A stretch of DNA of 64,000 bases from Geovibrio ferrireducens (GTDB taxonomy: Bacteria > Chrysiogenota > Deferribacteres > Deferribacterales > Geovibrionaceae): positions 1 through 64,000 of the forward strand of contig NZ_JAJAPB010000014.1 of the NCBI RefSeq assembly GCF_026226615.1. The letters run 5' to 3'. The position numbers and the translations under genes are program-made. Below, in pieces: positions 1-64,000 of this stretch (its first letter is position 1; each line of letters opens with the position of its first letter). The notes beneath the pieces were generated by a model, which saw only the letters and a list, made by a program, of their open reading frames with translations, made no database searches and had not been told where the DNA came from.

Positions 1-16
1 TTTCTCATTTAACAAT

Positions 17-45
17 AAAAAATTCTCCCTCCGTGGGAATTTTTT
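17..45. terminator. Bidirectional A/T-flanked hairpin
   Basis: An A-rich arm ending in TTCTCCC is followed by a five-base loop and GGGAATTTTTT. The arms pair apart from a small bulge, and the element is A-rich on one side and T-rich on the other, as in a terminator that works in both directions. It could end a gene left of the window and the minus-strand transcript that reaches position 108. Confidence 0.5.
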
Positions 46-47
46 AT

Positions 48-90
48 ACACGCTCACGCCGCAGTGAATGCGGCTTCGCTGCGCACGGCG
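48..90 (+). repeat. 43-bp dispersed repeat, copy A
   Basis: This segment begins ACACGCTC and ends TTCGCTGCGCACGGCG. The same ends, at the same total length of 43 bp, occur at 48808-48850. The middle differs in sequence but forms a stem in both copies: GCCGCA pairs with TGCGGC here, GGCTTGC with GCAAGCC there. It looks like a structured dispersed element rather than coding sequence. Confidence 0.55.
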
Positions 91-107
91 GCAGCACATC
101 CTGTGCC

Positions 108-239
108 TTACATTTTCTCAGGCTTGCAGAGGTGCTTGTCCTTTACGGCTTCTTTTCCGCATTTGCAGATGTATTTTGGCTTTTCGCCGTCAAGTTTTTC
201 TTTACGTTCGGATTTTGATAGTTTGCACATCTTTGCCAT
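108..239 (-). CDS. 43-aa cysteine-rich small protein
   Basis: A short basic protein of 43 residues (12 lysines) with cysteines at 5, 25, 27 and 37. The CKCG core near residue 25 and the LCKPEKM tail resemble a zinc-ribbon-like or metal-binding miniprotein. I recall similar small unnamed proteins in Geobacter-type genomes but know no function. The start is supported by AAGGTG five bases before ATG. It lies downstream of ppk1 on the same strand, separated by 76 bp that hold a 10-bp inverted repeat, so it probably has its own promoter. It was found by hand translation because it is below usual length cut-offs. Confidence 0.6.
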   Translation of the reverse strand: MAKMCKLSKSERKEKLDGEKPKYICKCGKEAVKDKHLCKPEKM

Positions 240-247
240 GACCGCAC

Positions 248-276
248 CTTAATAAGATATATTCTGTCTTATTAAG
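248..276. promoter_or_regulatory. 10-bp perfect inverted repeat, possible operator
   Basis: CTTAATAAGA and TCTTATTAAG are perfect complements separated by nine bases. They lie just upstream of the ribosome-binding site of the 43-aa protein and 40 bp after the stop codon of ppk1. There is no T-run that would suggest a terminator, and the A/T-rich palindrome fits a dimeric repressor site over the promoter of the small gene. The regulator is unknown. Confidence 0.45.
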
Positions 277-315
277 ATACACCTTAACAAAGCAAAAGGC
301 AACATAAGCTTATGA

Positions 316-2328
316 CTAATGCCCGATCTGCTTACCGATGAAAAACTCCTGAGTGTTATGAGGCTCTTCCCCTGATTCCGGCTTGAGTTTCCTGTATGTT
401 TCCCCTTCCAGAACCCATGATTTGGTATTATCCTTAAGGTTGCTGGAAAGTATCGTCATCATAAAGTCCTTGGCGTTTTTATCAGTAATCTCGAAAAGAT
501 GCTCAACCCTTGAGTGCATGTTGCGCTCCATCCAGTCCGCTGTGGATATGAAAAGCCGCTTTTTGCCGCCGTGATAGAAACAGATTATACGGGGATGCTC
601 CAGAAAGCGGCCGATAATGCTGCGGATGCTGATGTTTTCCGTCAGCCCCGTAACCCCCGCTGTCATACCGCAGATTCCCCGTATTATCATCTCTATCTTA
701 ACACCTGCGCAGGAAGCATCATGGAGTTTCATAATAAGCTCCTTATCTATCAGCGAGTTGATTTTCACGATCATCTCTGCCTTTTTGCCCGCCTTTGCAT
801 TTTCTATCTCGTAATCTATGAGTGAGAGGAGCTTCGCCTTGAGCCCGGTCGGTGCGACGCTTATTCTGTCCCAGTCAGCGTAGTCAGTATAACCCATCAG
901 GAGGTTAAACAGGTTTGCGCACTCCTTGCCCACAGTTTCATCCGCTGTGATGTAGTCTATGTCCGTGTATATCTTCGCTGTCGCCTCATTGAAGTTTCCT
1001 GTGGAAAGATAGCTGTAGCGGACTATTCCCTGCGGTTCCCTCCTTATTATCTGGAGGTTTTTGGAGTGGATCTTAAGCCCCGGTATTCCGTAAGTGACTA
1101 TGCAGCCCGCTTCCTCAAGCTTTTTTGCCCAGCCCACGTTGCGCTCCTCATCAAAGCGCGCCTTGAGCTCTATCACCACGCAGACCTGCTTGCCGCGTCT
1201 TGCTGCCTCGGAGAGGGATTCCACTATGCTTGAGCCGCGGTTAGCCCTGTAGAGGGTCATTTTTATTGCCAGAACCTGATCATCCGCAGCAGCGCGGCGT
1301 ATCAGGGCGGAATGAAACCCGAAATCGTGATACGGGCGGTAGAAAACAAAGTCCCGCTCCTTAAGCCTGTCGAAAATATTCTCATCCGCAGTCAGCCCGT
1401 AGGGCACAAACGGCTTGTGCTCAGGGTACATAAGATCCGGATTGCCGTCTGCAATGGAGAAAAGGAATGTGAGGTCAAGGGGTTTGTCCACAATGTAAAC
1501 ATCCTCATCATCAAAGCCTATATGTTCCCGGAGAAACTTAAGCACCTCATCCGGCGCGGTTTTGTCAAGCTCAACCCTGACCACATTCCCCTTCTTGCGC
1601 GAGGGGAGCTTCTTTTCTATAATTTTCAGCAGATCCTCCGCCTCGTCCTCCTCCACTGTGAGGTCGGCGTTCCTTGTAAGGCGGAGAGTGTAGCTGTCCG
1701 TTACCTTATATCCCGGATAAACCTGCGGAAGGCAGCGGGCGATTATCTCCTCGCTGGTGATGCAGTATGTGCGGTGCAGGCGTATTTTGAACACTCTCTG
1801 GAGGTTTTCGGGAATAATTATTATGGAGTAGTGGGTTTCGCCCGCTCTCTCAAGCTTTACAAAAATGCACTGACGCAGGTTGTAGATAAACGGAAAAGGG
1901 TTCGCCGTGCTCAGGGTAACGGGGGAGATAAGGGGCTGTATCTCGTCATTGAATATGGATTCCACAATGTCAGAGAGCTCGCCGTCAATCTCCGGCTGGA
2001 TGACTATGTGGTGTCTGGCGCATTCCTTTATCACTTTGCGGAAAATCTTCTGCTGATCCTTAACCAGCCTGTGCGCGGTTTCGGATATTTTCGCCAGAAG
2101 CTCTTTCGGGGTGTAGCCGGAGGCATCCTTAATATTGTATTTCGCGTCCACCTGATCATAAAGCCCGGCGACGCGGATCATAAAAAACTCGTCCAGATTG
2201 GACGAGAAGATAGCCAGAAACTTAAGCTTTTCCAGAAGCGGGACACTCTCGTCCTCCGCCTCTCTCAGCACCCGCTCATTAAACTGGAGCCAGCTTATTT
2301 CCCTGTTTATAAATTTATACTCACTCAT
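316..2328 (-). CDS. ppk1: Polyphosphate kinase 1
   Basis: Makes long-chain inorganic polyphosphate from the gamma-phosphate of ATP, reversibly. The 670-residue length is normal for PPK1. The N-terminal helical domain opens with the typical NREISWLQFNERVL motif (residues 8-21). The phospholipase-D-like core carries the phospho-accepting histidine at about 421 in GLKIHSKNLQIIRR, and the second conserved histidine lies in SRVEHLFEI. The start overlaps the end of the degenerate Ppx gene by 8 bp, so the two are translationally coupled. It is the last enzyme gene of a minus-strand run (sixA, CHAD, parA, two ppx) that all fits polyphosphate metabolism. Confidence 0.96.
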   Translation of the reverse strand: MSEYKFINREISWLQFNERVLREAEDESVPLLEKLKFLAIFSSNLDEFFMIRVAGLYDQVDAKYNIKDASGYTPKELLAKISETAHRLVKDQQKIFRKVIKECARHHIVIQPEIDGELSDIVESIFNDEIQPLISPVTLSTANPFPFIYNLRQCIFVKLERAGETHYSIIIIPENLQRVFKIRLHRTYCITSEEIIARCLPQVYPGYKVTDSYTLRLTRNADLTVEEDEAEDLLKIIEKKLPSRKKGNVVRVELDKTAPDEVLKFLREHIGFDDEDVYIVDKPLDLTFLFSIADGNPDLMYPEHKPFVPYGLTADENIFDRLKERDFVFYRPYHDFGFHSALIRRAAADDQVLAIKMTLYRANRGSSIVESLSEAARRGKQVCVVIELKARFDEERNVGWAKKLEEAGCIVTYGIPGLKIHSKNLQIIRREPQGIVRYSYLSTGNFNEATAKIYTDIDYITADETVGKECANLFNLLMGYTDYADWDRISVAPTGLKAKLLSLIDYEIENAKAGKKAEMIVKINSLIDKELIMKLHDASCAGVKIEMIIRGICGMTAGVTGLTENISIRSIIGRFLEHPRIICFYHGGKKRLFISTADWMERNMHSRVEHLFEITDKNAKDFMMTILSSNLKDNTKSWVLEGETYRKLKPESGEEPHNTQEFFIGKQIGH

Positions 2329-3838
2329 AAAGTACCTTCATCTCCAGTTCAACGGGAATACCGAATGTTTCAAGGAACATACTCTTTTTCTGGTCAAACC
2401 CCAGTTTTTCCAGATACGCATGCTTTCTGGTTCTTGCTTTTATTATTATCCTGCTGCTCAGCACCTCAACATCCACACTCTCCACAAGCTGCATGTGGCT
2501 TGTATCCAGCGAGTCCGCTATGCGCAGAATGCTCACCAGCTTTCTGATGGTAAGCTGTGTTTCCATATTCAGATACGAAAGTCTCGTCTCTGCGGTTTCA
2601 TCCGTGCCCACCCTGTGCATGAGGACAAGGAAGGCGATTATCTTTATCTGCTCCTGATCCAGGCCGGGCATGTCAAAAGCCTTAGCTATGTAATACGAGT
2701 GCTCATGGTGCATTTTTGCATCAATATAATAGCCTATGTCATGGAGAATCGCCGCCGCTTCAAGGAGCATCCTCTCGTTCATGCCGAGGTTGTGGAGATC
2801 GCCCAAGGCATCGAAAATCTGAACGGAGTAGTCGGTCACCACTTTAGAGTGGGGCTCGTCAAAGTTATAGCGTCTGCCCAGATGATAAAGCGTGTTGCGG
2901 AGCCTGCCCCTGAAACCGTTGTCGCGTATATTGTTTGAGTAATACCTCGTGAGCACGTTGGGGAACGACTTGCGGCTGAACTGCACCTTGTCCGTACCCA
3001 CAAACTGCATAAGGCGCAGATAAGTCTCAAGCATGGGCACAAGCACCTTCGCCTCGCTTATCCTTATGCCCAGCATGGTCATGTTCTCCTGAGAGGTCTT
3101 GTCCTTAACTCTTTCGTAAAGCTCCTCAAGCTTTGTGCGGTGGAAATAGTTCTCCTTCGGGTCGAAGATGAACTGGAGGGTGTTTACCGAACTGCCGGAG
3201 CACACCAGATATTTTATCTTAGGCGAACCACCGAGGGACGAGTTTATGGTGTTGAACATTGTCTCCACATACTGGTTATACGCCTTGTACCTGCTGTGTA
3301 TGGGTATTCCCTTGAAAAGCTGGCGCAGACGCAGACTGCCGTATGGGAGTGAGCCGGAGAAAATGCTTGTGTCGTCCTTAAGTATGTTTATGGATACGTT
3401 GCCGCTTGAGATATTGGCGAACAGAACACCCCTTTTCTCGTAGCTCTCAAAGTTTTTTATGTCGTTCTTAACGCCGATGTATTTTATGTATATCTCATCC
3501 GAAGGCTCAATAACATCAAGCTTAAGCCCTGTCTTGTTCATCACATGGTCTATGAGGAAATAGCGGTTGCGCGCCTCCCTCACTCCGCTGGTGCAGACGC
3601 ATTTGTAGTTTTTCTTTATGCCGTACTCATCCAGCTTATGGCGGAACATCTGTAATATATTCGTTGCCTTGTAAACACTGTCCAGCGTTATGTAGCCCTT
3701 GGTGAAGGTGTCCTTGCCGAGACCGAGGGGCTTCACCAGAGTTTCCATTATCCGCTCCTGCCCTTCATTAAACTCGGAGATCTGCATGCGGAAAGCGCTG
3801 GCGCCTATGTTAATCGTTGCAAAAAGACCGTTTTTCAT
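2321..3838 (-). CDS. Degenerate Ppx/GppA-like protein with HD domain
   Basis: 505 residues with the fold of exopolyphosphatase/pppGpp phosphohydrolase followed by a C-terminal HD domain. The ASKHA phosphate-binding motifs are eroded compared with the intact paralogue next door: DIGSNT is NIGASA (residues 10-15), the SGEEEA catalytic-glutamate segment is EPSDEI, and DIGGGS is NISSGN. The HD motif (ILHDIGYYID, then HHEHSYYI) is kept. I infer that polyphosphate or (p)ppGpp hydrolysis in the N-terminal lobe is lost, leaving a regulatory partner or an HD phosphohydrolase. It overlaps the upstream ppx by 4 bp and ppk1 by 8 bp, so the three products are likely made in step. Confidence 0.85.
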   Translation of the reverse strand: MKNGLFATINIGASAFRMQISEFNEGQERIMETLVKPLGLGKDTFTKGYITLDSVYKATNILQMFRHKLDEYGIKKNYKCVCTSGVREARNRYFLIDHVMNKTGLKLDVIEPSDEIYIKYIGVKNDIKNFESYEKRGVLFANISSGNVSINILKDDTSIFSGSLPYGSLRLRQLFKGIPIHSRYKAYNQYVETMFNTINSSLGGSPKIKYLVCSGSSVNTLQFIFDPKENYFHRTKLEELYERVKDKTSQENMTMLGIRISEAKVLVPMLETYLRLMQFVGTDKVQFSRKSFPNVLTRYYSNNIRDNGFRGRLRNTLYHLGRRYNFDEPHSKVVTDYSVQIFDALGDLHNLGMNERMLLEAAAILHDIGYYIDAKMHHEHSYYIAKAFDMPGLDQEQIKIIAFLVLMHRVGTDETAETRLSYLNMETQLTIRKLVSILRIADSLDTSHMQLVESVDVEVLSSRIIIKARTRKHAYLEKLGFDQKKSMFLETFGIPVELEMKVLYE

Positions 3839-5358
3839 AGAATAGCCAGCTCCTTACCGCTTATCTCTTCCAGAAGGTCCTTTTTCATCTCGAACTTTTT
3901 CTTTTCAAGGGAAAGGTTGTACTCGGAAACAAGCTTAATCTCTATCTTCTTGGGCTTAACATGCACTTCCACATCCCTCACCAGAGACTTGTGCGATCTG
4001 TCCAGCCCGTCCGCAGCGCGGAGAACGGCGCTCATTGCCGCTGTTTTGTGCCGGTCGGCCTCGCCCATCATATTAAAAAGCCTGTGGGATGAGCGGGGCG
4101 GGCTCTTGCGGTGGTATCTGGCGATGTTGCCTATCATGTTTATTTCATCGTGGTTGTAGCCCATGAGGTCGGAGTTCATTATAAGGTACTGCGAATGTTT
4201 ATGGTGCTTGGAGTATGAAATATAGTTGCCTATGTCATGCAGAAGGGAGGCAGCCTCAAGCACAGGCCAGTCGCTTTTTTCAAGACCGAGCTCAGCGTAA
4301 AGCCCGTCGAACATCTTTTTACAGAGCTTTGTCACCTGCCTTGCGTGGCGCTCCTCAAAGGTGAACTTGTTGCCTATCTCTATGAGTCTGGCATGGCGGA
4401 TATTGTCCATATTCTGCTGAAAAGGGAGCTCAAGCCCCATCTTGTTTATGGTGTCTATGGTGAGTCCGCTTCTCAGTCCGCCGCTGAGGGTGTAGAGCCC
4501 TTCGCCGTCGGTCTCTTCCAGTACGGCATCCACCTGCATGGCGGCAGCCAGAATAATATCCGCCCTTTTCTCCTCCATGCCGGGAATCTGTATGCGCTCA
4601 CTCATGGTTTTATTTTTTATATCATTTATCAGCTTTTTGAGGTGCTTACGCTCAAGGTATTTTACTGTTCTGTCAGCCCTCTGGCCGCCTGTCAGGTAAT
4701 GGATTGTGGAAAGGTTGCCCATTGAGCCGCCGGTGCAGATAACCAGATCGATGGATTTGGGCAGCTTTAACCTGCGAACCTCTTTCACAAGGAAATCCTT
4801 CAATGTCTGGTACTCTGAGTTGGTCACAGGGTCGTTTTTGAAAAACATTTTGGTCAGCCTGTTGCAGCCCAGCTCCACACTGTGCGCTTTTTCAAGCCTT
4901 CCTCTGTTCACAATGGAATATTCCGCGCTGCCGCCGCCTATATCCAGCACAAGGGCGTGGTACTTGCTTATCTCAAAATTTGCCGAAGCAGCGATGAAGG
5001 TATAGCGCGCCTCCTCCTCGCCGCTGATTATCTCAACGCCGAAGCCGCAGGTGTCCATCACCTTCTGAATAACTTCGCTGTAGTTTGATGCCGCCCTGAA
5101 TGAGGCTGTTGCCACAGCCCGGATCTGGTGCACCTTCCAGTTGTCTATTATTGCGCGCACCTCTTTCAGGCTCTGCAAAAGTCTGGCGAGGGCGGGCTCT
5201 GTAATCATTCCGGACTCGAACACCTCATCGCCGAGGCGCACTGATTCCTTGTATTCTTCAAGAACCCTGTAGCTCTTATCCTTAACCTGTGAAACCTGGA
5301 GGCGGACAGTGTTGCTTCCTATGTCCACCACGGCTATGTTTATTCCGTTTCCTAACAT
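3835..5358 (-). CDS. ppx: Exopolyphosphatase / guanosine pentaphosphatase (Ppx/GppA) with HD domain
   Basis: 507 residues. Motifs for the family are intact: VVDIGSNTVRLQV near the N-terminus, the SGEEEARYTF segment with the catalytic glutamate, and LDIGGGSAEYSI for phosphate binding. A C-terminal HD domain follows (LLHDIGNYISYSKHHKHSQYL). It should remove terminal phosphates from polyphosphate or convert pppGpp to ppGpp; sequence alone does not separate the two. It is followed with 4-bp overlap by a degenerate paralogue, which suggests the two form a heterodimer. An 84-bp gap separates it from parA upstream, so an internal promoter is possible. Confidence 0.92.
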   Translation of the reverse strand: MLGNGINIAVVDIGSNTVRLQVSQVKDKSYRVLEEYKESVRLGDEVFESGMITEPALARLLQSLKEVRAIIDNWKVHQIRAVATASFRAASNYSEVIQKVMDTCGFGVEIISGEEEARYTFIAASANFEISKYHALVLDIGGGSAEYSIVNRGRLEKAHSVELGCNRLTKMFFKNDPVTNSEYQTLKDFLVKEVRRLKLPKSIDLVICTGGSMGNLSTIHYLTGGQRADRTVKYLERKHLKKLINDIKNKTMSERIQIPGMEEKRADIILAAAMQVDAVLEETDGEGLYTLSGGLRSGLTIDTINKMGLELPFQQNMDNIRHARLIEIGNKFTFEERHARQVTKLCKKMFDGLYAELGLEKSDWPVLEAASLLHDIGNYISYSKHHKHSQYLIMNSDLMGYNHDEINMIGNIARYHRKSPPRSSHRLFNMMGEADRHKTAAMSAVLRAADGLDRSHKSLVRDVEVHVKPKKIEIKLVSEYNLSLEKKKFEMKKDLLEEISGKELAIL

Positions 5359-5442
5359 TGATACAGCTACCCCGGAATTACGAAATTTGTATGAGTCACA
5401 TTACATTACAATACCAGTGTTTGTAACCATTTTAAGACGATT

Positions 5443-6183
5443 TTACAAAATATTTACAATTTCCCGCCAGATATTAGCATAAGCATCAGCCGCTTTGCTT
5501 TTCGGACTGAACACGCCTACCGGGGCGCGGTGAAGCCCCATTTTCTCAACCTCTGCGGAATAAGGCACATGGTTTTCAAGAAGCTTTACCCCCTCAAACT
5601 CAGTGCTGTCCATCACTTCACGGTGTATTTTTTTGCGTCTGTCAGCCATGGAGAAAAACAGAGCGGTTGTGACATCCTTCATTTTGTTCTCTTTCAGGAA
5701 ATCAAGGAGCATTCCGCAGGTGCGGAGCGAAAGAACAGTGGGAATGAGGGGAACCGCCAGCACATCGGCAGCTTTCATAATACCTTCCGAGAGAAGGGTG
5801 ATTCCCGGCGGCGCGTCAGCTATGGCAAGGTCGTAGTCCCCGCTTACGCTCCTGAACATGTCACGGACGGCTTTTTTCGGCTTATCCGCCGCATCCAGAA
5901 AAAGATCCATGTTCCGGCAGGAGAAATCAGCAGGAATTATATCAAGATTCTCAAAATCAGTGGCTTTTATCTCCGCCTCAAGGTCGCTTTTCCCCTGAAC
6001 AGCCTTCTTCATGCTTTTGTTCAGCTTCGGCTTGACGCGGAAATAGAAAGTGGAGGCCGCCTGCGGGTCAAAGTCCCAGAGAAGCGTCCGCATTCCGCTC
6101 TGCGCCGCACAGTAAGCCAGATTCACCGCCGCCGCAGTTTTGCCCACCCCGCCCTTTATACTGTAAACCGCCATTATCTTCAT
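5443..6183 (-). CDS. ParA/MinD-family ATPase
   Basis: 246 residues with the deviant Walker A box KGGVGKTAA at residues 10-18, the Walker A' segment WDFDPQAAST and the Walker B segment IADAPPG. This is the signature of ATPases that place plasmids, chromosomes, chemoreceptors or carboxysomes. No ParB gene, parS-like repeat or plasmid gene is near. It sits 18 bp after the CHAD gene and upstream of ppx, ppx-like and ppk1 on the same strand. I infer a role in spacing or segregating polyphosphate granules, with the CHAD protein as a cargo adaptor. An unrelated chromosomal Soj/MipZ-like role is the alternative. Confidence 0.9.
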   Translation of the reverse strand: MKIMAVYSIKGGVGKTAAAVNLAYCAAQSGMRTLLWDFDPQAASTFYFRVKPKLNKSMKKAVQGKSDLEAEIKATDFENLDIIPADFSCRNMDLFLDAADKPKKAVRDMFRSVSGDYDLAIADAPPGITLLSEGIMKAADVLAVPLIPTVLSLRTCGMLLDFLKENKMKDVTTALFFSMADRRKKIHREVMDSTEFEGVKLLENHVPYSAEVEKMGLHRAPVGVFSPKSKAADAYANIWREIVNIL

Positions 6184-6201
6184 CAGCCAGCTCCGTGTTT
6201 T

Positions 6202-7695
6202 TTATTTCAGCATTTCATTTATAAGTCCGCGTGTTTTTGCAGAGACAAAATCCTCAATCAGTTCAAGGCATTTTTCCCGTTCCGCCTTTTGAAGCTCATC
6301 CAGATAACGCGCAAGATAACCTGACGCAAGGGACATACTGACAGGCTTTTTAAGCCTTTTTGCAGCCTCTTCGGTATAGTACATCAGCTTTTCACGCTGA
6401 ACCTCATAATCCTGATGAGCGCCCAGAGCATCCTGAAGCCTTTTCAGCCTTTTGGTGACTCCGTCCGCAGCCTTCTCCGGGAAAATAGTCCTGAAAAATT
6501 CAAGAGCATAACGCAGCTTTTTGCAGCCTATGCGCACCCTGTGAATCTCCTCCGCCGGGCTCTCCCCGTGCAGATCCCGCCCTTCCTTATATATTCTGCC
6601 GTATGCTTTTTTTATCACTTCCGCAGCGGAATCCCGGACACTGCGTCTGCCCTCTTCCGTGTGTGTTTCATGGGAGAGAAAGCTTCTCCATTCCGCTTTC
6701 AGGTCAGCATACTCCGCTGAACCCAGAAGAGACACAATCCGCTCATGCTCTTTTTTCCGTGAGCGTGCCAGATACTTCTCCACCGGCATCAAATCATCAC
6801 GCATATCATCCGGCAGAAGGGTTCTGTATTCCTGTATTTTTCTGAGATAAACATCCAGATCACGGGCAGAATTTGTGCGGGAAAAGAGCTCGGAAAGCTT
6901 TGTCCGGAAATATGCATGCTCCTCCGGCGGAAAAACACCCTTAAACATTGTAAAGGCTGAGCGTGAACGCCTCAGTGCCACCCTGAAATCATGGAGAAAC
7001 TCAGAGTCGAGCCCCTCAGCCGCCCCTGCTTCGTTCTGTTCCATAATATTGAGCAGTTTCAGGAGAATATCCCTCAGAACATCCGCAACGGGTGCATCAG
7101 GTGCGCAGTCAGCCTCTGCTGATGTGCTGTATGCACCGGGTCTGAGGCCTGATTTCCTCAGGGCATGGACAATGGGGGATCTGAGAGTTCTCTTTCCTCC
7201 CTGATCCTCCAAGGCGGCCTGAACCATAGCCCCTTCTCTGTCATAGCCTTTCAGCGGCATAAGTTCCGCGAATAAGCATGAGAAATCATTGATGCTAACA
7301 GTGCTCAGCCTTATACGGCAGATAGTTTTGCCGTCCTCATTGATGATGCCGAAGCAGTCTGTTTTTATCGCACACTGCGCTTTTATCTCCAGAATCCGGG
7401 GGCTGGTGTTCATCCGCACCAGTTCACGGAGCTTGCCTTCGGGTATATCTTCATAGTTTTTCGGCGCGGACACAGCCTCCGCACTGACTGTTTTTCCGTT
7501 TCTGTAAAGCCTTAAAAAAGAGCCGGAAAAGAAGAGAACACATTCCGCCTGCCAGAGCAGCCAGTCAAACGTATCCAGCAGAAAGCCGGATTCCTCCGCG
7601 CCGCTCTTAACGGCCTCGTCTCCAAGGCTCCAGCCGGTAAAGCTTTGCAGTTCATCCGGTGAAAAGGATTTAAGAACAAAAATATTATTCTTCAA
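6202..7695 (-). CDS. CHAD domain protein
   Basis: 497 residues. The C-terminal half is a clear CHAD domain, a helical bundle with conserved histidines and many basic residues: EFLHDFRVALRRSRSAF at about 230 and IHRVRIGCKKLRYALEFFR at about 395. CHAD domains bind polyphosphate and target granules in several bacteria. The N-terminal ~200 residues sit where a CYTH (triphosphate tunnel) domain usually precedes CHAD, but I see no ExExK motif, so this part is a divergent CYTH or another fold. It lies 10 bp after sixA and 18 bp before parA, so it is co-transcribed with the polyphosphate enzymes. Confidence 0.85.
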   Translation of the reverse strand: MKNNIFVLKSFSPDELQSFTGWSLGDEAVKSGAEESGFLLDTFDWLLWQAECVLFFSGSFLRLYRNGKTVSAEAVSAPKNYEDIPEGKLRELVRMNTSPRILEIKAQCAIKTDCFGIINEDGKTICRIRLSTVSINDFSCLFAELMPLKGYDREGAMVQAALEDQGGKRTLRSPIVHALRKSGLRPGAYSTSAEADCAPDAPVADVLRDILLKLLNIMEQNEAGAAEGLDSEFLHDFRVALRRSRSAFTMFKGVFPPEEHAYFRTKLSELFSRTNSARDLDVYLRKIQEYRTLLPDDMRDDLMPVEKYLARSRKKEHERIVSLLGSAEYADLKAEWRSFLSHETHTEEGRRSVRDSAAEVIKKAYGRIYKEGRDLHGESPAEEIHRVRIGCKKLRYALEFFRTIFPEKAADGVTKRLKRLQDALGAHQDYEVQREKLMYYTEEAAKRLKKPVSMSLASGYLARYLDELQKAEREKCLELIEDFVSAKTRGLINEMLK

Positions 7696-7705
7696 AATAT
7701 CAGCC

Positions 7706-8164
7706 TCAGTCAGTCAGCAGTTTCTGCTGTATGAGGTTAATGAGATGCCTGTTTTCCAGATGGCATATTGAGCCCTTCTTAAGCACCAGCTCCATAGCGT
7801 TTCCCGCCATGTAAAACGAGAGGAACTCAGTCATATCCGGCTCATGCCCCACAAAAGCGGTCGTGGAATAACCGGGATACTTCTTCACAGCCTCAAGCCA
7901 GCCCGCTATATCCGCTCCCGGATTCAGAAGAGGCTCAGTAACAAGCCCGCCCTTGGTCACTGCGCACACTATCTCCGCAGTCTGCACCGCCCGGACGGCC
8001 TCCGAGGTAATAACATGGTAAGGCGCAGGATAAACTGAGAAGAATCTCCGCACCGCCCTCTCCATCCGCCGTTTTCCCTCACCTGTGAGGGGGCGCAGCA
8101 TATCGTCCCCCGTCCATTCATGCCTTTCTTCCGCGTGGGCATGGCGGATAAAATACTGCCTCAT
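7706..8164 (-). CDS. sixA: SixA-type phosphohistidine phosphatase
   Basis: 152 residues of the histidine phosphatase (RHG) superfamily. The motif QYFIRHAHAEE sits at the N-terminus and the second catalytic histidine lies in TAFVGHEPDM. SixA proteins strip phosphate from histidine residues of phosphorelay or phosphotransferase proteins. I chose ATG at 8164 because AGGTG lies six bases upstream and the family starts immediately before the RHG motif; an ATG at 8221 would add 19 unconserved residues. It is the first gene of the minus-strand polyphosphate run. SixA and CHAD genes often neighbour each other in other bacteria. Confidence 0.85.
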   Translation of the reverse strand: MRQYFIRHAHAEERHEWTGDDMLRPLTGEGKRRMERAVRRFFSVYPAPYHVITSEAVRAVQTAEIVCAVTKGGLVTEPLLNPGADIAGWLEAVKKYPGYSTTAFVGHEPDMTEFLSFYMAGNAMELVLKKGSICHLENRHLINLIQQKLLTD

Positions 8165-8383
8165 CACATTCACCTGATTAATTCTAACATTAAACAATGA
8201 TTTTTCGCCCGTTTTTTCCATAATTAAAAGGATTTCCCCTCATTTTGCCGTTTCGCTGCGCATTTTCAGGCATTCATTTTTATAACTTTTTGCCGTACTA
8301 TCGATTATACATCTTAAAATAATTATGGGTTTAATACTCTTGTGGCAGAAATGTCAGAAATTTGTCAGGCAAAGGGTGATGTT

Positions 8384-8839
8384 TTGAAACTTCATACACT
8401 TATACGTAAACAGACGCTCACTGTTGGCATAAACAGGGCATGGGAGTTTTTCGGTGATCCGGCAAAGCTTGCGGAGATTACGCCGCCGTGGCTGGGCTTT
8501 AAGGTCAGAACAGAGCTCCCGCCGGAAACATACGCCGGAATGGTTGTCCGCTACACAATTACCCCCTTCGGCGGGATTCCCGTTCAGTGGATTACCGAAA
8601 TAACCCACGCGGAAAAACCGTTCTTCTTTGTGGACGAGCAAAGATTCGGGCCATATAAATTCTGGCATCACCAGCACATTTTCCGTGAAACAGATAGCGG
8701 AACAGAAATGACCGACATGGTGGACTACATCCTCCCCTTCGGTTTTCTGGGTGAGCTGGCGCACATGCTTTATGTGAAGCGGAAACTGGATGAAATCTTT
8801 ACATACAGGAAAGAAACACTGGATAAAATTTTTTCCTGA
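8384..8839 (+). CDS. SRPBCC family protein
   Basis: A START/Bet v 1-like ligand-binding protein of about 151 residues. The opening LHTLIRKQTL, then AWEFFGDPAKLAEITPPWLGF, is typical of the group often mislabelled cell division inhibitor. I place the start at TTG 8384, preceded by AAGGGTGA, because family members start just before this block. The in-frame ATG at 8342 adds 14 residues and is the alternative. It faces away from the sixA operon and precedes the pyrophosphatase by 63 bp. The bound ligand is unknown. Confidence 0.78.
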   Translation: MKLHTLIRKQTLTVGINRAWEFFGDPAKLAEITPPWLGFKVRTELPPETYAGMVVRYTITPFGGIPVQWITEITHAEKPFFFVDEQRFGPYKFWHHQHIFRETDSGTEMTDMVDYILPFGFLGELAHMLYVKRKLDEIFTYRKETLDKIFS

Positions 8840-8902
8840 TGTCTGCTTGCATTAACAGGTATTCCCTGTTATCGTTCAGATTATTTTACAGAGGTAGCAC
8901 GA

Positions 8903-10543
8903 ATGCCCGAAATATACGTTGTGGGACACAAAAACCCTGATACTGATTCCATAGCCTCCGCATACGGATATGCAAAGCTCAAAAATAAGCTGGATAAAGA
9001 AAATATCTACACCGCCGCCCGATGCGGAAACCTTAACAAACAGACAAGATTCATTTTTGATAAATTCGGAATAACACCCCCTGTCTTCATAAAAGATGTT
9101 TACCCTAAGGTCAGTGACGTAATGACCAGGCAGGTAATAGCCCTCAATGAAAATGAACCGCTTTTCGGCGTAATCAGAAACATAGACGAGCTTAAAATAC
9201 GCATCACTCCCGTTGTTGAAGGCGGGAATATATTTAAAGGGATAGTAAGCATATTCGAGCTTTCGGACTTCCTCGCCACTAAAGACGTAACTGCAAAGCC
9301 TGTTTTCCATTTCAGGGCGGAAAACTTTGAAAAGGTCATAGGCGGCTATAACTTTATAAGAGGCAGGAACGAGGAGTTCAAGGCCTCGGTCATCATCGGC
9401 GCCATGCCCTATGAGCGCTTTAAGGAGCGCATGGAGAAGAAGGAATCCAGCGACATGGTGCTCATCGTCGGCAAAAGACGCGACATCATAGAATATGCCG
9501 TCAAAAAACAGCTTCCCGCCATAATCCTCACAGGAATAAGGGACGAGAGCGATGTGGATCTTGATTTTTCAAACTACGAAGGCTGGGTTTTTATCTCCGA
9601 ACTGGACACAGCCGAGACTGTGCGCCGCCTCCAGCTGAGCATACCCACCAAGGCAGTAATGAAGACCGACATACCTTCCGTGGACGAAGGGGACTACCTT
9701 GAGGAAGTGAAGGACAAGCTCCTCCAGATTGACCATAAAGGGCTTCCTGTGCTCAGGGACAACAGGCTCATAGGCATTATCACCCGCTCCGATCTTATCA
9801 AAAAAACCCAGAAGGGGCTTATACTCATGGATCACAATGAGCTTTCCCAAGCTGTGGACGGTGCGGAAACAGCTCAGATTCACGAGATTGTCGATCACCA
9901 CAGGCTGGGAACCATCAAAACGAAAACACCCATACACTTCTTCGCAAAACCTGTGGGCAGCACATGCACCCTTGTTTATCAGCAGTATATCATCAACGGA
10001 GTTGAAATAGACAGGGAGACAGCCTCCATCCTGCTTTCCGGCATACTGTCCGATACCGTCATCCTTAAATCCCCCACAACCACCGAGGAGGACAAAAGAG
10101 CGGTGAATGCGCTGGCCGAACTCGCCGGAATAAATTACGAGGAATACGGAGTGGAGATATTCTCCGCCACGGACAGCCTTAAAACCAGAGACCCGCAAAG
10201 CATCATCAACACGGATTTCAAAATATACGAGGAATACGGCATCAAAGTGGGCATAAGCCAGGTCGAGGTGGTTACCCTTCAGGAGATGGATGAAGTCAAG
10301 AATAATCTGATTCAGGCAATAAGCAGAAATACAAATGAAAAAGGGCTGGACTGGGGCATGCTCCTTGTCACAGACATTATTATGGAAAGAAGCATACTCC
10401 TCACCACCGGATTTGAGGCGGCGGAGAAAATACTCGCCTACAACAAGACGGAGGACTGCTGCTTTGACCTGCCGGGTGTGCTTTCCAGAAAAAAACAGCT
10501 TCTGCCTGAGATACTGCGCGTACTCGAAGAACTCAACGGATAA
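8903..10543 (+). CDS. ppaC: Family II manganese-dependent inorganic pyrophosphatase with CBS-DRTGG insert
   Basis: 546 residues, longer than the ~310 of plain PpaC because a regulatory insert splits the catalytic DHH domain. The N-terminal metal motif is VVGHKNPDTDSIASA (residues 6-20). A CBS motif follows (VMTRQVIALNENEPL), then a DRTGG-like domain and a second CBS motif (TKAVMKTDIPSVDEGDYLEE). The DHH motif EIVDHHRLG lies near residue 330 and a DHHA2 domain ends the protein. Such enzymes hydrolyse pyrophosphate and are inhibited by AMP and activated by ATP or diadenosine polyphosphates at the CBS pair. It is divergent from the polyphosphate cluster and may share the phosphate-economy theme. 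Confidence 0.93.
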   Translation: MPEIYVVGHKNPDTDSIASAYGYAKLKNKLDKENIYTAARCGNLNKQTRFIFDKFGITPPVFIKDVYPKVSDVMTRQVIALNENEPLFGVIRNIDELKIRITPVVEGGNIFKGIVSIFELSDFLATKDVTAKPVFHFRAENFEKVIGGYNFIRGRNEEFKASVIIGAMPYERFKERMEKKESSDMVLIVGKRRDIIEYAVKKQLPAIILTGIRDESDVDLDFSNYEGWVFISELDTAETVRRLQLSIPTKAVMKTDIPSVDEGDYLEEVKDKLLQIDHKGLPVLRDNRLIGIITRSDLIKKTQKGLILMDHNELSQAVDGAETAQIHEIVDHHRLGTIKTKTPIHFFAKPVGSTCTLVYQQYIINGVEIDRETASILLSGILSDTVILKSPTTTEEDKRAVNALAELAGINYEEYGVEIFSATDSLKTRDPQSIINTDFKIYEEYGIKVGISQVEVVTLQEMDEVKNNLIQAISRNTNEKGLDWGMLLVTDIIMERSILLTTGFEAAEKILAYNKTEDCCFDLPGVLSRKKQLLPEILRVLEELNG

Positions 10544-10569
10544 ATATAAGCTTTCGGGGGAGCCGACAG

Positions 10570-11703
10570 ATGAACTACATTCTTGCATTAACCGGATTTT
10601 CTCAATCTGTTTCCATAAGCGCCACTCAGATTCTCCTTGGGATCATGATTATATGGACAACATGGATAATTTACAAAGAAGGTGATTTTTCCCTCTTCAA
10701 ATCAAGGATGTTTATTTTCTTCTGCATACTCTACGGAAGCATACTGCTGACATTTTTATTCACGGAAAACCAGTTTGAGCACACAAAATCCCTGAGAAAC
10801 TTCTGGGGCATGGCATTTCTTTTTACCGCAATGTTCCTTGTTACCGATACTGAGAAACTGAGAACAGTTATACTCTCTGTAATCGCCGGCGGGTGCTTCG
10901 CAGGCGTTTATGCCATTTACGAGTATTTTTTCATGGACGCTGGCAGGGTAAACGGCTTTATGACACATGCTCTTACTTTCGGGAACAGTATTGTAATCAT
11001 CCTCATTCTCTGTCTGTTCACGGTTATTGATAATAAATTCAAATCACGCTACGACAGGCTGCTCTGCTGCACTGCACTTCCTGTCATGTTTTCTGCGCTG
11101 CTTTTGTCCGGTTCAAGAGGCCCCCTGCTCTCTCTTCCTTTAGCCGTAGCGGTTATGCTTGTCGCCAGATACAAAGCCAAAGGACTGGTATACAGCCTCA
11201 TTCTCTGTACCCTGTTCACAGCGGCAGCCTTTACTGTCCCTTCGCTGTCTGAACGCTTCGGAAAAATATTTTCAGCGGAGTACAGAGTTTCAAACAGTTC
11301 AATAGGCACACGGGTAGTTTTATGGGAAACATCTGTTAAAATCATCAGAGATAACCCTGTATTCGGAGTAGGTTATAACAACTTCCAGAAAAATGTCCGC
11401 AAATATACAGATAAGCCTCTGGCATCAATGGCCCATGCGCATAACTCATACCTGCATCATGCGGCAATATACGGACTGACAGGACTTACGGCTCTTCTGC
11501 TGTTTCTCGGCGCAATAGGGCAGGAACTGGCCAAAGCGGTTAAACGGAAAATACCTTTTTCATTCGGAGTTCTGGCTGCTTTTCTCGTATTTCTTCTCTG
11601 CGGGCTGACTGAGAACAATCTGGGCGATTCCGAGGTGGCGATGCTCATGTGGCTTCTGGCAGGAAGCGTTATGGGGATAACTTTTAACGGAGATTCTGCT
11701 TAA
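10570..11703 (+). CDS. O-antigen ligase / polymerase family membrane protein
   Basis: 377 residues with about ten hydrophobic segments. The large periplasmic loop carries GTRVVLWETSVKIIRDNPVFG (split here as GTRVVLWETS and DNPVFGVGYNNF), then AHNSYLHHAAIYGLTG, which is the Wzy_C/WaaL signature. Such enzymes join O-antigen or other undecaprenyl-linked glycans to lipid A-core or to proteins. GGGGGAG precedes the ATG. No other glycan genes adjoin, so the acceptor cannot be told. Its 3' end overlaps the convergent NagZ-like gene by 20 bp. Confidence 0.85.
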   Translation: MNYILALTGFSQSVSISATQILLGIMIIWTTWIIYKEGDFSLFKSRMFIFFCILYGSILLTFLFTENQFEHTKSLRNFWGMAFLFTAMFLVTDTEKLRTVILSVIAGGCFAGVYAIYEYFFMDAGRVNGFMTHALTFGNSIVIILILCLFTVIDNKFKSRYDRLLCCTALPVMFSALLLSGSRGPLLSLPLAVAVMLVARYKAKGLVYSLILCTLFTAAAFTVPSLSERFGKIFSAEYRVSNSSIGTRVVLWETSVKIIRDNPVFGVGYNNFQKNVRKYTDKPLASMAHAHNSYLHHAAIYGLTGLTALLLFLGAIGQELAKAVKRKIPFSFGVLAAFLVFLLCGLTENNLGDSEVAMLMWLLAGSVMGITFNGDSA

Positions 11704-12757
11704 GCTTCATAATCCTTACGTATGAGCGCTCAATCATTTCCATGCTGATCTGCCCCGTTTCAACAGCATTTTTTATGATCTCTGCTGCTTTTTCGGGAAA
11801 CTCAGGATCATTGAAAAAGAAATTGGAATAAACAAGCACATCCGCCCCCGCCTGCACAGCCCGGACAACAGCCTCCTCCAAAGAAAAGTTATCCCTCACC
11901 GCACCCATCTGGAGGTCGTCCGTGAATATCACACCGTCATAGCCCATATCCCTGCGGAGAATATCAAGGTGCTTCTTTGACATTGTAGCGGGGTAAACAG
12001 GGTCTATTCCGGAGTTAAAAACATGGGCTGTCATAACAGATACGGCAAGCCCCTTCTCTATGAGAAGCCGGAAGGGCTCAAGCTCTTTTTCTGTCCATGT
12101 TCCGGTAACATCAGTAAACCCCAGATGAGAATCGTTCAGTGCGCTGCCGTGACCGGGAAAATGTTTCAGAGAAGTCACAATACCCGCCCTGCTGTGCGCC
12201 TTCACAAACTCTCCGGCGTATGCCGCCACAGTTTCAGCATCAGCGGAGAAGCTTCTGCCCAGCCTGCCTATAACCGGTGAGTCCTGATTTACATTGAGAT
12301 CTGCTGACGGAGCGAAATTCACATTAAAGCCAGCCGCACTCAAATCGGCAGCCATTTCGGAGTACTGCCTGAAAGCCTGCTCAGGAGTGAGTTTCCCCGC
12401 TGTGTCCCGGTGGGATTTATAGCTTCTGAACCCTTTTTCCGCCACCAGACGCTGGACTTTTCCCCCTTCCTGATCCACTGCTGTGAAGAGGACAGGAGAG
12501 CCCTTTCCGGCGGCAGCTTTTAAATTGTTGTTAAATTCTCTTATCTGACGAGGGTTTTCAATATTGTATTTATAAAGCACTACGCCGCCGACTTTCCCCT
12601 TAGCTATCTGGTCTTTAACAAGAGCTATCCCTTCTTCGGATGTATCTTTGACACCTACCATGATCATCTGTCCCGTCATCACGGAAAGATCCGCGGCAAG
12701 GCAAAAACCGGAAAGAAAAAAAACTGACACGCATACAAAAAAAGCCTTAATCATCAT
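11684..12757 (-). CDS. nagZ: Glycoside hydrolase family 3, NagZ-like, with signal peptide
   Basis: About 357 residues. The KHFPGHG motif followed by NDSHLG contains the Asp/His dyad of NagZ-type beta-N-acetylglucosaminidases, and TDDLQMGAV near residue 290 carries the nucleophile. These remove GlcNAc from muropeptides or other substrates. Unlike cytosolic NagZ, this one begins MMIKAFFVCVSVFFLSGFCLAAD, a Sec signal peptide (here split: hydrophobic core residues 3-20), so it acts outside the cytoplasm. I chose ATG 12757, just before the signal sequence; ATG 12793 would add 12 residues. It converges with the ligase gene. Confidence 0.88.
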   Translation of the reverse strand: MMIKAFFVCVSVFFLSGFCLAADLSVMTGQMIMVGVKDTSEEGIALVKDQIAKGKVGGVVLYKYNIENPRQIREFNNNLKAAAGKGSPVLFTAVDQEGGKVQRLVAEKGFRSYKSHRDTAGKLTPEQAFRQYSEMAADLSAAGFNVNFAPSADLNVNQDSPVIGRLGRSFSADAETVAAYAGEFVKAHSRAGIVTSLKHFPGHGSALNDSHLGFTDVTGTWTEKELEPFRLLIEKGLAVSVMTAHVFNSGIDPVYPATMSKKHLDILRRDMGYDGVIFTDDLQMGAVRDNFSLEEAVVRAVQAGADVLVYSNFFFNDPEFPEKAAEIIKNAVETGQISMEMIERSYVRIMKLKQNLR

Positions 12758-12900
12758 AGCCCGAATAATACTACCGACAGATAAAAACAGCAACAGAACT
12801 GTTTTACGCGTTGGTAAAATGACCTTTTATTTTAAGCTGTCTTTAAATATTATCATGCTTATGGTAATATAATTTAATTCAACCAACAAAGGGGTTTAAC

Positions 12901-13746
12901 ATGAAAAAACTGGCAGTACTTCTCAGTATCCTGCTGCTCACGCTCGTCTTTGCGGGGTGCGGCGGAACAAACCTTTTCGAAGGCGCAGCGGACGACAGCA
13001 GCAGCGCGGCAAAAGAGTTTGACGCTATACGCGCTCTGGACAAAGGAGATTATGACAGCGTAATCAGCTACTACGCCTCCAAATCAAATCTCAACCCGAA
13101 ACAGCAGGTCTATCTGGCTTCGGCTTATCTCGGCAAGGTCAATGTGGACTTCATCAACCTGATCGAAGTGGCAGATTCCGATCTTGACACCTTCGACATC
13201 ATCGCATCTATCTTCGGCGGCGGTGAAATTGCGGCAGATCCGTCCTCTTCCTCATCGGTCAGAGCAAAAGCGGCGCTCACAATCTCAGACTACCTTAACG
13301 CAATTGAGCTCGCTCTCGGTGTGCTTGATGAAAATTCAACTGACAAAAACGTCAGAACTCTCAAAGGTGTCCTGGGCGCACTGGACACAGTACTGATTAT
13401 CGCCAAAACCGTAATGGATGTAAGCGGTGTTGATTACCTTGTTCTCTCTCAGGAAGGGATAAGGGATGCTCTCAACGGCGTTATGGTTGATGAAAACGAT
13501 GTCGTAAACAACGCCAGCGATGCAAATGACCTTGATGAAGCCAACGCGCGCATCAACAGAAACCTCACTGCGATAGCAGGCGCTATTGATGTTTTCAGCA
13601 GCATCAAAGGCGGCGACTCCAGCGACATCAAGGAAGATTTTCAGGATTTCCTCGATGATCTGGACTATGACAGCAACGATATTTACGATGCGGGTGATAT
13701 TGCAGATTACATCAACCACGTGATAGTAGGGGGGCATGTAGGATGA
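12901..13746 (+). CDS. Lipoprotein of unknown function
   Basis: 281 residues with a lipoprotein signal: a lysine-containing start, a hydrophobic stretch and the lipobox VFAGC, so Cys20 is probably acylated. The mature protein is acidic, rich in Asp, Ala and Ser, and appears all-helical with TPR-like spacing (SNLNPKQQVYLASAYLGKV). Nothing lets me name it. AAAGGGG precedes the ATG. Its stop overlaps the start of the following outer-membrane protein in an ATGA junction, so the two are co-translated and probably work together, for example as a lipoprotein that helps assemble or gate the barrel. Confidence 0.8.
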   Translation: MKKLAVLLSILLLTLVFAGCGGTNLFEGAADDSSSAAKEFDAIRALDKGDYDSVISYYASKSNLNPKQQVYLASAYLGKVNVDFINLIEVADSDLDTFDIIASIFGGGEIAADPSSSSSVRAKAALTISDYLNAIELALGVLDENSTDKNVRTLKGVLGALDTVLIIAKTVMDVSGVDYLVLSQEGIRDALNGVMVDENDVVNNASDANDLDEANARINRNLTAIAGAIDVFSSIKGGDSSDIKEDFQDFLDDLDYDSNDIYDAGDIADYINHVIVGGHVG

Positions 13747-14807
13747 AAAAATTAATAATTCTTATAACGATACTTATACTCCCCTCGGTGCTGTTCGCGG
13801 CCTCACTGGAGTATCCGTCCATAGTGCGCTCCACAAAAGCGCTCGGAATGGGTGATGCATACTACGCAATGGGTGAGGATCAGTACGCTCTTTTCTACAA
13901 CCCCGCAGGACTGGCGAGGATTGACAAATCCAGATGGAGCATACTGAACCTTCAGATAGGCGCCAATGACAACCTCATGGACAATAAAAACGCCTACAGC
14001 GATACAGACTGGGACGATGAGTCCGAAGTCGCAGACTTTCTCCGTGACATAATCGGAAAACATCAGAACTTCAACGGTACTTTTTTCCCCGCCTATTACA
14101 AAAAGAACTTTTCTTTGGGCGTATTCGCCAGTGCGCAGGTGACAGGCATAGCCAGAAACAAAGTGTTCCCTGAACTGGATGCGGACGCTGTTATTGACTA
14201 CGGAATTATAGGCGGTATATCCCGCTCATTCATGAGCGACAAGCTCGATGTTGGCGTTAGTGTGATCCTCATGAACAGACGCAGCCTCAGCGAAACCTAT
14301 TCTGTAGCAGATATAGCAAGCGATGAGTTTGACGAAATAATTGAAGACGACCTCGAAGAAGGGACAGGGCTCCTTGCAAATGTGGGCGTTATTTACAACA
14401 TTACTCCCAAAAACACCTCAAACCTCAGAGTGGGCGCCGCTGTCAACAACATAGGAACCACCAGCATGGGCGATGCGAAAGACCTTGAGACAACTTTTAA
14501 CCTCTCAGTGGCTTACTCTCCCAAGTTCGGCCCCTTCTCAACAGACTTTGTTGCGGATTTCAGGGATGTGTTCCAGGCAAATGATCAGGACAGCGATATA
14601 GCCAAAAGAGTGAACCTCGGCGCACAGGCAAAATGGAAAGCTCTCGCACTGAGAACAGGTCTGCATCAGGGTTATTTCACAGCAGGCTTCGGTGTGGATC
14701 TGCGTTATGTAACGCTTGATTACGCTTACTATCAGGAAGAACTCGGCGCATACGCCGGACAGCTTGAGGACGAAAGACACGTTCTTACTCTCAGCTTAGG
14801 TTTCTGA
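13743..14807 (+). CDS. Outer-membrane beta-barrel, PorV/TraF (UPF0164)-like
   Basis: 354 residues with a signal peptide (LIILITILILPSVLFAA). The mature start SLEYPSIVRSTKALGMGDAY followed by ALFYNPAGLARI (broken here for length) is characteristic of FadL-like PorV/TraF-type barrels. The protein ends in aromatic-alternating strands and a C-terminal phenylalanine (LTLSLGF), the usual outer-membrane insertion signal. It is coupled to the upstream lipoprotein by a 4-bp overlap. The role is probably transport or anchoring at the outer membrane; the substrate is unknown. A strong hairpin terminator follows 30 bp later. Confidence 0.82.
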   Translation: MKKLIILITILILPSVLFAASLEYPSIVRSTKALGMGDAYYAMGEDQYALFYNPAGLARIDKSRWSILNLQIGANDNLMDNKNAYSDTDWDDESEVADFLRDIIGKHQNFNGTFFPAYYKKNFSLGVFASAQVTGIARNKVFPELDADAVIDYGIIGGISRSFMSDKLDVGVSVILMNRRSLSETYSVADIASDEFDEIIEDDLEEGTGLLANVGVIYNITPKNTSNLRVGAAVNNIGTTSMGDAKDLETTFNLSVAYSPKFGPFSTDFVADFRDVFQANDQDSDIAKRVNLGAQAKWKALALRTGLHQGYFTAGFGVDLRYVTLDYAYYQEELGAYAGQLEDERHVLTLSLGF

Positions 14808-14836
14808 GAATATAAGCATGATTTAAACACATAATG

Positions 14837-14858
14837 GGGGCGGAAATTATTCCGCCCC
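14837..14858. terminator. Hairpin terminator, copy 1
   Basis: GGGGCGGAA pairs perfectly with TTCCGCCCC around an ATTA loop, followed by TTCTTT on the plus strand. It lies between two convergent genes, so it can serve both. The identical 22 bp recur at 19935-19956. Confidence 0.85.
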
Positions 14859-14862
14859 TTCT

Positions 14863-16482
14863 TTATTCAAGTCCGTACAGTTTGAGCTTTCTGTAAAGGG
14901 TTGCCACGCCTATACCCAGTCTGTCAGCAGCCAGCTTTCTGTTGCCTTTCACATAAGCCAATGCCCGTTCAATGGCGCTTCGCTCCATATCTTCCAAGGT
15001 AAGGAAACTTGTATTCTCATCATTTTCATTATCCGAAGAGATAATCTCAGGCGGAAGATCAGAAACGCTCACAAGCCTCGATTCGCACAAAGCAGCAGCC
15101 CGCTGTACAGCGTTTTGCAGTTCCCTTACATTCCCCGGCCACTCATATTTCAGCATCACTTCCGCCGCAGCGGGAGAAAATCCGGTGACATCTGTTTTCA
15201 TTTCTGCGGATGCCTGTTTCAGAAAAAAATGTGCAAGAGGGAGTATATCCTCCGTTCTGGTTTTCAGAGAGGGTATCCTCAGCTCTATGACCCTGAGCCT
15301 GTAATACAGATCTTTCCTGAAACGGCCGCTTTTTATCTCAGCTTCCAGACACCTGTTGGTTGCAGAAATTATTCTTACATTTATCTTTCTTGCTTTGTTT
15401 TCCCCAAGTCTGCGGATCTCCTTTTCCTGAAGAACACGCAGCAGCTTAACCTGCATACCGGGAGAGGTTTCCCCTATTTCATCCAGAAAAAGTGTTCCTC
15501 CCTCCGCTTCTTCAAACAATCCCTTGTGGTCTCTGTCTGCTCCGGTAAAAGCACCTTTCACATGGCCGAAAAGTTCACTTTCCAGAAGAGAGTCGGTAAA
15601 TGCACCGCAGTTCACCGCTATAAACGGGCAGGAGGAACATGAAGAATTATTGTGAATATACCGGGCAAGAACCTCTTTACCTGCGCCGCTGTCCCCTGCG
15701 ATAAGCACCGGGCTGCACACTTTGGCTGTCCGCTCAGCGAGGTTCACAATATCCTGCATCATTTTGCTGCGGATAACCATCCCCTCCACAGCATGCTTTT
15801 TCATCTCAAGACTGTGAAGATGCATTTGGGTTTTTTTAAGTTTTTTTTCGGTGCTGCATATTCTGTCGGTAAGCTCTTTCATTATGTCATTTATTGAATC
15901 CATCCCATAGAACGGAAGCTGCTCATGAATTGCATCACCCCACTGATCGGCAAAGCGGCCTTCTATCTCGCAGTAATCATCCCCTTTGCCGACGCACTTG
16001 GTCTCTATGAAATAGACATCCCTGCCATGCTTGAACGATTCATAGCCGCTGGCAAATCCTGTCAGGGTCCAGCACACGGGTTCGTCAGACCTGCCGAAAT
16101 GCATAAGGTGCTGTTCTGCCTCGTATGAGTTTTTAATTATGGAGTGAATAAGAGGCCTGCCTGCCGTTCCGTCTGTCTGCTCAAGCATTGTGGTGATAAA
16201 AAGACCAAACAGAATGTGCAGATGCGCCCCGCCGGTAGAACTTCCGAGCAGCTTCGGAAATTTATTTTTCAGCATCTCAGCAGTACGCCACCCGTGGGCG
16301 TACCCGTAACGGGTGAGAACATTCTTTGCGCCGTATTTACCGAAAATCTGTATGAGCTCCTTACGCAGCAGCCCCTTGGAAATACTGTCATCAATCAGCA
16401 CACGCTGATTCATGAAATAAATTACTTTGCTCTCCGGATCAACCTTCAAAAGGTCATTGATTCTCATATTAAGAATATCCAT
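14863..16482 (-). CDS. Sigma-54-dependent activator with XylR_N and V4R sensor domains
   Basis: About 539 residues. The N-terminal part matches the XylR_N family (activator of aromatic catabolism): RYGYAHGWRTAEMLK, then the GGAHLHILFG segment. The V4R domain follows, with the Cys-containing ETKCVGKGDDYCEIEGR. The AAA+ domain has Walker A GDSGAGKEV and the sigma-54-contacting GAFTGA loop intact. A Fis-type helix-turn-helix ends the protein (GNRKLAADRLGIGVATLYRK). DmpR/XylR-type proteins bind an aromatic effector directly in this sensor. I chose ATG 16482, which has AGGG eight bases upstream; ATG 16542 is longer but lacks support. It is divergent from the reductase operon it probably controls. 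Confidence 0.92.
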   Translation of the reverse strand: MDILNMRINDLLKVDPESKVIYFMNQRVLIDDSISKGLLRKELIQIFGKYGAKNVLTRYGYAHGWRTAEMLKNKFPKLLGSSTGGAHLHILFGLFITTMLEQTDGTAGRPLIHSIIKNSYEAEQHLMHFGRSDEPVCWTLTGFASGYESFKHGRDVYFIETKCVGKGDDYCEIEGRFADQWGDAIHEQLPFYGMDSINDIMKELTDRICSTEKKLKKTQMHLHSLEMKKHAVEGMVIRSKMMQDIVNLAERTAKVCSPVLIAGDSGAGKEVLARYIHNNSSCSSCPFIAVNCGAFTDSLLESELFGHVKGAFTGADRDHKGLFEEAEGGTLFLDEIGETSPGMQVKLLRVLQEKEIRRLGENKARKINVRIISATNRCLEAEIKSGRFRKDLYYRLRVIELRIPSLKTRTEDILPLAHFFLKQASAEMKTDVTGFSPAAAEVMLKYEWPGNVRELQNAVQRAAALCESRLVSVSDLPPEIISSDNENDENTSFLTLEDMERSAIERALAYVKGNRKLAADRLGIGVATLYRKLKLYGLE

Positions 16483-16555
16483 AAAGTTTACCCTGAATAA
16501 AATAATAAAACTTAAACACTGTATCATCTTTTCTCCAGTCACCGCAACAGAAACT

Positions 16556-16590
16556 TATCATCATGATAGTCATGGCTATCATAATGATAG
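16556..16590 (+). promoter_or_regulatory. Tandem palindromic upstream activator sites
   Basis: Two palindromes lie side by side: TATCATCATGATA at 16556-16568 and CTATCATAATGATAG at 16576-16590. Their centres are 21 bp apart, two helical turns, which puts them on the same DNA face. They lie about 65-100 bp upstream of the -24 element, the usual place for enhancer sites of sigma-54 activators. I infer they bind the V4R-type regulator encoded divergently. Confidence 0.7.
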
Positions 16591-16654
16591 TTCTTCAAAC
16601 ATGCTTAAAAAATAAATATGTTTATTATAAATATATTAACCAACAAGACAAAAG

Positions 16655-16669
16655 TGGCATATCACATGC
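16655..16669 (+). promoter_or_regulatory. Sigma-54 (-24/-12) promoter
   Basis: TGGCAT-N5-ATGC matches the RpoN consensus TGGCAC-N5-TTGC at the invariant GG and GC with exact spacing. It points toward the reductase gene, with a predicted start near 16681. The divergent sigma-54 activator and the upstream palindromes support it. Confidence 0.78.
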
Positions 16670-16804
16670 TTTATAGAATACACATTAATAAGCACACTAA
16701 ACGCCTTTACTGCTGCGGCAAATATCCCTACGGAGAAATTTAACTTTTATTAAACACCGGAAAAAGAAGCTCTTTTTCCTGAACCACATAATAAGGAGAG
16801 TCAA

Positions 16805-18502
16805 ATGGACGAAAAAACAAAATTATCCAGACGCAGTTTCCTCAAAACAGGTCTCGCCGGAGCGGCAGCGGCCGCAACCGCAGTCAGCTTCCCTGCCATA
16901 GCTGCGGAAACCAAGGAAGGGCATCCGCTGCCTAATGAATGCACTCAATGGAGCTGGGAAAAGCCGGTAAAACCCATCCCTGATAAGCAGATCAAAAACA
17001 CAGTTACATCTGATGTTGTGGTAATCGGTGCGGGACTTTCTGGGATAGCCGCCGCTCTTTCCGCTGCGGAGTTCGGCGCCAAGGTTCAGCTTGTGGAAAA
17101 AAACAGTACATGGGCAGCCAGGGGCGGCCATATCACCGCTTTTGACAGCACAGTTCAGAAACGTATGGGAATAAAAAACGATTACAGACAGATTATCCGT
17201 GACTGGATCGCATGGGCGCAGGGCAGGGTTGACGAAAGGCTCCTCTGGAACTTCGCTGAAAAAAGCGGAGCTTGCATGGACTGGGCTGTGGGCATAGGCG
17301 AAAAATACGGACTGAAAGTCACCATGTGGGAAGGCTATTACAAAGGGCCGGACTATACAGAATATCCCGTCACTCATTTTTTCCACGAAGAAAATGCCGA
17401 TCTTTCATATGTTTATGGTAACTCTACAGGCATAGGCAACGTTACTCTTGTTCCCGCTCTTGAGAAAGAAGCAAAATCAAAAGGGGTTGTTTTCAACTAC
17501 GGAACCCCCGCAGTACAGATACTGAAAGACTCAAGCGGAAAAGTAACCGGACTTATAGCAGGCAAACAGGGGAAATATACTAAGTTTCTCGCCCCCAGCG
17601 TTATTATCGCCACAGGCGACTATGCTTCAAACAATGAAATGAAGAAATGCTTCTCCCCTTTCTCGCTCAAGGCAGATGCCCAGATATACTTCCCAAACAA
17701 ATGCAACACAGGTGATGGTCTTATCATGGCTATGCAGGCAGGCGGATCAATGCAGAGGCATGAGCCCCATGCAGCAGTTATTCACCTTGAAGCAGGCGCA
17801 GCCAGCTACGGTTTTCTCCATGTAAACGCCGAAGGCAGACGCTTTAAAAATGAAGATGTAAACACTCAGTCCAAAAGCTGCACCAAAGAGCTTGAACCCG
17901 AAGGCATAGCATGGACAATATATGACCGTGACGGGCTTACCGAAGTCAAAAAGCAGGTGGATGCGAACCTCGGCGGCGGCCTTTTCTACGGACAGATGTG
18001 GCAGCCGTGGGGAAAAGGCTTCAACCTTGAAGTCGAGAAAATGACTCAGGAAGCGCACATAAAAGACGGAAAAGTTCTTGTGGCAAACACCATAGAGGAA
18101 CTGGCGCGTAAAATGAATGTGCCGGTTGCCAACTTTACGCAGACAGTAAAAAGGTATAACGAGCTATACGCAATGCAGGACGACCCTGACTACGGCAAAA
18201 GAAAAGAACTGCTCACCCCGATCATCAATGCTCCGTTCTATGCGGGCAAACTCGCCAGCACTCTCCTTACGATGTGCGGAGGCCTCAGAACAGACAGCAG
18301 GCTTCTTGTACTTGACGGCAAAGGTGAGCCTATACCCGGACTTTACGTTGTAGGCGCTGCTCAGGGTGAGTTTTTCGCTAACGACTACCCGACAATATGC
18401 CCCGGAATAGGCCACGGAAGATGCCTCACTTTCGGAAGAATGGCAGGCATCAAAGCTGCAGGCAAAGACCCGTATAAAGTAATACCCTCAATAAAAATAT
18501 AA
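16805..18502 (+). CDS. Tat-exported FAD-binding respiratory reductase (fumarate-reductase-like flavoprotein)
   Basis: 565 residues. The Tat signal is SRRSFLKTGLAGAAAAA (residues 8-24). The FAD-binding Rossmann motif is VVVIGAGLSGIAAA (71-84). The HVNAEGRRFKNE segment (339-350) and TFGRMAG (542-548) place it in the FAD_binding_2 fumarate/urocanate reductase group. There is no FMN_bind domain or fused heme domain, so electrons probably come from the cytochrome encoded 10 bp downstream. Residues that define fumarate reduction are replaced: the expected proton-donor arginine is Thr354, the two histidines of HHTMGG are Leu487-Leu488, and the C-terminal arginine region reads ANDYPTICPGIGHGR. The substrate is therefore probably not fumarate. 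Confidence 0.9.
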   Translation: MDEKTKLSRRSFLKTGLAGAAAAATAVSFPAIAAETKEGHPLPNECTQWSWEKPVKPIPDKQIKNTVTSDVVVIGAGLSGIAAALSAAEFGAKVQLVEKNSTWAARGGHITAFDSTVQKRMGIKNDYRQIIRDWIAWAQGRVDERLLWNFAEKSGACMDWAVGIGEKYGLKVTMWEGYYKGPDYTEYPVTHFFHEENADLSYVYGNSTGIGNVTLVPALEKEAKSKGVVFNYGTPAVQILKDSSGKVTGLIAGKQGKYTKFLAPSVIIATGDYASNNEMKKCFSPFSLKADAQIYFPNKCNTGDGLIMAMQAGGSMQRHEPHAAVIHLEAGAASYGFLHVNAEGRRFKNEDVNTQSKSCTKELEPEGIAWTIYDRDGLTEVKKQVDANLGGGLFYGQMWQPWGKGFNLEVEKMTQEAHIKDGKVLVANTIEELARKMNVPVANFTQTVKRYNELYAMQDDPDYGKRKELLTPIINAPFYAGKLASTLLTMCGGLRTDSRLLVLDGKGEPIPGLYVVGAAQGEFFANDYPTICPGIGHGRCLTFGRMAGIKAAGKDPYKVIPSIKI

Positions 18503-18512
18503 GGGTTATAAA

Positions 18513-19013
18513 ATGCTGAAACGGAAGCTGTTTTTCCCTCTTTACCTGCTGCCGCTTCTTTTTGTATCGGGGCTTGCCGCCGCAGACGCAAGCTCCGCAT
18601 GCGGGAGCAAGTGCCATATAATAAAGCCTTACATTGAAGGACTGAAAGATAAAAAACTCCTTGTAAGCAAGCATTTTCAGGCAGGTATAGGATGCACGGA
18701 ATGCCACGAATACACTGACGAAATCCACAGAAACGAAGAAGAAATGTACAAAAAAGGCGAATATGAGGAACCTATGTATACCCGTGAATACGAGCCTGAG
18801 TTCTGCTTCAGATGCCACGAAAGCTATGCCTCGCTGCAAAAGCTCACGGAAGGCTTCAAAGAGAAATGGGGACGTAATCCGCATGAGTCTCATATGGGGG
18901 AAATAGGGTGCTATGAATGCCATAAGGTACATCAGGCTTCAAAGTTTGTTTGTGCAGAGTGCCATCATGCAAACTGGAGTGAGAGGCTTCCCATAGGCTG
19001 GAAAACAGAATAA
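18513..19013 (+). CDS. Periplasmic multiheme c-type cytochrome
   Basis: 166 residues with a Sec signal peptide (hydrophobic residues 5-23). Four standard heme motifs are present: CTECH (61-65), CFRCH (98-102), CYECH (133-137) and CAECH (147-151). A fifth, CGSKCH (30-35), has three residues between the cysteines; such spacing occurs in some multiheme cytochromes but is not certain to carry heme. Lone histidines (His54, His72, His127, His140) can act as distal ligands. It sits between the flavoprotein and an outer-membrane channel and should carry electrons from the quinone pool to the reductase. No quinol dehydrogenase gene is present here. Confidence 0.9.
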   Translation: MLKRKLFFPLYLLPLLFVSGLAAADASSACGSKCHIIKPYIEGLKDKKLLVSKHFQAGIGCTECHEYTDEIHRNEEEMYKKGEYEEPMYTREYEPEFCFRCHESYASLQKLTEGFKEKWGRNPHESHMGEIGCYECHKVHQASKFVCAECHHANWSERLPIGWKTE

Positions 19014-19024
19014 AGGAGAACCAT

Positions 19025-19909
19025 ATGCTGAAAAAGCTTATTTTTATTGCACTAGTGCTTACATTTACAGGACTCTCCCACGCACAGGACTACTCCCTCG
19101 GTTCCGAAGGAATAAAAGCGGGAACTGCTCCCGGACCGGGCTTTTATTATCTGATGTACAATAACTATTATACATCAGACAAATCTGTGAACAAAAACGG
19201 AGACGAGAATGACATAGGCTTTGATCTGTCCACCTTTGCAAACGTACACAGATTTGTTTATGTGACCGAGAAAAAAATCCTCGGAGGCTACTACGGCATG
19301 AACATTATAATTCCTCTGGTATACGCTGACCTCAATATTGATGCAGCCGGAGTGGACAAAGACGAAACAGCCGTAGGCGACATAGTTATCGAACCGATGT
19401 TTATTTCATGGCGAAAAGAGCGGTACGAAGCGGTTCTGGGAACAGCGTTATTTGTTCCCACCGGAAGTTATGAAAAAGACCGAGCTCTGAATATAGGCAA
19501 GGATCACTACACATTCATGCTTACTCTGGGCGGAACATACTACCCGGATAAAAACAGAGAATGGTCACTCTCAGTACTCACCCGTTATGAAAAACACTTT
19601 GAAAATCAGGACACAAACGTTACTTACGGCGATGACATCGACCTTGAGTGGGGAATAGCGAAAGCTGTTACGAAGAAAGTTGAAGTCGGTCTCGTCGGCT
19701 ATGCCCACTGGCAGATAACTGATGACAAGGGAAGCGATGCGGGATGGGATAAAAGTGTTCATGACAGAATATTCGGAATAGGACCGGAGGTGGATATTTT
19801 CTCCGAAACTCTCGGTGCTGTATTTAAATGCAAACTGTATAAGGAATTTGAAGGAAGAGACACAAACGAAGGCACATCCGCGTGGCTCACGTTTGTAAAA
19901 CCTTTATAA
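19025..19909 (+). CDS. Outer-membrane channel, Phenol_MetA_deg (SphA-like) family
   Basis: 294 residues with a signal peptide ending LSHAQ. The sequence has the look of the Phenol_MetA_deg family: EGIKAGTAPGPGFYYLMYNN near the start, RFVYVTEKKILGGYYG, and alternating aromatic strands to a C-terminal WLTFVKPL. Members are often encoded with degradation genes for phenols and other hydrophobic compounds and are thought to help them cross the outer membrane. It is third in the sigma-54 operon, 11 bp after the cytochrome. A strong terminator follows. Confidence 0.82.
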   Translation: MLKKLIFIALVLTFTGLSHAQDYSLGSEGIKAGTAPGPGFYYLMYNNYYTSDKSVNKNGDENDIGFDLSTFANVHRFVYVTEKKILGGYYGMNIIIPLVYADLNIDAAGVDKDETAVGDIVIEPMFISWRKERYEAVLGTALFVPTGSYEKDRALNIGKDHYTFMLTLGGTYYPDKNREWSLSVLTRYEKHFENQDTNVTYGDDIDLEWGIAKAVTKKVEVGLVGYAHWQITDDKGSDAGWDKSVHDRIFGIGPEVDIFSETLGAVFKCKLYKEFEGRDTNEGTSAWLTFVKPL

Positions 19910-19934
19910 TCAGTCTCAGCCTGATAAAAAATAG

Positions 19935-19956
19935 GGGGCGGAAATTATTCCGCCCC
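19935..19956. terminator. Hairpin terminator, copy 2
   Basis: Same 22 bp as at 14837-14858: GGGGCGGAA and TTCCGCCCC around ATTA, here followed by TTTT. It ends the reductase operon and lies before a convergent lipoprotein gene. Confidence 0.88.
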
Positions 19957-19964
19957 TTTTCAGC

Positions 19965-20426
19965 CTAAAGACACTTTTTATCTATAAACGTCACAGCCTC
20001 ATCGACTATGCTTTTAAGAACCTCTTCCAGTGTGCCCTTTTTCAGGTCACGCATTATGTAAGTTTCCCTCAGCAGAGCACCCTTGCCGCTGAAAATTCTC
20101 ACACTCACCTCAACATTGCCTGTACCGGAATTAACAAGGCTGTCGCTGAAAACCGGGTCAGAATATTCCACAAGAACAACGCGGACTATAATATCGCTGT
20201 TTTCGCCTTCAAACCCTTCCTTAACCTTAAGAGCCTTGAATCTGTCCGTTACTCCGTCTGTGAGTTTTTTCTGAAAATTTCTTCCGAAATCAATACCCGC
20301 ACCCTGCGATGTGCTGTAATCCGCAGGCATGATAAGAACGTTTTTAGCCACCCTGCACTCCTTCGGAGTGAGGCATGCACTGAGAAAAACCGCGCAGAAA
20401 GCGCAGAGAAAAACTTTTTTGATCAT
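19965..20426 (-). CDS. Small lipoprotein of unknown function
   Basis: 153 residues with a lipoprotein signal: MIKKVFLCAFCAVFLSAC, so Cys18 is the predicted lipidation site. The rest looks like an alpha/beta domain with NVLIMPADYST near the start and a closing helix (LEEVLKSIVDEAVTFID), somewhat like small domains that sense or bind at the outer membrane (DUF4410-like). I cannot name it. It lies 16 bp downstream of the methyltransferase gene on the same strand and is probably co-transcribed. Confidence 0.75.
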   Translation of the reverse strand: MIKKVFLCAFCAVFLSACLTPKECRVAKNVLIMPADYSTSQGAGIDFGRNFQKKLTDGVTDRFKALKVKEGFEGENSDIIVRVVLVEYSDPVFSDSLVNSGTGNVEVSVRIFSGKGALLRETYIMRDLKKGTLEEVLKSIVDEAVTFIDKKCL

Positions 20427-20442
20427 TGTTTCTGCTCCTTAA

Positions 20443-21624
20443 CTATGCTTCTTCGTCTTTATCCTGATGTTTCTTTGTTCCTTTGTAAAGCTCATATTCA
20501 AGCAGGCGGCACTCTATCTTAGAGTTGAAGAAAACAGTTTTTGAGGCTGTCCGCAGACCCACATGCTTAGCCAGATTCATGTTCCCGGTGAATATGTAGC
20601 CCCTGTAGCCCTGACACTTGGCTTTAAAGAAGTCGCCTATGCTGCCGTAAACGGATTCGAGGTGCTTTTCATCGCCGAGCCTTTTGCCGTATTCCGGGTT
20701 CAGTATAACCACCCCGCCGCCGTCCGGCACTGTGCAGTCGCGGAAATCGCAGAGCTGGTAATCCAGATACTCCTCCACTCCGGCGTATCCGGCGTTCTCT
20801 TCCACTGCCTTAAGGCATCTTTCATCATGGTCTGAGACTATGACCTGCCCTTTAATCTCCTTCTTCACCACACGGAGCGCATCGTTTCGTATATCGCTCC
20901 ACTCCTTTTTATTGAAGCCTAAAATGTGCATGAAGCCGAAGTTCCGTCTTATTATCCCCCCCGCCATGTTAAGAGCGCTCATGAGCGCCTCAATGGCCAG
21001 AGTGCCGCTGCCGCACATGGGGTTAATGAAGCTGTCCGTTCCCTTCCAGCCGGTTTTCATGATGACAGCAGCAGCCAGAGTCTCCGTCATGGGCGCCATC
21101 ATGGGGTTATACCTGTATCCTCTTTTGGAGAGCGCCTCGCCGGATGTATCTATGTACAGCGCGCATTCATCCTCTCTCCAGTGAAGAAAGAGAACCGCGG
21201 CATTTAGTTCAGGCCCGGTGTCCGGTCTTTTGCCCAGCTTAGCCGTCATTCTGTCCGCAATTGCATCCTTGCAGCGGAGGTTGGCAAATCTGGTGTCCCT
21301 TATATTGTCATTAAGAACTGATGAAGTTATGCTGAAATACCCGGACGGGTCGAGCATATCCTCCCATGGGAGTTTTTTTACCTCTTTGTACAGTTCATCG
21401 GGCCCTGCGGCGCGGAAACGGGCAAGCTGAAAAAGAACACGGCTGCCTGTTCTCAGCATGAGGTTAAGCCTCATGGCATCCTTCATGGAGCCTTCAATCT
21501 CAAGCCCTGCGGTGAACTCATTCTTTATACTGTAACCGAGAGCCTCAAGCTCAGCCTCAAGAAACGGGTTTATCCCCTTGGCGCAGGTTACTACTATTCT
21601 GCTTTTGCTGCGGAATGCGTACAT
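20443..21624 (-). CDS. THUMP-domain class I RNA methyltransferase (RlmL-like)
   Basis: About 393 residues. An N-terminal THUMP RNA-binding domain precedes a Rossmann methyltransferase. Visible motifs are the SAM-loop segment FINPMCGSGTLAIEAL and the catalytic VVILNPEYGKRLG, a variant of the NPPYG of N2-guanine methyltransferases in which the second proline is glutamate. RlmL-type enzymes methylate 23S rRNA. I chose ATG 21624, with AGGTG eight bases upstream, because MYAFRSKSRIVVTCAKG is the usual family start; ATG 21663 is the alternative. The proline change means RNA target and activity need care. Confidence 0.85.
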   Translation of the reverse strand: MYAFRSKSRIVVTCAKGINPFLEAELEALGYSIKNEFTAGLEIEGSMKDAMRLNLMLRTGSRVLFQLARFRAAGPDELYKEVKKLPWEDMLDPSGYFSITSSVLNDNIRDTRFANLRCKDAIADRMTAKLGKRPDTGPELNAAVLFLHWREDECALYIDTSGEALSKRGYRYNPMMAPMTETLAAAVIMKTGWKGTDSFINPMCGSGTLAIEALMSALNMAGGIIRRNFGFMHILGFNKKEWSDIRNDALRVVKKEIKGQVIVSDHDERCLKAVEENAGYAGVEEYLDYQLCDFRDCTVPDGGGVVILNPEYGKRLGDEKHLESVYGSIGDFFKAKCQGYRGYIFTGNMNLAKHVGLRTASKTVFFNSKIECRLLEYELYKGTKKHQDKDEEA

Positions 21625-21758
21625 ATTTATAACACCTGTTAAACAAAAAACGGATAATAACATCCTAAAAAACTATAAACAAGAACAACCCGCAATGCGA
21701 TCTTGAAGTGCGCGAAAAACAGCTTTATTATTAGCTGAACCCTGCGGAGGCTTTTTTT

Positions 21759-22826
21759 ATGGAATCCGAACACAGAATCCTCATAGTGGACGATGACCCG
21801 GTCAACCTTGACATAATGATGGAGATACTGGCTTCTGAGTACTCATGCGCAGCTGTTGCCTCCGGTGAGGACGCACTCAGAGCGGAGAAAATATTCAAGC
21901 CTGACTTAATCCTGCTGGATATAATGATGCCCGGAATGGACGGGTATGAGGTATGCCGCAGGATACGCGCCGGGGAAACCCACAGGTTCACAAAGATAAT
22001 CCTCGTCTCCGGCAAATCCATGACCGAAGACAGGCTCAAAGGCTACGAAGCCGGGGCTGATGATTACATAACAAAGCCATTCAACGATGACGAACTGCTG
22101 GCAAAAATAAAGGTATTTCTCAAGCTTAAGCGCCTTGAAGAGGTGGATGCGGTTAAGCGCGACATCATAAACATATTCTCCCATGAAACCAGAACACCGC
22201 TTTCGGCAATTGTAGGCCCGGCAGAAATCCTATTGGAGAACCGGAATCTGGATCAAGAGAGCCGCGAACTCACGGAGCTTATTCTTCTGGGAGCAAAGCA
22301 GATAGCTGATCTGGTGCATAAAACCACTATGCTTTGCAGACTGAAATCGGGCTTCAAGCTAAGAATCACCGAATTTGCGGCATCTGAGTGTCTGCGTGAA
22401 GCCGTGCAGAGAAAACAGCATGATGCGGATGACAAAAACATTAAAATCAGCACTGAAATCATATCCGACAGCCTGATCTGCGGAGACAGGGAAGCGCTGA
22501 GTGAGGCCTTAACCATGCTTGCGGAGAATGCGGTTATCTATTCCGGCAAAAACTCAGAGATAAAGCTTAAGCTTTTCTATGATAACGGATTAGCTGTTTT
22601 CCATGTGGAAGACTGCGGCCAGGGGCTTGATGATGACACAAAAGCCACGATTTTCAACGACTTCCGCATAACAGACAGCCGCAGACATATAAAAGGCATG
22701 GGCATAGGGCTCAGCATTGTAAAAAATATCGCGGAGATGCACGGCGGAACCGCTGAGGTTTCAGACTCAGACTGCGGCGGTGCTGTTTTCAGACTGTCTG
22801 TGCCGTGCAGAGGCGGACAGACATAA
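21759..22826 (+). CDS. Response regulator-histidine kinase hybrid (REC-HisKA-HATPase)
   Basis: 355 residues, cytosolic. REC comes first (ILIVDDDPVNLDIM; phospho-acceptor in ILLDIMMPGMDG). The kinase follows, with the H-box FSHETRTPLSAI at about 147, N-box MLAENAVIYS, G1 VEDCGQGLDD and G2 GMGIGLSIV. All catalytic boxes are intact. Input thus comes through a receiver, so it should sit midway in a phosphorelay. Its 3' end overlaps the next gene by 22 bp. With the two downstream sensor proteins it forms one signalling unit. Confidence 0.9.
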   Translation: MESEHRILIVDDDPVNLDIMMEILASEYSCAAVASGEDALRAEKIFKPDLILLDIMMPGMDGYEVCRRIRAGETHRFTKIILVSGKSMTEDRLKGYEAGADDYITKPFNDDELLAKIKVFLKLKRLEEVDAVKRDIINIFSHETRTPLSAIVGPAEILLENRNLDQESRELTELILLGAKQIADLVHKTTMLCRLKSGFKLRITEFAASECLREAVQRKQHDADDKNIKISTEIISDSLICGDREALSEALTMLAENAVIYSGKNSEIKLKLFYDNGLAVFHVEDCGQGLDDDTKATIFNDFRITDSRRHIKGMGIGLSIVKNIAEMHGGTAEVSDSDCGGAVFRLSVPCRGGQT

Positions 22827-24859
22827 AACATTCCGCTGAATACGGCATTTTTGCAGCCCTTTTCCTGCTTCTGGCGGCTGCGGGAGCGATCCTTTTTTTC
22901 ACTGACAGCATAATACGCTCCCCCCATGAGGCGCGCCATGCACTTGACACCAAAACAGAAATGGCTGCCAAGGAACTGAGGCAGGAGCTTGACGGCGCGG
23001 TAAACAGAATATCCTACATCCGCAGGCAGGAGGAGGCCGCAATAGATGGCAGACTCAAAAACCGCGCAGACACAGCCAGAAAATTCATAACAAAAATGGC
23101 TGAAAACAAAGAGCAGACTCAGTGGCTTGCATTTGCAGTATCAACCCTCAGAGCCCTCAACAGGCAGGACGAAATCTACAGAATCTATATATTGGGCAGG
23201 GACGGGAGAGCATACATTTTTCCCGCAGACGAACTTTATGAAAACTCATCTTTTTACGGATTCAGGAACAGTGAGGCAAAGAATATATTTGCTGAACTGA
23301 CCGCAAACCCTGAGAAGTATAACGGACATTTCATTTCATACACCCTTGATTCCCCCCACGGCATGGCAATGAACAAAAAACTTGCTTATTTCACATCGGA
23401 TGAAGAAACCGGAATCAGCGTGATAGCGGAAGCCGATCATTCAGAAGCCGAAAAGTTTATCAAAACAAAGGTCATTAATGACCTGACAAACCAGTACATG
23501 CTTTTCCCTGCTTACGACAGGATAAATATATTTGAATCAGTGCAGACCTTCACAGGGGACAGTTTCCTGAAAACCCTGATGAATGAAGAGCTTGAAGGAA
23601 CCGAGGAGACAAATGCCGAAAAGAGCGCTGAGTTTGCTCCTGCCATATACGGTAATAAGAGCAGCCTGATCCACATCCGCAGAGATCCGGTATTCGGCAA
23701 ATATTCAGAGGTGTTCACGCTGACAGCTCAGTACCCTGACTGGAACTGGCACATCACCAAGAGTCACTTTTTCGGCTATGAAAATATATACGCGGCATCA
23801 GCCGCCACGGACTCAGACGCGCCGGATGTGCCAAGCGGATACCTGATAATATCCCTGTTCAGCGCTATGGGGATTTTCACGGTTTTCATACTGTTCAAAA
23901 ACACAATGCTTGCCTCCTCCGCCATGAAACCCGCCGGGAAAAAACTCAGCAGAATGCAGGAGATGAATTTCAGGCTGGCTGAAAAAATAAGTCTGCATAT
24001 GGAAAAGGAAAAAAAACTTGATGCCGAAAGGCTGGAGCTTGAGGAAAAACTCGCCATTAAAACCAAAGAGTACAAAAAGATGAACGAAATGCTCATCGCT
24101 GAGAATATGGAACGCACTCAGCAGGATCATATCCTGCGCGCGGAAAAGGAAAAGGCCGAAGCGGCCAATGTAATGAAGCGCGAGTTCCTCACCAACACGT
24201 CTGATAAGCTCAAAACTATGGTAACAGACATCAAAACCTTTTCAGAGAACGGAAGTTCCCGTTTTGACGGGATGACACCTGAGGAAACTGCTGAGCTTTT
24301 CGGCAGAATACACGCTAAAGGCGGTGAGCTGATGAGCTTTCTTGGGCTTATCATCGATCTTTCCAAGCTTGAGGCAGGAAAGACTGAGGACAAAATATCA
24401 CCCCTCGATTTCCGTGAGCTGTTCGCAAAACTCAGTTACGAAACAAACCCTCTGTTCGCATCGGCAGAAAGCACTCTTAATATAGAATTTTCCTCAGAGA
24501 ACATGCGTGTGCTGACAAGATGCAGACATGCGGAACTTGCTTTTCTTCACCTCTTCACTTATGCGGCAAAAAACTCCGCACCGGGCTGCGCCCTCAGTCT
24601 GCGCTATTTCCCCACAAAATCTCTCCGTTCCGGTGTTCTTGTGAACGCCGCCACTGTGGAACTGGGATACATAGCAGGCCTTAATGAATTTAAGGGGCAC
24701 AGCACCTTCAGCCTGTCCGCCTCCCCTGACAGTGCTTCAATCAACATCAGTATTTTCAACGAAGCCCTCAAGCGCTGCGGCGGCACTTTCTTCATAACAG
24801 AAACCGACAAAGGCAACATCTTCTCTGTGGTCATCCCCGACCTCATGGGGCAGCAATGA
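22805..24859 (+). CDS. Cache-type sensor with degenerate kinase core (pseudo-histidine kinase)
   Basis: 684 residues from a GTG start. It has a membrane segment at about 14-36, a periplasmic cache-like sensor to about 340, a second membrane segment near 345-365 and a coiled coil. The H-box position reads FLTNTSDKLKTMV, with Asp467 where histidine is expected. The C-terminal ATPase region lacks the N-box asparagine and the DxGxG and GxGxG motifs. It therefore should neither bind ATP normally nor autophosphorylate. It overlaps the next gene, an intact kinase of the same layout, by 4 bp (ATGA). I infer a heterodimer in which this subunit only senses. Confidence 0.88.
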   Translation: MQRRTDIKHSAEYGIFAALFLLLAAAGAILFFTDSIIRSPHEARHALDTKTEMAAKELRQELDGAVNRISYIRRQEEAAIDGRLKNRADTARKFITKMAENKEQTQWLAFAVSTLRALNRQDEIYRIYILGRDGRAYIFPADELYENSSFYGFRNSEAKNIFAELTANPEKYNGHFISYTLDSPHGMAMNKKLAYFTSDEETGISVIAEADHSEAEKFIKTKVINDLTNQYMLFPAYDRINIFESVQTFTGDSFLKTLMNEELEGTEETNAEKSAEFAPAIYGNKSSLIHIRRDPVFGKYSEVFTLTAQYPDWNWHITKSHFFGYENIYAASAATDSDAPDVPSGYLIISLFSAMGIFTVFILFKNTMLASSAMKPAGKKLSRMQEMNFRLAEKISLHMEKEKKLDAERLELEEKLAIKTKEYKKMNEMLIAENMERTQQDHILRAEKEKAEAANVMKREFLTNTSDKLKTMVTDIKTFSENGSSRFDGMTPEETAELFGRIHAKGGELMSFLGLIIDLSKLEAGKTEDKISPLDFRELFAKLSYETNPLFASAESTLNIEFSSENMRVLTRCRHAELAFLHLFTYAAKNSAPGCALSLRYFPTKSLRSGVLVNAATVELGYIAGLNEFKGHSTFSLSASPDSASINISIFNEALKRCGGTFFITETDKGNIFSVVIPDLMGQQ

Positions 24860-26862
24860 GCAAACGCAGCGTAATAGCCTCCATTGAAAGAAATTTCTCC
24901 CTGCTGGCAGCTCTGCTCCTTACAGGGATACTGTTTGCGGAGGCTGTGCTTCTCACGGTTTACTCAGACTCATACAAAACCAAGACAGAGGCGGCGGAAA
25001 GGCAGGCGGCGGAAAACAGAAGGATGAACCTTGAGCATCTTCTGGAGCAGCTTGAGGCGGAAATTGACTTTGTAATAAGACAGGAGCGGGAGGAAGCTCT
25101 CCGCGCCGCACGCCAAAGGGTGGAGTCTTTTGCAGCCTCGGTAAGAGAGGTTCGGGAAACCCCCGGAGCGGCTGATAACGAAGCTCTTTTCGAATATCTG
25201 AAAACTGCCAACTCATCAGCCGGAGAGGAGTATGTCTACGCACTGGCGGGTGACAAGCTGCTTGTGCACCCTCTTAAAGGAAGGCTGAAACGGGTAATCC
25301 TCAGTAATGAGCTTGAAAGACTGAAAGAACTGATGACAGAGATGCCTTACGGGAGTTCTGCTGTGACCGGCTACAGTGTTCATACTGAGACTGGGGATGT
25401 CGTAGAGAAAACCGCATATATAAAGAAGCTTGCCCCTGACGGAATGATAATCGGCTCAGGCTTCTGCAATGAAAAAAGCACGGAAAAAATACAAAACTAC
25501 ATAATCTCTCAGCTTGAGAATCTCAATGAAAACGGAAATTCAATAAACTTTTTTGCTGTTGCCGAAAAAAACAGAGACACTATAAAAATCATTAAAACTG
25601 CCGGGAATATACGCACAGACAGCGCATATATGGACAAGCTGGCATCCAGACTTGGGGAGGGAAAAGGCTCTTTCTTTTATGAAATACCGGAAGGTGACAC
25701 GGGCAGCAAAAACCTCCGCATGACAGTGGTAAGAAGAATAACACCCTGGAACTGGCTGGTTGCCGCCGGGGTTAATGAACCCTCATCAGAGATAACGGGA
25801 AAAAACATTCTGCGGGATCACAGGCACAAGTTTTATACAAACGCCGCAATATCCGCTCTGACTGCACTTCTGCTGATGTATGCGGTGTTCGTTGTTGTCA
25901 GCCGGGGAAAAAGGCTTTTCATAGAGTCTGTGGAAAATTCATACAAAAAAGCGGAAGAGAGAGAAGAGGAACTGGAGCAGATAGGAAAAAGGCTTTCATC
26001 CGACCATGCTTCGGCCATGAAGAATGAAAAACGGCTGAAAGAGATAAAGGAAAACCTCGAAAAAACAGTTGAGGACAGAATAAAGGATCTGCAAGACATC
26101 AGCACTCATCTCAGAAGTGAAAACCTGAAAATATCCAAGGTGACGGAAGAACTTATTGCAGCGAGAAAAAAGGCCACGGAAGCCAGTATGGTAAAAACCG
26201 AGTTTCTGGCGAACATGTCACACGAAATAAGAACGCCGATGCACGCCGTACTCAGCTACTCATCATTCGGCATGAAAAAGTTCGAAAACACCAAAGATAC
26301 AAGACAGAAAAACTATTTCGGGAAAATAACGGAAAGCGCCGACCGCCTGCTGTCTTTCATAAATGACCTTATAGACCTTTCCGATCTTGAATCAGGCAGA
26401 ATGAAATACAAAATATCACAATGCAGAGCGGCTGACCTCCTCCGGGAAGCGGTGAAGGAACTGGAAAGAGCATTCCTTGAAAAAAAGATAACCGCGGAAA
26501 TACCGGAAAATGACATTATGATCTGCGGTGATGCGGCAAAACTCAGGCAGGTTTTTCTTAACATTTATTCAAACGCAGCCAAATTCAGCCCGCCGGACAG
26601 TGTGATCACAACAGAAATCGAGCCGGAAAACTCATTCCTGAAAATAACAGTTACGGACTGCGGACCAGGTGTGGACGAATCTGAAAAGCTGCTTATTTTT
26701 GAAAAATTCACTCAGTCATCAAAGACAAAGACAGGTGCAGGAGGCATAGGTCTGGGGCTTGCAATATGCAGGGAGATTGTAACCGACCACGGCGGAAGGA
26801 TATACGTGACAGACAACCCGGAAGGCGGCAGCCGCTTCACGGTGGAACTGCCGCTGTTCTGA
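24856..26862 (+). CDS. Cache-type membrane sensor histidine kinase
   Basis: 668 residues with an N-terminal membrane segment (about 13-34), a periplasmic dCache-like region, a second membrane segment at about 330-350 and a coiled coil. The H-box FLANMSHEIRTPM carries His456. The ATPase boxes are intact: N-box FLNIYSNAAKFSP, G1 VTDCGPGVDE, G2 AGGIGLGLAIC. It has the same architecture as the preceding pseudo-kinase, from which it probably arose by duplication. A REC-kinase hybrid two genes upstream is a likely partner. The ligand is unknown. Confidence 0.9.
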   Translation: MSKRSVIASIERNFSLLAALLLTGILFAEAVLLTVYSDSYKTKTEAAERQAAENRRMNLEHLLEQLEAEIDFVIRQEREEALRAARQRVESFAASVREVRETPGAADNEALFEYLKTANSSAGEEYVYALAGDKLLVHPLKGRLKRVILSNELERLKELMTEMPYGSSAVTGYSVHTETGDVVEKTAYIKKLAPDGMIIGSGFCNEKSTEKIQNYIISQLENLNENGNSINFFAVAEKNRDTIKIIKTAGNIRTDSAYMDKLASRLGEGKGSFFYEIPEGDTGSKNLRMTVVRRITPWNWLVAAGVNEPSSEITGKNILRDHRHKFYTNAAISALTALLLMYAVFVVVSRGKRLFIESVENSYKKAEEREEELEQIGKRLSSDHASAMKNEKRLKEIKENLEKTVEDRIKDLQDISTHLRSENLKISKVTEELIAARKKATEASMVKTEFLANMSHEIRTPMHAVLSYSSFGMKKFENTKDTRQKNYFGKITESADRLLSFINDLIDLSDLESGRMKYKISQCRAADLLREAVKELERAFLEKKITAEIPENDIMICGDAAKLRQVFLNIYSNAAKFSPPDSVITTEIEPENSFLKITVTDCGPGVDESEKLLIFEKFTQSSKTKTGAGGIGLGLAICREIVTDHGGRIYVTDNPEGGSRFTVELPLF

Positions 26863-26863
26863 T

Positions 26864-27289
26864 TTACTTAAAATTGATAAGCACAAGACCTGCTATGCAG
26901 AGCGCAATTCCCAGAGCGCTTTTTGCGGTCAGCGTATCGCTGAAAAACAGGTAGCCTACGGGAATAAGGCACAGCCCCACCATAACGCTTACCACTATGC
27001 CCGCTATATTGATGTTCCACCCGGCTCTGTACACCAGAAGAAACCCAAGCTCAAGCCCGACAATGGAAATTCCCAGAACCGCACTGGGCAGGTTCAGCCT
27101 GCTTACTTCCTCAGCGAGCGTGCCTTTAAGCGGAAAAAACGGAATAAGAAAGAGTGAGGCGACAGCGGCGGTGATGTAAGTAAACACAAGAGAAACCACA
27201 GGATTTGCGTTCACGGAGATCGTCTTCTGACTTATGTGATAAAAAACATTGGAAAAAACCGCAAGAAGAATTCCGAACCAGTATATCAT
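26864..27289 (-). CDS. Small EamA/DMT-type membrane protein (half-size transporter)
   Basis: About 141 residues with four to five hydrophobic helices and one EamA-like unit ending in ALGIALCIAGLVLINFK. Full EamA exporters have two such units, so this works as a dimer if it is a transporter, as in the small-multidrug-resistance-like group. I chose ATG 27289, with GAGGTGG seven bases upstream; ATG 27334 would add a charged N-terminal tail. It is convergent with the kinase gene, one base from its stop. The substrate is unknown. Confidence 0.75.
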   Translation of the reverse strand: MIYWFGILLAVFSNVFYHISQKTISVNANPVVSLVFTYITAAVASLFLIPFFPLKGTLAEEVSRLNLPSAVLGISIVGLELGFLLVYRAGWNINIAGIVVSVMVGLCLIPVGYLFFSDTLTAKSALGIALCIAGLVLINFK

Positions 27290-27488
27290 CCTTTTCCACC
27301 TCGCCTTTAAAAACGCAGATGAACTATTATGCAAAAGAAATAAATCTTCAAGAAGAATTGTATTCCTCTGAAAAAAACGACAACTTTTTCCATATTTAAT
27401 GTTATCTTAAAGTAATTATAAACTAGTGCGCCGACAGATAAAACAGGCTGGCGCGAACCGATTTTCTGTTGTGTACCAGAGGTTATAC

Positions 27489-27525
27489 GTGTTATTAATA
27501 ACACATATCCGCCATACATGCGGAT
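27489..27525. promoter_or_regulatory. Two adjacent palindromes upstream of the REC-kinase gene
   Basis: GTGTTATTAATAACAC (27489-27504) is a perfect 16-bp palindrome. Two bases later ATCCGC and GCGGAT (27507-27525) form a second inverted repeat around a 7-base loop. They end 39 bp before the next start codon. They may be operator sites or leader RNA structure. A further stem, GCGCC with GGCGC, lies at about 27428-27454. Confidence 0.5.
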
Positions 27526-27564
27526 TGATTAATCTTATAACTTATTATTGACCGGAGATACGCA

Positions 27565-28722
27565 ATGAACGGAAGCAGCAGAATCCTTATTGTGGATGAT
27601 TCTGAAACGTCACTGAACATTCTTGAGCGCATACTTAATTCATGCGGATATGAAAATATACAGAAAGCCTCCGGCGCATGGGATGGAATAGAACTTCTGG
27701 ATGAGGCGGAAAACAGTAAAGAAAAGCTGCCCGACCTTATTCTTATGGATATAGTTATGCCTCAGATGAACGGCATAGAGGCTGTGCAGAGACTGAAAAC
27801 CCATCCTATCTACGAGCATATCCCTATCATAATGATCTCTGTTAAAAACGATGCCCAGACCCTTTCGGATGCATTTGAGGCCGGAGCGGCGGACTTCATA
27901 CTCAAGCCTGTTTCAAAGCCCGTGCTCAAGGCGCGTGTGGATGCGATAATAAAGCTTAAGCTGGAAACCGATAAACGCAAACAGCAGGAGGAGGAGCTTA
28001 AGACCCTCAACCGCCGTCTGGAGGACTTAAATCAGGTCAAAAACCGCTTTCTCGGAACAGCAGCACACGATCTCAGAGGCCCGCTGGCCTCCATACGCGG
28101 ATTTGCGGAAATGCTCACTGACGAGCTGGACGGAAAGCTTAACGGGGATCAGGCGGAAATGCTCAGCATGATACATGAAACCAGCCACGGAATGCTCTCT
28201 CTGGTGAATGACCTTCTGGACTACGCGGTCATAGAAAGCGGCAGGCTCTCCCTTCTGAAACAGGAAAGCGAACTCAGAAAAATCATAGACAGACGCATTA
28301 ACATAAACGAACCTCTGGCAGCCAGAAAAAACATCACAATCAAAAGAGAGCTTGAGGATGTGGGCATTGTATCTGTCGATAAAAACAGGATTGATCAGGT
28401 TCTGGACAACCTTTTGGGCAACGCTGTAAAATTTTCACCGCAAAATACGGAAGTTACGGTTAAACTATATAAAGAGGGAAATTCCGCCGCATTAACAGTG
28501 GCGGATCAGGGTGTCGGCATTAGCGAGGAGGACATTCCCAAGCTCTTCGGCGAATACTGCACAGTAAGCAGCAAGCCGACCGACGGGGAAAAATCCACGG
28601 GACTGGGGCTTTTCATCATCAAAAGCATTGTGTACGCACATCACGGAAGCTTCAGCGTAAAAAGCAAAAAAGGCGAAGGAACGGAAATAACCGTAAAACT
28701 GCCTGCGGAGACAAGCATATGA
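27565..28722 (+). CDS. Response regulator-histidine kinase hybrid (REC-HisKA-HATPase)
   Basis: 385 residues. The N-terminal receiver has ILIVDDSETSLNIL and the acceptor in LILMDIVMPQMNG. A short coiled linker leads to the kinase: H-box FLGTAAHDLRGPLAS, N-box LDNLLGNAVKFSP, G1 VADQGVGISEED, G2 STGLGLFIIKSI. All catalytic motifs are present and there is no membrane segment. GGAG lies before the ATG. It overlaps the next gene, a stand-alone receiver, by 4 bp, so the pair is a probable phosphorelay feeding the PilB ATPase region downstream. Confidence 0.9.
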   Translation: MNGSSRILIVDDSETSLNILERILNSCGYENIQKASGAWDGIELLDEAENSKEKLPDLILMDIVMPQMNGIEAVQRLKTHPIYEHIPIIMISVKNDAQTLSDAFEAGAADFILKPVSKPVLKARVDAIIKLKLETDKRKQQEEELKTLNRRLEDLNQVKNRFLGTAAHDLRGPLASIRGFAEMLTDELDGKLNGDQAEMLSMIHETSHGMLSLVNDLLDYAVIESGRLSLLKQESELRKIIDRRININEPLAARKNITIKRELEDVGIVSVDKNRIDQVLDNLLGNAVKFSPQNTEVTVKLYKEGNSAALTVADQGVGISEEDIPKLFGEYCTVSSKPTDGEKSTGLGLFIIKSIVYAHHGSFSVKSKKGEGTEITVKLPAETSI

Positions 28723-29162
28723 GTGTAGCACCGAGAGTAATTATTGCGGACGATGAAGCCCATATTCGTCTTATAATGAAAAAAGTAATCCAGAGCATCA
28801 ACTGCGAACTCGTTGGAGAGGCGCAGAACGGACTTGAGGCTGTGGAATTGTGCAGACAGTTTAAGGTGGACATAGTCCTCCTTGACATCAACATGCCCAA
28901 GCAGACCGGAACCGAGTCCATTAAAGAGATAAGAGAACTCCAGCCGGGCGCGCTGATCATAATGCTCACCTCTGTTGCTGATGTGGAAACTGTTGATGAG
29001 TGCATAAAGCACGGAGCATACAACTATATAAGAAAAGATACTCCCATAAAGGAAATAAGGCAGATAATCGTTGAGTCATGGAACTCTTTCCTGACAGCAA
29101 GGAGAAGCAAAAATGAGGATAAGGTACAACCTGAGGGAAATCCTTCTGGAGATCAAGGCTGA
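28719..29162 (+). CDS. Single-domain response regulator (CheY-like)
   Basis: 147 residues: one receiver domain with acidic pair IIADDEAH, phospho-acceptor aspartate in IVLLDINMPKQTG, and the conserved Thr and Lys in LTSVADVE and IRKDTP. A ~25-residue charged tail has no DNA-binding motif. It is coupled to the upstream hybrid kinase by a 4-bp overlap and its 3' end overlaps a 49-aa reading frame. Output is probably through protein contact, perhaps with the ATPase encoded next. Confidence 0.9.
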   Translation: MSVAPRVIIADDEAHIRLIMKKVIQSINCELVGEAQNGLEAVELCRQFKVDIVLLDINMPKQTGTESIKEIRELQPGALIIMLTSVADVETVDECIKHGAYNYIRKDTPIKEIRQIIVESWNSFLTARRSKNEDKVQPEGNPSGDQG

Positions 29163-29262
29163 CGAAGAATTTGAGAAAATGACCCAGCGCAAGCTCACGC
29201 AGGACGGAATCCAGAGGCTTATCACCAGCAAAGACAAAATAAAGCTTAAAAAAGGTGAATAG
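29113..29262 (+). CDS. 49-aa basic protein between a response regulator and PilB-like ATPase
   Basis: Hand translation gives 49 residues beginning MRIRYNLREILLEIKADEE and ending in a lysine-rich tail. It overlaps the 3' end of the response regulator by 50 bp in another frame and stops two bases before the ATPase start codon, as a coupled gene would. GGAGAAG precedes the ATG by six bases. It is helical and charged. The function is unknown. Confidence 0.5.
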   Translation: MRIRYNLREILLEIKADEEFEKMTQRKLTQDGIQRLITSKDKIKLKKGE

Positions 29263-29264
29263 CC

Positions 29265-30989
29265 ATGAAAAAAATAAATGACGAGTTCATGGAGCTCCTC
29301 GTTCAGGAAAAGGTTCTGACCGAAGAGGATAAAACCAACCTGCTTAAGAAATTCAACCGCAGCGCAGCAGACATTCTCCATTATCTCATTGAGGGCGGAG
29401 CCGCCTCCAGAGACCTCATGGCGAAGCTCTGGGGCGATTCCATAAACAAGGCCTACGTGGATCTTGGCAGAACCATGATCAACTATGAGCTTTTCACCAT
29501 GCTCCCCTCCGATATTGCCAAAAAATACAGGGTTGTACCTCTCTATAAATTCGGCGATACAGTTACAATAGCAGTCTCAGACCCGGAAAATATGGAGGCG
29601 ATACGCGCCTGCGAAAAATTCTTTGAAGCAAGCGTCAGCACTGTTTTTGCCATGCCGGAAGACCTTGAGGACACCCTTGAGATAAGCTATCAGGACAGCA
29701 CGAAGATAGATGAGTTCCTTGCCAAAATATCTGTTGACTCACTGGTAAAGGGAACAAGCAAGATCACCGCCGGACAGCTCCAGAGAATGGCGGGGGATCA
29801 GTCGATAATAGAGCTTGTGCGCGCCATAATGCTCATCGGCATAAAAGAAGGCGCTTCCGACATACACATAGAGCCTCAGGAGAACTTTGTCCGTGTGCGC
29901 TACAGGATAGACGGCGTTTTGCAGGATCTCCTCAAGTTTGACGTTATCATACTCACAGGACTTATATCGAGGCTTAAGGTTATGTCAAACCTTGACATAA
30001 CCGAACGCAGGCTCCCGCTGGACGGCAGATGCGTGCTTAAGCTTAAAAACCGCGCCATAGATTTCCGTATCTCAACTGTTCCCAGTATCTACGGGGAAAA
30101 GGCGGTTCTGCGTATTCTCGGTCAGAAGGACTCAAAAACAGTCCCCTCACTTACAGATCTCAACTTCTCCAAAAGCATATATTCCAAACTCAACCTGCTT
30201 ATGGAAAACCCCAACGGCGTATTTTTCGTCACAGGGCCCACAGGTTCCGGCAAAACAACCACACTTTACGCCCTGCTGAAATATCTCAATGAGCCGGGAG
30301 TAAACATCATGACCATCGAAGACCCTGTGGAATACCGCCTCCAGGGGCTTACACAGGTGCAGGTCAATAACGCGGTCGGGCTTGGTTTCGCAAACACTCT
30401 GCGCTCATTCCTCCGTCAGGACCCGGACATCATACTCATCGGGGAGATCAGAGACACGGAAACAGCCAAAATAGCCGCTCAGGCAGCCCTCACAGGTCAC
30501 CTTGTTCTCGCCACAATGCACACCAACAGCGCTATGGAGGCTGTTACCAGACTTCTGGAAATAGGTGTTGAGCCTTTCCTCGTGGCTCCGTCTATGATAG
30601 GCGTTATGTCCCAGAGGCTGATAAGGCGCATCTGCGATCACTGCAAGGAGCCCTATGACCTCAAACCGGAAGAGATAATGCGCTATTTTTATGAGTGGGA
30701 CGGCAAAACAAAGGTGCAGTTCTACAAGGGAAAAGGCTGCCCGAAATGCTACGGCAGCGGGTATAAGGGCAGGATAGCGATTCATGAGCTCCTCATGATA
30801 GACCATGAAGTGAGAAAAATGATCGCCGAAGGCGCAAACATTCTTCAGGTTCAGGAATATACAATGGCCAAAGGGGGCTACAAAACCCTCCGTTACGACG
30901 GGCTTAAAAAAATACTCAGAGGCCTCACCACAATAGAGGAGCTTAACCGCGTGACAGTGAGCGAAGACATAGCGGAGGCCAATTTATGA
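29265..30989 (+). CDS. GspE/PilB-family secretion or pilus-assembly ATPase
   Basis: 574 residues. A MshE/GspE N-terminal domain (about 1-150) precedes the hexameric ATPase. Visible motifs are Walker A GPTGSGKTTTLYALL, the Asp box MTIEDPVEYRLQGL, Walker B DPDIILIGEIRDTETA and the His box THLVLATMHTN-like stretch (GHLVLATMHTN). A four-cysteine zinc site CDHC...CPKC, typical of GspE/PilB extension ATPases, lies at about 461-495. No pilin, secretin or platform protein is encoded here, so it must serve a machine encoded elsewhere. The N-terminal domain of the MshE type can bind c-di-GMP. Confidence 0.92.
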   Translation: MKKINDEFMELLVQEKVLTEEDKTNLLKKFNRSAADILHYLIEGGAASRDLMAKLWGDSINKAYVDLGRTMINYELFTMLPSDIAKKYRVVPLYKFGDTVTIAVSDPENMEAIRACEKFFEASVSTVFAMPEDLEDTLEISYQDSTKIDEFLAKISVDSLVKGTSKITAGQLQRMAGDQSIIELVRAIMLIGIKEGASDIHIEPQENFVRVRYRIDGVLQDLLKFDVIILTGLISRLKVMSNLDITERRLPLDGRCVLKLKNRAIDFRISTVPSIYGEKAVLRILGQKDSKTVPSLTDLNFSKSIYSKLNLLMENPNGVFFVTGPTGSGKTTTLYALLKYLNEPGVNIMTIEDPVEYRLQGLTQVQVNNAVGLGFANTLRSFLRQDPDIILIGEIRDTETAKIAAQAALTGHLVLATMHTNSAMEAVTRLLEIGVEPFLVAPSMIGVMSQRLIRRICDHCKEPYDLKPEEIMRYFYEWDGKTKVQFYKGKGCPKCYGSGYKGRIAIHELLMIDHEVRKMIAEGANILQVQEYTMAKGGYKTLRYDGLKKILRGLTTIEELNRVTVSEDIAEANL

Positions 30990-31948
30990 CCCTTGCCGTC
31001 ATTGATGACGCGCGGACAGATCTGAAACCTTTGAAGGACGCTCTGTCCAGAATCGAGGAAATTTCATGGGTTGAGAACATGACCCTCCTCGAATCGTTCG
31101 ACAAGCTGGCAATACTGAGCCCTGCTAAGCCGCTTATTCAGCCGGATATAATTCTTATTAACTTCGAGAACAATACGGAAGCATATGAGGTGACACTTGC
31201 CGTCAAGTCTGATGGCAAGTATACGGACACTGTGGTTATCTCCTTCGGCAATGCAAACAGCGAAGATATAGTCAGATCTATGCTTGAGACCGGATGCATG
31301 GACTATATAAAGGACTTCTCCGACAGAACGGAGATTTTCGCCCGTATGAGAACCGCAGTTGCCCTCAGAAAAGAGATAATCAGCAGGATAAGCCGCGAGA
31401 AGGAGATAGAGGAAAACAACAGGAAGCTGGAGGATATTTCCAATATTGACGGCCTCACCGGAGTTTTATCCAGAAGATATTTCATCTACAAGGTCGAGGA
31501 AGAGGTCAGCAGAGCAATACGCACTCAGGCGGCCATAGCCCTTCTCCGGATAGACATAACCGACTTCCGCGACTATAACGCAAAATACGGCTTTCTCGAA
31601 GGTGACAAGGTTCTGCGCAGAATATCCTCCGCACTGAAAAAATCCGCAAAGCGGCCGGGAGATCTTCTGGCGAGAGTGGGGGGAAACAGCTTCGCGCTTT
31701 TTCTGCCCTCCACCGACCTCAAAGGAGCCGAATTTATAGCCAAAACGGTGATAAAACACATAAATAATCTCGTCATCGAGCACGAAACCCCGGAAGGCAA
31801 GTTCCTCACAATCCATGTCGGCGGAATGAGCGTTACCCCGCGGATAACGGACGATGCGGCAGGTCTGCTGAATATGATTGCGGATATTACAATGGAGTGC
31901 AGCGTGGGGATAGACGCAGGACAGAACTTCTTCTGTATAAAAAACTGA
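30986..31948 (+). CDS. REC-GGDEF protein with both active sites degenerate
   Basis: 320 residues. The receiver keeps AVIDDARTD but the phospho-acceptor position reads ILINFEN, with Asn59 for aspartate. The GGDEF domain has the entry motif IDGLTGVLSRRYF and the metal-binding aspartate region LLRIDITDF, but the signature loop is RVGGNSF (residues 232-236) instead of GGDEF/GGEEF. It should neither be phosphorylated in the standard way nor make c-di-GMP. It could bind GTP or act as a scaffold. The 4-bp overlap with the PilB-like ATPase suggests it regulates that ATPase. Confidence 0.88.
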   Translation: MTLAVIDDARTDLKPLKDALSRIEEISWVENMTLLESFDKLAILSPAKPLIQPDIILINFENNTEAYEVTLAVKSDGKYTDTVVISFGNANSEDIVRSMLETGCMDYIKDFSDRTEIFARMRTAVALRKEIISRISREKEIEENNRKLEDISNIDGLTGVLSRRYFIYKVEEEVSRAIRTQAAIALLRIDITDFRDYNAKYGFLEGDKVLRRISSALKKSAKRPGDLLARVGGNSFALFLPSTDLKGAEFIAKTVIKHINNLVIEHETPEGKFLTIHVGGMSVTPRITDDAAGLLNMIADITMECSVGIDAGQNFFCIKN

Positions 31949-32070
31949 TCCGTTAATACATATTAAGGTTAAATTACCTTGCTCTGTGAAACCAGAGGCA
32001 TAGATTATCCGTTATAAATTAAGACACACCTCTGAAAATGGTTTGCTTTGGTTTTCAGGCCGGGGGAAAA

Positions 32071-34347
32071 ATGCGTTTAAAACTGCTTGCATTATTATTG
32101 ATTTTATCTCTTTTCTCATCATTTTCTGCTGAGAGCCGCGCCGATACATCCCCCTTTGTGCTCAATAAGGCCGAGCTGGCAATGAAAGCGGCTAAAGACG
32201 GCTATGTGAGGATCATTGTCGGGTTCAAATCGGAAAACTATCCGGCTCTGATCAGCGCTTCCCGCAGTGCAGTGCAAAACCGTAAAAGCACAGCCGCAAG
32301 ACGCGCCGCTGAGCGGGCGGATGACGCTGTCAAAGCGGAAACCGAACGCAGCAGGAGGGATGCTCTCTCGGCTGTAAACTCAAAAAACTATATCATCAAA
32401 AGGGCTTATGACTTCACTCCGGAGGCGGCAATGGAAGTTACCTCTGCCGGGCTTACAGAGCTTTTAAGCAATCCTCTGGTGGAATATATAATAGAAGATG
32501 TCCCGCAGAAACTCCCGGACACCCTCTCCTCCCCCTCAGCCGGGGCTGACTCCATAGGGAAAATAGGCGCTGATGATGCATGGACTGCGGGCTACACAGG
32601 CGCAGGCTGGTATGTGGCTATACTGGATACAGGAATAAGAAGCACCCATCAGATGTTTGCGGGTAAAAATATTGTGGAGGCGTGCTTCTCCTATAACGAC
32701 TGTCCGGACGGCAGTGACGAGATGCACGGCACAGGAGCGGCGGCGCATTATGCATCAAGCTATGACAGCTACGACCACGGAAGCCACGTGGCGGGAATCG
32801 CCGCCGGAAACAGCCCAAGCCAGAAAGGTGTGGCAAAAGATGCGGACATAATAGCAATTCAGGTTTTCTCCAGATTTGAGAATGATCCTCTCTGCACAAA
32901 CAATCAGCTTCCCTACAGGGACTGCGTTCTTTCATACCCTTCGGATCAAAGAGCAGCACTCCAGTATGTCTACGGTCAGAGAAACAATTACAACATAGCG
33001 TCTGTAAACCTCAGTCTGGGCGGAAGCTCTTTCAGCGCTTACTGCAATAATAACGATCCCACTTTTACAAACCATGTCAGCAACCTCACGGCAGCAGGCA
33101 TAGCAGTTGCGGTCGCCACAGGAAACAGCGGTTTATGCGGCTATGTTTCATCTCCATCCTGCATCACCGATGCGATAGCTGTCGGAGCCACGGACATCAA
33201 CGATGAAGAGGCAAGTTTCAGCAACTACCTGACCGGAGTTCTGGACATATTTGCCCCCGGAGTAAACATAAACTCCGCAGTGGGCAGCGGAGACACGGAT
33301 TACGGAGCATGGAACGGAACATCAATGGCTACACCCCATGTTGCAGGAGCGTTCGCTGTTTTCAGACAAAAGAACGATGCGCTGTCTGTGGCACAGCTTG
33401 AAACTGCAATGAAAAACACCCGCTCCGCAGTTTCTTACGGCTGCACCACCCACGGAACCGAAGGGCGGATTAATGTTGACTCGGTCATAAATTCAATCGC
33501 AGACGGAAACGATGTCACAGCGCCTTATAATGTCACGGCCTCCATCAACAGCGGAAACGCCTTCACCAATACCAGAAGTGTCACGGTGAATGTCAAAGGA
33601 GCGGACGGAACAGGGATAAACGGCTATTATGTTTCCGAAAACAGCGCAACACCGAATGTTTCCGCTTTCAGTTCCACCTACACCACAAAAAGTCTTTCCG
33701 TTAATGTAAGCTTCACATTGAGCAGCGGAGACGGAACCAAAACAGTTTACGCATGGCTCAAGGATGAGGCAGAGAACATAAGCACAATAACCTCTGATAC
33801 CATTGTCCTTGACACGACAGAGCCTTATGTTGTCAGTGTAACCCCTGCAAACAACTCTGTGAATGCGGCTGTCAGCACAAATATAAGTGTTGAGTTCAGT
33901 GAAAGCATACTTACCTCCACACTGAACACAACAAATCTGTCTCTTATTAACCAGTCCGCTATGACTGCCGTTACAAACGGCGATTTTATAATCTCCGGCA
34001 ATAATGTGACTTTTGATCCTGCTGCAAACCTCAGTGCGGGAACAGCATATATCCTCACTATCTCCACAGGAATAAAAGATCAGGCGGGCAACTCCCTGAG
34101 CTCAGCGTTTCAGTCATATTTCGTAACTGCCGGTTCTTCCTCCGGCGGAGATGATGACGATGATGACAACGGAACAACCGGCGGTGATGATGAAGATCCG
34201 GGGGATAACGGCGGAAACAGCGATAATGACGGAGACTCATCAGGCGGTTCCGGCAGCGGAGGATGTTCCGCAGGAACAGAAGCGGATTACGCTCTGGTTG
34301 TGCTGATGTTGATTTCCGGAATAATATTAATAAGAAGAAAGATATAG
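32071..34347 (+). CDS. Secreted subtilisin-like (S8) protease with C-terminal Cys-type anchor
   Basis: About 758 residues from ATG 32071 (CGGGGGAAAA before it; an upstream ATG at 32038 is weaker). It has a signal peptide and an I9-like propeptide. The catalytic triad motifs are VAILDTGIRSTHQ (Asp), DHGSHVAGIAAG (His) and NGTSMATPHVAGAF (Ser). A Big_5-like Ig domain follows (SVTPANNSVNAAVSTNISVEF, broken by me at SVTPANNSV). An Asp/Gly-rich linker leads to GSGSGGCSAG, a membrane helix and RRKI. This tail matches Cys-containing sorting signals such as Synergist/JDVT/MYXO-CTERM. Confidence 0.9.
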   Translation: MRLKLLALLLILSLFSSFSAESRADTSPFVLNKAELAMKAAKDGYVRIIVGFKSENYPALISASRSAVQNRKSTAARRAAERADDAVKAETERSRRDALSAVNSKNYIIKRAYDFTPEAAMEVTSAGLTELLSNPLVEYIIEDVPQKLPDTLSSPSAGADSIGKIGADDAWTAGYTGAGWYVAILDTGIRSTHQMFAGKNIVEACFSYNDCPDGSDEMHGTGAAAHYASSYDSYDHGSHVAGIAAGNSPSQKGVAKDADIIAIQVFSRFENDPLCTNNQLPYRDCVLSYPSDQRAALQYVYGQRNNYNIASVNLSLGGSSFSAYCNNNDPTFTNHVSNLTAAGIAVAVATGNSGLCGYVSSPSCITDAIAVGATDINDEEASFSNYLTGVLDIFAPGVNINSAVGSGDTDYGAWNGTSMATPHVAGAFAVFRQKNDALSVAQLETAMKNTRSAVSYGCTTHGTEGRINVDSVINSIADGNDVTAPYNVTASINSGNAFTNTRSVTVNVKGADGTGINGYYVSENSATPNVSAFSSTYTTKSLSVNVSFTLSSGDGTKTVYAWLKDEAENISTITSDTIVLDTTEPYVVSVTPANNSVNAAVSTNISVEFSESILTSTLNTTNLSLINQSAMTAVTNGDFIISGNNVTFDPAANLSAGTAYILTISTGIKDQAGNSLSSAFQSYFVTAGSSSGGDDDDDDNGTTGGDDEDPGDNGGNSDNDGDSSGGSGSGGCSAGTEADYALVVLMLISGIILIRRKI

Positions 34348-34354
34348 AAAATAA

Positions 34355-34376
34355 AATCCCCGCAAGCACGGGGATT
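34355..34376 (+). terminator. Hairpin after the subtilase gene
   Basis: AATCCCCG pairs with CGGGGATT around a 6-base loop, starting eight bases after the stop codon. There is no T-run on the plus strand, so termination may be weak. Confidence 0.5.
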
Positions 34377-34411
34377 GATGACAGACTCAGAATTTGATAT
34401 TGCGGGCAGAT

Positions 34412-34484
34412 GAGATTGCTTCACTAAAGTTCGCAATGACAGGAAGCTGCGTCACTGCGAGGAGCAAGGCGACGCGGCAGTCTC
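34412..34484. repeat. Dispersed palindromic repeat (GTCATTGCGAG type)
   Basis: GAGATTGCTTC... CGCAATGAC is followed, in inverted order, by GTCACTGCGAGGAGCAAGG...CAGTCTC. The halves are imperfect inverted copies. Elements with this wording (GTCATTGCGAGGAGCGAAGCG) occur between genes in many bacteria. A half copy lies at 58550-58577. Confidence 0.6.
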
Positions 34485-34509
34485 AGTTCTTGCTTTTTGC
34501 ACACAACAA

Positions 34510-34546
34510 CTTCCCCCTTTAACAAAGGGGGACCAGAGGGGGATTT
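34510..34546 (-). repeat. CCCCCTTT/AAAGGGGG dispersed hairpin, copy 1
   Basis: On the minus strand this reads AAATCCCCCTCTGGTCCCC then CTTTGTTAAAGGGGGAAG. Nearly the same sequence is on the plus strand at 48448-48483. The CCCCCTTT/AAAGGGGG arms form a strong hairpin. It lies between the two convergent protease genes. Confidence 0.65.
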
Positions 34547-34618
34547 ACAGATATGCGCAAGCCTGTCACGGCGTTTGTCATCAGCCTGAATCCCCGCTAA
34601 AGCAGGTAACATTCCTTA

Positions 34619-35581
34619 CTAAGCTTTTCTTCTGCCTCTTTTTATAAACACTGCAAGTGCCGCAGACATAAGCAGCAATGATATATTGCCGTTTTCAGAA
34701 GCTGAGCACCCGCCGCCGCCTGAACCTCCGGAAGAGGAAGTATTGCCGTAGTCGAGTTCCCCTGTGTAGCCTTCCACCCATGCGAGATTATCCGCAATAC
34801 GCGCATAAACACCGTATCTCCCTGTTATTGCGCAGGTTTCAGGCCCCCAGCTCACCAGACCGGCAACCACCCAGCCGCCGTTTTTTTCAACAAGCAAAGG
34901 CCCGCCGCTGTCACCGCTGCATGAATCCTTGCCGCCGGAGACATACCCGGCGCATATTTCATAGTCGTAAATATCATAGGGAGACATAGCAGCAGCACAT
35001 ACTGAATTGTCAATTATGGGAACTCTGACCTCCTGAAGCTTATCAGGATAAACACTAACAATTCCGCTTGTGCTCCCCCAGCCTATCACGGTTGACATAT
35101 CACCGGGCAGGGCAAAATAATGCGCATCGGCAGTTCTCAGCACTGAGGCGTATTCAGCGCTCACTGCGGAGGAAAGCTCAAGCAGGGCAATATCCCTGTA
35201 ACCGCTTCCGAGAACAGAGTTTGTTATATATGACGGGTGGACATATATGTTTAAGACTCCTCTCTGTATTCCGCTGGGGCTGGCAAGATCATACTCGCCT
35301 ATGTAGAGAGCAAGTGATGCGGGATTGTCAATGACAACAGTTCCGCCGGATTCGCTGGTCACACAGTGCGCCGCCGTAAGAACCCATTCGGGTGCAACAA
35401 GCACTCCGCCGCAGAACTGCCTGTTTGTAAGAGGGGCAGCCCCCGCATAGGCAACTGCCACCATAAAAGGATATTCACCCTGAGAGGCAGTGTTCCCGCC
35501 CACAATAAAAGGCGCATCCAGAGCATGTGCACTCAGCGGAATGACAACCGCTGCAAAGAAAACTATTAGGATTTTTTTCAT
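34619..35581 (-). CDS. Secreted trypsin-like (S1) protease with C-terminal Cys-type anchor
   Basis: 320 residues with a signal peptide (ILIVFFAAVVIPLSAHA). The mature start FIVGGNTASQGEYPFMV is that of an activated chymotrypsin-fold enzyme, so zymogen cleavage is likely. The triad motifs are VLTAAHCV (His), YRDIALLEL (Asp) and CSGDSGGPLLV (Ser). The C-terminus is a Ser/Gly linker, GGGGCSA, a hydrophobic helix and RGRRKA. This is the same kind of tail as on the convergent subtilase, so both are probably processed and anchored by the same sorting enzyme. Confidence 0.92.
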   Translation of the reverse strand: MKKILIVFFAAVVIPLSAHALDAPFIVGGNTASQGEYPFMVAVAYAGAAPLTNRQFCGGVLVAPEWVLTAAHCVTSESGGTVVIDNPASLALYIGEYDLASPSGIQRGVLNIYVHPSYITNSVLGSGYRDIALLELSSAVSAEYASVLRTADAHYFALPGDMSTVIGWGSTSGIVSVYPDKLQEVRVPIIDNSVCAAAMSPYDIYDYEICAGYVSGGKDSCSGDSGGPLLVEKNGGWVVAGLVSWGPETCAITGRYGVYARIADNLAWVEGYTGELDYGNTSSSGGSGGGGCSASENGNISLLLMSAALAVFIKRGRRKA

Positions 35582-35601
35582 TAGACTATTCTCCGTAAAA
35601 A

Positions 35602-36735
35602 CTATTTTAACACACTTTTATCCGCGAGGCGCACCGATTCGCCAAAAACCGCCTTTCTGAATTCCCTCAAGTCCGGGTAGCGTCCCTTTTTATCAAGCCC
35701 CTTCATCTGCCTGTTGGTGAGGATGATCACACTCAAACCCTTTTCAGGCACACTGACGGCTGATGTTCCCGTAAAACCGAGATGCCCGAATGTCCCATTG
35801 GTGATTCCCTCCGCATGGAGAGACTGCACTGTCATGGCAAAGCCCATCCCCTGCCCGGCTTCATCTTTCAGCATAAAACGCCTTACAGTTTCCGGCTTAA
35901 TGTGTTTTCCGTCAGTGATCATTTCAGTGAGTGCCGCCAAGTCCTCAGCACTGCTGAAAAGCCCGGCATGCCCGGCAGCACCGCCGAAAACCATCCGCGC
36001 GTTGCCGTCATTCACTGCCCCTTTCAGAACCTCTTCCCTAAACCTTTTCCGGCATGCGCCATCCTTAATCATTGCTGCCTCAAAACCGCCGTACAGAGTG
36101 GGCATAACACCTGAAACATCAGCAGGTTTAAACCCTGCGGTTTTCAGCCCCATGGGTTTATAAAACTGCTCATTAACAAATTCATCCAGCGACATGCCGC
36201 TTACCTGCTCCGCTATCATCCCCAGTATCATGAATCCGAGGTCGCTATAGATTCTCTCTGATCCCGGCGGATATTGAAGAGGCATATTCAGCAGGTAATC
36301 CTTCGGCTTCTCCGCACAGTACAGCGGTTCCCACGCAGGCAGCCCTGCCCTGTGACGCAGAAGGTGCTCCACCGTGACTCCGGCTTTCTCCCCTTCCCTG
36401 AACTGCGGGAAAAATCTGCCGACTTTATCAGAAGGGTCAATAAGACCCAAGTCAGTGAGCCTCATAACGGCAAGGGTTGCGGCATATACCTTAGTGAGGG
36501 ACGCGAGATCAAACACGCTCCCCTCTGCCGCAGTTCCGTACGCGCCGGAATGGAGAACCCGCCCGTTCTGCCTCACAAGAATAACTGCGCCTTCCGTGAG
36601 CCCGTCTTTGACAGCCGCTTCACCCAGCCTGTCCAGCTGCTGATCCGCAAAAGCGCTGGCAGCAAACAGGAAAAAAACGATTAAAACCTTAAGCGGCAGA
36701 GAGCAGCACCCGCTGCCAAAACTGTTGATATTCAT
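35602..36735 (-). CDS. Serine hydrolase of the beta-lactamase/class C family
   Basis: About 377 residues. The active-site SxxK is in FDLASLTKVYAAT and the Tyr motif is IYSDLGF. The glycine-rich GHLGFTGTSAV near the end serves as the third (KTG-like) motif. Members include peptidases, esterases and AmpC enzymes; nothing here indicates antibiotic resistance. A hydrophobic N-terminal segment (LKVLIVFFLFAASAFA) signals export. ATG 36735 is preferred because it starts just before that segment; ATG 36771 adds 12 residues. Neither has a clear Shine-Dalgarno sequence. Confidence 0.82.
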   Translation of the reverse strand: MNINSFGSGCCSLPLKVLIVFFLFAASAFADQQLDRLGEAAVKDGLTEGAVILVRQNGRVLHSGAYGTAAEGSVFDLASLTKVYAATLAVMRLTDLGLIDPSDKVGRFFPQFREGEKAGVTVEHLLRHRAGLPAWEPLYCAEKPKDYLLNMPLQYPPGSERIYSDLGFMILGMIAEQVSGMSLDEFVNEQFYKPMGLKTAGFKPADVSGVMPTLYGGFEAAMIKDGACRKRFREEVLKGAVNDGNARMVFGGAAGHAGLFSSAEDLAALTEMITDGKHIKPETVRRFMLKDEAGQGMGFAMTVQSLHAEGITNGTFGHLGFTGTSAVSVPEKGLSVIILTNRQMKGLDKKGRYPDLREFRKAVFGESVRLADKSVLK

Positions 36736-36793
36736 GACGCATATTGTATATTTGTAAGTTGCAATAATCAATCAAGTTACGGAGGTAAATTAA

Positions 36794-38677
36794 ATGGCGC
36801 AGGAAACTGTTCAGTTCAAGGCGGAGGTAAGCCGTCTGCTTGACCTTGTGGTAAACTCACTCTATTCCCACAAGGAAATCTTTTTGAGAGAACTGGTTTC
36901 GAACGCTTCCGATGCTATCGACAAACTTCGTTATCTTTCTCTTACGGATGCGGGCATGCTGGAAGGGGACGGAAATTTCAGAATCAAGCTGATTTGTGAT
37001 CCGGAAAACAACACTCTCACAGTGTCCGACAACGGCATAGGCATGACGAAAGAAGAAGCGGTGCAGGCTCTCGGAACCATTGCCCACTCAGGCACAAAGG
37101 AATTTCTCAACAGGCTTAAGTCGGAAGATGTGAAAAACAACCCGGAACTCATAGGCCAGTTCGGCGTGGGCTTTTACGCTGCATTCATGGTGGCGGACAA
37201 GGTAACTGTGATCACCCGCAGAGCCGGGGAAAAGGATGCAGTGAAGTGGGAATCCGCCGCAGACGGTACATTCACAGTTGAACCCGCGGAAAAATCATCC
37301 AGAGGAACGGACATCATCCTTCACCTCAAGGAGGATGCCAAAGAATATCAGGACGAATACCGAATCAGAAGCATCATCAAAAAATATTCAGACTACATCG
37401 AATACCCTGTGGTGATGGATGTCACAGAAGAAGAGGAGAAGGACGGCAAAACCGAAACAACTGTTAAGGAAGAAACCCTCAACTCCATGAAGGCCATCTG
37501 GCTGAAAGACAAGTCGGAAGTGACGGAAGAGGAGTACGCCGAGTTCTACAAACACATCTCCCACGATTTCACTAATCCGCTGAAAACAATACATTACCGC
37601 GCGGAAGGCACGGCGGAGTTCACTGTTCTGCTGTATATACCCGCCAAGGCGCCGTTTGACATTCTGTACAAGGATTTCAAATTCGGCCCCGCGCTTTACG
37701 TTAAAAAAGTACAGATAATGGAGCACTGCGAGCAGCTTCTCCCGCTGTATCTGCGTTTCGTAAAAGGTCTGGCTGATTCCAGCGACCTCCCCCTTAATGT
37801 TTCAAGGGAGATTCTCCAGAACAATAAGATGATAGACGTGATAAGAAAAAACATCACCAAAAAGGTTCTGGACACCCTTAAAGAGATGAAAGCCAACGAG
37901 ACGGACAGCTACGCCGTTTTCTACAGGGAGTTCGGCAAAATCCTCAAGGAAGGCCTCCACTACGAATTTACCAAAAAAGAGGAGATAGGCTCTCTTCTCA
38001 TGTTCCGCTCAAGCAGAACCGAGGAAGGCAAATTCACCGACCTTGAAAGCTACCTTGCGGATATGAAGCCGGATCAGGAGGAGATTTACTACATCACAGG
38101 GGGCAATATAGCCGAACTGAAAAAATCCCCCTATCTTGAATCATTCACAGAAAAAGGCATTGAAGTTCTCTTCATGACCGACGAGGTTGACGAAATAGTC
38201 ATCCCCTCCCTCGGCGAATATAAGGGCAAAAAACTCCGCTCCGTGGTCAAAGGGGACATAAACCTTGATGACAAAGCCAAAACCGAGGAACAGAAAAAGC
38301 AACTGGGCGGACTGCTTGACAGCATAAAGGATGCCCTCAAGGAAAAGGTTAAGGACGTTCGCCTCTCCGGAAGGCTGAAAAACACCGTCTGCTGCCTTGT
38401 GGGTGATGATAACGACATAGACCCGCACATGGCGCGCATGATGGAGGCTATGGGTCAGTTTATACCAAAATCCAAAAAGATTCTGGAAATAAACCCTGAA
38501 CACGTCCTCTTCGCGGAGATGAAAAAACTCCACGAAACTGACGCAAAGTCATCCGTAATAAAAGACTATGCGGACATCCTCTTTAATCTTGCGCTGATTG
38601 TGGAAGGTTCCGCGCCGGAGAACCCGTCGCTTTTTGCCGGAAAAACAGCAGAACTCATGATTAAAGGAATGAGATAA
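36794..38677 (+). CDS. htpG: Hsp90 chaperone HtpG
   Basis: 627 residues, normal length. GHKL ATPase motifs are present: ELVSNASDAIDKLRY, VSDNGIGMTKEE, GTIAHSGTKEFL and GQFGVGFYAAFM. The middle domain (LPLNVSREILQNNKMI) and C-terminal dimerisation domain follow. It assists folding of client proteins in the cytosol under heat or oxidative stress. GGAGG lies eleven bases before ATG. It is transcribed alone, with a T-rich hairpin terminator 13 bp after its stop. I see no clear sigma-32 promoter in the 58 bp upstream. Confidence 0.97.
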   Translation: MAQETVQFKAEVSRLLDLVVNSLYSHKEIFLRELVSNASDAIDKLRYLSLTDAGMLEGDGNFRIKLICDPENNTLTVSDNGIGMTKEEAVQALGTIAHSGTKEFLNRLKSEDVKNNPELIGQFGVGFYAAFMVADKVTVITRRAGEKDAVKWESAADGTFTVEPAEKSSRGTDIILHLKEDAKEYQDEYRIRSIIKKYSDYIEYPVVMDVTEEEEKDGKTETTVKEETLNSMKAIWLKDKSEVTEEEYAEFYKHISHDFTNPLKTIHYRAEGTAEFTVLLYIPAKAPFDILYKDFKFGPALYVKKVQIMEHCEQLLPLYLRFVKGLADSSDLPLNVSREILQNNKMIDVIRKNITKKVLDTLKEMKANETDSYAVFYREFGKILKEGLHYEFTKKEEIGSLLMFRSSRTEEGKFTDLESYLADMKPDQEEIYYITGGNIAELKKSPYLESFTEKGIEVLFMTDEVDEIVIPSLGEYKGKKLRSVVKGDINLDDKAKTEEQKKQLGGLLDSIKDALKEKVKDVRLSGRLKNTVCCLVGDDNDIDPHMARMMEAMGQFIPKSKKILEINPEHVLFAEMKKLHETDAKSSVIKDYADILFNLALIVEGSAPENPSLFAGKTAELMIKGMR

Positions 38678-38689
38678 TTTAAGCTTCAC

Positions 38690-38709
38690 AGGGGGGCTTC
38701 AAGCCCCCT
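38690..38709 (+). terminator. Rho-independent terminator of htpG
   Basis: GGGGGCTT and AAGCCCCC pair around a single C and are followed by a T-rich run (TTTGCTTTATTTT). Confidence 0.85.
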
Positions 38710-38789
38710 TTGCTTTATTTTCCCATTATTCAGCATATTTTTTGCTACAAATATTAAAATATTTTCTTTCGGCGCAAGGAAAGGAAAAA

Positions 38790-39389
38790 ATGATCAGTGA
38801 TATTTCTCAAAACAACCTCAGTGGAGTTCAGTCCCCTAACACAACCCAAAAAGCAGACAAAAGCAAGGCCGAGCAGGAATTTATCGACATCATTAAAAAC
38901 CTGCAGGCCGAACAGCCGAAAAACGGCAGGCACGGCGAACTGGGCGTACCCTATACCATGCCTTCTTCCTCAAGTGAGAGTATTCAGGAACGTACAGCAA
39001 AACTTGAAAGTATTTTCTCCGACAGCATGAAGGCAATAATGGAGGAAAGGAGCATTTCTTCCGACCCGTCCTTTGAGCTGACCACAGGCACGGACGGGCA
39101 CGTGTACGTGAAAGGGGATCATCCTCAGAAAGCTGAGATAGAGCAAATGTTTCAGGATAATCAGGAACTCGAAAACCTTTTCAGGGGAATTTCAGGCAAC
39201 CACGCAATGATAGACGCCTTTGACAGGCACATGAAGTTCAGCGAGGAGTATGCGATAAATCAGGTCGCAGCAGTTATGAAATATGCAAGCCTGTTTGATA
39301 ACACGGAAGAAAAGAGCGTAAGCATGCGCATGGATGAAAACGGAAATATAAGCTGGTCAGTGAAGGATATTTACAGTTTCTCCGCCTGA
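38790..39389 (+). CDS. Hypothetical protein
   Basis: About 199 residues from ATG 38790, preceded by AAGGAAAGG; an ATG at 38742 would add 16 residues. It is soluble, acidic and polar, with no signal peptide, and rich in Ser, Gln and Glu. A predicted helical region includes EQMFQDNQELENLFRGISG. The N-terminus (ISDISQNNLSGVQSPN) looks disordered, somewhat like flagellar or export-related proteins, but this is only an impression. Its 3' end overlaps the convergent thioesterase by 19 bp. Confidence 0.7.
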   Translation: MISDISQNNLSGVQSPNTTQKADKSKAEQEFIDIIKNLQAEQPKNGRHGELGVPYTMPSSSSESIQERTAKLESIFSDSMKAIMEERSISSDPSFELTTGTDGHVYVKGDHPQKAEIEQMFQDNQELENLFRGISGNHAMIDAFDRHMKFSEEYAINQVAAVMKYASLFDNTEEKSVSMRMDENGNISWSVKDIYSFSA

Positions 39390-39793
39390 TAGGCAGCCCA
39401 AAGCTTAGCCAGCACAGGCGGAACGGGTGAGAGCCTTCCATTCCTCAGGTCAACAAACGCTCCGGACTGAACAGCAGTGAAAACAGTTTTACCGTCTCCG
39501 TTTGTTATGACCGCCTGTATTTCCCAGCGCACTTTTTCAAGGGCAGTCATTCGGATTTCCGCTGTCAGCCTGTCACCGAAAAAAGAGGAGCGTTTATAAT
39601 GGGCATGGGTCTTGTTTACCACAGGAGCCATGCCGTCCTTTGCCATCACATCAACCGGATAATGAGCCTTAAGCAGGGCAGTGCGCAGGTCATCCATCCA
39701 GCGGATATAGACAATGTTGCTCACCACGCCGCCGTAGTCTATGTCATAGCCCTGAATCTCTATCTCTTTTTTAAGGATGAAAGGGTTATTCAT
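39371..39793 (-). CDS. Acyl-CoA thioesterase, 4HBT hot-dog family
   Basis: About 140 residues. The motif EIQGYDIDYGGVVSNIVYIR contains the catalytic aspartate of the YbgC/FadM type (usual form YxDTDxxGVVxxxxY). It hydrolyses acyl-CoA or acyl-ACP thioesters; the chain length cannot be told. ATG 39793 is chosen because family members start just before KKEIEIQ and GGAAGCGG lies upstream. It overlaps the upstream exonuclease stop by 8 bp. Confidence 0.82.
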   Translation of the reverse strand: MNNPFILKKEIEIQGYDIDYGGVVSNIVYIRWMDDLRTALLKAHYPVDVMAKDGMAPVVNKTHAHYKRSSFFGDRLTAEIRMTALEKVRWEIQAVITNGDGKTVFTAVQSGAFVDLRNGRLSPVPPVLAKLWAAYQAEKL

Positions 39794-40430
39794 TTTCCGC
39801 TTCCGGCGTTTCCGCAGGATATTCCCTGTAATCGTGAGAATCATTCAGCAGAAGCGGATAGACCAGAAGGCACACCCATGCATCCGTAGCCGCATAGTTT
39901 TTCTGCTTATCCGTGAGGTCTCTGCGCGCCCAGTTGGTCTTCTGAGCTGATTTCACTATCTTCCGGCCAAGGTATCTGGCTGCCAGTGCGCGGGCCCCGA
40001 ACTGGATTATCCCTTTTTCCGCAGCTATATCACCGAGATCAACAAAACCTTTTTCCTCAAACGGGGTAAGCTCCCTCAGCTTTTTTATATCGTCCCGGAT
40101 GCCGACACCTATCTTCTTCACTGACGGATCAGAGAAGATTTTTACAAGCCCGTCAGGCAGTTCAGTGTCTTTAAGCTGAAACAGATAGGCCTTGTCAAGG
40201 GTGGAAAGCTGAACAAGAGAAACCGGATAGCTCACTCCGCGCCTGAAAGAGGGTCTGCTTTCTGTGTCAAATCCGAGTTCTTTATATCCGCCAAGTTCCC
40301 TGCATACTTCTTCAGCATGCTCAGGCTCTGTAACCGTAACAATTTCCCCGTCAAATCTTATTGCTTCCAGTGAAGCCACATACTCTTTGCTGAGTCTGTT
40401 TTGTGTAGATATTATAAGTGCTTCGTCCAT
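39786..40430 (-). CDS. RNase D-like 3'-5' exonuclease domain protein
   Basis: 214 residues with one DEDDy exonuclease domain. ExoI is LGFDTESRPSF, ExoII is around GVGIRDDIKKL, and ExoIII is KNYAATDAWVCLLVY with the tyrosine. No HRDC domains, so it is shorter than RNase D and matches the stand-alone exonucleases common in this type of genome. Target RNA or DNA is unknown. It is coupled to the downstream thioesterase by an 8-bp overlap. Confidence 0.88.
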   Translation of the reverse strand: MDEALIISTQNRLSKEYVASLEAIRFDGEIVTVTEPEHAEEVCRELGGYKELGFDTESRPSFRRGVSYPVSLVQLSTLDKAYLFQLKDTELPDGLVKIFSDPSVKKIGVGIRDDIKKLRELTPFEEKGFVDLGDIAAEKGIIQFGARALAARYLGRKIVKSAQKTNWARRDLTDKQKNYAATDAWVCLLVYPLLLNDSHDYREYPAETPEAENE

Positions 40431-40970
40431 TCTTATTTTATATCACTAAATAAGCATTGCGTAAACCTGTCGGTTAAGTTTGTTTAACAACTATTTTTTA
40501 TTAACCTGAAACCCCCTCTAAACAAGGCGTAACAAAGACGTTTTCAGACAAGTGTTCATAAATGATTTAAAACAGGAATAAAACATTCTTAGCTTATTAT
40601 TATTCACAGAACCCGTAATCTCCGTGAACATAATAAAACAGCCCGGAAGCAAAACAGAAAAACATGCTGTGTACTTACAAAAAGCCCCAATGAAGCAGGT
40701 TTAAGATAGCTTAACCAAACCGATAAATAATCTTAATTATGCCAATAATGATTATAATACTTATATAAAAGCACAATTATGAACTGAATAATCATTTCAC
40801 TTTATTTTTTTTTGAGTCGTATTAATTTTTTTTATTGTCATTTCATAAATTTCGTTAATATTATTTGAAATATAAGATTCTGTTAAGATTGTACTTTCAT
40901 TATCTTTATGTTAATATAAATGAGCATACATACTTAATTGTGAATTTTCTTTTGACAGGAGACTTCCACG
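40431..40970. other. 540-bp A/T-rich gap upstream of cas6
   Basis: This is clearly poorer in G+C than the flanking genes. I checked for CRISPR-like repeats and found none. There is an imperfect inverted repeat around 40599-40636 (TATTATTCAC against GTGAACATAATA) and several TATAAT-like hexamers near 40755. GGAG sits just before the cas6 start. I see no convincing RNA gene or reading frame. Confidence 0.5.
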
Positions 40971-41801
40971 ATGCTTTTGAAACTTACTCTTACCGCAACT
41001 GAAGTACCGGTCATTTTCAGAAACAGAATAGCCGAAATCATTAAATCCGCCGCTGAAACAGGCTATGAATCGCTGGGGATGGGGATTACTGATAAAAGTT
41101 TTAAGTTTTTCACCTTTAATCTGGCCTTTTCCAGGGACAGATTCAGGAAGGAACCGATCGTTTTTGACAACAGTTTCGAGGTTCAGGACACTGTATTTCA
41201 GATACCTGAAAACAAATTTGTGACCCTTTACATAAGCAGCCCCTATGAGAAATTTCTTCAGGCTGTTCAGGAAGGATTTGAGAAAAAGAAGGATATTGAC
41301 TTCTCCCGCGGCGGGCAGATCCTTGTAGGCGGCAAAAAGCTCACCTATATGCTTGAAAACTCAAAGCTTCTCAACAAACCTTTCGTTATCGAAGGTTCCG
41401 ATGTCACGCTGCACACACATTCACCTGTTCTGCTGGAAGCACTGAACTCAAAGAAACCCATCATCCCCCCTGTGGAGGACGGCTACTGTGAGCTTGAGGT
41501 GTCTGAAAAGGAATATTCTGACAGGCTGGCGGAGATTTCCTCCATGCGTATTTTCGGGATGACAGGAAAATATCCTCAGGAACCCATAGTGTTCAAATCA
41601 GTTAAGCTTCGCAAAACCGTAATTAAGCACACTCTGGACAAATTCAGGGAGAAGACCGGAAAATCGCTTATGATGCTCACAGGGATAACAGGAACATTCA
41701 GGCTCAGCGGTCACCCGGACGACCTGTCTCTCCTTGTGGAATCAGGCATTGGCATAAGAACCACGCAGGGGTTTGGAATGGCTGGTCCGTCAAAGCTTTA
41801 G
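40971..41801 (+). CDS. cas6: Stand-alone Cas6-family CRISPR RNA endoribonuclease
   Basis: 276 residues, usual size. The double RAMP fold is shown by the FKFFTFNLAFS block near residue 45, the ISSP strand at about 88, the basic segment RKTVIKHTLDKF, GTFRLSGHPDDL and the C-terminal glycine-rich loop SGIGIRTTQGFGMAG. Cas6 cuts CRISPR precursor RNA within repeats. No other cas gene and no repeat array lies in this window. The N-terminal position that usually holds the catalytic histidine (LH before FKLFTFS) reads SLGMGITDKSF here, so cleavage may be lost or rely on another residue. It is convergent with the GGDEF-EAL gene, 3 bp away. Confidence 0.85.
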   Translation: MLLKLTLTATEVPVIFRNRIAEIIKSAAETGYESLGMGITDKSFKFFTFNLAFSRDRFRKEPIVFDNSFEVQDTVFQIPENKFVTLYISSPYEKFLQAVQEGFEKKKDIDFSRGGQILVGGKKLTYMLENSKLLNKPFVIEGSDVTLHTHSPVLLEALNSKKPIIPPVEDGYCELEVSEKEYSDRLAEISSMRIFGMTGKYPQEPIVFKSVKLRKTVIKHTLDKFREKTGKSLMMLTGITGTFRLSGHPDDLSLLVESGIGIRTTQGFGMAGPSKL

Positions 41802-41804
41802 AAG

Positions 41805-44800
41805 TTATTTGACGGATTTGATTTCCAGCGAGAAACTCTCATTCCAGCCGGAGATCAGCTTCTCAAACTCTGAGGCAGGTACAGGTCTGCTGAAATAATA
41901 GCCCTGCGCGAGGTCACATTCAAGCTCGCGCAGCAGACGAAGGTGGTTTTCATTTTCCACACCCTCAGCCACAACTTCAATACCTAAGTTCCGCGAAAGC
42001 TGAATAACCGACCGGACTATGGAAAGCGAGTCCTCACTGGTGTCTATACCTTGGGTGAAGGATTTGTCTATCTTTATGGTATCTATGGGTATTCTGTTAA
42101 GATAGCCGATTGAGCTGAACCCTGTGCCGAAATCATCAATGGCAAATGTTATGCCCAGTGAGCTGAGCTTGTCGAGAATATCTCTGGTGTTTTCGGTGTC
42201 CACCATAATTGTGCTTTCCGTTATCTCAAGCTCAAGGTGTCTGGGCTCCATTCCTGTTTCCAAAAGCACATTTTTGACAGACATATACAGGTCTTTCTGA
42301 ATGAACTGCTTTAAGGAAAGGTTCACTGCCACTTTAAGGTTGTGCCCCATGGAGCGCCACCTCATCAGATCTTCGCAGGATTTTTTCAGAACCCACTGAC
42401 CTATTGAAACAATCAGCCCTGTCTCCTCCGCAATGGGGATGAACATATCGGGGAAAATCCTTCCTAACTCAGGGTTATTCCAGCGGATAAGCGACTCCAT
42501 GCCCACCAGTTCCATTGTTCTGAGATTGATTTTCGGCTGGTAATACACCTCAAATTCTCCGTTATCGAGAGCGCGGTTCAGCTTGGTCTCTATCAGCAGC
42601 CTGTCCTTAGCTGTGTCGTTAAAGTCAGTTGTGTATATCTGGAGCATGCCGCGCCCTTTTGACTTGGCGCGGTACATGGCAGCATCGGCATTCTTGGCAA
42701 TGGTGAACACATCCTCGCCGTCATCGGGGTAGAAGCTTAACCCGGCGCTGCATTTCAGGAAAAGCTCGTAATCATCCACCTGAAAGGGTTTTTCAAGCTG
42801 CTTTATTATATTATATGCCACAGTAACGGCTCTGTTCTTGTCTGAGAGGTCTTCAATTATAACTGTGTACTCATCCCCTCCCAGACGGCTTACCGTTATG
42901 CTGTCCCCCACTGTGCCGACTATGCGGTCAGCTATTTTCTGGAGCAGTATATCGCCCACATTGTGGCCGAGGGTATCGTTCACATTTTTGAACCTGTCAA
43001 TATCTATGGAGATCAGCCCCACATAATTGTGGTTCTTTTTTGCCCTTGAGATCGCCATGCTCAGTCTGTCGTGGAACAGATAGCGGTTCGGAAGGTTGGT
43101 AAGCGGATCGTAATGAGACTGATATTTTATCTGCTCTTCGTATTTCTTTCTTTCCGTGATGTCATGCATTACCCCGATGAAGTGGGATATATTGCCGCCG
43201 GAATCCCTTATGCTGGATATGTTCAGAAGCGCCGGGTAAAGCTCGCCGTTCTTGCGCCTGTTCCATATCTCCCCCTGCCATGTGCCGCTCTCCTTGAGGG
43301 CGTTCCAGAGCCCCTTGTAGAAGTGGTTTGCGTGTCTGCCGGAGCGGAGAATGCTGGTCTTGTTCCCTATGGCCTCCTCCTCGCTGTATCCGGTTATGCG
43401 AAGGAAGGCCTTGTTCACGCTGAGGATCACCCCTCTGGTGTTTGTTATATAGATTGCCTCTATGGTATTTTCAAACACCTTTGAAGCAAGCAGCAGTTTC
43501 TCTTCGGATGATTTTCTGTCGGTTATGTCTATGCCCTGCAATACCACACCGAAACTCTTCACGGGAGTGCCTGCCATTGAGAGGTTCCAGAGAATGTATT
43601 TCATCTCTCCCGTTTTGACATTTTTTACCATGGACTCAAAGTTAGACAGAGTATCCGCGCTTCCCGCAGCTTTCAGCAGAAGCTCCTTAAGCCTGTCCCC
43701 GGTGAGACAGGCGAAAATTATCTCAAGATCCTCGCCGACGGCGGAGGATTCGCTTATTCCGGAAAGCTCTTCCATCGCTTTATTGAAGATTACTATTTTA
43801 TTTTCCGTGTCCCAGGCGATAAGCGGAACCTTGGCAAACCCAAGGAAATTGCTGAGATAGGCCTGAGTTTCCCGAAGCTCACGGTTCATTGAGGAAACAG
43901 CCGCACCGAGCCTGTTGAACTCCTCCACCGGGGTGGGGGCAAAGTCATCGGTACTGCCGGAAACGCTTATGCGGTGGGTATAATCTATCAGGTAAATAAG
44001 TGAGCGCGCAGTGATTCTGTGAAAACCGTAAACCGATACAGCGGTCATCAGGATGATGAGCAGCACGGCTGTTGCCGCTCTGCCTGTAATCTGTTTTTTC
44101 ATAAGAGCAAGGGACTGGTTGTCAGTAAGCTGATAAATCATCAGCGGCGTGTCGCTCCCCTTAAGCTCAAGGGGTCTGCAATATGCTGAGAAACCGCCCT
44201 TAACAGGAAACACCTGCCCGGCATCAGCGCATGCAGCCGGCATGAACCGGCTGAGATCAAATCCGTCAGAGGCTGATATAATCTGTCCGGCGGTGACAAA
44301 GGCTATGCCTGCGCCCGCATCTGAGGCCGCTTTTCTGATTACATCGGGAGCGCCGTTGATTATTCTGCCTATATATATTTTTCCGAGAACCTCACCGTTT
44401 GCGGGGTTGCTGACAGGGGTGTAACCCAGAATAAGATTCAGAGGTGCAGTTCCGCTCTCTTCCGCTACCGAGTAAACCGAACCGGAAGCATCCACGCTGT
44501 CGCCGCTCTTCCGGAGAAAGCTGATAATTCCGTCAGTATTGAAGAAGGCTGAACCGACATTAATCACCCTTGTGCCGTCAAAGGAGACAAAGATCATGAT
44601 GTCCAGATTTTCCCCGGCAGCCAGATCGTATATTGATGAAAAACCGTTTTTGAAATTCTCTGATTCTATATCAGGATTTCTCGCAAGAAGCTGCCTGACA
44701 TTCACCCTGAGATCACGCGTTACCCAGCCGAGGTGCTCAAGTTCCTTTTCAAAAACCATGGATGCGGTATCATGGTTTCTTTTCAGAAGCCTTGACTGTT

Positions 44801-44927
44801 CATGTTTTATGATGGTTCCGGCATCCACACTGCTCCAGACGAGAATAACAACCGCGAGCACCACTGAAAAACAGGTGAGAAGCAAGGCCAGAAAGGAGGA
44901 TATTTTTACAGACTTTATCCTATTCAT
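41805..44927 (-). CDS. LuxQ-like membrane sensor fused to PAS-PAS-GGDEF-EAL
   Basis: About 1040 residues. It has a membrane segment (11-31), a periplasmic sensor (about 35-280), a second membrane segment (283-303), HAMP, PAS (about 355-470), PAS (about 477-595), GGDEF (600-760, signature RLGGDEY at 681-687) and EAL (from about 775, ESL variant; DDFGTG intact). The first ~385 residues resemble Vibrio LuxQ: GYTPVSNPANGEVLGKIYI, DTPLMIYQLTDNQSLAL and PVEEFNRLGAAVSSM have close LuxQ counterparts. The kinase and receiver of LuxQ are replaced by c-di-GMP enzymes. ATG 44927 overlaps the luxP stop by 8 bp; ATG 44951 is the alternative. Confidence 0.9.
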   Translation of the reverse strand: MNRIKSVKISSFLALLLTCFSVVLAVVILVWSSVDAGTIIKHEQSRLLKRNHDTASMVFEKELEHLGWVTRDLRVNVRQLLARNPDIESENFKNGFSSIYDLAAGENLDIMIFVSFDGTRVINVGSAFFNTDGIISFLRKSGDSVDASGSVYSVAEESGTAPLNLILGYTPVSNPANGEVLGKIYIGRIINGAPDVIRKAASDAGAGIAFVTAGQIISASDGFDLSRFMPAACADAGQVFPVKGGFSAYCRPLELKGSDTPLMIYQLTDNQSLALMKKQITGRAATAVLLIILMTAVSVYGFHRITARSLIYLIDYTHRISVSGSTDDFAPTPVEEFNRLGAAVSSMNRELRETQAYLSNFLGFAKVPLIAWDTENKIVIFNKAMEELSGISESSAVGEDLEIIFACLTGDRLKELLLKAAGSADTLSNFESMVKNVKTGEMKYILWNLSMAGTPVKSFGVVLQGIDITDRKSSEEKLLLASKVFENTIEAIYITNTRGVILSVNKAFLRITGYSEEEAIGNKTSILRSGRHANHFYKGLWNALKESGTWQGEIWNRRKNGELYPALLNISSIRDSGGNISHFIGVMHDITERKKYEEQIKYQSHYDPLTNLPNRYLFHDRLSMAISRAKKNHNYVGLISIDIDRFKNVNDTLGHNVGDILLQKIADRIVGTVGDSITVSRLGGDEYTVIIEDLSDKNRAVTVAYNIIKQLEKPFQVDDYELFLKCSAGLSFYPDDGEDVFTIAKNADAAMYRAKSKGRGMLQIYTTDFNDTAKDRLLIETKLNRALDNGEFEVYYQPKINLRTMELVGMESLIRWNNPELGRIFPDMFIPIAEETGLIVSIGQWVLKKSCEDLMRWRSMGHNLKVAVNLSLKQFIQKDLYMSVKNVLLETGMEPRHLELEITESTIMVDTENTRDILDKLSSLGITFAIDDFGTGFSSIGYLNRIPIDTIKIDKSFTQGIDTSEDSLSIVRSVIQLSRNLGIEVVAEGVENENHLRLLRELECDLAQGYYFSRPVPASEFEKLISGWNESFSLEIKSVK

Positions 44928-46023
44928 TTTCACCGGAATACCTGAACGCATTCATTCTGAGATTTTTTATTCTATCTGCACTGTCTGCGGAAGTAACAAG
45001 GCTGAAATCCCCTGAAAACACAGTCGGAACCTCTTTCTCCCTGCCTGAGACGACAAACTTCACCGCCTCGGCCGCAGCTACGCTGCTGTCATCATTCATC
45101 CGCATCACCGTAAGGTCAAGTTCTTTTTCTGAAATAAGTTTGAGCTCAGCGTCCCCGCCGCCCCATCCGTTCAGGATCACCTTATCCGCGCGGAGCTCAC
45201 GGAGAGCTTCCGCGGCTCCGACGGCTATATCTGTGGAGCATGCGAAAATAAAGCCTATATCAGGGTATTTTCTGATTATCTCCTTTGTTGCCGAATGTGC
45301 TTTTTCTCTGTCAAAGTCGGTTATATATTCGGCTTTTCCGGTGTACTCCCCGTGTCTGCGGAGCCTTTCCCGGAAGCCTTTTGTTCTCAGCCATCCCACC
45401 TCGCCTGCGGAGCAGTTAAGAACGGCATATGACGTGTTTCCGGTGCTCATGGCGGCCATGGCATCCGCCAGCATACCTGAACCGGTCATATGATCAAAGC
45501 CGGTATAAATCAGCGGCTGTTTCGGCTCCCACTCTTTAAGAGGCGTGGTGATGTTCTGGACAATAATTTTATGTTTTCCTTCAAACAGCAGTCTGCCCAC
45601 AGCCCTGCGCATCTGAGCGGAATCAGCGGAGACAATGATGAAATCCGCCCCTTCCGCTGCGGCCTGTGCAAGCTGGGCTAGCTGAAGGCGGGTGTCCCCT
45701 GAGGGTCTGCTGAAATATGTCGCCATGGTGTAATTTACATTAAGCTCGTTCAGCCTTTTTTCCAAAACCTTAACGCTCCTCCGCCAGTAGTCTGATGCTT
45801 GCAGAGCGGGGTAGACAACGGCTATCTTCACAGGCCTTACATTCATAGCCTTGAGCGGTTCGGGCTGGCTGCGCACGATGTTTACAAAATGGTCGTATTT
45901 CCATGCCTGTTCAGGATGTTTAAGCATGTACTCCCTGACAGTGTAGAATGACTGTTCAGAGCCTAAAACAGGGAAAGACACAAAAAGAAAAAGAAGAAGA
46001 AAGAGAGCGCGCCCTCCCTTCAT
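44920..46023 (-). CDS. luxP: LuxP-type autoinducer-2 binding periplasmic protein
   Basis: 367 residues with a Sec signal peptide (5-20). It is very close to Vibrio LuxP in wording: NITTPLKEWEPKQP, YTGFDHMTGSGMLA, NGWGGGDAEL, VMRMNDDSS and VPTVFSGDF. The residues known to hold boronated AI-2 in V. harveyi LuxP (Q77, S79, W82, N159, R215, T266, D267, W289, R310) appear here as Gln75, Ser77, Trp80, Asn157, Arg213, Thr264, Asp265, Trp287 and Arg308, all at a constant offset. It starts one base after the receiver gene and overlaps the sensor gene, so ligand signal should pass to that sensor. No luxS is visible. Confidence 0.93.
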   Translation of the reverse strand: MKGGRALFLLLFLFVSFPVLGSEQSFYTVREYMLKHPEQAWKYDHFVNIVRSQPEPLKAMNVRPVKIAVVYPALQASDYWRRSVKVLEKRLNELNVNYTMATYFSRPSGDTRLQLAQLAQAAAEGADFIIVSADSAQMRRAVGRLLFEGKHKIIVQNITTPLKEWEPKQPLIYTGFDHMTGSGMLADAMAAMSTGNTSYAVLNCSAGEVGWLRTKGFRERLRRHGEYTGKAEYITDFDREKAHSATKEIIRKYPDIGFIFACSTDIAVGAAEALRELRADKVILNGWGGGDAELKLISEKELDLTVMRMNDDSSVAAAEAVKFVVSGREKEVPTVFSGDFSLVTSADSADRIKNLRMNAFRYSGENE

Positions 46024-46024
46024 A

Positions 46025-46384
46025 TCACACCAGCTCCTGAATTTTAGCAATCAGCTCGTTCACCATCAGGGGTTTGGTGAAATAACCTTCCACCCCAAGC
46101 TCTTCCGCTCTATTACGGTCAAACCTGTCACTGGATGCAGTGAGAACTATCACATGAACATCGGGAAGACTTTTACGGATTTCCTCTATCATATCAAGCC
46201 CTTCCATATGAGGCATGCGCAAGTCGGTCAGGATCACATCAGGCCTCACGGCCAGTGCTGTTTCAAGCCCTTTTCTGCCGTCATGGGCACTGTAAACCCT
46301 GCTGAAAGTACGTTTCATCCTGAGTTCAAGAGCTCCGGCCACAGCCGGATCATCCTCTACAATCAGTACAGATATATCCTTCAT
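46025..46384 (-). CDS. Single-domain response regulator
   Basis: 119 residues, a receiver only: VLIVEDDPAVAG, acceptor aspartate in VILTDLRMPHMEG, Thr in IVLTASSD and Lys in YFTKPLMV. Its stop codon is one base before the luxP start, so it belongs to the same transcript. There is no output domain, so it may act on a partner protein. No kinase is in this operon, so its phosphodonor is encoded elsewhere. Confidence 0.9.
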   Translation of the reverse strand: MKDISVLIVEDDPAVAGALELRMKRTFSRVYSAHDGRKGLETALAVRPDVILTDLRMPHMEGLDMIEEIRKSLPDVHVIVLTASSDRFDRNRAEELGVEGYFTKPLMVNELIAKIQELV

Positions 46385-46511
46385 CCAATCCTTCCGCGAT
46401 GCACAGTGGCAAAGCTTTCTGTAATAGTTTAAATTAGTTTATCTGATAATATTATACTACCGCAACAGAACAACGGCAATAATTTAAGGCGGGGCGGCGG
46501 AGCAAAAAGAT

Positions 46512-46805
46512 TCAGAGTTCGCTCACGCGGAAAATTCCGTGCAGTTCGAGCTCTTCGAGCAGGGCAATGAGTTTTTTGTCCCCGGCGAGAATCCGGAGAT
46601 CGATTTTATCAACATTAATAAGTTTAAGCATGAAGCCGATCATGGAAGATGTTATCGACACTGAATCAGTAAAGCACACATCAATGCTGCGGGCTCCTTT
46701 GTCTGCAAGCTCCTGAAGGGCGTTCTTCACAGCCAGATAGTCGTCTATGCTTTTGATGTTTCCTTTTATTTTAACACTGTTCTCTTCAACGCTTACAGCT
46801 ACCAT
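46512..46805 (-). CDS. STAS-like domain protein
   Basis: 97 residues with the alpha/beta pattern of STAS anti-sigma-factor antagonists: VEENSVKIKGNIKSIDDY, then VCFTDSVSITSSMIGFMLKL, where the second serine of TSS is at the usual phosphorylation place. It may take part in a partner-switching pathway. It is 127 bp upstream of the receiver-luxP-sensor operon on the same strand and may belong to the same regulatory group. No anti-sigma kinase is in the window. Confidence 0.72.
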   Translation of the reverse strand: MVAVSVEENSVKIKGNIKSIDDYLAVKNALQELADKGARSIDVCFTDSVSITSSMIGFMLKLINVDKIDLRILAGDKKLIALLEELELHGIFRVSEL

Positions 46806-46942
46806 AACATTCCTCCCTGATTTACTGCTGAATTTATTGCATGGAATAACTTTTTTAACAATATAACATGGTTCATTTTAAGTTCAAAGAAAATTTATCA
46901 TCAATTATATTGGTTTTCAGTATAAGCTTTAAAAAAAAGATT

Positions 46943-46957
46943 ACAGGAATCTCCTGT
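46943..46957. promoter_or_regulatory. Short palindrome upstream of EamA gene
   Basis: ACAGGA and TCCTGT flank ATC. The site lies 34 bp before the start codon of the plus-strand exporter and in the promoter region of the divergent STAS gene. Confidence 0.3.
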
Positions 46958-46991
46958 TGACCGTTTGAGGCGGAAGTTGTACTGAACATTA

Positions 46992-47900
46992 ATGGACGAA
47001 AGTTTTCAGCCCGCGGAGAAAGCGGGTATAATTTATATGCTTCTGGCTTCTGCTCTTTTTGCAAGCATGGGATACTATGTAAAAATACTCAGCCAGACAC
47101 TGGGCACGGGCGAAATAGCTTTTTTCCGTAATCTTATAGGGCTGATCATCATAGTCCCCACCATAATCGCCCGTCCGTCCGGCGCAAAAGGCGGCAAACC
47201 TGTCATGCTTGTGATGCGCGGCATATTCGGCTTTCTGGCGCTGTTTTTCTATTTTTACGCCATAACTGTACTCCCTTTGGGAACAGCCGCTACGCTCACT
47301 AAAATCGATCCTATCTTCACGGCGCTTCTTGCATTTTTCCTGCTTAAGGAAAAACAGGGACCGATAATCTGGGCAGGGCTTTTAACCGGCTTTCTGGGAG
47401 TGATAATGCTGATGCGCCCGGAAGCAGGCGGACTGAATGCGGGCAGCATATGCGCACTGCTCAGCGGGCTTTTTGCCGCAACGGCTTACACCACAGTGAG
47501 CAACCTGCGCGGCTATTACTCGCCCCGCGCCATTGTAGCCTCATTCGCAGCGGCAGGGGTCATAGGCCCGCCGGTTGTTTATGCCCTCATTTATTATACG
47601 CCTCTGGGAAATGACGCACTCAAAGGGCTTTTCCACCGTCTGCCTTCCGGCGGTTATGAGTGGTACTGCATAATAATGGTCGGGCTCCTTGCCACCGTCT
47701 CACAATATTTTCTCACCAAGGCATATTCGCTGGCCAGAGCCTCGGTTGCGGCATCGGTGAGTTATTCCGGTCTGTTTTTCGCATCAATAGCAGGAATTAT
47801 GGCGGGTGACAAAGTGCCTGATTTTATGGGAATATGTGGTATAATATTCATAGCATTAAGCGGTATGGCAGTGCACTTCAGTCAGAAACGGAGGAATTGA
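46992..47900 (+). CDS. EamA/DMT family transporter
   Basis: 302 residues with ten hydrophobic helices in two EamA units. Typical wording: MLLASALFASMGYYVKILSQ in helix 1, TLTKIDPIFTALLAFFLLKEK in unit 1 (broken by me) and ASVSYSGLFFASIAGIM in unit 2. These move small metabolites, often out of the cell; the substrate is unknown. The stop codon shares one base with the start of tpx (TGATG), so the two are co-translated. Confidence 0.88.
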   Translation: MDESFQPAEKAGIIYMLLASALFASMGYYVKILSQTLGTGEIAFFRNLIGLIIIVPTIIARPSGAKGGKPVMLVMRGIFGFLALFFYFYAITVLPLGTAATLTKIDPIFTALLAFFLLKEKQGPIIWAGLLTGFLGVIMLMRPEAGGLNAGSICALLSGLFAATAYTTVSNLRGYYSPRAIVASFAAAGVIGPPVVYALIYYTPLGNDALKGLFHRLPSGGYEWYCIIMVGLLATVSQYFLTKAYSLARASVAASVSYSGLFFASIAGIMAGDKVPDFMGICGIIFIALSGMAVHFSQKRRN

Positions 47901-48406
47901 TGAACAAAACAAGAACTGTAACCATGAAAGGAAACCCTGTAACCCTTGTCGGCAACGAGATCAAAACCGGTGATAAGGCTCCTGCATTCACTGTGCTGGA
48001 CGGCGGAATGCAGCCTGTAAGCCTTGATACTTATAAAGGAAAAATTAAAGTCATAAGTGTCACCCCCTCTCTGGACACCGCTGTTTGCGATCTCCAGCTC
48101 CGCAGGTTTAACAGCGAGATAGCCTCAATGGGCGACAGATACGCCGTTATCAACGTAAGCATGGATCTCCCCTTTGCCATCAAGCGGTTCTGCACCACTG
48201 CAGGCATAGAGAACGCAGTTGCCGCCAGTGACCACAGGGAGGCAGCATTCGGAACAGCTTACGGGGTGCTGATTAAGGAACTCAGGCTCCTTGCCAGAGC
48301 GGTATTTGTCGTGGATGAGAATGATGTTGTGACCTATGCTGAATACGTGCCGGAAGTCACCTCCAGCCCGGACTTCGACAAGCTGATCGCTTTTCTGAAA
48401 AAATAA
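47900..48406 (+). CDS. tpx: Thiol peroxidase (atypical 2-Cys peroxiredoxin)
   Basis: 168 residues. The peroxidatic cysteine is in SLDTAVCDLQLRRFN (family form TPxxDTPVC) and the resolving cysteine in RFCTTAGIENA, as in Tpx. It reduces hydrogen peroxide and alkyl peroxides with thioredoxin. The start at 47900 follows GGAGGAATTG; a longer frame from 47834 lies inside the upstream gene and is not needed. Such a peroxidase suits an anaerobe exposed to oxygen at times. Confidence 0.94.
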   Translation: MNKTRTVTMKGNPVTLVGNEIKTGDKAPAFTVLDGGMQPVSLDTYKGKIKVISVTPSLDTAVCDLQLRRFNSEIASMGDRYAVINVSMDLPFAIKRFCTTAGIENAVAASDHREAAFGTAYGVLIKELRLLARAVFVVDENDVVTYAEYVPEVTSSPDFDKLIAFLKK

Positions 48407-48447
48407 GCCAGACAGAATTAAAGTAAAGCATCTCAGAACCTATCAAA

Positions 48448-48483
48448 AAAATCCCCCTTGGTCCCCCTTTGCAAAGGGGGAAG
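48448..48483 (+). repeat. CCCCCTTT/AAAGGGGG dispersed hairpin, copy 2
   Basis: AAATCCCCCTTGGTCCCC continues into CTTTGCAAAGGGGGAAG. It matches the minus-strand element at 34510-34546. The CCCCCTTTGCAAAGGGGG core is a perfect palindrome. It may also end the tpx transcript. Confidence 0.65.
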
Positions 48484-48496
48484 GCAAAGACAAACA

Positions 48497-48519
48497 CCCC
48501 TCTTTAATCTAAAGAGGGG
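48497..48519. repeat. Perfect hairpin CCCCTCTTTA / TAAAGAGGGG
   Basis: Ten-base arms with an ATC loop, 14 bp after the preceding element. Its wording (CCCCTCTTTA) is similar to the neighbouring repeat family. Confidence 0.6.
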
Positions 48520-48635
48520 TCGGGGGATATTTCTTCTTCGCTCCGCACGGCGAAGCCCCATCTTTTAACTTTCATGCTGATTACATCGTGATATTTTGTG
48601 TTCTGCGAAGCAAATTCGGTTTTTTGAAGGGTTTG

Positions 48636-48664
48636 GGAAACTTTTTACCGTTAAAAAAGTTTCC
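48636..48664. repeat. Hairpin GGAAACTTTTT / AAAAAGTTTCC
   Basis: Perfect 11-base arms with a 7-base loop. The wording GGGTTTGGGAAACTTTTT is familiar from dispersed intergenic repeats in other genomes; this is recollection, not a search. Confidence 0.5.
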
Positions 48665-48736
48665 TGATAAGAGTTATATTCAATCCTTTCTCATGCTTTT
48701 TACCAAGAAAAACAATCAGTCAGAAAATATACCCGA

Positions 48737-48767
48737 AAGCCCCTTCCATGGGGCTTTTAAACCTTCT
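48737..48767 (-). repeat. 31-bp direct repeat, copy 1
   Basis: Starts AAGCCCCTTCCATGGGGC and ends AAACCTTCT. It is identical to 48851-48881, 114 bp away. The AGCCCC...GGGGCT hairpin followed by a T-run in one orientation resembles a terminator, and the second copy includes the stop codon of rarD. Confidence 0.65.
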
Positions 48768-48807
48768 GACTTACAGGAACAAAACCTACGTCCTGTGGTT
48801 TTGTTCC

Positions 48808-48850
48808 ACACGCTCGCGGCTTGCTGAGCAAGCCTTCGCTGCGCACGGCG
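48808..48850 (+). repeat. 43-bp dispersed repeat, copy B
   Basis: Same ends as 48-90 (ACACGCTC and TTCGCTGCGCACGGCG), with a different but still self-complementary middle: GGCTTGC and GCAAGCC. Structure is kept while sequence changes. Confidence 0.55.
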
Positions 48851-48881
48851 AAGCCCCTTCCATGGGGCTTTTAAACCTTCT
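48851..48881 (-). repeat. 31-bp direct repeat, copy 2, overlapping the end of rarD
   Basis: Identical to 48737-48767. The last 11 bp lie within the rarD reading frame (codons for the final residues and stop), so the upstream copy looks like a duplication of the gene end plus its terminator hairpin. Confidence 0.65.
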
Positions 48882-49749
48882 TTGTCTGCATAACCGCGTC
48901 AGCGATGAAGAGGCCGACGCAGATCCAGATGAGGCCGAAGGTGGCAGCATGGACGGGGGTAAACGGCTCGGAGTAGATAAATACACCTATCAGCAGGTGC
49001 AGAGTCGGGATAGTAAACTGGAAGATGCCTATAGTAATCAGCCTCAGCCTCTTCACTGCAAAGGCAAAGCCGAGAAGCGGTGCTGAGGTCACAACCCCTG
49101 CGAGAATAAACAGCGCATCATAGCCGGGGGAATAATGCCCGAAATAGCCTGCCGATATGCTTTCCAGATATATAAGATACCCTATGGCGATAGGGAACAT
49201 AATCAGCGTTTCCGCCAGAAGTCCCGGAACAGGAAGCACACGCACATGCTTTCTCAGTGCCCCGTAAGCGGCAAAGCTTACGGCAAGTGAGACAGAAGCC
49301 CACGGGAAGCTCCTCAGTCCGGATGCATAGATCAATACGCCTGATGCTGCAAGAACAACCGCAAATATCTGGAGTTTATTGAGTTTTTCCTTGAAAATCA
49401 ATATGCCGAAGAGCATGCTCACAAAAGGGTTCATGTAGTAACCGAGGCTGGCCTGTAGTATATGCCCCGTATTTACCGAGATTATGAAGACACCCCAGTT
49501 TATGCTGATGGCTATTGAGGAAAGAAACAGGAGGAGAGCGGTTTTCCTGTCAGCGAATGCGTGTATAACCTCACTGCCGCGTCCGAGAAGCAGAATGACC
49601 GCCAGCAGGAAAAAGAAAGACCACACAAGGCGGTGGGCAAGCACCTCAAGACCGGACGACTGTTCAAAAAGCTTCCAGTAAACAGGGCTGAGCCCCCAGA
49701 AAATATATGATGCCAGCCCCGCTGTGAGGCCGGCGGTTCTACTGCTCAT
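48871..49749 (-). CDS. rarD: RarD-type EamA membrane transporter
   Basis: 292 residues with ten helices. The start GLASYIFWGLSPVYWKLFEQ and the segment INWGVFIISVNTGHILQASLGYYMNPF (broken after INWGVFIISVNTGHILQA) are typical of RarD, an EamA subgroup; E. coli RarD is annotated from a chloramphenicol-sensitive phenotype but its natural substrate is unknown. It overlaps the carbonic anhydrase end by 11 bp and is third in the operon yajQ-carbonic anhydrase-rarD. Confidence 0.88.
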   Translation of the reverse strand: MSSRTAGLTAGLASYIFWGLSPVYWKLFEQSSGLEVLAHRLVWSFFFLLAVILLLGRGSEVIHAFADRKTALLLFLSSIAISINWGVFIISVNTGHILQASLGYYMNPFVSMLFGILIFKEKLNKLQIFAVVLAASGVLIYASGLRSFPWASVSLAVSFAAYGALRKHVRVLPVPGLLAETLIMFPIAIGYLIYLESISAGYFGHYSPGYDALFILAGVVTSAPLLGFAFAVKRLRLITIGIFQFTIPTLHLLIGVFIYSEPFTPVHAATFGLIWICVGLFIADAVMQTKKV

Positions 49750-50368
49750 TGCCTATCAAGTCAAAATAACCTGTTTCAAAATTGTAGTTATAAACTTCGC
49801 CCGTGGCGATTATGTAATACCAGCCGTAAAGCGTAAGCTCGCCCTTATTCACCCTCTCCTTTATATAAGGATAGGTCAGCAGGTTGCGCACCTGCTGGAT
49901 GATATTTACCTGTTCCGTAACCCATTCCCTTTTTGCCGGGTCATCACCGCAGATCTCTGTTGCCTTTTTCTTAACCGGCTCAGCAAGCTCCAGCCATTTC
50001 CTGACCTTCGGCACATTTGCCAGAGACTCAGGAGACTGATAAAGGGCTGAGCAGCCGCCGCAGTTGGAGTGACCGCAGATGATGATATTCTGCACATTGA
50101 GAATATTCACGGCATATTCAACAGCGCTTGTTGTGGCAACATAGTCAGAAGTTTCCCTGTAAGGGGGAACCATGTTGGCAATGTTGCGCACCACAAAAAG
50201 CTCTCCCGGCATGGTGCGCGTGATGAGGTTAGGAACCACCCTTGAGTCCGAACAGCCCACAAACAGAGTGTGCGGAGCCTGCTTGTCCCCAAGGTTTTCA
50301 AAAAGCTCCCTGTGATCCGCGTAATCTTCGTCACGGAAGCGGACTACGCCGTTAAAAAGCTCTTTCAC
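49739..50368 (-). CDS. can: Beta-class carbonic anhydrase
   Basis: 209 residues. Zinc ligands are Cys in LFVGCSDSR, with the Asp-Arg dyad, and His/Cys in IICGHSNCGGC. It interconverts CO2 and bicarbonate in the cytosol, supplying carboxylases and purine synthesis. It starts at GTG 50368 (GAAGAG upstream), 5 bp after yajQ. It overlaps rarD, so the three are one transcript. Confidence 0.94.
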   Translation of the reverse strand: MKELFNGVVRFRDEDYADHRELFENLGDKQAPHTLFVGCSDSRVVPNLITRTMPGELFVVRNIANMVPPYRETSDYVATTSAVEYAVNILNVQNIIICGHSNCGGCSALYQSPESLANVPKVRKWLELAEPVKKKATEICGDDPAKREWVTEQVNIIQQVRNLLTYPYIKERVNKGELTLYGWYYIIATGEVYNYNFETGYFDLIGNEQ

Positions 50369-50373
50369 GGGGA

Positions 50374-50865
50374 TCAGCTCTTCATATTGACATACTGAAG
50401 GGGTATGCCGAGTTCAGATGTCTTAAGGAACTGGATAACTTCCTGAAGATCGTCTATCTTCTTGCCCTGCACCCTTACCTTGTCATCCATTATGGAGGCC
50501 TGAACCTTGAGTTTTGAGTCTTTGATCATTTTCACGATCTTTTTGCTCACTTCCTTATCCAGCCCTTCCTTAACTATGACATCCCTTTTAAACTGCCTGT
50601 TGCCTGTGGGCTCAGGGTCTTTGAAATCCAGACAGTCAGGGTCTATGGAACGCTTTATAAGAGCGCCTATCAGCATCTCTCTGAGAGCTTTTATCTTCAT
50701 GTCATCGTTTGTGACCATGTGGATCTTTTTGTCTTTTTTATTGAGTTCAACGGTTGTATTAGAGCCTTTAAAATCGTACCTGTTCTCGATCTCTTTTTTG
50801 AGAATGTTCACAGCATTGTCAAGTTCCTGACCGTCAACTTCGCTGACCACGTCGAAAGATGGCAT
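50374..50865 (-). CDS. yajQ: YajQ family nucleotide-binding protein
   Basis: 163 residues, full length, with SFDVVSEVDGQELDNAVN at the start and the repeated ferredoxin-like fold. The IENRYDFKGSNTTVEL segment is near-invariant in the family. Some members bind c-di-GMP and partner transcription factors; others are little characterised. Given the many c-di-GMP genes in the window it may be an effector, but this is inference. It heads the operon with carbonic anhydrase and rarD. Confidence 0.93.
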   Translation of the reverse strand: MPSFDVVSEVDGQELDNAVNILKKEIENRYDFKGSNTTVELNKKDKKIHMVTNDDMKIKALREMLIGALIKRSIDPDCLDFKDPEPTGNRQFKRDVIVKEGLDKEVSKKIVKMIKDSKLKVQASIMDDKVRVQGKKIDDLQEVIQFLKTSELGIPLQYVNMKS

Positions 50866-50950
50866 GTTTTCCTCCGTAATGTATTAACCCTTTATTATAG
50901 CGGCGGACGCGGCGTTTTTCAAACATATAATTAACAGAGAACAAGTGAAA

Positions 50951-50989
50951 ATGTTACCTATGTCCTCGGTTAATTATGTTACCTATGTC
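50951..50989. repeat. Twice-repeated ATGTTACCTATGTC, possible insertion-sequence end
   Basis: ATGTTACCTATGTC occurs at 50951-50964 and again at 50976-50989, 25 bp apart. The wording resembles the multiple terminal repeats of some IS21/IS481-type elements as I remember them. No transposase gene is near, so this would be a lone remnant. Confidence 0.35.
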
Positions 50990-51012
50990 TATGCATTATA
51001 CAAAGAAAAACA

Positions 51013-51033
51013 CCCTCCTTTTGTAAAGGAGGG
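51013..51033. repeat. Hairpin CCCTCCTTT / AAAGGAGGG
   Basis: Perfect 9-base arms with a TGT loop, followed by GCGGGGGAGGATTTT. It belongs by wording to the same C/T-rich hairpin group as 34510 and 48448. Confidence 0.55.
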
Positions 51034-51090
51034 CGGGGGAGGATTTTAGCAAATATTTACGATTACTCTAAAAAGAGCTTTAAAAAAACT

Positions 51091-51114
51091 CAGGCGGGCA
51101 TGAAAGCCCGCCTG
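51091..51114 (-). terminator. Rho-independent terminator of the rpoE-degP operon
   Basis: CAGGCGGGC and GCCCGCCTG pair around a six-base loop. Read on the minus strand it is followed by AGTTTTTTT. It lies 26 bp after the degP stop codon. Confidence 0.9.
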
Positions 51115-51139
51115 ATGTATCGCTTAGTGTGTCTGTGCT

Positions 51140-52510
51140 TTATTTATCGAAGGCGATGAATCTTCCGCTGCCTCTGCTGACAACCTTGAGGAAGACCACG
51201 TCTCCGGTTTTTATTTTGTCATACTTGGTGTAGAAGTCCTCTGCGGATTTTACCGACTGTCTGTTGACCCAGAGTATTATATCCCCGGTTCTCAGACCTG
51301 CGTTGTAAGCGTTTGTGGTTTCATCTATAGATGTCACCGCCACACCGCCGTCCACACCGAATTTCTTCGCTGTCGCCGCATCGATCTCCTTAACCGCTAT
51401 GGGTTTTGAAACTTCGGGCTCAGAGGGAGCGGTGCTTGTGCTGTTGTCATCTTTTCTCAGTCCGAGCTTAACGGAAATATCACGCTTTTTGCCGTCTCTC
51501 ACCACAGTGAGTTTCACCACACTATTGGGTTCATAGCCGCCGATTATATTTATAAGGTCTCTGCTGTCCTTTATCGGTTTACCGTTGATCGCCACAACAA
51601 CATCCCCGGCCTTGATACCTGCTTTCTCCGCGGGGTCACCTTTTACAACATCCGCAATGAGAGCGCCTTCGCTGTTTTCCAGCCCAAGCCCCTCTGCAAT
51701 TTTGTCATCAAGTGACTGCACGGTTACACCCAGCCAGCCTCTGTCCACTTTCCCTTTTTTCAGTTTGGGCAGAATGTCCTTAAGCATATTCACCGGAACA
51801 GCGAAGCCCAGACCCTGACCGGAGGGGATAATGGCGGTGTTGATACCCACCACCTCGCCATCAAGATTGAGGAGGGGACCGCCGGAGTTGCCGGGGTTGA
51901 TCGATGCATCCGTCTGCATGAAATTATCATAAGGGCCGCTGCCGAGAGCTCTGGCTTTTCCGCTGATTATACCAGCGGTCACAGTCCACTCAAGGCCGAG
52001 AGGATTCCCTATGGCCACCACCCAGTCGCCGACTTCAGCCAAGTTTGAGTCACCGAGTTTAATAGGCGAAAGCTTCACGCCCTTGGGGTCTATTTTGATA
52101 AGGGCAAGATCAGTCATGGGGTCTTTGCCGACAACCGTCGCCTTGAACTCATGCTTGTCATTGAGCTTGATAATTATCTCATCCGCACCGTCAATAACGT
52201 GGTTGTTTGTGACTATGAGCCCCGCAGCATCTATAACAAAGCCGGAACCGAGGGAGTTTGTTTTATATTCCTGCGGTTTGCCGCCGCTGTTCGGCGCATT
52301 GAACTGATCGCCGAAAAATTTCCTGAAAAATTCATCATGGAAAATATCAGGCATTTTCCTTGTAACAGTCTTGGTAGTGGATATATTCACAACGCCGTCG
52401 CGCGTTTTCTTAACAACATCAGAAAAGCTGACGGGGGCTACCGCAGCCTGAGCCGCAGCGGCAGTAAAAATTATCAGCATTGATAAAAGAGCGGTAATCT
52501 TTCTTACCAT
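51140..52510 (-). CDS. degP: Do-family periplasmic serine protease (DegP/MucD)
   Basis: 456 residues with a signal peptide (ALLSMLIIFTAAAAQA). The chymotrypsin fold has VTNNHVIDGADEI (His), DLALIKID (Asp) and NPGNSGGPLLN (Ser). Two PDZ domains follow, the first near WLGVTVQSL, the second near DGGVAVTSIDETTNA. It degrades or refolds damaged envelope proteins. It is the last gene of rpoE-rseA-rseB-degP, the same order as algU-mucA-mucB-mucD in Pseudomonas. Confidence 0.95.
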   Translation of the reverse strand: MVRKITALLSMLIIFTAAAAQAAVAPVSFSDVVKKTRDGVVNISTTKTVTRKMPDIFHDEFFRKFFGDQFNAPNSGGKPQEYKTNSLGSGFVIDAAGLIVTNNHVIDGADEIIIKLNDKHEFKATVVGKDPMTDLALIKIDPKGVKLSPIKLGDSNLAEVGDWVVAIGNPLGLEWTVTAGIISGKARALGSGPYDNFMQTDASINPGNSGGPLLNLDGEVVGINTAIIPSGQGLGFAVPVNMLKDILPKLKKGKVDRGWLGVTVQSLDDKIAEGLGLENSEGALIADVVKGDPAEKAGIKAGDVVVAINGKPIKDSRDLINIIGGYEPNSVVKLTVVRDGKKRDISVKLGLRKDDNSTSTAPSEPEVSKPIAVKEIDAATAKKFGVDGGVAVTSIDETTNAYNAGLRTGDIILWVNRQSVKSAEDFYTKYDKIKTGDVVFLKVVSRGSGRFIAFDK

Positions 52511-53227
52511 TTATTTTTCCTCCTTGAAGGCAAGTCTGGCTACAACCTTTTCCATCTGCGGAAAAGGGATGGTTCCCACAACAGTGTAGAGAGTTTCGCC
52601 AACTTTTTTTCTGAAAACGTAGTTACCGTATAATATGCGGGCGGAATCCTTCATTTCGCCCTCCGCCTTACTGACAAAAACGGAGAACTTGTTGAGGCCG
52701 TCCGAGTAGAGCGTCTGGATTGTTCCGTCCTTAAGCTCTTTTTTAAACACAGCCTTAAAACCGGGGAACTCGTCCCTTCCGGTTGTAACCGCGGGGCGGG
52801 GCTGCTCCACCACAGGTTTGAGGTCACCGTCCCTGTCCTCGAAGCTGTAGGCGTAGATCAGTTTGCCGTCAGGGTCATAAACTTCCCTGCGGAGAATCTG
52901 GTCCCACTTCTCATCAACGAGGAGAACGTGCCTGAACCTGTCCGGCAGAATGGGCACTATGTCATACTGGGCGACATCGTGGCCGTAGTATTTCATGCCG
53001 TAATCGATTTTAATGTTGTAAAAATCCTTCTGAATCTTATCCATCTCCAGATGCTTCTCTTTGAGCCTGGACGCAAGATCATGCAGAGCAGAGTGGCCTG
53101 CACCCAGGTTTTCAAGAAGGAAGGAGGAATAAGCCCTCTCGTCAACGGCGATTTTGAAGAAAACCTTCACATCGCCGCCATAGCTGACAAAGGGTATAAG
53201 AAGGATCAAAAAAATAAGTCTTGTCAT
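52511..53227 (-). CDS. rseB: RseB/MucB-like periplasmic regulator of sigma-E
   Basis: 238 residues with a signal peptide (LIFLILLIPFVSYG). The LolA-like domain has YDIVPILPDRFRHVLLVDEK then REVYDPDGKLIYAYSFEDRD, and the C-terminal domain has TLYSDGLNKFSVFVSKAEG and YTVVGTIPFPQMEKVVARLA, all in the order of RseB/MucB. RseB guards the anti-sigma factor RseA and senses misfolded lipoproteins or LPS. It is shorter than E. coli RseB (~318). It overlaps rseA by 4 bp and touches degP. Confidence 0.85.
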   Translation of the reverse strand: MTRLIFLILLIPFVSYGGDVKVFFKIAVDERAYSSFLLENLGAGHSALHDLASRLKEKHLEMDKIQKDFYNIKIDYGMKYYGHDVAQYDIVPILPDRFRHVLLVDEKWDQILRREVYDPDGKLIYAYSFEDRDGDLKPVVEQPRPAVTTGRDEFPGFKAVFKKELKDGTIQTLYSDGLNKFSVFVSKAEGEMKDSARILYGNYVFRKKVGETLYTVVGTIPFPQMEKVVARLAFKEEK

Positions 53228-53673
53228 TGTCCGAAGTTGACTACTCCGATTTCATCGCCTGAGCTGCCGTATGTGCTCGCGACATGCTCAAATACATAGC
53301 GTTCCAGTTTTTCGTTGCCTGATGCAACACTCTCGGTTTCCGCAGGGTTCATAACGGCAAAAGCCATAAGCCCTGCCACAAGTGCCGCCGCAACCGAGCT
53401 GAAGCCGATTAATTTCTTTCTGCTTTTGCTCACTACGGCTACGGATTCGCCGGAGTCGGCCATAATGGAAGACATAATGGATGATGTAAAATCCACGTCT
53501 TCTGTTTTTGAGTATCCTTCTGTCACCATGGAACCGAGTGTGTACAGTTCCGAAAGTTCGTTTCTGCAGGGGGCGCATTTCTTAAGGTGCGCCTCCACAG
53601 CAGCGGACTCAAACTGCGAACATTCACCGTCTACATATGCCGACAACAATTTACGATGTTTTGTACAGTCCAT
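53224..53673 (-). CDS. rseA: Anti-sigma factor with zinc-finger (RseA/MucA-like)
   Basis: About 149 residues. The N-terminal anti-sigma domain has a zinc motif: CTKHRKLLSAYVDGECSQFE, then AHLKKCAPCRNEL (HxxxCxxC). A membrane segment at about 88-106 (KLIGFSSVAAALVAGLMAFAV) divides it from a short periplasmic tail. It should hold RpoE at the membrane until cleaved. ATG 53673 has AGGGG seven bases upstream, so it is preferred to TTG 53679. It overlaps the rpoE end by 23 bp. Confidence 0.88.
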   Translation of the reverse strand: MDCTKHRKLLSAYVDGECSQFESAAVEAHLKKCAPCRNELSELYTLGSMVTEGYSKTEDVDFTSSIMSSIMADSGESVAVVSKSRKKLIGFSSVAAALVAGLMAFAVMNPAETESVASGNEKLERYVFEHVASTYGSSGDEIGVVNFGQ

Positions 53674-54226
53674 CTGCAAGCCCCTGTTTTATGAGTCTTT
53701 CTTTTATAATATTTCTTGCGTTGAACAGTCTGCTTCTGACTGTTCCCAGCGGGATATTGAGCATCTCCGCTATTTCTTCGTAGCTCATGTCCTCCACCTC
53801 GCGGAGGATTATGACCACCCGGAGCCTGTCCGGCAGGGAGTCAACGAACATGCGCACATACCTTTTCATTTCCTCTTTCAGCGTAAGCTCTTCGGGGCTT
53901 TCGCCTGAGGAAATGTTTTCAAAGAAGCTGGATTCGTCATCTTCCGTCTCCACATCAAGAACACGCTTTTCTTTCTCAAAGTGGTTCAGCGCCATGTTAA
54001 GGGCAATTCGTTTTATCCATGGATAAAACTGGGAGCGGTTGTTAAGGGTGTCCAGCTTCCTGAAAGCCCTTAAAAAGCTTTCCTGCACTATGTCCTCGGC
54101 CAGTTCTCTGTTCTTGACCATATGAAGCACCGTGCTGAAAAGCTTGGACTGGTACTTACGGATAAGCAGCTCGTACGATGCCGCGTCCCCGTCAATTACC
54201 TTTTCTACTACGAGAGCATCTCCCAT
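53651..54226 (-). CDS. rpoE: ECF sigma factor RpoE/AlgU
   Basis: 191 residues of group ECF02-like. Region 2 has LIRKYQSKLFSTVLHMVKN and DIVQESFLRAFRKL, followed by FYPWIKRIALNMALNHFEKE. Region 4 has REVEDMSYEEIAEMLNIPLG and TVRSRLFNARNIIKE. It directs transcription of envelope-stress genes when released from RseA. AGGAGGAACAA precedes the ATG. A matching sigma-E promoter lies immediately upstream, so it drives itself. Confidence 0.95.
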   Translation of the reverse strand: MGDALVVEKVIDGDAASYELLIRKYQSKLFSTVLHMVKNRELAEDIVQESFLRAFRKLDTLNNRSQFYPWIKRIALNMALNHFEKEKRVLDVETEDDESSFFENISSGESPEELTLKEEMKRYVRMFVDSLPDRLRVVIILREVEDMSYEEIAEMLNIPLGTVRSRLFNARNIIKERLIKQGLADGLYKTS

Positions 54227-54243
54227 TTGTTCCTCCTGCTTAC

Positions 54244-54271
54244 TTTGATAAGCACCGGCTTTAAAAGTTCA
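54244..54271 (-). promoter_or_regulatory. Sigma-E-type promoter upstream of rpoE
   Basis: Read on the minus strand: TGAACTT, 16 bases, TCAAA. This matches the RpoE consensus GGAACTT-N16-TCNAA. Transcription would start about 10-15 bases before the rpoE ATG, giving a very short leader. It indicates positive autoregulation. Confidence 0.75.
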
Positions 54272-54443
54272 TTGCCGTAAAAAAAATTTATCCCCGCGGG
54301 TGCAAATCCGCAAGGCGGTAATTTACATTTACAAAAAAAAGACCTGTCAGGTGTTTATTCTACTTGATATTAGCGCGCGAATCAATAGACTATAGAAAAG
54401 CCGCACAAAGAAGGCTGATTAATATACGGAGCAAGTGATTAAT

Positions 54444-55442
54444 ATGAGTAAAAAACGTCTTATACCGGCCGCTGTCATCGTACTTCTGATTGTCCTTTAC
54501 ATAGGCACATCCTACTACCTCAAACAAAAAGTTGTTGAACAGATCAACGAATTTGCATCTTCAGCGGGTTTCAGCGAAAAAATAAGGTATGAGGCGCTCA
54601 GTGTCAGCCCCATAACCATGGGCGGAACCATGAAGCAGGTTTCACTTGAGGAATCAGGGCTTGAGTTCAAAGCGGACGAGCTGAGCTTCAATGTACTCTC
54701 ACGCAAGTCCAGAATCAGAGATCTCGTAATAGCCAACGGTGAGCAGGTTATAAAAGTTGATGAAATAGACATCAAAAAATACAAACTTGAAGACGGAATA
54801 CCGAAAAGCACGATCATTGATGTCACTGCACTGCGTTTTCCGGTCGATTCACCGGAAATTAAAAGCAGAATCAAGGCTGATGAGCTTGTTATAGATATTC
54901 AGCTTGCCACTGAAGCGGACTTCAAAAAACAGGTCTACGAATATTCCAAGCTGAACTTCATGTTCAGAGACCTTGTTGACGTGAAAATGAACCTCACATT
55001 CAGCGGTGTGGATATAAAAAGCTACGCTAAGTTTGATGCTACAAATCCTGAGGCTCTCCAGAATAATCCCGAATTTGCACAGAAGGTTCAGCAGGATCTT
55101 GCAAATCTCAAACTGAACAGCTTCATCATAACAATGAAGGACAAAGGCGCTGCGGACAAGCTTTTCCTCAGCCCGGAGGAAGGCGATAACTCCACACTTG
55201 AGGAGCGTAAGCAGCAGCTTGCGGCCGAGCTTGATCAGGATATAGCCGAAACCGAATCCCCTTTTGAAAGAAAACTTGCGGAAGATATGAAAAAAGCCCT
55301 GCTGGAAAACAGAAAAGAGGTAGTAATCACCATGATGCCAAAAGAACCTGTAAGCATTCAGCAGGTAATGCTCAGCAATATGATGGGTGCGGGGATGGAC
55401 GAACTGGCGGAAATAACCGGACTTAAATACGAATTTAAATAA
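54444..55442 (+). CDS. Membrane-anchored protein of unknown function (DUF945-like)
   Basis: About 332 residues with one N-terminal membrane helix (LIPAAVIVLLIVLYIG) and a long periplasmic part rich in beta strands, e.g. SPITMGGTMKQVSLEESG and FKADELSFNVLSRKSRIRD. The pattern suggests an AsmA/DUF945-type lipid-bridge or fibre fold, but I cannot name it. ATG 54444 (AAGTGA upstream) is preferred to GTG 54435. It is divergent from rpoE and ends in a hairpin terminator. Confidence 0.75.
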   Translation: MSKKRLIPAAVIVLLIVLYIGTSYYLKQKVVEQINEFASSAGFSEKIRYEALSVSPITMGGTMKQVSLEESGLEFKADELSFNVLSRKSRIRDLVIANGEQVIKVDEIDIKKYKLEDGIPKSTIIDVTALRFPVDSPEIKSRIKADELVIDIQLATEADFKKQVYEYSKLNFMFRDLVDVKMNLTFSGVDIKSYAKFDATNPEALQNNPEFAQKVQQDLANLKLNSFIITMKDKGAADKLFLSPEEGDNSTLEERKQQLAAELDQDIAETESPFERKLAEDMKKALLENRKEVVITMMPKEPVSIQQVMLSNMMGAGMDELAEITGLKYEFK

Positions 55443-55453
55443 TAACACAAACA

Positions 55454-55475
55454 CGGGCGGCTCTCAGGCTGCCCG
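55454..55475 (+). terminator. Rho-independent terminator
   Basis: CGGGCGGC pairs with GCTGCCCG (one G-U pair) around TCTCAG, followed by TTTTC. It closes the preceding membrane protein gene. Confidence 0.8.
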
Positions 55476-55565
55476 TTTTCACCCTTCCTTTCCGCAAAAA
55501 TATCCTTATATAAGCGCGGCCTAAACTTTTCCGCTTTAAGACTTAAAAAGACTTGTCTTTAATTG

Positions 55566-55594
55566 TTGACAGATGCAGACGTGCCTGATATATC
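55566..55594 (+). promoter_or_regulatory. Sigma-70 promoter of the tRNA-Ser/SRP RNA unit
   Basis: TTGACA, 17 bases, TATATC. The -35 box is perfect and spacing optimal. The predicted start is about 8 bases before the tRNA. Confidence 0.75.
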
Positions 55595-55608
55595 TGTTTT
55601 TCTCTTAA

Positions 55609-55697
55609 GGAGAGGTGGCCGAGCTAGGTTGAAGGCGTACGACTGGAACTCGTATGTGCGTGAAAACGTACCGAGGGTTCGAATCCCTCCTTCTCCG
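55609..55697 (+). tRNA. tRNA-Ser (anticodon GGA)
   Basis: 89 nt with acceptor GGAGAGG pairing with CTTCTCC, D-loop, anticodon loop CTGGAAC giving GGA (reads UCC and UCU), a long variable arm typical of serine tRNA and the T-loop GGTTCGAATCC. CCA is not encoded. Confidence 0.95.
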
Positions 55698-55715
55698 TTT
55701 TACGAATCAAGAGAG

Positions 55716-55820
55716 TGGCTCGATGGGGCCTCTGCAATGGTTGCTGTGTGAACCCCGCCAGGCCCGGAAGGGAGCAACGGTAACATTTGCGATTATGTGC
55801 CGGAGTTTCCCTGTCGAGCC
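55716..55820 (+). ncRNA. ffs: Signal recognition particle RNA (4.5S type)
   Basis: Small bacterial SRP RNA of about 105 nt. Ends pair (GGCTCGA with TCGAGCC). The conserved core is clear: AACCCCGCCAGGCCCGGAAG, then GGGAGCAACGGTAACA. GGAA caps the domain IV hairpin to which Ffh binds. A run of five T follows the end stem and serves as terminator. It probably shares a promoter with the tRNA-Ser 18 bp upstream. Confidence 0.95.
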
Positions 55821-55855
55821 TTTTTAAGTTTAATTAAAAACTTCGGAGTCACCAA

Positions 55856-57754
55856 ATGCTTACCAACTTCAGAAAACAAAAAACCGTCCTTAGATTTGCC
55901 CTTTGGTTTGTTATCATCGCATTTGTCGTTACCATCTTCCTTGTATGGGGTGTGGGTGATAAAGTTGCGAATGCAAACTTCCTCATGAAAATCAACGGAC
56001 AGACAGTCTCCTACGAAGAGTATTCCAACGCTCTTGAAAACACCCGCAACTACATGAGAAGCATTTTCGGGGACAACTTCGACTCTCTCGCTCAGGACGG
56101 AGAGCTTGAGAAAAAGGTCATCGAAGATCTCACCAACAAATACCTCCTCATTCAGAAAGCCAAAGAAAACGGCGTAACCGTTTCCGATGACGAAGTGCTG
56201 GCTGTCATCACCTCCATCCCGTCATTTCAGGTGGACGGACAGTTCAACAAGGAAGCATACCAGACAATACTCGCCAGAAGCCGCATGACTCCCCAGCAGT
56301 TTGAAGAATCCGTAAGGACAGACAGGCTTGCTGAAAAAATGCGTGAGCTTATCACATCCTCAGTAGCTGTAAGCGATGAGGAAGTGGCGAAGGAATACAC
56401 ATACAGAAACAAAAAAGCCTCAGTTTCATACATAACCCTCGATGCCGAAAACTTCTCACACGAAGTGAAGGCAGAGGAAGCGGTGCTTAAAGAATACTTC
56501 TCCGCAAACGCAGAGAACTACCGCATCCCCAAACGGATCAAAGTCCTTTACACTTACTTTGATCCCGCAACTTTCACACCCGCTGCGGTTATCTCCGATC
56601 AGGATGCCGAAAGCTACTATGTGCGCAATCAGGATCAGTTCAACACCCCCGAAGCCGTACACGCAAGGCACATACTGATCCGTGTTGAGGACTGGCACAA
56701 TCAGGAAGCAGTCAAAGCAGCGCTTACTAAAACAGAAAGCATAATAAACGAGATAAAAGGCGGACTCGACTTCGCGGAAGCTGCCAGAAAATACTCCGCA
56801 GACTCCTCAGCGGTGAACGGCGGCGATCTCGGATTCTTCACAAAAGGCCAGATGGTTCCTGAGTTTGAGCAGGCAGCATTCGCTCTTAACACAGGCGAGG
56901 TAAGCGGCGTTGTAAAAACAATGTACGGATACCACATAATAAAGGCTGAAGAGAAGAAGGAAGCAAGCAAACCCGCGCTGGAAGAAGTTAAGGAAGACAT
57001 CAAAAAACTCCTCACCGCTCAGGCTGGTGAAGCCGAGTTCAGAGAGTATGTCTTCGGCAGATACACAGCAATAGTCAGAGCCGCAAACATCACCGCATAC
57101 AACGGTACAGCAGAAAAACAGCTTCCCGTAAGGGAAACAGGCTTCTTCTCCGCTGAGGATATAGTGGAGCCCGTTTCCGCTAATCCCGATGTTATGAACA
57201 AGCTTTTCAGACTCTCCAAGTCAGAAGTAAGCCAGGTTGAAACAATAAACGGCGTAAGCTACATATTCGAAATAGCAGATGTTCAGGAATCCAGAATACC
57301 TGAGTTTGACGAAGTTCGCTCCGTTGTTCAGACTGACTACATAAGAGCGGAAGCTGTCAGGATTGCCGCTGCAAAAGCTGAGGAAGCCATGAAAGAGGCT
57401 GACATCAAAGCAGCAGCAGACAAACTCGGCTCAACCTTCACAACAACTCCCCAGTTCATAAGAGTTCAGCAGATTCCCGGAATCGGCATGAACCTTGAAC
57501 TGAACGATATGATATTCGAAGCGGGCGCAGCCAAGTTCATCGCAAGACCCTTTGTAAACGGAAGCTCCGTTTACGCGGTTTACGTGAATGAAATAGCTGA
57601 ACCCTCAATGGACGAGCTTAAAGACTACGCAGCTATGATTAAGAATGAGCTTCTCATGACTAAGTCTGACGAAGCACTGAAAGCTTACCTTGATGAGGCA
57701 AAAGCAAAAGCCAAGATTGAGATAAGCCCTTTCTACGAGAACCTTTTTAAATAA
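55856..57754 (+). CDS. ppiD: PpiD-like membrane-anchored SurA_N/PPIase chaperone
   Basis: 632 residues with an N-terminal cytosolic tail (RKQKTVLRF), a single membrane helix (FALWFVIIAFVVTIFLVWGV), a SurA_N-like region and one parvulin domain (HARHILIRVED, then GGDLGFFTKGQMVPEFEQAAF). A long C-terminal periplasmic region follows. PpiD sits at the exit of SecYEG and assists newly exported proteins. It follows the SRP RNA by 35 bp, so a targeting RNA and a periplasmic folding factor are adjacent. Confidence 0.9.
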   Translation: MLTNFRKQKTVLRFALWFVIIAFVVTIFLVWGVGDKVANANFLMKINGQTVSYEEYSNALENTRNYMRSIFGDNFDSLAQDGELEKKVIEDLTNKYLLIQKAKENGVTVSDDEVLAVITSIPSFQVDGQFNKEAYQTILARSRMTPQQFEESVRTDRLAEKMRELITSSVAVSDEEVAKEYTYRNKKASVSYITLDAENFSHEVKAEEAVLKEYFSANAENYRIPKRIKVLYTYFDPATFTPAAVISDQDAESYYVRNQDQFNTPEAVHARHILIRVEDWHNQEAVKAALTKTESIINEIKGGLDFAEAARKYSADSSAVNGGDLGFFTKGQMVPEFEQAAFALNTGEVSGVVKTMYGYHIIKAEEKKEASKPALEEVKEDIKKLLTAQAGEAEFREYVFGRYTAIVRAANITAYNGTAEKQLPVRETGFFSAEDIVEPVSANPDVMNKLFRLSKSEVSQVETINGVSYIFEIADVQESRIPEFDEVRSVVQTDYIRAEAVRIAAAKAEEAMKEADIKAAADKLGSTFTTTPQFIRVQQIPGIGMNLELNDMIFEAGAAKFIARPFVNGSSVYAVYVNEIAEPSMDELKDYAAMIKNELLMTKSDEALKAYLDEAKAKAKIEISPFYENLFK

Positions 57755-57766
57755 CAAAACACTTGG

Positions 57767-57794
57767 AGCCCCGCCGCAAGCGGGGCTTTTTTTT
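57767..57794 (+). terminator. Rho-independent terminator of ppiD
   Basis: AGCCCCGC and GCGGGGCT pair around a 5-base loop, followed by eight T. Confidence 0.92.
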
Positions 57795-57889
57795 GCCGTT
57801 GCCTCATAGTTCTGAGGATCATTCCGGTTTTATTCTTGACACTGTCCGTCATTTATCCCACTATCTGCAAAAAACGGAAAGGTGCACCA

Positions 57890-58519
57890 ATGCCTGATAT
57901 TCAGCAGATTATTCTCTTTTCTGCGGCCTCTGTCGTTCTCGCAGTCACTCCGGGGCCGGATATTTTATACGTAATCACAAGAGGCATGACTCAGGGGCGC
58001 AGCGCGGCTCTCTCCGCAGCGGCCGGCTTCTCACTCGGCAATATAGCCCATACTGCTTTTGCAGTTCTGGGGCTTTCGGCAATTGTTATGTCATCGGTTA
58101 CAATATTCACAGTAATCAAGCTTCTGGGTGCGGCATACCTGATTTACATAGGCTGGAAAACCTTCACAGCAAAGGGTGCATCCCTTAACGGCGGCGATAC
58201 CAAGGTGCTCTCACCGAAATCTATCTTCATTCAGAGCATAACAGCTAATATGCTCAATCCAAAAGTCGCGCTGTTCTTCATAGCCTTTCTGCCGCAGTTT
58301 GTCAGGGCTGAAAACGGCTCTGCGGCGGGACAGATGGCTGTTTTCGGAATGCTGTTCATTGTCTGCACATTCATAGTATTCGGAGTCTGCGGCATACTGG
58401 CGGGGTTCATAGGGGATTACCTGAAAAGGAACGAAAAAGCGGGCACTCTTATGAACAGAATTGCGGGGGTTATACTGATGGCTCTGGGTTTAAGTCTGGC
58501 GTTATACAAGAAAGCGTGA
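57890..58519 (+). CDS. LysE/RhtB family amino-acid exporter
   Basis: 209 residues with six hydrophobic helices. The N-terminal VLAVTPGPDILYVITRGM and the glycine/asparagine motif NMLNPKVALFFIAFLPQF are family hallmarks. It exports amino acids or related compounds; the substrate cannot be told. ATG 57890 is chosen with AAAGGTG five bases upstream; the frame upstream to 57836 looks non-coding. Confidence 0.92.
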   Translation: MPDIQQIILFSAASVVLAVTPGPDILYVITRGMTQGRSAALSAAAGFSLGNIAHTAFAVLGLSAIVMSSVTIFTVIKLLGAAYLIYIGWKTFTAKGASLNGGDTKVLSPKSIFIQSITANMLNPKVALFFIAFLPQFVRAENGSAAGQMAVFGMLFIVCTFIVFGVCGILAGFIGDYLKRNEKAGTLMNRIAGVILMALGLSLALYKKA

Positions 58520-58549
58520 ACGCTGCGCCCGGCAGGGACTCAAATATCC

Positions 58550-58577
58550 GTCATTGCGGACGCAGTGAAACGATCTC
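58550..58577. repeat. Half copy of the GTCATTGCGAG-type repeat
   Basis: GTCATTGCGGACGCAGTGAA followed by ACGATCTC. It resembles one arm of the palindromic repeat at 34412-34484. Confidence 0.45.
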
Positions 58578-58598
58578 AAAATGTATTAAAGTATCAAC

Positions 58599-58617
58599 GC
58601 CCTCTCAATGAGAGGGC
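58599..58617. terminator. Hairpin after purF
   Basis: GCCCTCTC and GAGAGGGC pair perfectly around AAT, 12 bp after the purF stop on its strand. There is no strong T-run, so it may be a 3' stabiliser rather than a terminator. Confidence 0.5.
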
Positions 58618-58628
58618 ATCGCTTAATA

Positions 58629-60020
58629 TCAGCATCCTGATTTAGGGTTGTCCCCGCCGCCGTCCAGCGACATCATCGGGTAGTCCCCGTTGAAACAGGC
58701 TTTGCAGAACTCTCCGCCGCCCGCACACTCTTCAAGGCAGTTTATATCCAGATAACCGAGAGTATCCGCTGTGATGAACTTGCGTATCTCCTCTATGTTA
58801 TGGCTGGAGGCTATAAGCTCCTTTCTGGTGGGTGTATCTATTCCGTAAAAACAGGGAAACTTAGTCGGGGGTGAGCACACGCGGAAGTGAATCTCCCTCG
58901 CGCCGGCTTCACGGAGCATTTTGACTATCTTACGGCTTGTTGTTCCGCGGACGATGGAATCATCCACAACTATAACCCTTTTCCCGTTGATCACGCTTTT
59001 AACGGGGTTCAGCTTTATCTTAACCCCGAAGTGCCTGATAGACTGAGAAGGCTCAATGAATGTCCTGCCCACATAGTGGTTCCTTATGAGCCCCATCTCA
59101 AGGGGTATGCCGCTCTGCTCTGAATAGCCCATTGTGGCGATAATCCCTGAGTCCGGGACGGGAACAACTATGTCCGCCTCTGCTGGCTGCTGGATGGCAA
59201 GCATTCTGCCCATCCGTTTGCGGACATCGTAAACATTCTCACCAAATATCATGGAATCCGGCCTTGCAAAGTATATATGCTCGAATACACAGGGTTTCGG
59301 AGTCTTTTTCTCAAACGGGTGAAGGGATTCTATGCCTTTATCGCTGATGATCACCATCTCGCCCGGCTCTATCTCCCTGATGAACTCCGCACCTATGAGG
59401 TCAAGCGCCACGGTTTCCGATACGAGTATATAGCCGTTCACCAGCTTACCGAGAATCAGCGGACGCACACCCAGAGGGTCGCGCACACCGATGAGTCTGT
59501 CTTTAGTCATGATCAGGAGCGAGTAAGCGCCCTGAAGCTTCTTAAGGGAGGCAGTGATCGAATCTATGAGATTCTCTATGCCGCTTTTGGCTATGAGGTG
59601 GACTATAACTTCCGAATCAGAGCTTGAGTTGAAGATTGCACCGTTTTTAACAAGCTGCTTCTTCACCTCGTCCGCATTGACTATGTTTCCGTTATGGGCT
59701 ATTGCCACCGGACCTGCGTTTATCTCCACGCAGAAGGGCTGAATATTGCGGATATGGCTCTCGCCCGCTGTGGAATAGCGGTTGTGGCCGATTGCCATAT
59801 CACCTTCGAGTGCGTCTATCTTGTCTGCGCTGAAAATATCAGCCACAAGCCCCTGCCCTTTTTCATATCTTATCTTATCACGGTCGGAAACAGCGATTCC
59901 CGCTCCCTCCTGCCCCCTGTGCTGAAGGGAGTACAGCGAAAGATACACGAGGTTTGCCGCCTCTTTGCAGCCGAAAACGCCCGCTACGCCGCATTCCTCG
60001 TGAAATTTATCCAATATCAT
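58629..60020 (-). CDS. purF: Amidophosphoribosyltransferase
   Basis: 463 residues. First committed step of purine synthesis: PRPP plus glutamine to phosphoribosylamine. Residues ILDKFHEE are a short propeptide and Cys10 is the N-terminal nucleophile (ECGVAGVFG). The PRPP motif is [16 protein letters not shown]. Cysteines in FPCFYGID and CLEEC...FCKAC suggest the [4Fe-4S] cluster of the Bacillus-type enzyme. ATG 60020 overlaps the purL stop (ATGA); a frame from 60146 is longer but lies in purL. It is the last gene of purSQLF. Confidence 0.96.
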
Positions 60021-62239
60021 TTCATCCACTCTCCGATTGAGTTCAGGAACTTGTCTGCCGCTTCCTGCACTTCGGCTTTGATTACTGTTCTGCCCTGATG
60101 TTTTATAACTATGTGGGCGCCTTCCACTGTGCCTATGCGGGTGCATTTCACACCGTGCTTTTCAGCGAGTTTCTCAAAAGCCGCGGAATTAAACCCGCCA
60201 GCCTCAACAATCACCCTGCCCTGAGTTTCCCCAAAAAGAAGATGATCCGTGCGCATATTGTCATCAAGGTTTATTCTGACCCCAAGCTGCTTCTCACCGA
60301 AGCACATTTCAGCAACGGCAACCGCGAGGCCGCCTTCGGCTGTGTCATGGGCTGAGAGCATAAGTTCCTTCTCTGCCGCTTCCACAAGAAGATTGATAAG
60401 CTTCTTCTCTTTTTCAAGGTCTATTTTGGGCGGCATACCTTTTTCTATGCCGTGTATCGTGCTCAGGTATTCGCTTCCGCCTATTTCATCAGTGTTTTCA
60501 CCGAGAAGGTATACACTGCTCCCTTCAAGTTTGAAGGTGCTTGTAACGGCTTTTTCCACATCATCTATAACGCCGACCATCACTATGGTGGGCGTGGGGT
60601 AAACCCCTTTGCCTTCCGTTTCGTTATAGAGGCTCACGTTTCCGCTCACCACAGGCGTTTCAAGGGCTTTTCCGGCTTCTGCCATACCCTCAACAGCTTC
60701 CACGAACTGCCACATGATGTCAGGTTTTTCCGGGTTGCCGAAGTTAAGGCAGTTGGTGAACGCTCTGGGGCGAGCGCCGCTGACAGCAACGTTTCTGGCT
60801 GATTCCGCTATGGCTGCCATTCCCCCGGTTCTGGGGTCAAGACGGCAGAAGCGACTGTTGCAGTCCGCAGAAAGGGCTATGCCTTTCTTTGATTCAGGCA
60901 CACGTATCACAGATGCGTCAGAGCCGGGAAGAACCGTGGTTCCGATCCTCACCATATGGTCATACTGTGTGTAAACCCATTTCTTGGAGGCTATGTTCGG
61001 AGCGGCAAGAAGCTTAAGCAGAACACCCTTAAGGTGGTCAGGCTCCTTCACCTCAACCGGACTGTTAAGCTCGTCCATGTATGCGCCTCTGGCGTATGGT
61101 CTGTTATATTTGGGAGCCTCTTTGGAGAGCGGAGCAGCGGGAAGAGCCGCAACTTCCTCTCCCTGCCAGCGGAGGCGGACATATCCGTCTGTCGCCACGT
61201 GCCCTATGACCTCGGCGTCCAGATCCCATTTATCGAAAATTGCCTTAACCTTATCTTCGCAGCCTTTGCGCACGACCATGAGCATCCTTTCCTGTGATTC
61301 GGAAAGCATTATCTCATACGGGGTCATCCCCTTCTCACGGGTGGGAACCCTGTCCAGATCAAGCACAACGCCGGACTGAGCGCCCATCTCAAAAGATGAG
61401 CTGGTGAGTCCCGCTGCGCCCATATCCTGAATCCCCACAACCCAGTCCTCCTTCATGAGCTCAAGGCAAGCCTCAAGGAGAAGTTTCTCCTTAAACGGGT
61501 CGCCTATCTGCACATTGGGGCGTTTGGATTCGCTCTCGGCGGAGAACTCCTCACTGGCCATTGTTGCGCCGTGGATTCCGTCTCTGCCGGTTTTCGCACC
61601 GACATATATTACGGGGTTTCCTTCCCCTTCCGCTTTGGCGAGGAAGATTTTATCTTTATTCACAAGACCTAAGCTGAATGCGTTCACCAGAGGGTTTCCG
61701 GCGTAGCAGTCATTGAAGAAGACCTCGCCGCCCACAGTAGGAACGCCGAAGCAGTTGCCGTAGAATGAAATTCCGGCAACAACGCCTTCAAAGATCGATC
61801 TTGTTTTTTCATTGTCTATTTTGCCGAAGCGCAGCGAGTTCATAGCGGCGACGGGTCTTGCACCCATGGTAAAGACATCCCGCATGATTCCGCCCACACC
61901 TGTGGCAGCGCCTTGAAAAGGCTCTATGTATGAGGGGTGGTTGTGGCTCTCCACCTTGAAGCAGGCGCATATATCACCGTCAACTTCGATTATCCCGGCG
62001 TTCTCCCCCGGCCCCTGCACAACCCACGCAGCCTCAGTGGGGAGCTTGGCGAGGTGCACACGGCTGCTTTTGTAGCTGCAGTGCTCGCTCCACATGGCGG
62101 AAAATATGCCGAGCTCTATATAGTTGGGGGTTCTGCCGATGATTTTCCTGGCGTGGTCGAACTCCTCCGGCTTGAGCCCCATCCCTCTGGCAGCCTCTGC
62201 GGTCACCTCAGGGTATTTGAATGTATCGTACATGCTCAT
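60017..62239 (-). CDS. purL: Phosphoribosylformylglycinamidine synthase, large subunit
   Basis: 740 residues, the small-type PurL that works with separate PurS and PurQ. Conserved blocks are [32 protein letters not shown] (broken after EPFQ) and the second half's [11 protein letters not shown] and [16 protein letters not shown]. It makes FGAM from FGAR, glutamine and ATP. It overlaps purQ and purF by 4 bp each. Confidence 0.97.
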
Positions 62240-62934
62240 AGAACACCTTTTACAACTTTACGGAGAGATTCGAAAATGTGGAAGCCGTCCTTGGTCTGCA
62301 TGATTTCCTCCGCGCATCTTTCGGGGTGCGGCATCATGCCGAGAACGTTTCCGCCTTTGTTTATTATTCCGGCTATGCCGTTTATGCTGCCGTTGGGGTT
62401 GGAGCCTTCGGAGGTTTCGCCGTATTCGTCACAGTAGCGGAAAACAACCTGATTGTTCTCCTCAAGCTCTTTTATAACCTCTTCCGAGGCGAAATAGTTT
62501 CCTTCCGCGTGGGCTATGGGTATGCGCACTATCTCACCGTCGGCGTATCTGCTGGTGAAGGCTGTGCCGGCGTTATCCACACGGAGGTTTACATATTTGC
62601 AGATGAACTTAAGCTCAGTATTGCGAAGGAGAGCGCCGGGCAGCAGGCCGGACTCTGTGAGCACCTGAAAGCCGTTGCATATGCCCAGAACATGGCCGCC
62701 CTTATCAGCAAACTCGCTGACTTCCTGCATAATGGGGGAATGTTTGGCGATTGCGCCGCAGCGGAGATAATCGCCGTATGAGAAACCGCCGGGGAGAACA
62801 ACGAGATCAGCGCCCTTGAGGTCGGCATCCTTATGCCAGAGGAAAACCGTGTCCATACCGAGAACATGCTTTAAAATGTGATAGCAGTCGTGATCGCAGT
62901 TGGAGCCCGGAAAAACAACAACTCCAGCTTTCAT
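62236..62934 (-). CDS. purQ: Phosphoribosylformylglycinamidine synthase, glutaminase subunit
   Basis: 232 residues, class I glutamine amidotransferase. Nucleophile Cys in [13 protein letters not shown], His/Glu in [25 protein letters not shown] opens the protein. It supplies ammonia to PurL. Its ATG shares one base with the purS stop codon and its end overlaps purL by 4 bp. Confidence 0.97.
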
Positions 62935-63176
62935 TATTTCTCTCCGGGTATTTCTATTCTGAATTCTTCGATGATAGGGTTGGCAAGAACCTTGTCGGCT
63001 ATTTCTTTGAGCTTTTCCTCAGGATTTTCGCATTTTTCAATTTCGATTTCGAAAAACTTCCCTACCTTAACATCCTTCACAAAGCCGTGTCCCATACGGT
63101 TTACAGCACCGAGGATCGTCTGTCCCTGAGGATCGAGAACCCCGTTCTTAAACTTTACAAATACTTGTGCTTTCAT
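62934..63176 (-). CDS. purS: Phosphoribosylformylglycinamidine synthase subunit PurS
   Basis: 80 residues. Family pattern: [18 protein letters not shown], then [15 protein letters not shown] and closing [19 protein letters not shown]. PurS dimers bridge PurL and PurQ and form part of the ammonia path. It is the first gene of the operon. I see no purine riboswitch or PurR-like site in the ~50 bp before it. Confidence 0.95.
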
Positions 63177-63228
63177 AAAACAACCCCGCTCATTTATGAA
63201 TATGGTGATATTTTCTGAGGTGAAAACA

Positions 63229-63257
63229 GCCTCCCCGCAGAAAATAAACGGGGAGGC
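63229..63257 (-). terminator. Hairpin between the yrbL-like gene and purS
   Basis: GCCTCCCCG and CGGGGAGGC pair perfectly around 11 bases; TGTTTTC follows on the minus strand. It should end the yrbL-like transcript before the pur operon begins. Confidence 0.7.
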
Positions 63258-63350
63258 AGAAATTTTAAGCCGTTATAGCAAACTTGTGCCGTATTGTCAT
63301 TGGAAAACTTGAGGATATTAAGGATTATAAATCTACAGCAAGGAGCCTTG

Positions 63351-63977
63351 TCAGAAAATAATTTCGGGGATCAGAACATGCTCAGGGAGAAGTCCGTCAC
63401 GTCTGGCTTTAAACAGAAATCTGTTGTACTTTTTGCTGATTCTCAACCTGCCGAAGGAGTTTATTCTGTTTGTCGCCCATGAGAAAAAGTTTCGGTTACC
63501 CAGACCGTCCACAATAACAAGCCTGCACTCCCCCTGAATATCGGGGTTAAGCATGATGTTGTCCAGTCTGAGATCAGCAGGCAGAATATTAAATTTCAGA
63601 AGATATTTATAAAGATAGTCCAGCTCACCGAGAAAAGGATAAAGAGGCGCTCCTTCGGAAACAAGAGTTCCCAGAGATTTGCAGGGTACGCCGTCAAGTC
63701 CTCTCACCAGTTCAAAAACAAGCCCGTCCCCCAGATTTGTTTTTACCCAGCCTCGGCATTTGGCTATGTGATCCCAGTCTATATTTCTTTTTTCGAGGAA
63801 GCTGTAATATGCATAATCAGCCTCGTTCTGCGGCAGCTTGTTTGTCCTGTTCACATACCTGATCTTAATGCAGAGATCCGGATCGAGCGGATGAAGATAA
63901 CAGGCGCGCTCCGCCCCTGTTCCTATTTTCAGGGAATCGTTAAGTTTCAATACACCGGCAGTCTCAGAATATGGCAT
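63351..63977 (-). CDS. YrbL-family protein
   Basis: 208 residues. LIGTGAERACYLHPLDPDLC-like opening (LKIGTGAERACYLHP), CIKIRY with a conserved lysine, and LPADLRLDNIMLNPD, LVIVDGLGN near the end resemble an atypical kinase-like fold, as in PhoP-regulated YrbL. The catalytic HRD is PADLRLDN, so phosphotransfer is plausible but unproven. GGGAGC precedes the ATG, so the gene is complete in the window. YrbL-type genes often occur with LPS heptose/phosphorylation genes; none is seen here. Confidence 0.82.
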   Translation of the reverse strand: MPYSETAGVLKLNDSLKIGTGAERACYLHPLDPDLCIKIRYVNRTNKLPQNEADYAYYSFLEKRNIDWDHIAKCRGWVKTNLGDGLVFELVRGLDGVPCKSLGTLVSEGAPLYPFLGELDYLYKYLLKFNILPADLRLDNIMLNPDIQGECRLVIVDGLGNRNFFSWATNRINSFGRLRISKKYNRFLFKARRDGLLPEHVLIPEIIF

Positions 63978-64000
63978 TTGCGGCTGCTCCCGTTCGTTGG

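Follow-up and report, generated by a model that had tools for sequence, protein, structure and literature searches.

Textbook LuxP signalling is that of Vibrio, in which the cell reads its own autoinducer-2 (AI-2) through a phosphorelay. In the 64,000-nucleotide stretch of Geovibrio ferrireducens DNA analyzed here (the window), a luxP homologue overlaps the gene for a LuxQ-like sensor with a cyclic-di-GMP (c-di-GMP)-type output, raising the question of whether AI-2 could act on c-di-GMP turnover in this bacterium. Both genes lie on the minus strand where the initial annotation had placed them: luxP (44920..46023) encodes a 367-aa homologue of the periplasmic AI-2-binding protein with an N-terminal signal peptide, and the sensor gene (41805..44933, minus strand, in an ORF spanning 41805-44951) encodes 1042 aa from the GTG codon at 44933 or 1048 aa from the ATG at 44951. 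Comparison with relatives suggests that the GTG at 44933 is the start; from this codon, the sensor gene overlaps luxP by 14 nt, an overlap that is identical in both congeners.

Is the binding protein a LuxP? Among solved proteins, phmmer matched residues 26-364 to V. harveyi LuxP (E=6e-88, 298 bits), the next solved protein or family reaching only E=3e-10 (43 bits), and a LuxP tree, which was built as well, placed the protein with LuxP and apart from sugar-binding proteins. A residue-by-residue comparison bore out the claim that nine contact residues are kept at a constant two-residue offset: V. harveyi Q77, S79, W82, D136, N159, R215, T266, W289 and R310, which we take to be AI-2/borate contacts (with further support for Q77, W82, R215 and R310), correspond to Q75, S77, W80, D134, N157, R213, T264, W287 and R308, and the position of V. 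harveyi T134 is occupied by serine. Of 97 genuine LuxPs, 96 keep the eight core contacts. Most of these residues are gone from nine LuxP-like paralogues (L140-L148), which also sit beside other genes, so conservation of the pocket is discriminating. The phmmer score gap and the pocket residues rule out an ordinary ribose-type binding protein. Judged by its sequence, we conclude, the window encodes a true LuxP with all core AI-2 contacts.

The N-terminal half of the sensor had been described as LuxQ-like, with a periplasmic sensor domain, a HAMP domain and a first PAS domain; the periplasmic and PAS assignments held up and the HAMP domain had to be dropped, as Pfam found none in 33 LuxP-linked GGDEF-EAL sensors at E<=0.001. 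The periplasmic domain of LuxQ-periplasm type (approximately 44085..44828, minus strand) lies between two predicted transmembrane helices. The HMMER check against PF09308 failed for the window protein alone (20.2 bits, under the curated cut-off of 25.7) but succeeded for four of its orthologues (29.6-40.2 bits), and 32 of the 33 LuxP-linked GGDEF-EAL sensors match this family at E<=0.001. Profile comparison of the sensor domain with LuxQ by hhalign gave 99.4% (E 1e-21); profiles were required here because phmmer with the single N-terminal sequence gave no useful match in the PDB. The fold of the domain was predicted by AF2 (pLDDT 88.7), and the six best PDB matches to it in Foldseek were all LuxQ, a result not wholly independent of homology because the alignment given to AF2 included LuxQ rows. 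A generic dCACHE domain was rejected since the LuxQ entries rank above all dCACHE chemoreceptors, which follow them, as expected for related folds. Based on the profile comparison, the orthologues over the Pfam cut-off and the predicted fold, we conclude that the periplasmic domain is homologous to that of LuxQ. Neither of the sequence-level outcomes that the initial annotation had listed as refuting it, a missing LuxQ-N match or a LuxP lying among sugar-binding proteins, was thus seen.

The remainder of the sensor bears the predicted output. Pfam returned the domain order PAS, PAS, GGDEF (148 bits) and EAL (253 bits), in agreement with the earlier description of a PAS-GGDEF-EAL end instead of a kinase-receiver end. 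The first PAS domain (approximately 43500..43820, minus strand) is a weak Pfam match covered by an NCBIfam LuxQ_Vibrio match to residues 16-487, and the second (43158..43478, minus strand) matches PF00989 with E=1.5e-25. No HisKA, HATPase, receiver or phosphodonor domain was matched by Pfam in the window sensor, which is not a LuxQ because GGDEF-EAL stands in place of HisKA, HATPase and receiver. The GGDEF domain (42651..43118, minus strand) has the motif GGDEY and the conserved metal-site residues and lacks the RxxD inhibitory site, and the EAL domain (41883..42584, minus strand) has the full catalytic set (E-x-L-x-R, N, E, DD, K, E, Q), so that, as read from the protein sequence, both catalytic motifs are intact. 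Across the 33 intact sensors the EAL catalytic residues are invariant; the GGDE(F/Y) motif is kept in 27 and altered in six (forms SGDEF, GSDEF, NADEF and NADEY).

The luxP-sensor pairing is conserved across phyla. LuxP with a GGDEF-EAL sensor occurs in at least 34 genomes (eight Deferribacterota, 25 Oceanospirillaceae and close kin, and one alphaproteobacterium), and in the loci compared the two genes lie next to each other or overlap, in many cases by 4-14 nt. Orthologues are present in the cultured type strains Denitrovibrio acetiphilus, Neptuniibacter caesariensis and Oceanospirillum beijerinckii. In a survey of LuxP neighbors that took in 80 of the 308 loci found, the other partners carried histidine kinases, with the single exception of a SpoIIE phosphatase (L022). 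When 297 genomes from the phylum to which L022 belongs were searched, only its own genome was returned, which leaves the SpoIIE variant with a single example. Since its partners vary in this way, the LuxP/LuxQ sensor is a module that has been combined with more than one kind of output. Within the Deferribacterota, the LuxP tree branches as the GGDEF-EAL tree does, which speaks for co-inheritance, and the fusions of GGDEF-EAL to the LuxP/LuxQ head are likely to be of independent origin, the deep branches of the output tree being only moderately supported.

Next to the pair, a gene for a single-domain response-regulator receiver (46025..46384, minus strand; Pfam Response_reg E=7.7e-26) lies directly upstream of luxP and is likely in the same operon; it occupies the same position in loci L012, L013 and L014 and precedes luxP in two genera. 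Further upstream and in the same direction, a 97-aa protein (46512..46805, minus strand) looks STAS-like by eye, has no significant Pfam match and is conserved in L012 and L013 only. A neighboring cas6 is not part of the system, and a CRISPR link for it was rejected, because no repeats lie near it and the genome has no Cas1.

Where would the signal come from? LuxS (PF02664) is absent from the window genome, which is rated 100% complete, and SAH hydrolase (SahH) is present, so this bacterium would sense the AI-2 of others and probably listens to its neighbors through a LuxP/c-di-GMP route. Among other carriers of the pair, Pontibacterium and Marinobacterium have LuxS; none was found in Neptuniibacter and Oceanospirillum. 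The reading we favor, with a probability of about 0.74, is an AI-2 receptor made of two proteins and acting through c-di-GMP turnover. Periplasmic LuxP would bind AI-2, expected in its borated form and supplied by other species, and bound LuxP would act on the LuxQ-type periplasmic domain of a sensor dimer; the signal would then cross the membrane and pass two PAS domains to the GGDEF-EAL unit. Because both catalytic motifs are intact, we propose that AI-2 directly governs how much c-di-GMP is made relative to how much is degraded, without a phosphorelay. This reading also draws on the published asymmetry that AI-2 brings to the LuxPQ periplasmic assembly (PMC5231407). As to direction, we lean slightly towards a sensor that favors diguanylate cyclase activity without AI-2 and phosphodiesterase activity with it, so that c-di-GMP would fall.

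The ligand might be a related sugar, a furanone or an AI-2 mimic, the sensor then reporting a nutrient. The missing LuxS and the membership of LuxP in the ribose-binding superfamily would fit such a ligand, as would the finding that sugars such as L-xylosone and L-xylulose also agonize LuxP (PMC12921845). We nevertheless consider it improbable, as proteins sharing only about 40% identity still have the same pocket, which distinct paralogues alone have lost, and in a V. harveyi reporter assay AI-2 was reportedly retained by the LuxP of a deferribacterote whose species the text does not name (PMC12268683). That the pair is a decayed remnant, its genes neighbors by descent in a circuit that no longer works, could be argued from the transposase-like gene between luxP and sensor in D. 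acetiphilus (L015) and the in-frame stop in the sensor of one MAG (L016), but it seems very improbable given that in the window and its congeners neither gene is disrupted, the two overlap, identity is 72-87%, and every catalytic and pocket residue is kept.

The other alternatives concern what the sensor does once AI-2 is bound. GGDEF-EAL may be mainly a phosphodiesterase with a regulatory GGDEF domain, perhaps acting with the upstream receiver protein, a variant compatible with the favored reading that would refine it. The invariant EAL residues, the GGDEF motifs altered in six of 33 sensors, the GGDEY form without inhibitory site and the receiver gene shared by two genera are consistent with this variant, which we regard as rather unlikely because most sensors, that of the window included, keep the GGDEF active-site motif. 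Somewhat short of even odds, yet a serious possibility, is the opposite direction, in which AI-2-bound LuxP silences the phosphodiesterase and c-di-GMP rises: norspermidine-bound NspS acts in this way on MbaA, raising c-di-GMP (PMC9578409), and the AI-2 receptors YeaJ (PMC7584622) and dCACHE (PMC12268683) raise cyclase activity. ScrB-ScrC goes the other way, ligand binding switching it from cyclase to phosphodiesterase (PMC11315295), and AI-2 turns off the kinase state of LuxQ (PMC9578409).

Some elements of this picture have been published before: the presence of LuxP in luxS-negative Neptuniibacter (2008), the binding of AI-2 by a LuxP from a deferribacterote (2025) and the control of c-di-GMP by AI-2 acting on other receptors. 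As far as we could find, no LuxP-GGDEF-EAL pair has been described as such, as the initial annotation had supposed, although a copy had been noted under another name. Rezzonico and Duffy (2008) reported LuxP in luxS-negative N. caesariensis MED92 and suggested that it listens to the AI-2 of others; MED92_04779, beside the LuxP MED92_04774, was named a PAS-containing transcriptional regulator, and GGDEF, EAL and c-di-GMP are never mentioned (PMC2561040). It is apparently the same kind of pair, locus L058 comprising LuxP and a 1014-aa GGDEF/EAL sensor.

The same receptor head is joined to a second-messenger enzyme in anaerobes without AI-2 of their own and in marine bacteria, part of which produce it. 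Two questions thereby become accessible to experiment: does listening to AI-2 truly occur where luxS is missing, and by what mechanism does a single periplasmic switch control outputs as unlike as a kinase, a cyclase/phosphodiesterase and a phosphatase? We think it somewhat probable that LuxP together with the LuxQ periplasmic domain serves generally as a plug-in sensor of AI-2. Evolution would have attached it, probably on several independent occasions, to two histidine-kinase types, GGDEF-EAL and a SpoIIE phosphatase, in several phyla and in many cases in bacteria lacking LuxS, and interspecies AI-2 listening routed through c-di-GMP would be widespread outside Vibrio. With LuxP-LuxQ of V. 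harveyi and V. cholerae, the window pair shares the AI-2 pocket of an orthologous LuxP, the overlapping luxP-sensor order, a homologous periplasmic domain and a PAS domain after it, but its sensor ends in PAS-GGDEF-EAL rather than histidine kinase-receiver, no phosphorelay is implied and its host lacks LuxS. NspS of V. cholerae belongs to a different binding-protein family from LuxP. The polyamine system NspS-MbaA likewise encodes a periplasmic binding protein and a c-di-GMP-metabolizing membrane receptor in one operon, but its ligand is norspermidine (PMC9578409). In ScrB-ScrC of V. parahaemolyticus, a periplasmic binding protein similarly adjusts whether a GGDEF-EAL membrane protein works as cyclase or as phosphodiesterase, but in response to the S-signal, made by ScrA of the same operon, and not to AI-2 (PMC11315295). 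YeaJ (GAPES1; PMC7584622) and the dCACHE cyclase rpHK1S-Z16 (PMC12268683) resemble the proposed system in the direct control of c-di-GMP by AI-2 but are one-protein receptors, which bind AI-2 themselves, without LuxP.

The luxP gene (44920-46023, minus strand) lies upstream of the sensor gene (41805-44933, minus strand), whose 5' end at 44933 holds only if the GTG start common to its relatives is taken; the two overlap by 14 nt, an overlap identical in both congeners. By phmmer, the entire mature part of LuxP aligned with Vibrio harveyi LuxP (E 6e-88), and its next-closest PDB relatives, all at 3e-10 or worse, are sugar-binding proteins. Alignment of 106 homologues placed the residues that contact AI-2 in V. 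harveyi LuxP (with independent support for Q77, W82, R215 and R310) in the window's LuxP at the constant two-residue offset claimed in the initial annotation, except that T134 is replaced by Ser. Because the eight core contacts are complete in 96 of 97 genuine LuxPs and mostly gone from nine LuxP-like paralogues (L140-L148), pocket retention marks the LuxP group and is more than a trait of the fold. These paralogues occur in related gammaproteobacteria; seven of the nine stand before an 850-885-aa protein, and the three such partners scanned had no Pfam match at E<=0.01.

Pfam orders the sensor domains as PAS, PAS, GGDEF and EAL, in agreement with the predicted PAS-GGDEF-EAL end. A LuxQ-like N-terminal half with HAMP had also been proposed; the LuxQ-type periplasmic region and first PAS stood, as indicated by NCBIfam LuxQ_Vibrio, which covers residues 16-487 and includes that PAS, while no HAMP was found in the sensor. 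The periplasmic profile PF09308 scored the window's protein at 20.2 bits, below the cut-off of 25.7, and four orthologues at 29.6, 30.5, 40.2 and 29.6 bits. Profile-profile comparison of six members of the phylum, Deferribacterota, with 13 Vibrionaceae LuxQs gave 99.4% probability over 280 columns. With the AlphaFold2 model of the periplasmic domain (pLDDT 88.7), the six best Foldseek matches among all PDB entries were LuxQ periplasmic domains of V. cholerae or V. harveyi, a result not fully independent, since the input alignment held LuxQ rows. PF09308 matches 32 of the 33 GGDEF-EAL partners that are intact (E<=0.001); all 33 retain the EAL catalytic residues and six have a changed GGDEF motif.

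The pair is real and conserved, and is spread more widely than the initial annotation supposed, reaching the phylum, Oceanospirillaceae and Stappia. A true LuxP was found in 9 of 51 phylum genomes searched, adjoined in seven by PAS-PAS-GGDEF-EAL, in one by GGDEF-EAL without PAS and in one by a classic kinase-receiver. In a Denitrovibrio MAG (L016), one of the seven, a single in-frame TAA at about 9560 breaks the sensor frame, and in Denitrovibrio acetiphilus an opposed 466-aa gene (L015:6561-7961), labelled transposase-like by eye, separates luxP from the sensor. Of 308 relatives from a public-genome scan, the best 80 were retained. Gene neighbours show GGDEF-EAL partners in Stappia and in 25 genomes of Pontibacterium, Neptuniibacter, Marinobacterium, Oceanospirillum and close kin. 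Other partners are kinase-receivers in Vibrionaceae, receiver-less kinases in Kiloniella, Campylobacterota and others, and HisKA_3 kinases, the last next to a second LuxP carried by Pontibacterium and relatives. One desulfobacterial genome, Desulfococcaceae HSG9, has LuxP next to a partner with LuxQ-periplasm (78 bits), PAS and SpoIIE phosphatase (114 bits) at L022:5989-9461; an AI-2-controlled phosphatase would be one more new output. A nearby upstream gene (3580-5376) is similar at its C-terminal end. In Marinobacterium jannaschii, a 315-aa protein after LuxP (L023:7137-8084) has a LuxQ-type periplasmic domain alone and lacks any output domain. Two LuxPs are present in several marine genomes (G062, with loci L024 and L246, G487, G708 and G763); as a rule one is paired with GGDEF-EAL or kinase-receiver and the other with a HisKA_3 kinase, a layout in which one signal would feed two outputs.

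GGDEF-EAL-linked receptors occupy three places in the LuxP tree: Deferribacterota, Oceanospirillaceae and Stappia. When unlinked paralogues were included in the tree of GGDEF-EAL units, the LuxP-linked units of Deferribacterota and Oceanospirillaceae form two separate groups (support 92 and 99), and free paralogues sit beside the Deferribacterota group (support 83). Independent recruitment of the GGDEF-EAL output is likely, not proven. Within the phylum both trees branch alike, and receptor and sensor are therefore co-inherited.

Preceding luxP are a lone receiver gene (46025-46384, minus strand), kept in two genera, and a 97-aa STAS-like gene (46512-46805, minus strand), kept in one; through their products the AI-2 operon may be connected with phosphorylation or with partner switching. 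On the other side, a Cas6b-like cas6 (40971-41801, plus strand) adjoins the operon, as do copies in relatives from the same family, Deferribacteraceae (L012:4048-4878, L013:12226-13074, L014:263-1099), assigned by eye from likeness of their starts. Shared at this position by two genera, cas6 is a conserved orphan: no Cas1 was found in the window's genome (2.97 Mb, rated 100% complete), nor repeats near the window's cas6.

LuxS is absent from this genome, which encodes SAH hydrolase, and from every LuxP-bearing phylum member tested. Within the GGDEF-EAL group it is present in Pontibacterium and Marinobacterium and absent from Neptuniibacter, Oceanospirillum and Stappia; hosts with LuxS would therefore use the pair to sense their own signal, and those without it to listen to others. 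Rezzonico and Duffy (2008) noted homologues of LuxP in Neptuniibacter, which is luxS-negative, and in some other bacteria; they proposed such listening and described the partner in Neptuniibacter as no more than a transcriptional regulator with PAS (PMC2561040). A 2025 survey described AI-2 binding by LuxP sensory domains of Proteobacteria and Deferribacterota and assigned LuxP a role in import into the cell (PMC12268683). LuxP-independent AI-2 receptors that set c-di-GMP are already known (PMC7584622). The results read from a full-text literature search, which covers few subscription papers and preprints, held no description of a LuxP-GGDEF-EAL pair, an absence that is not proof.

AI-2 binding, complex formation, activity and direction are predictions. 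The LuxPQ assembly becomes asymmetric with AI-2 (PMC5231407). From LuxPQ and from binding-protein/GGDEF-EAL systems we infer that AI-2-loaded LuxP would alter the sensor dimer and so shift its cyclase/phosphodiesterase balance. Because of the LuxPQ asymmetry, the requirement of cyclases for two facing GGDEF domains and the better conservation of EAL, we lean, at little better than even odds, towards phosphodiesterase-on in the presence of AI-2. The window's genome encodes 26 GGDEF and 11 EAL domains, and the LuxP-linked sensor is therefore one input among many. Precedents are opposed on direction: ligand-bound ScrB turns ScrC toward phosphodiesterase (PMC11315295), whereas norspermidine acting via NspS-MbaA increases c-di-GMP (PMC9578409).
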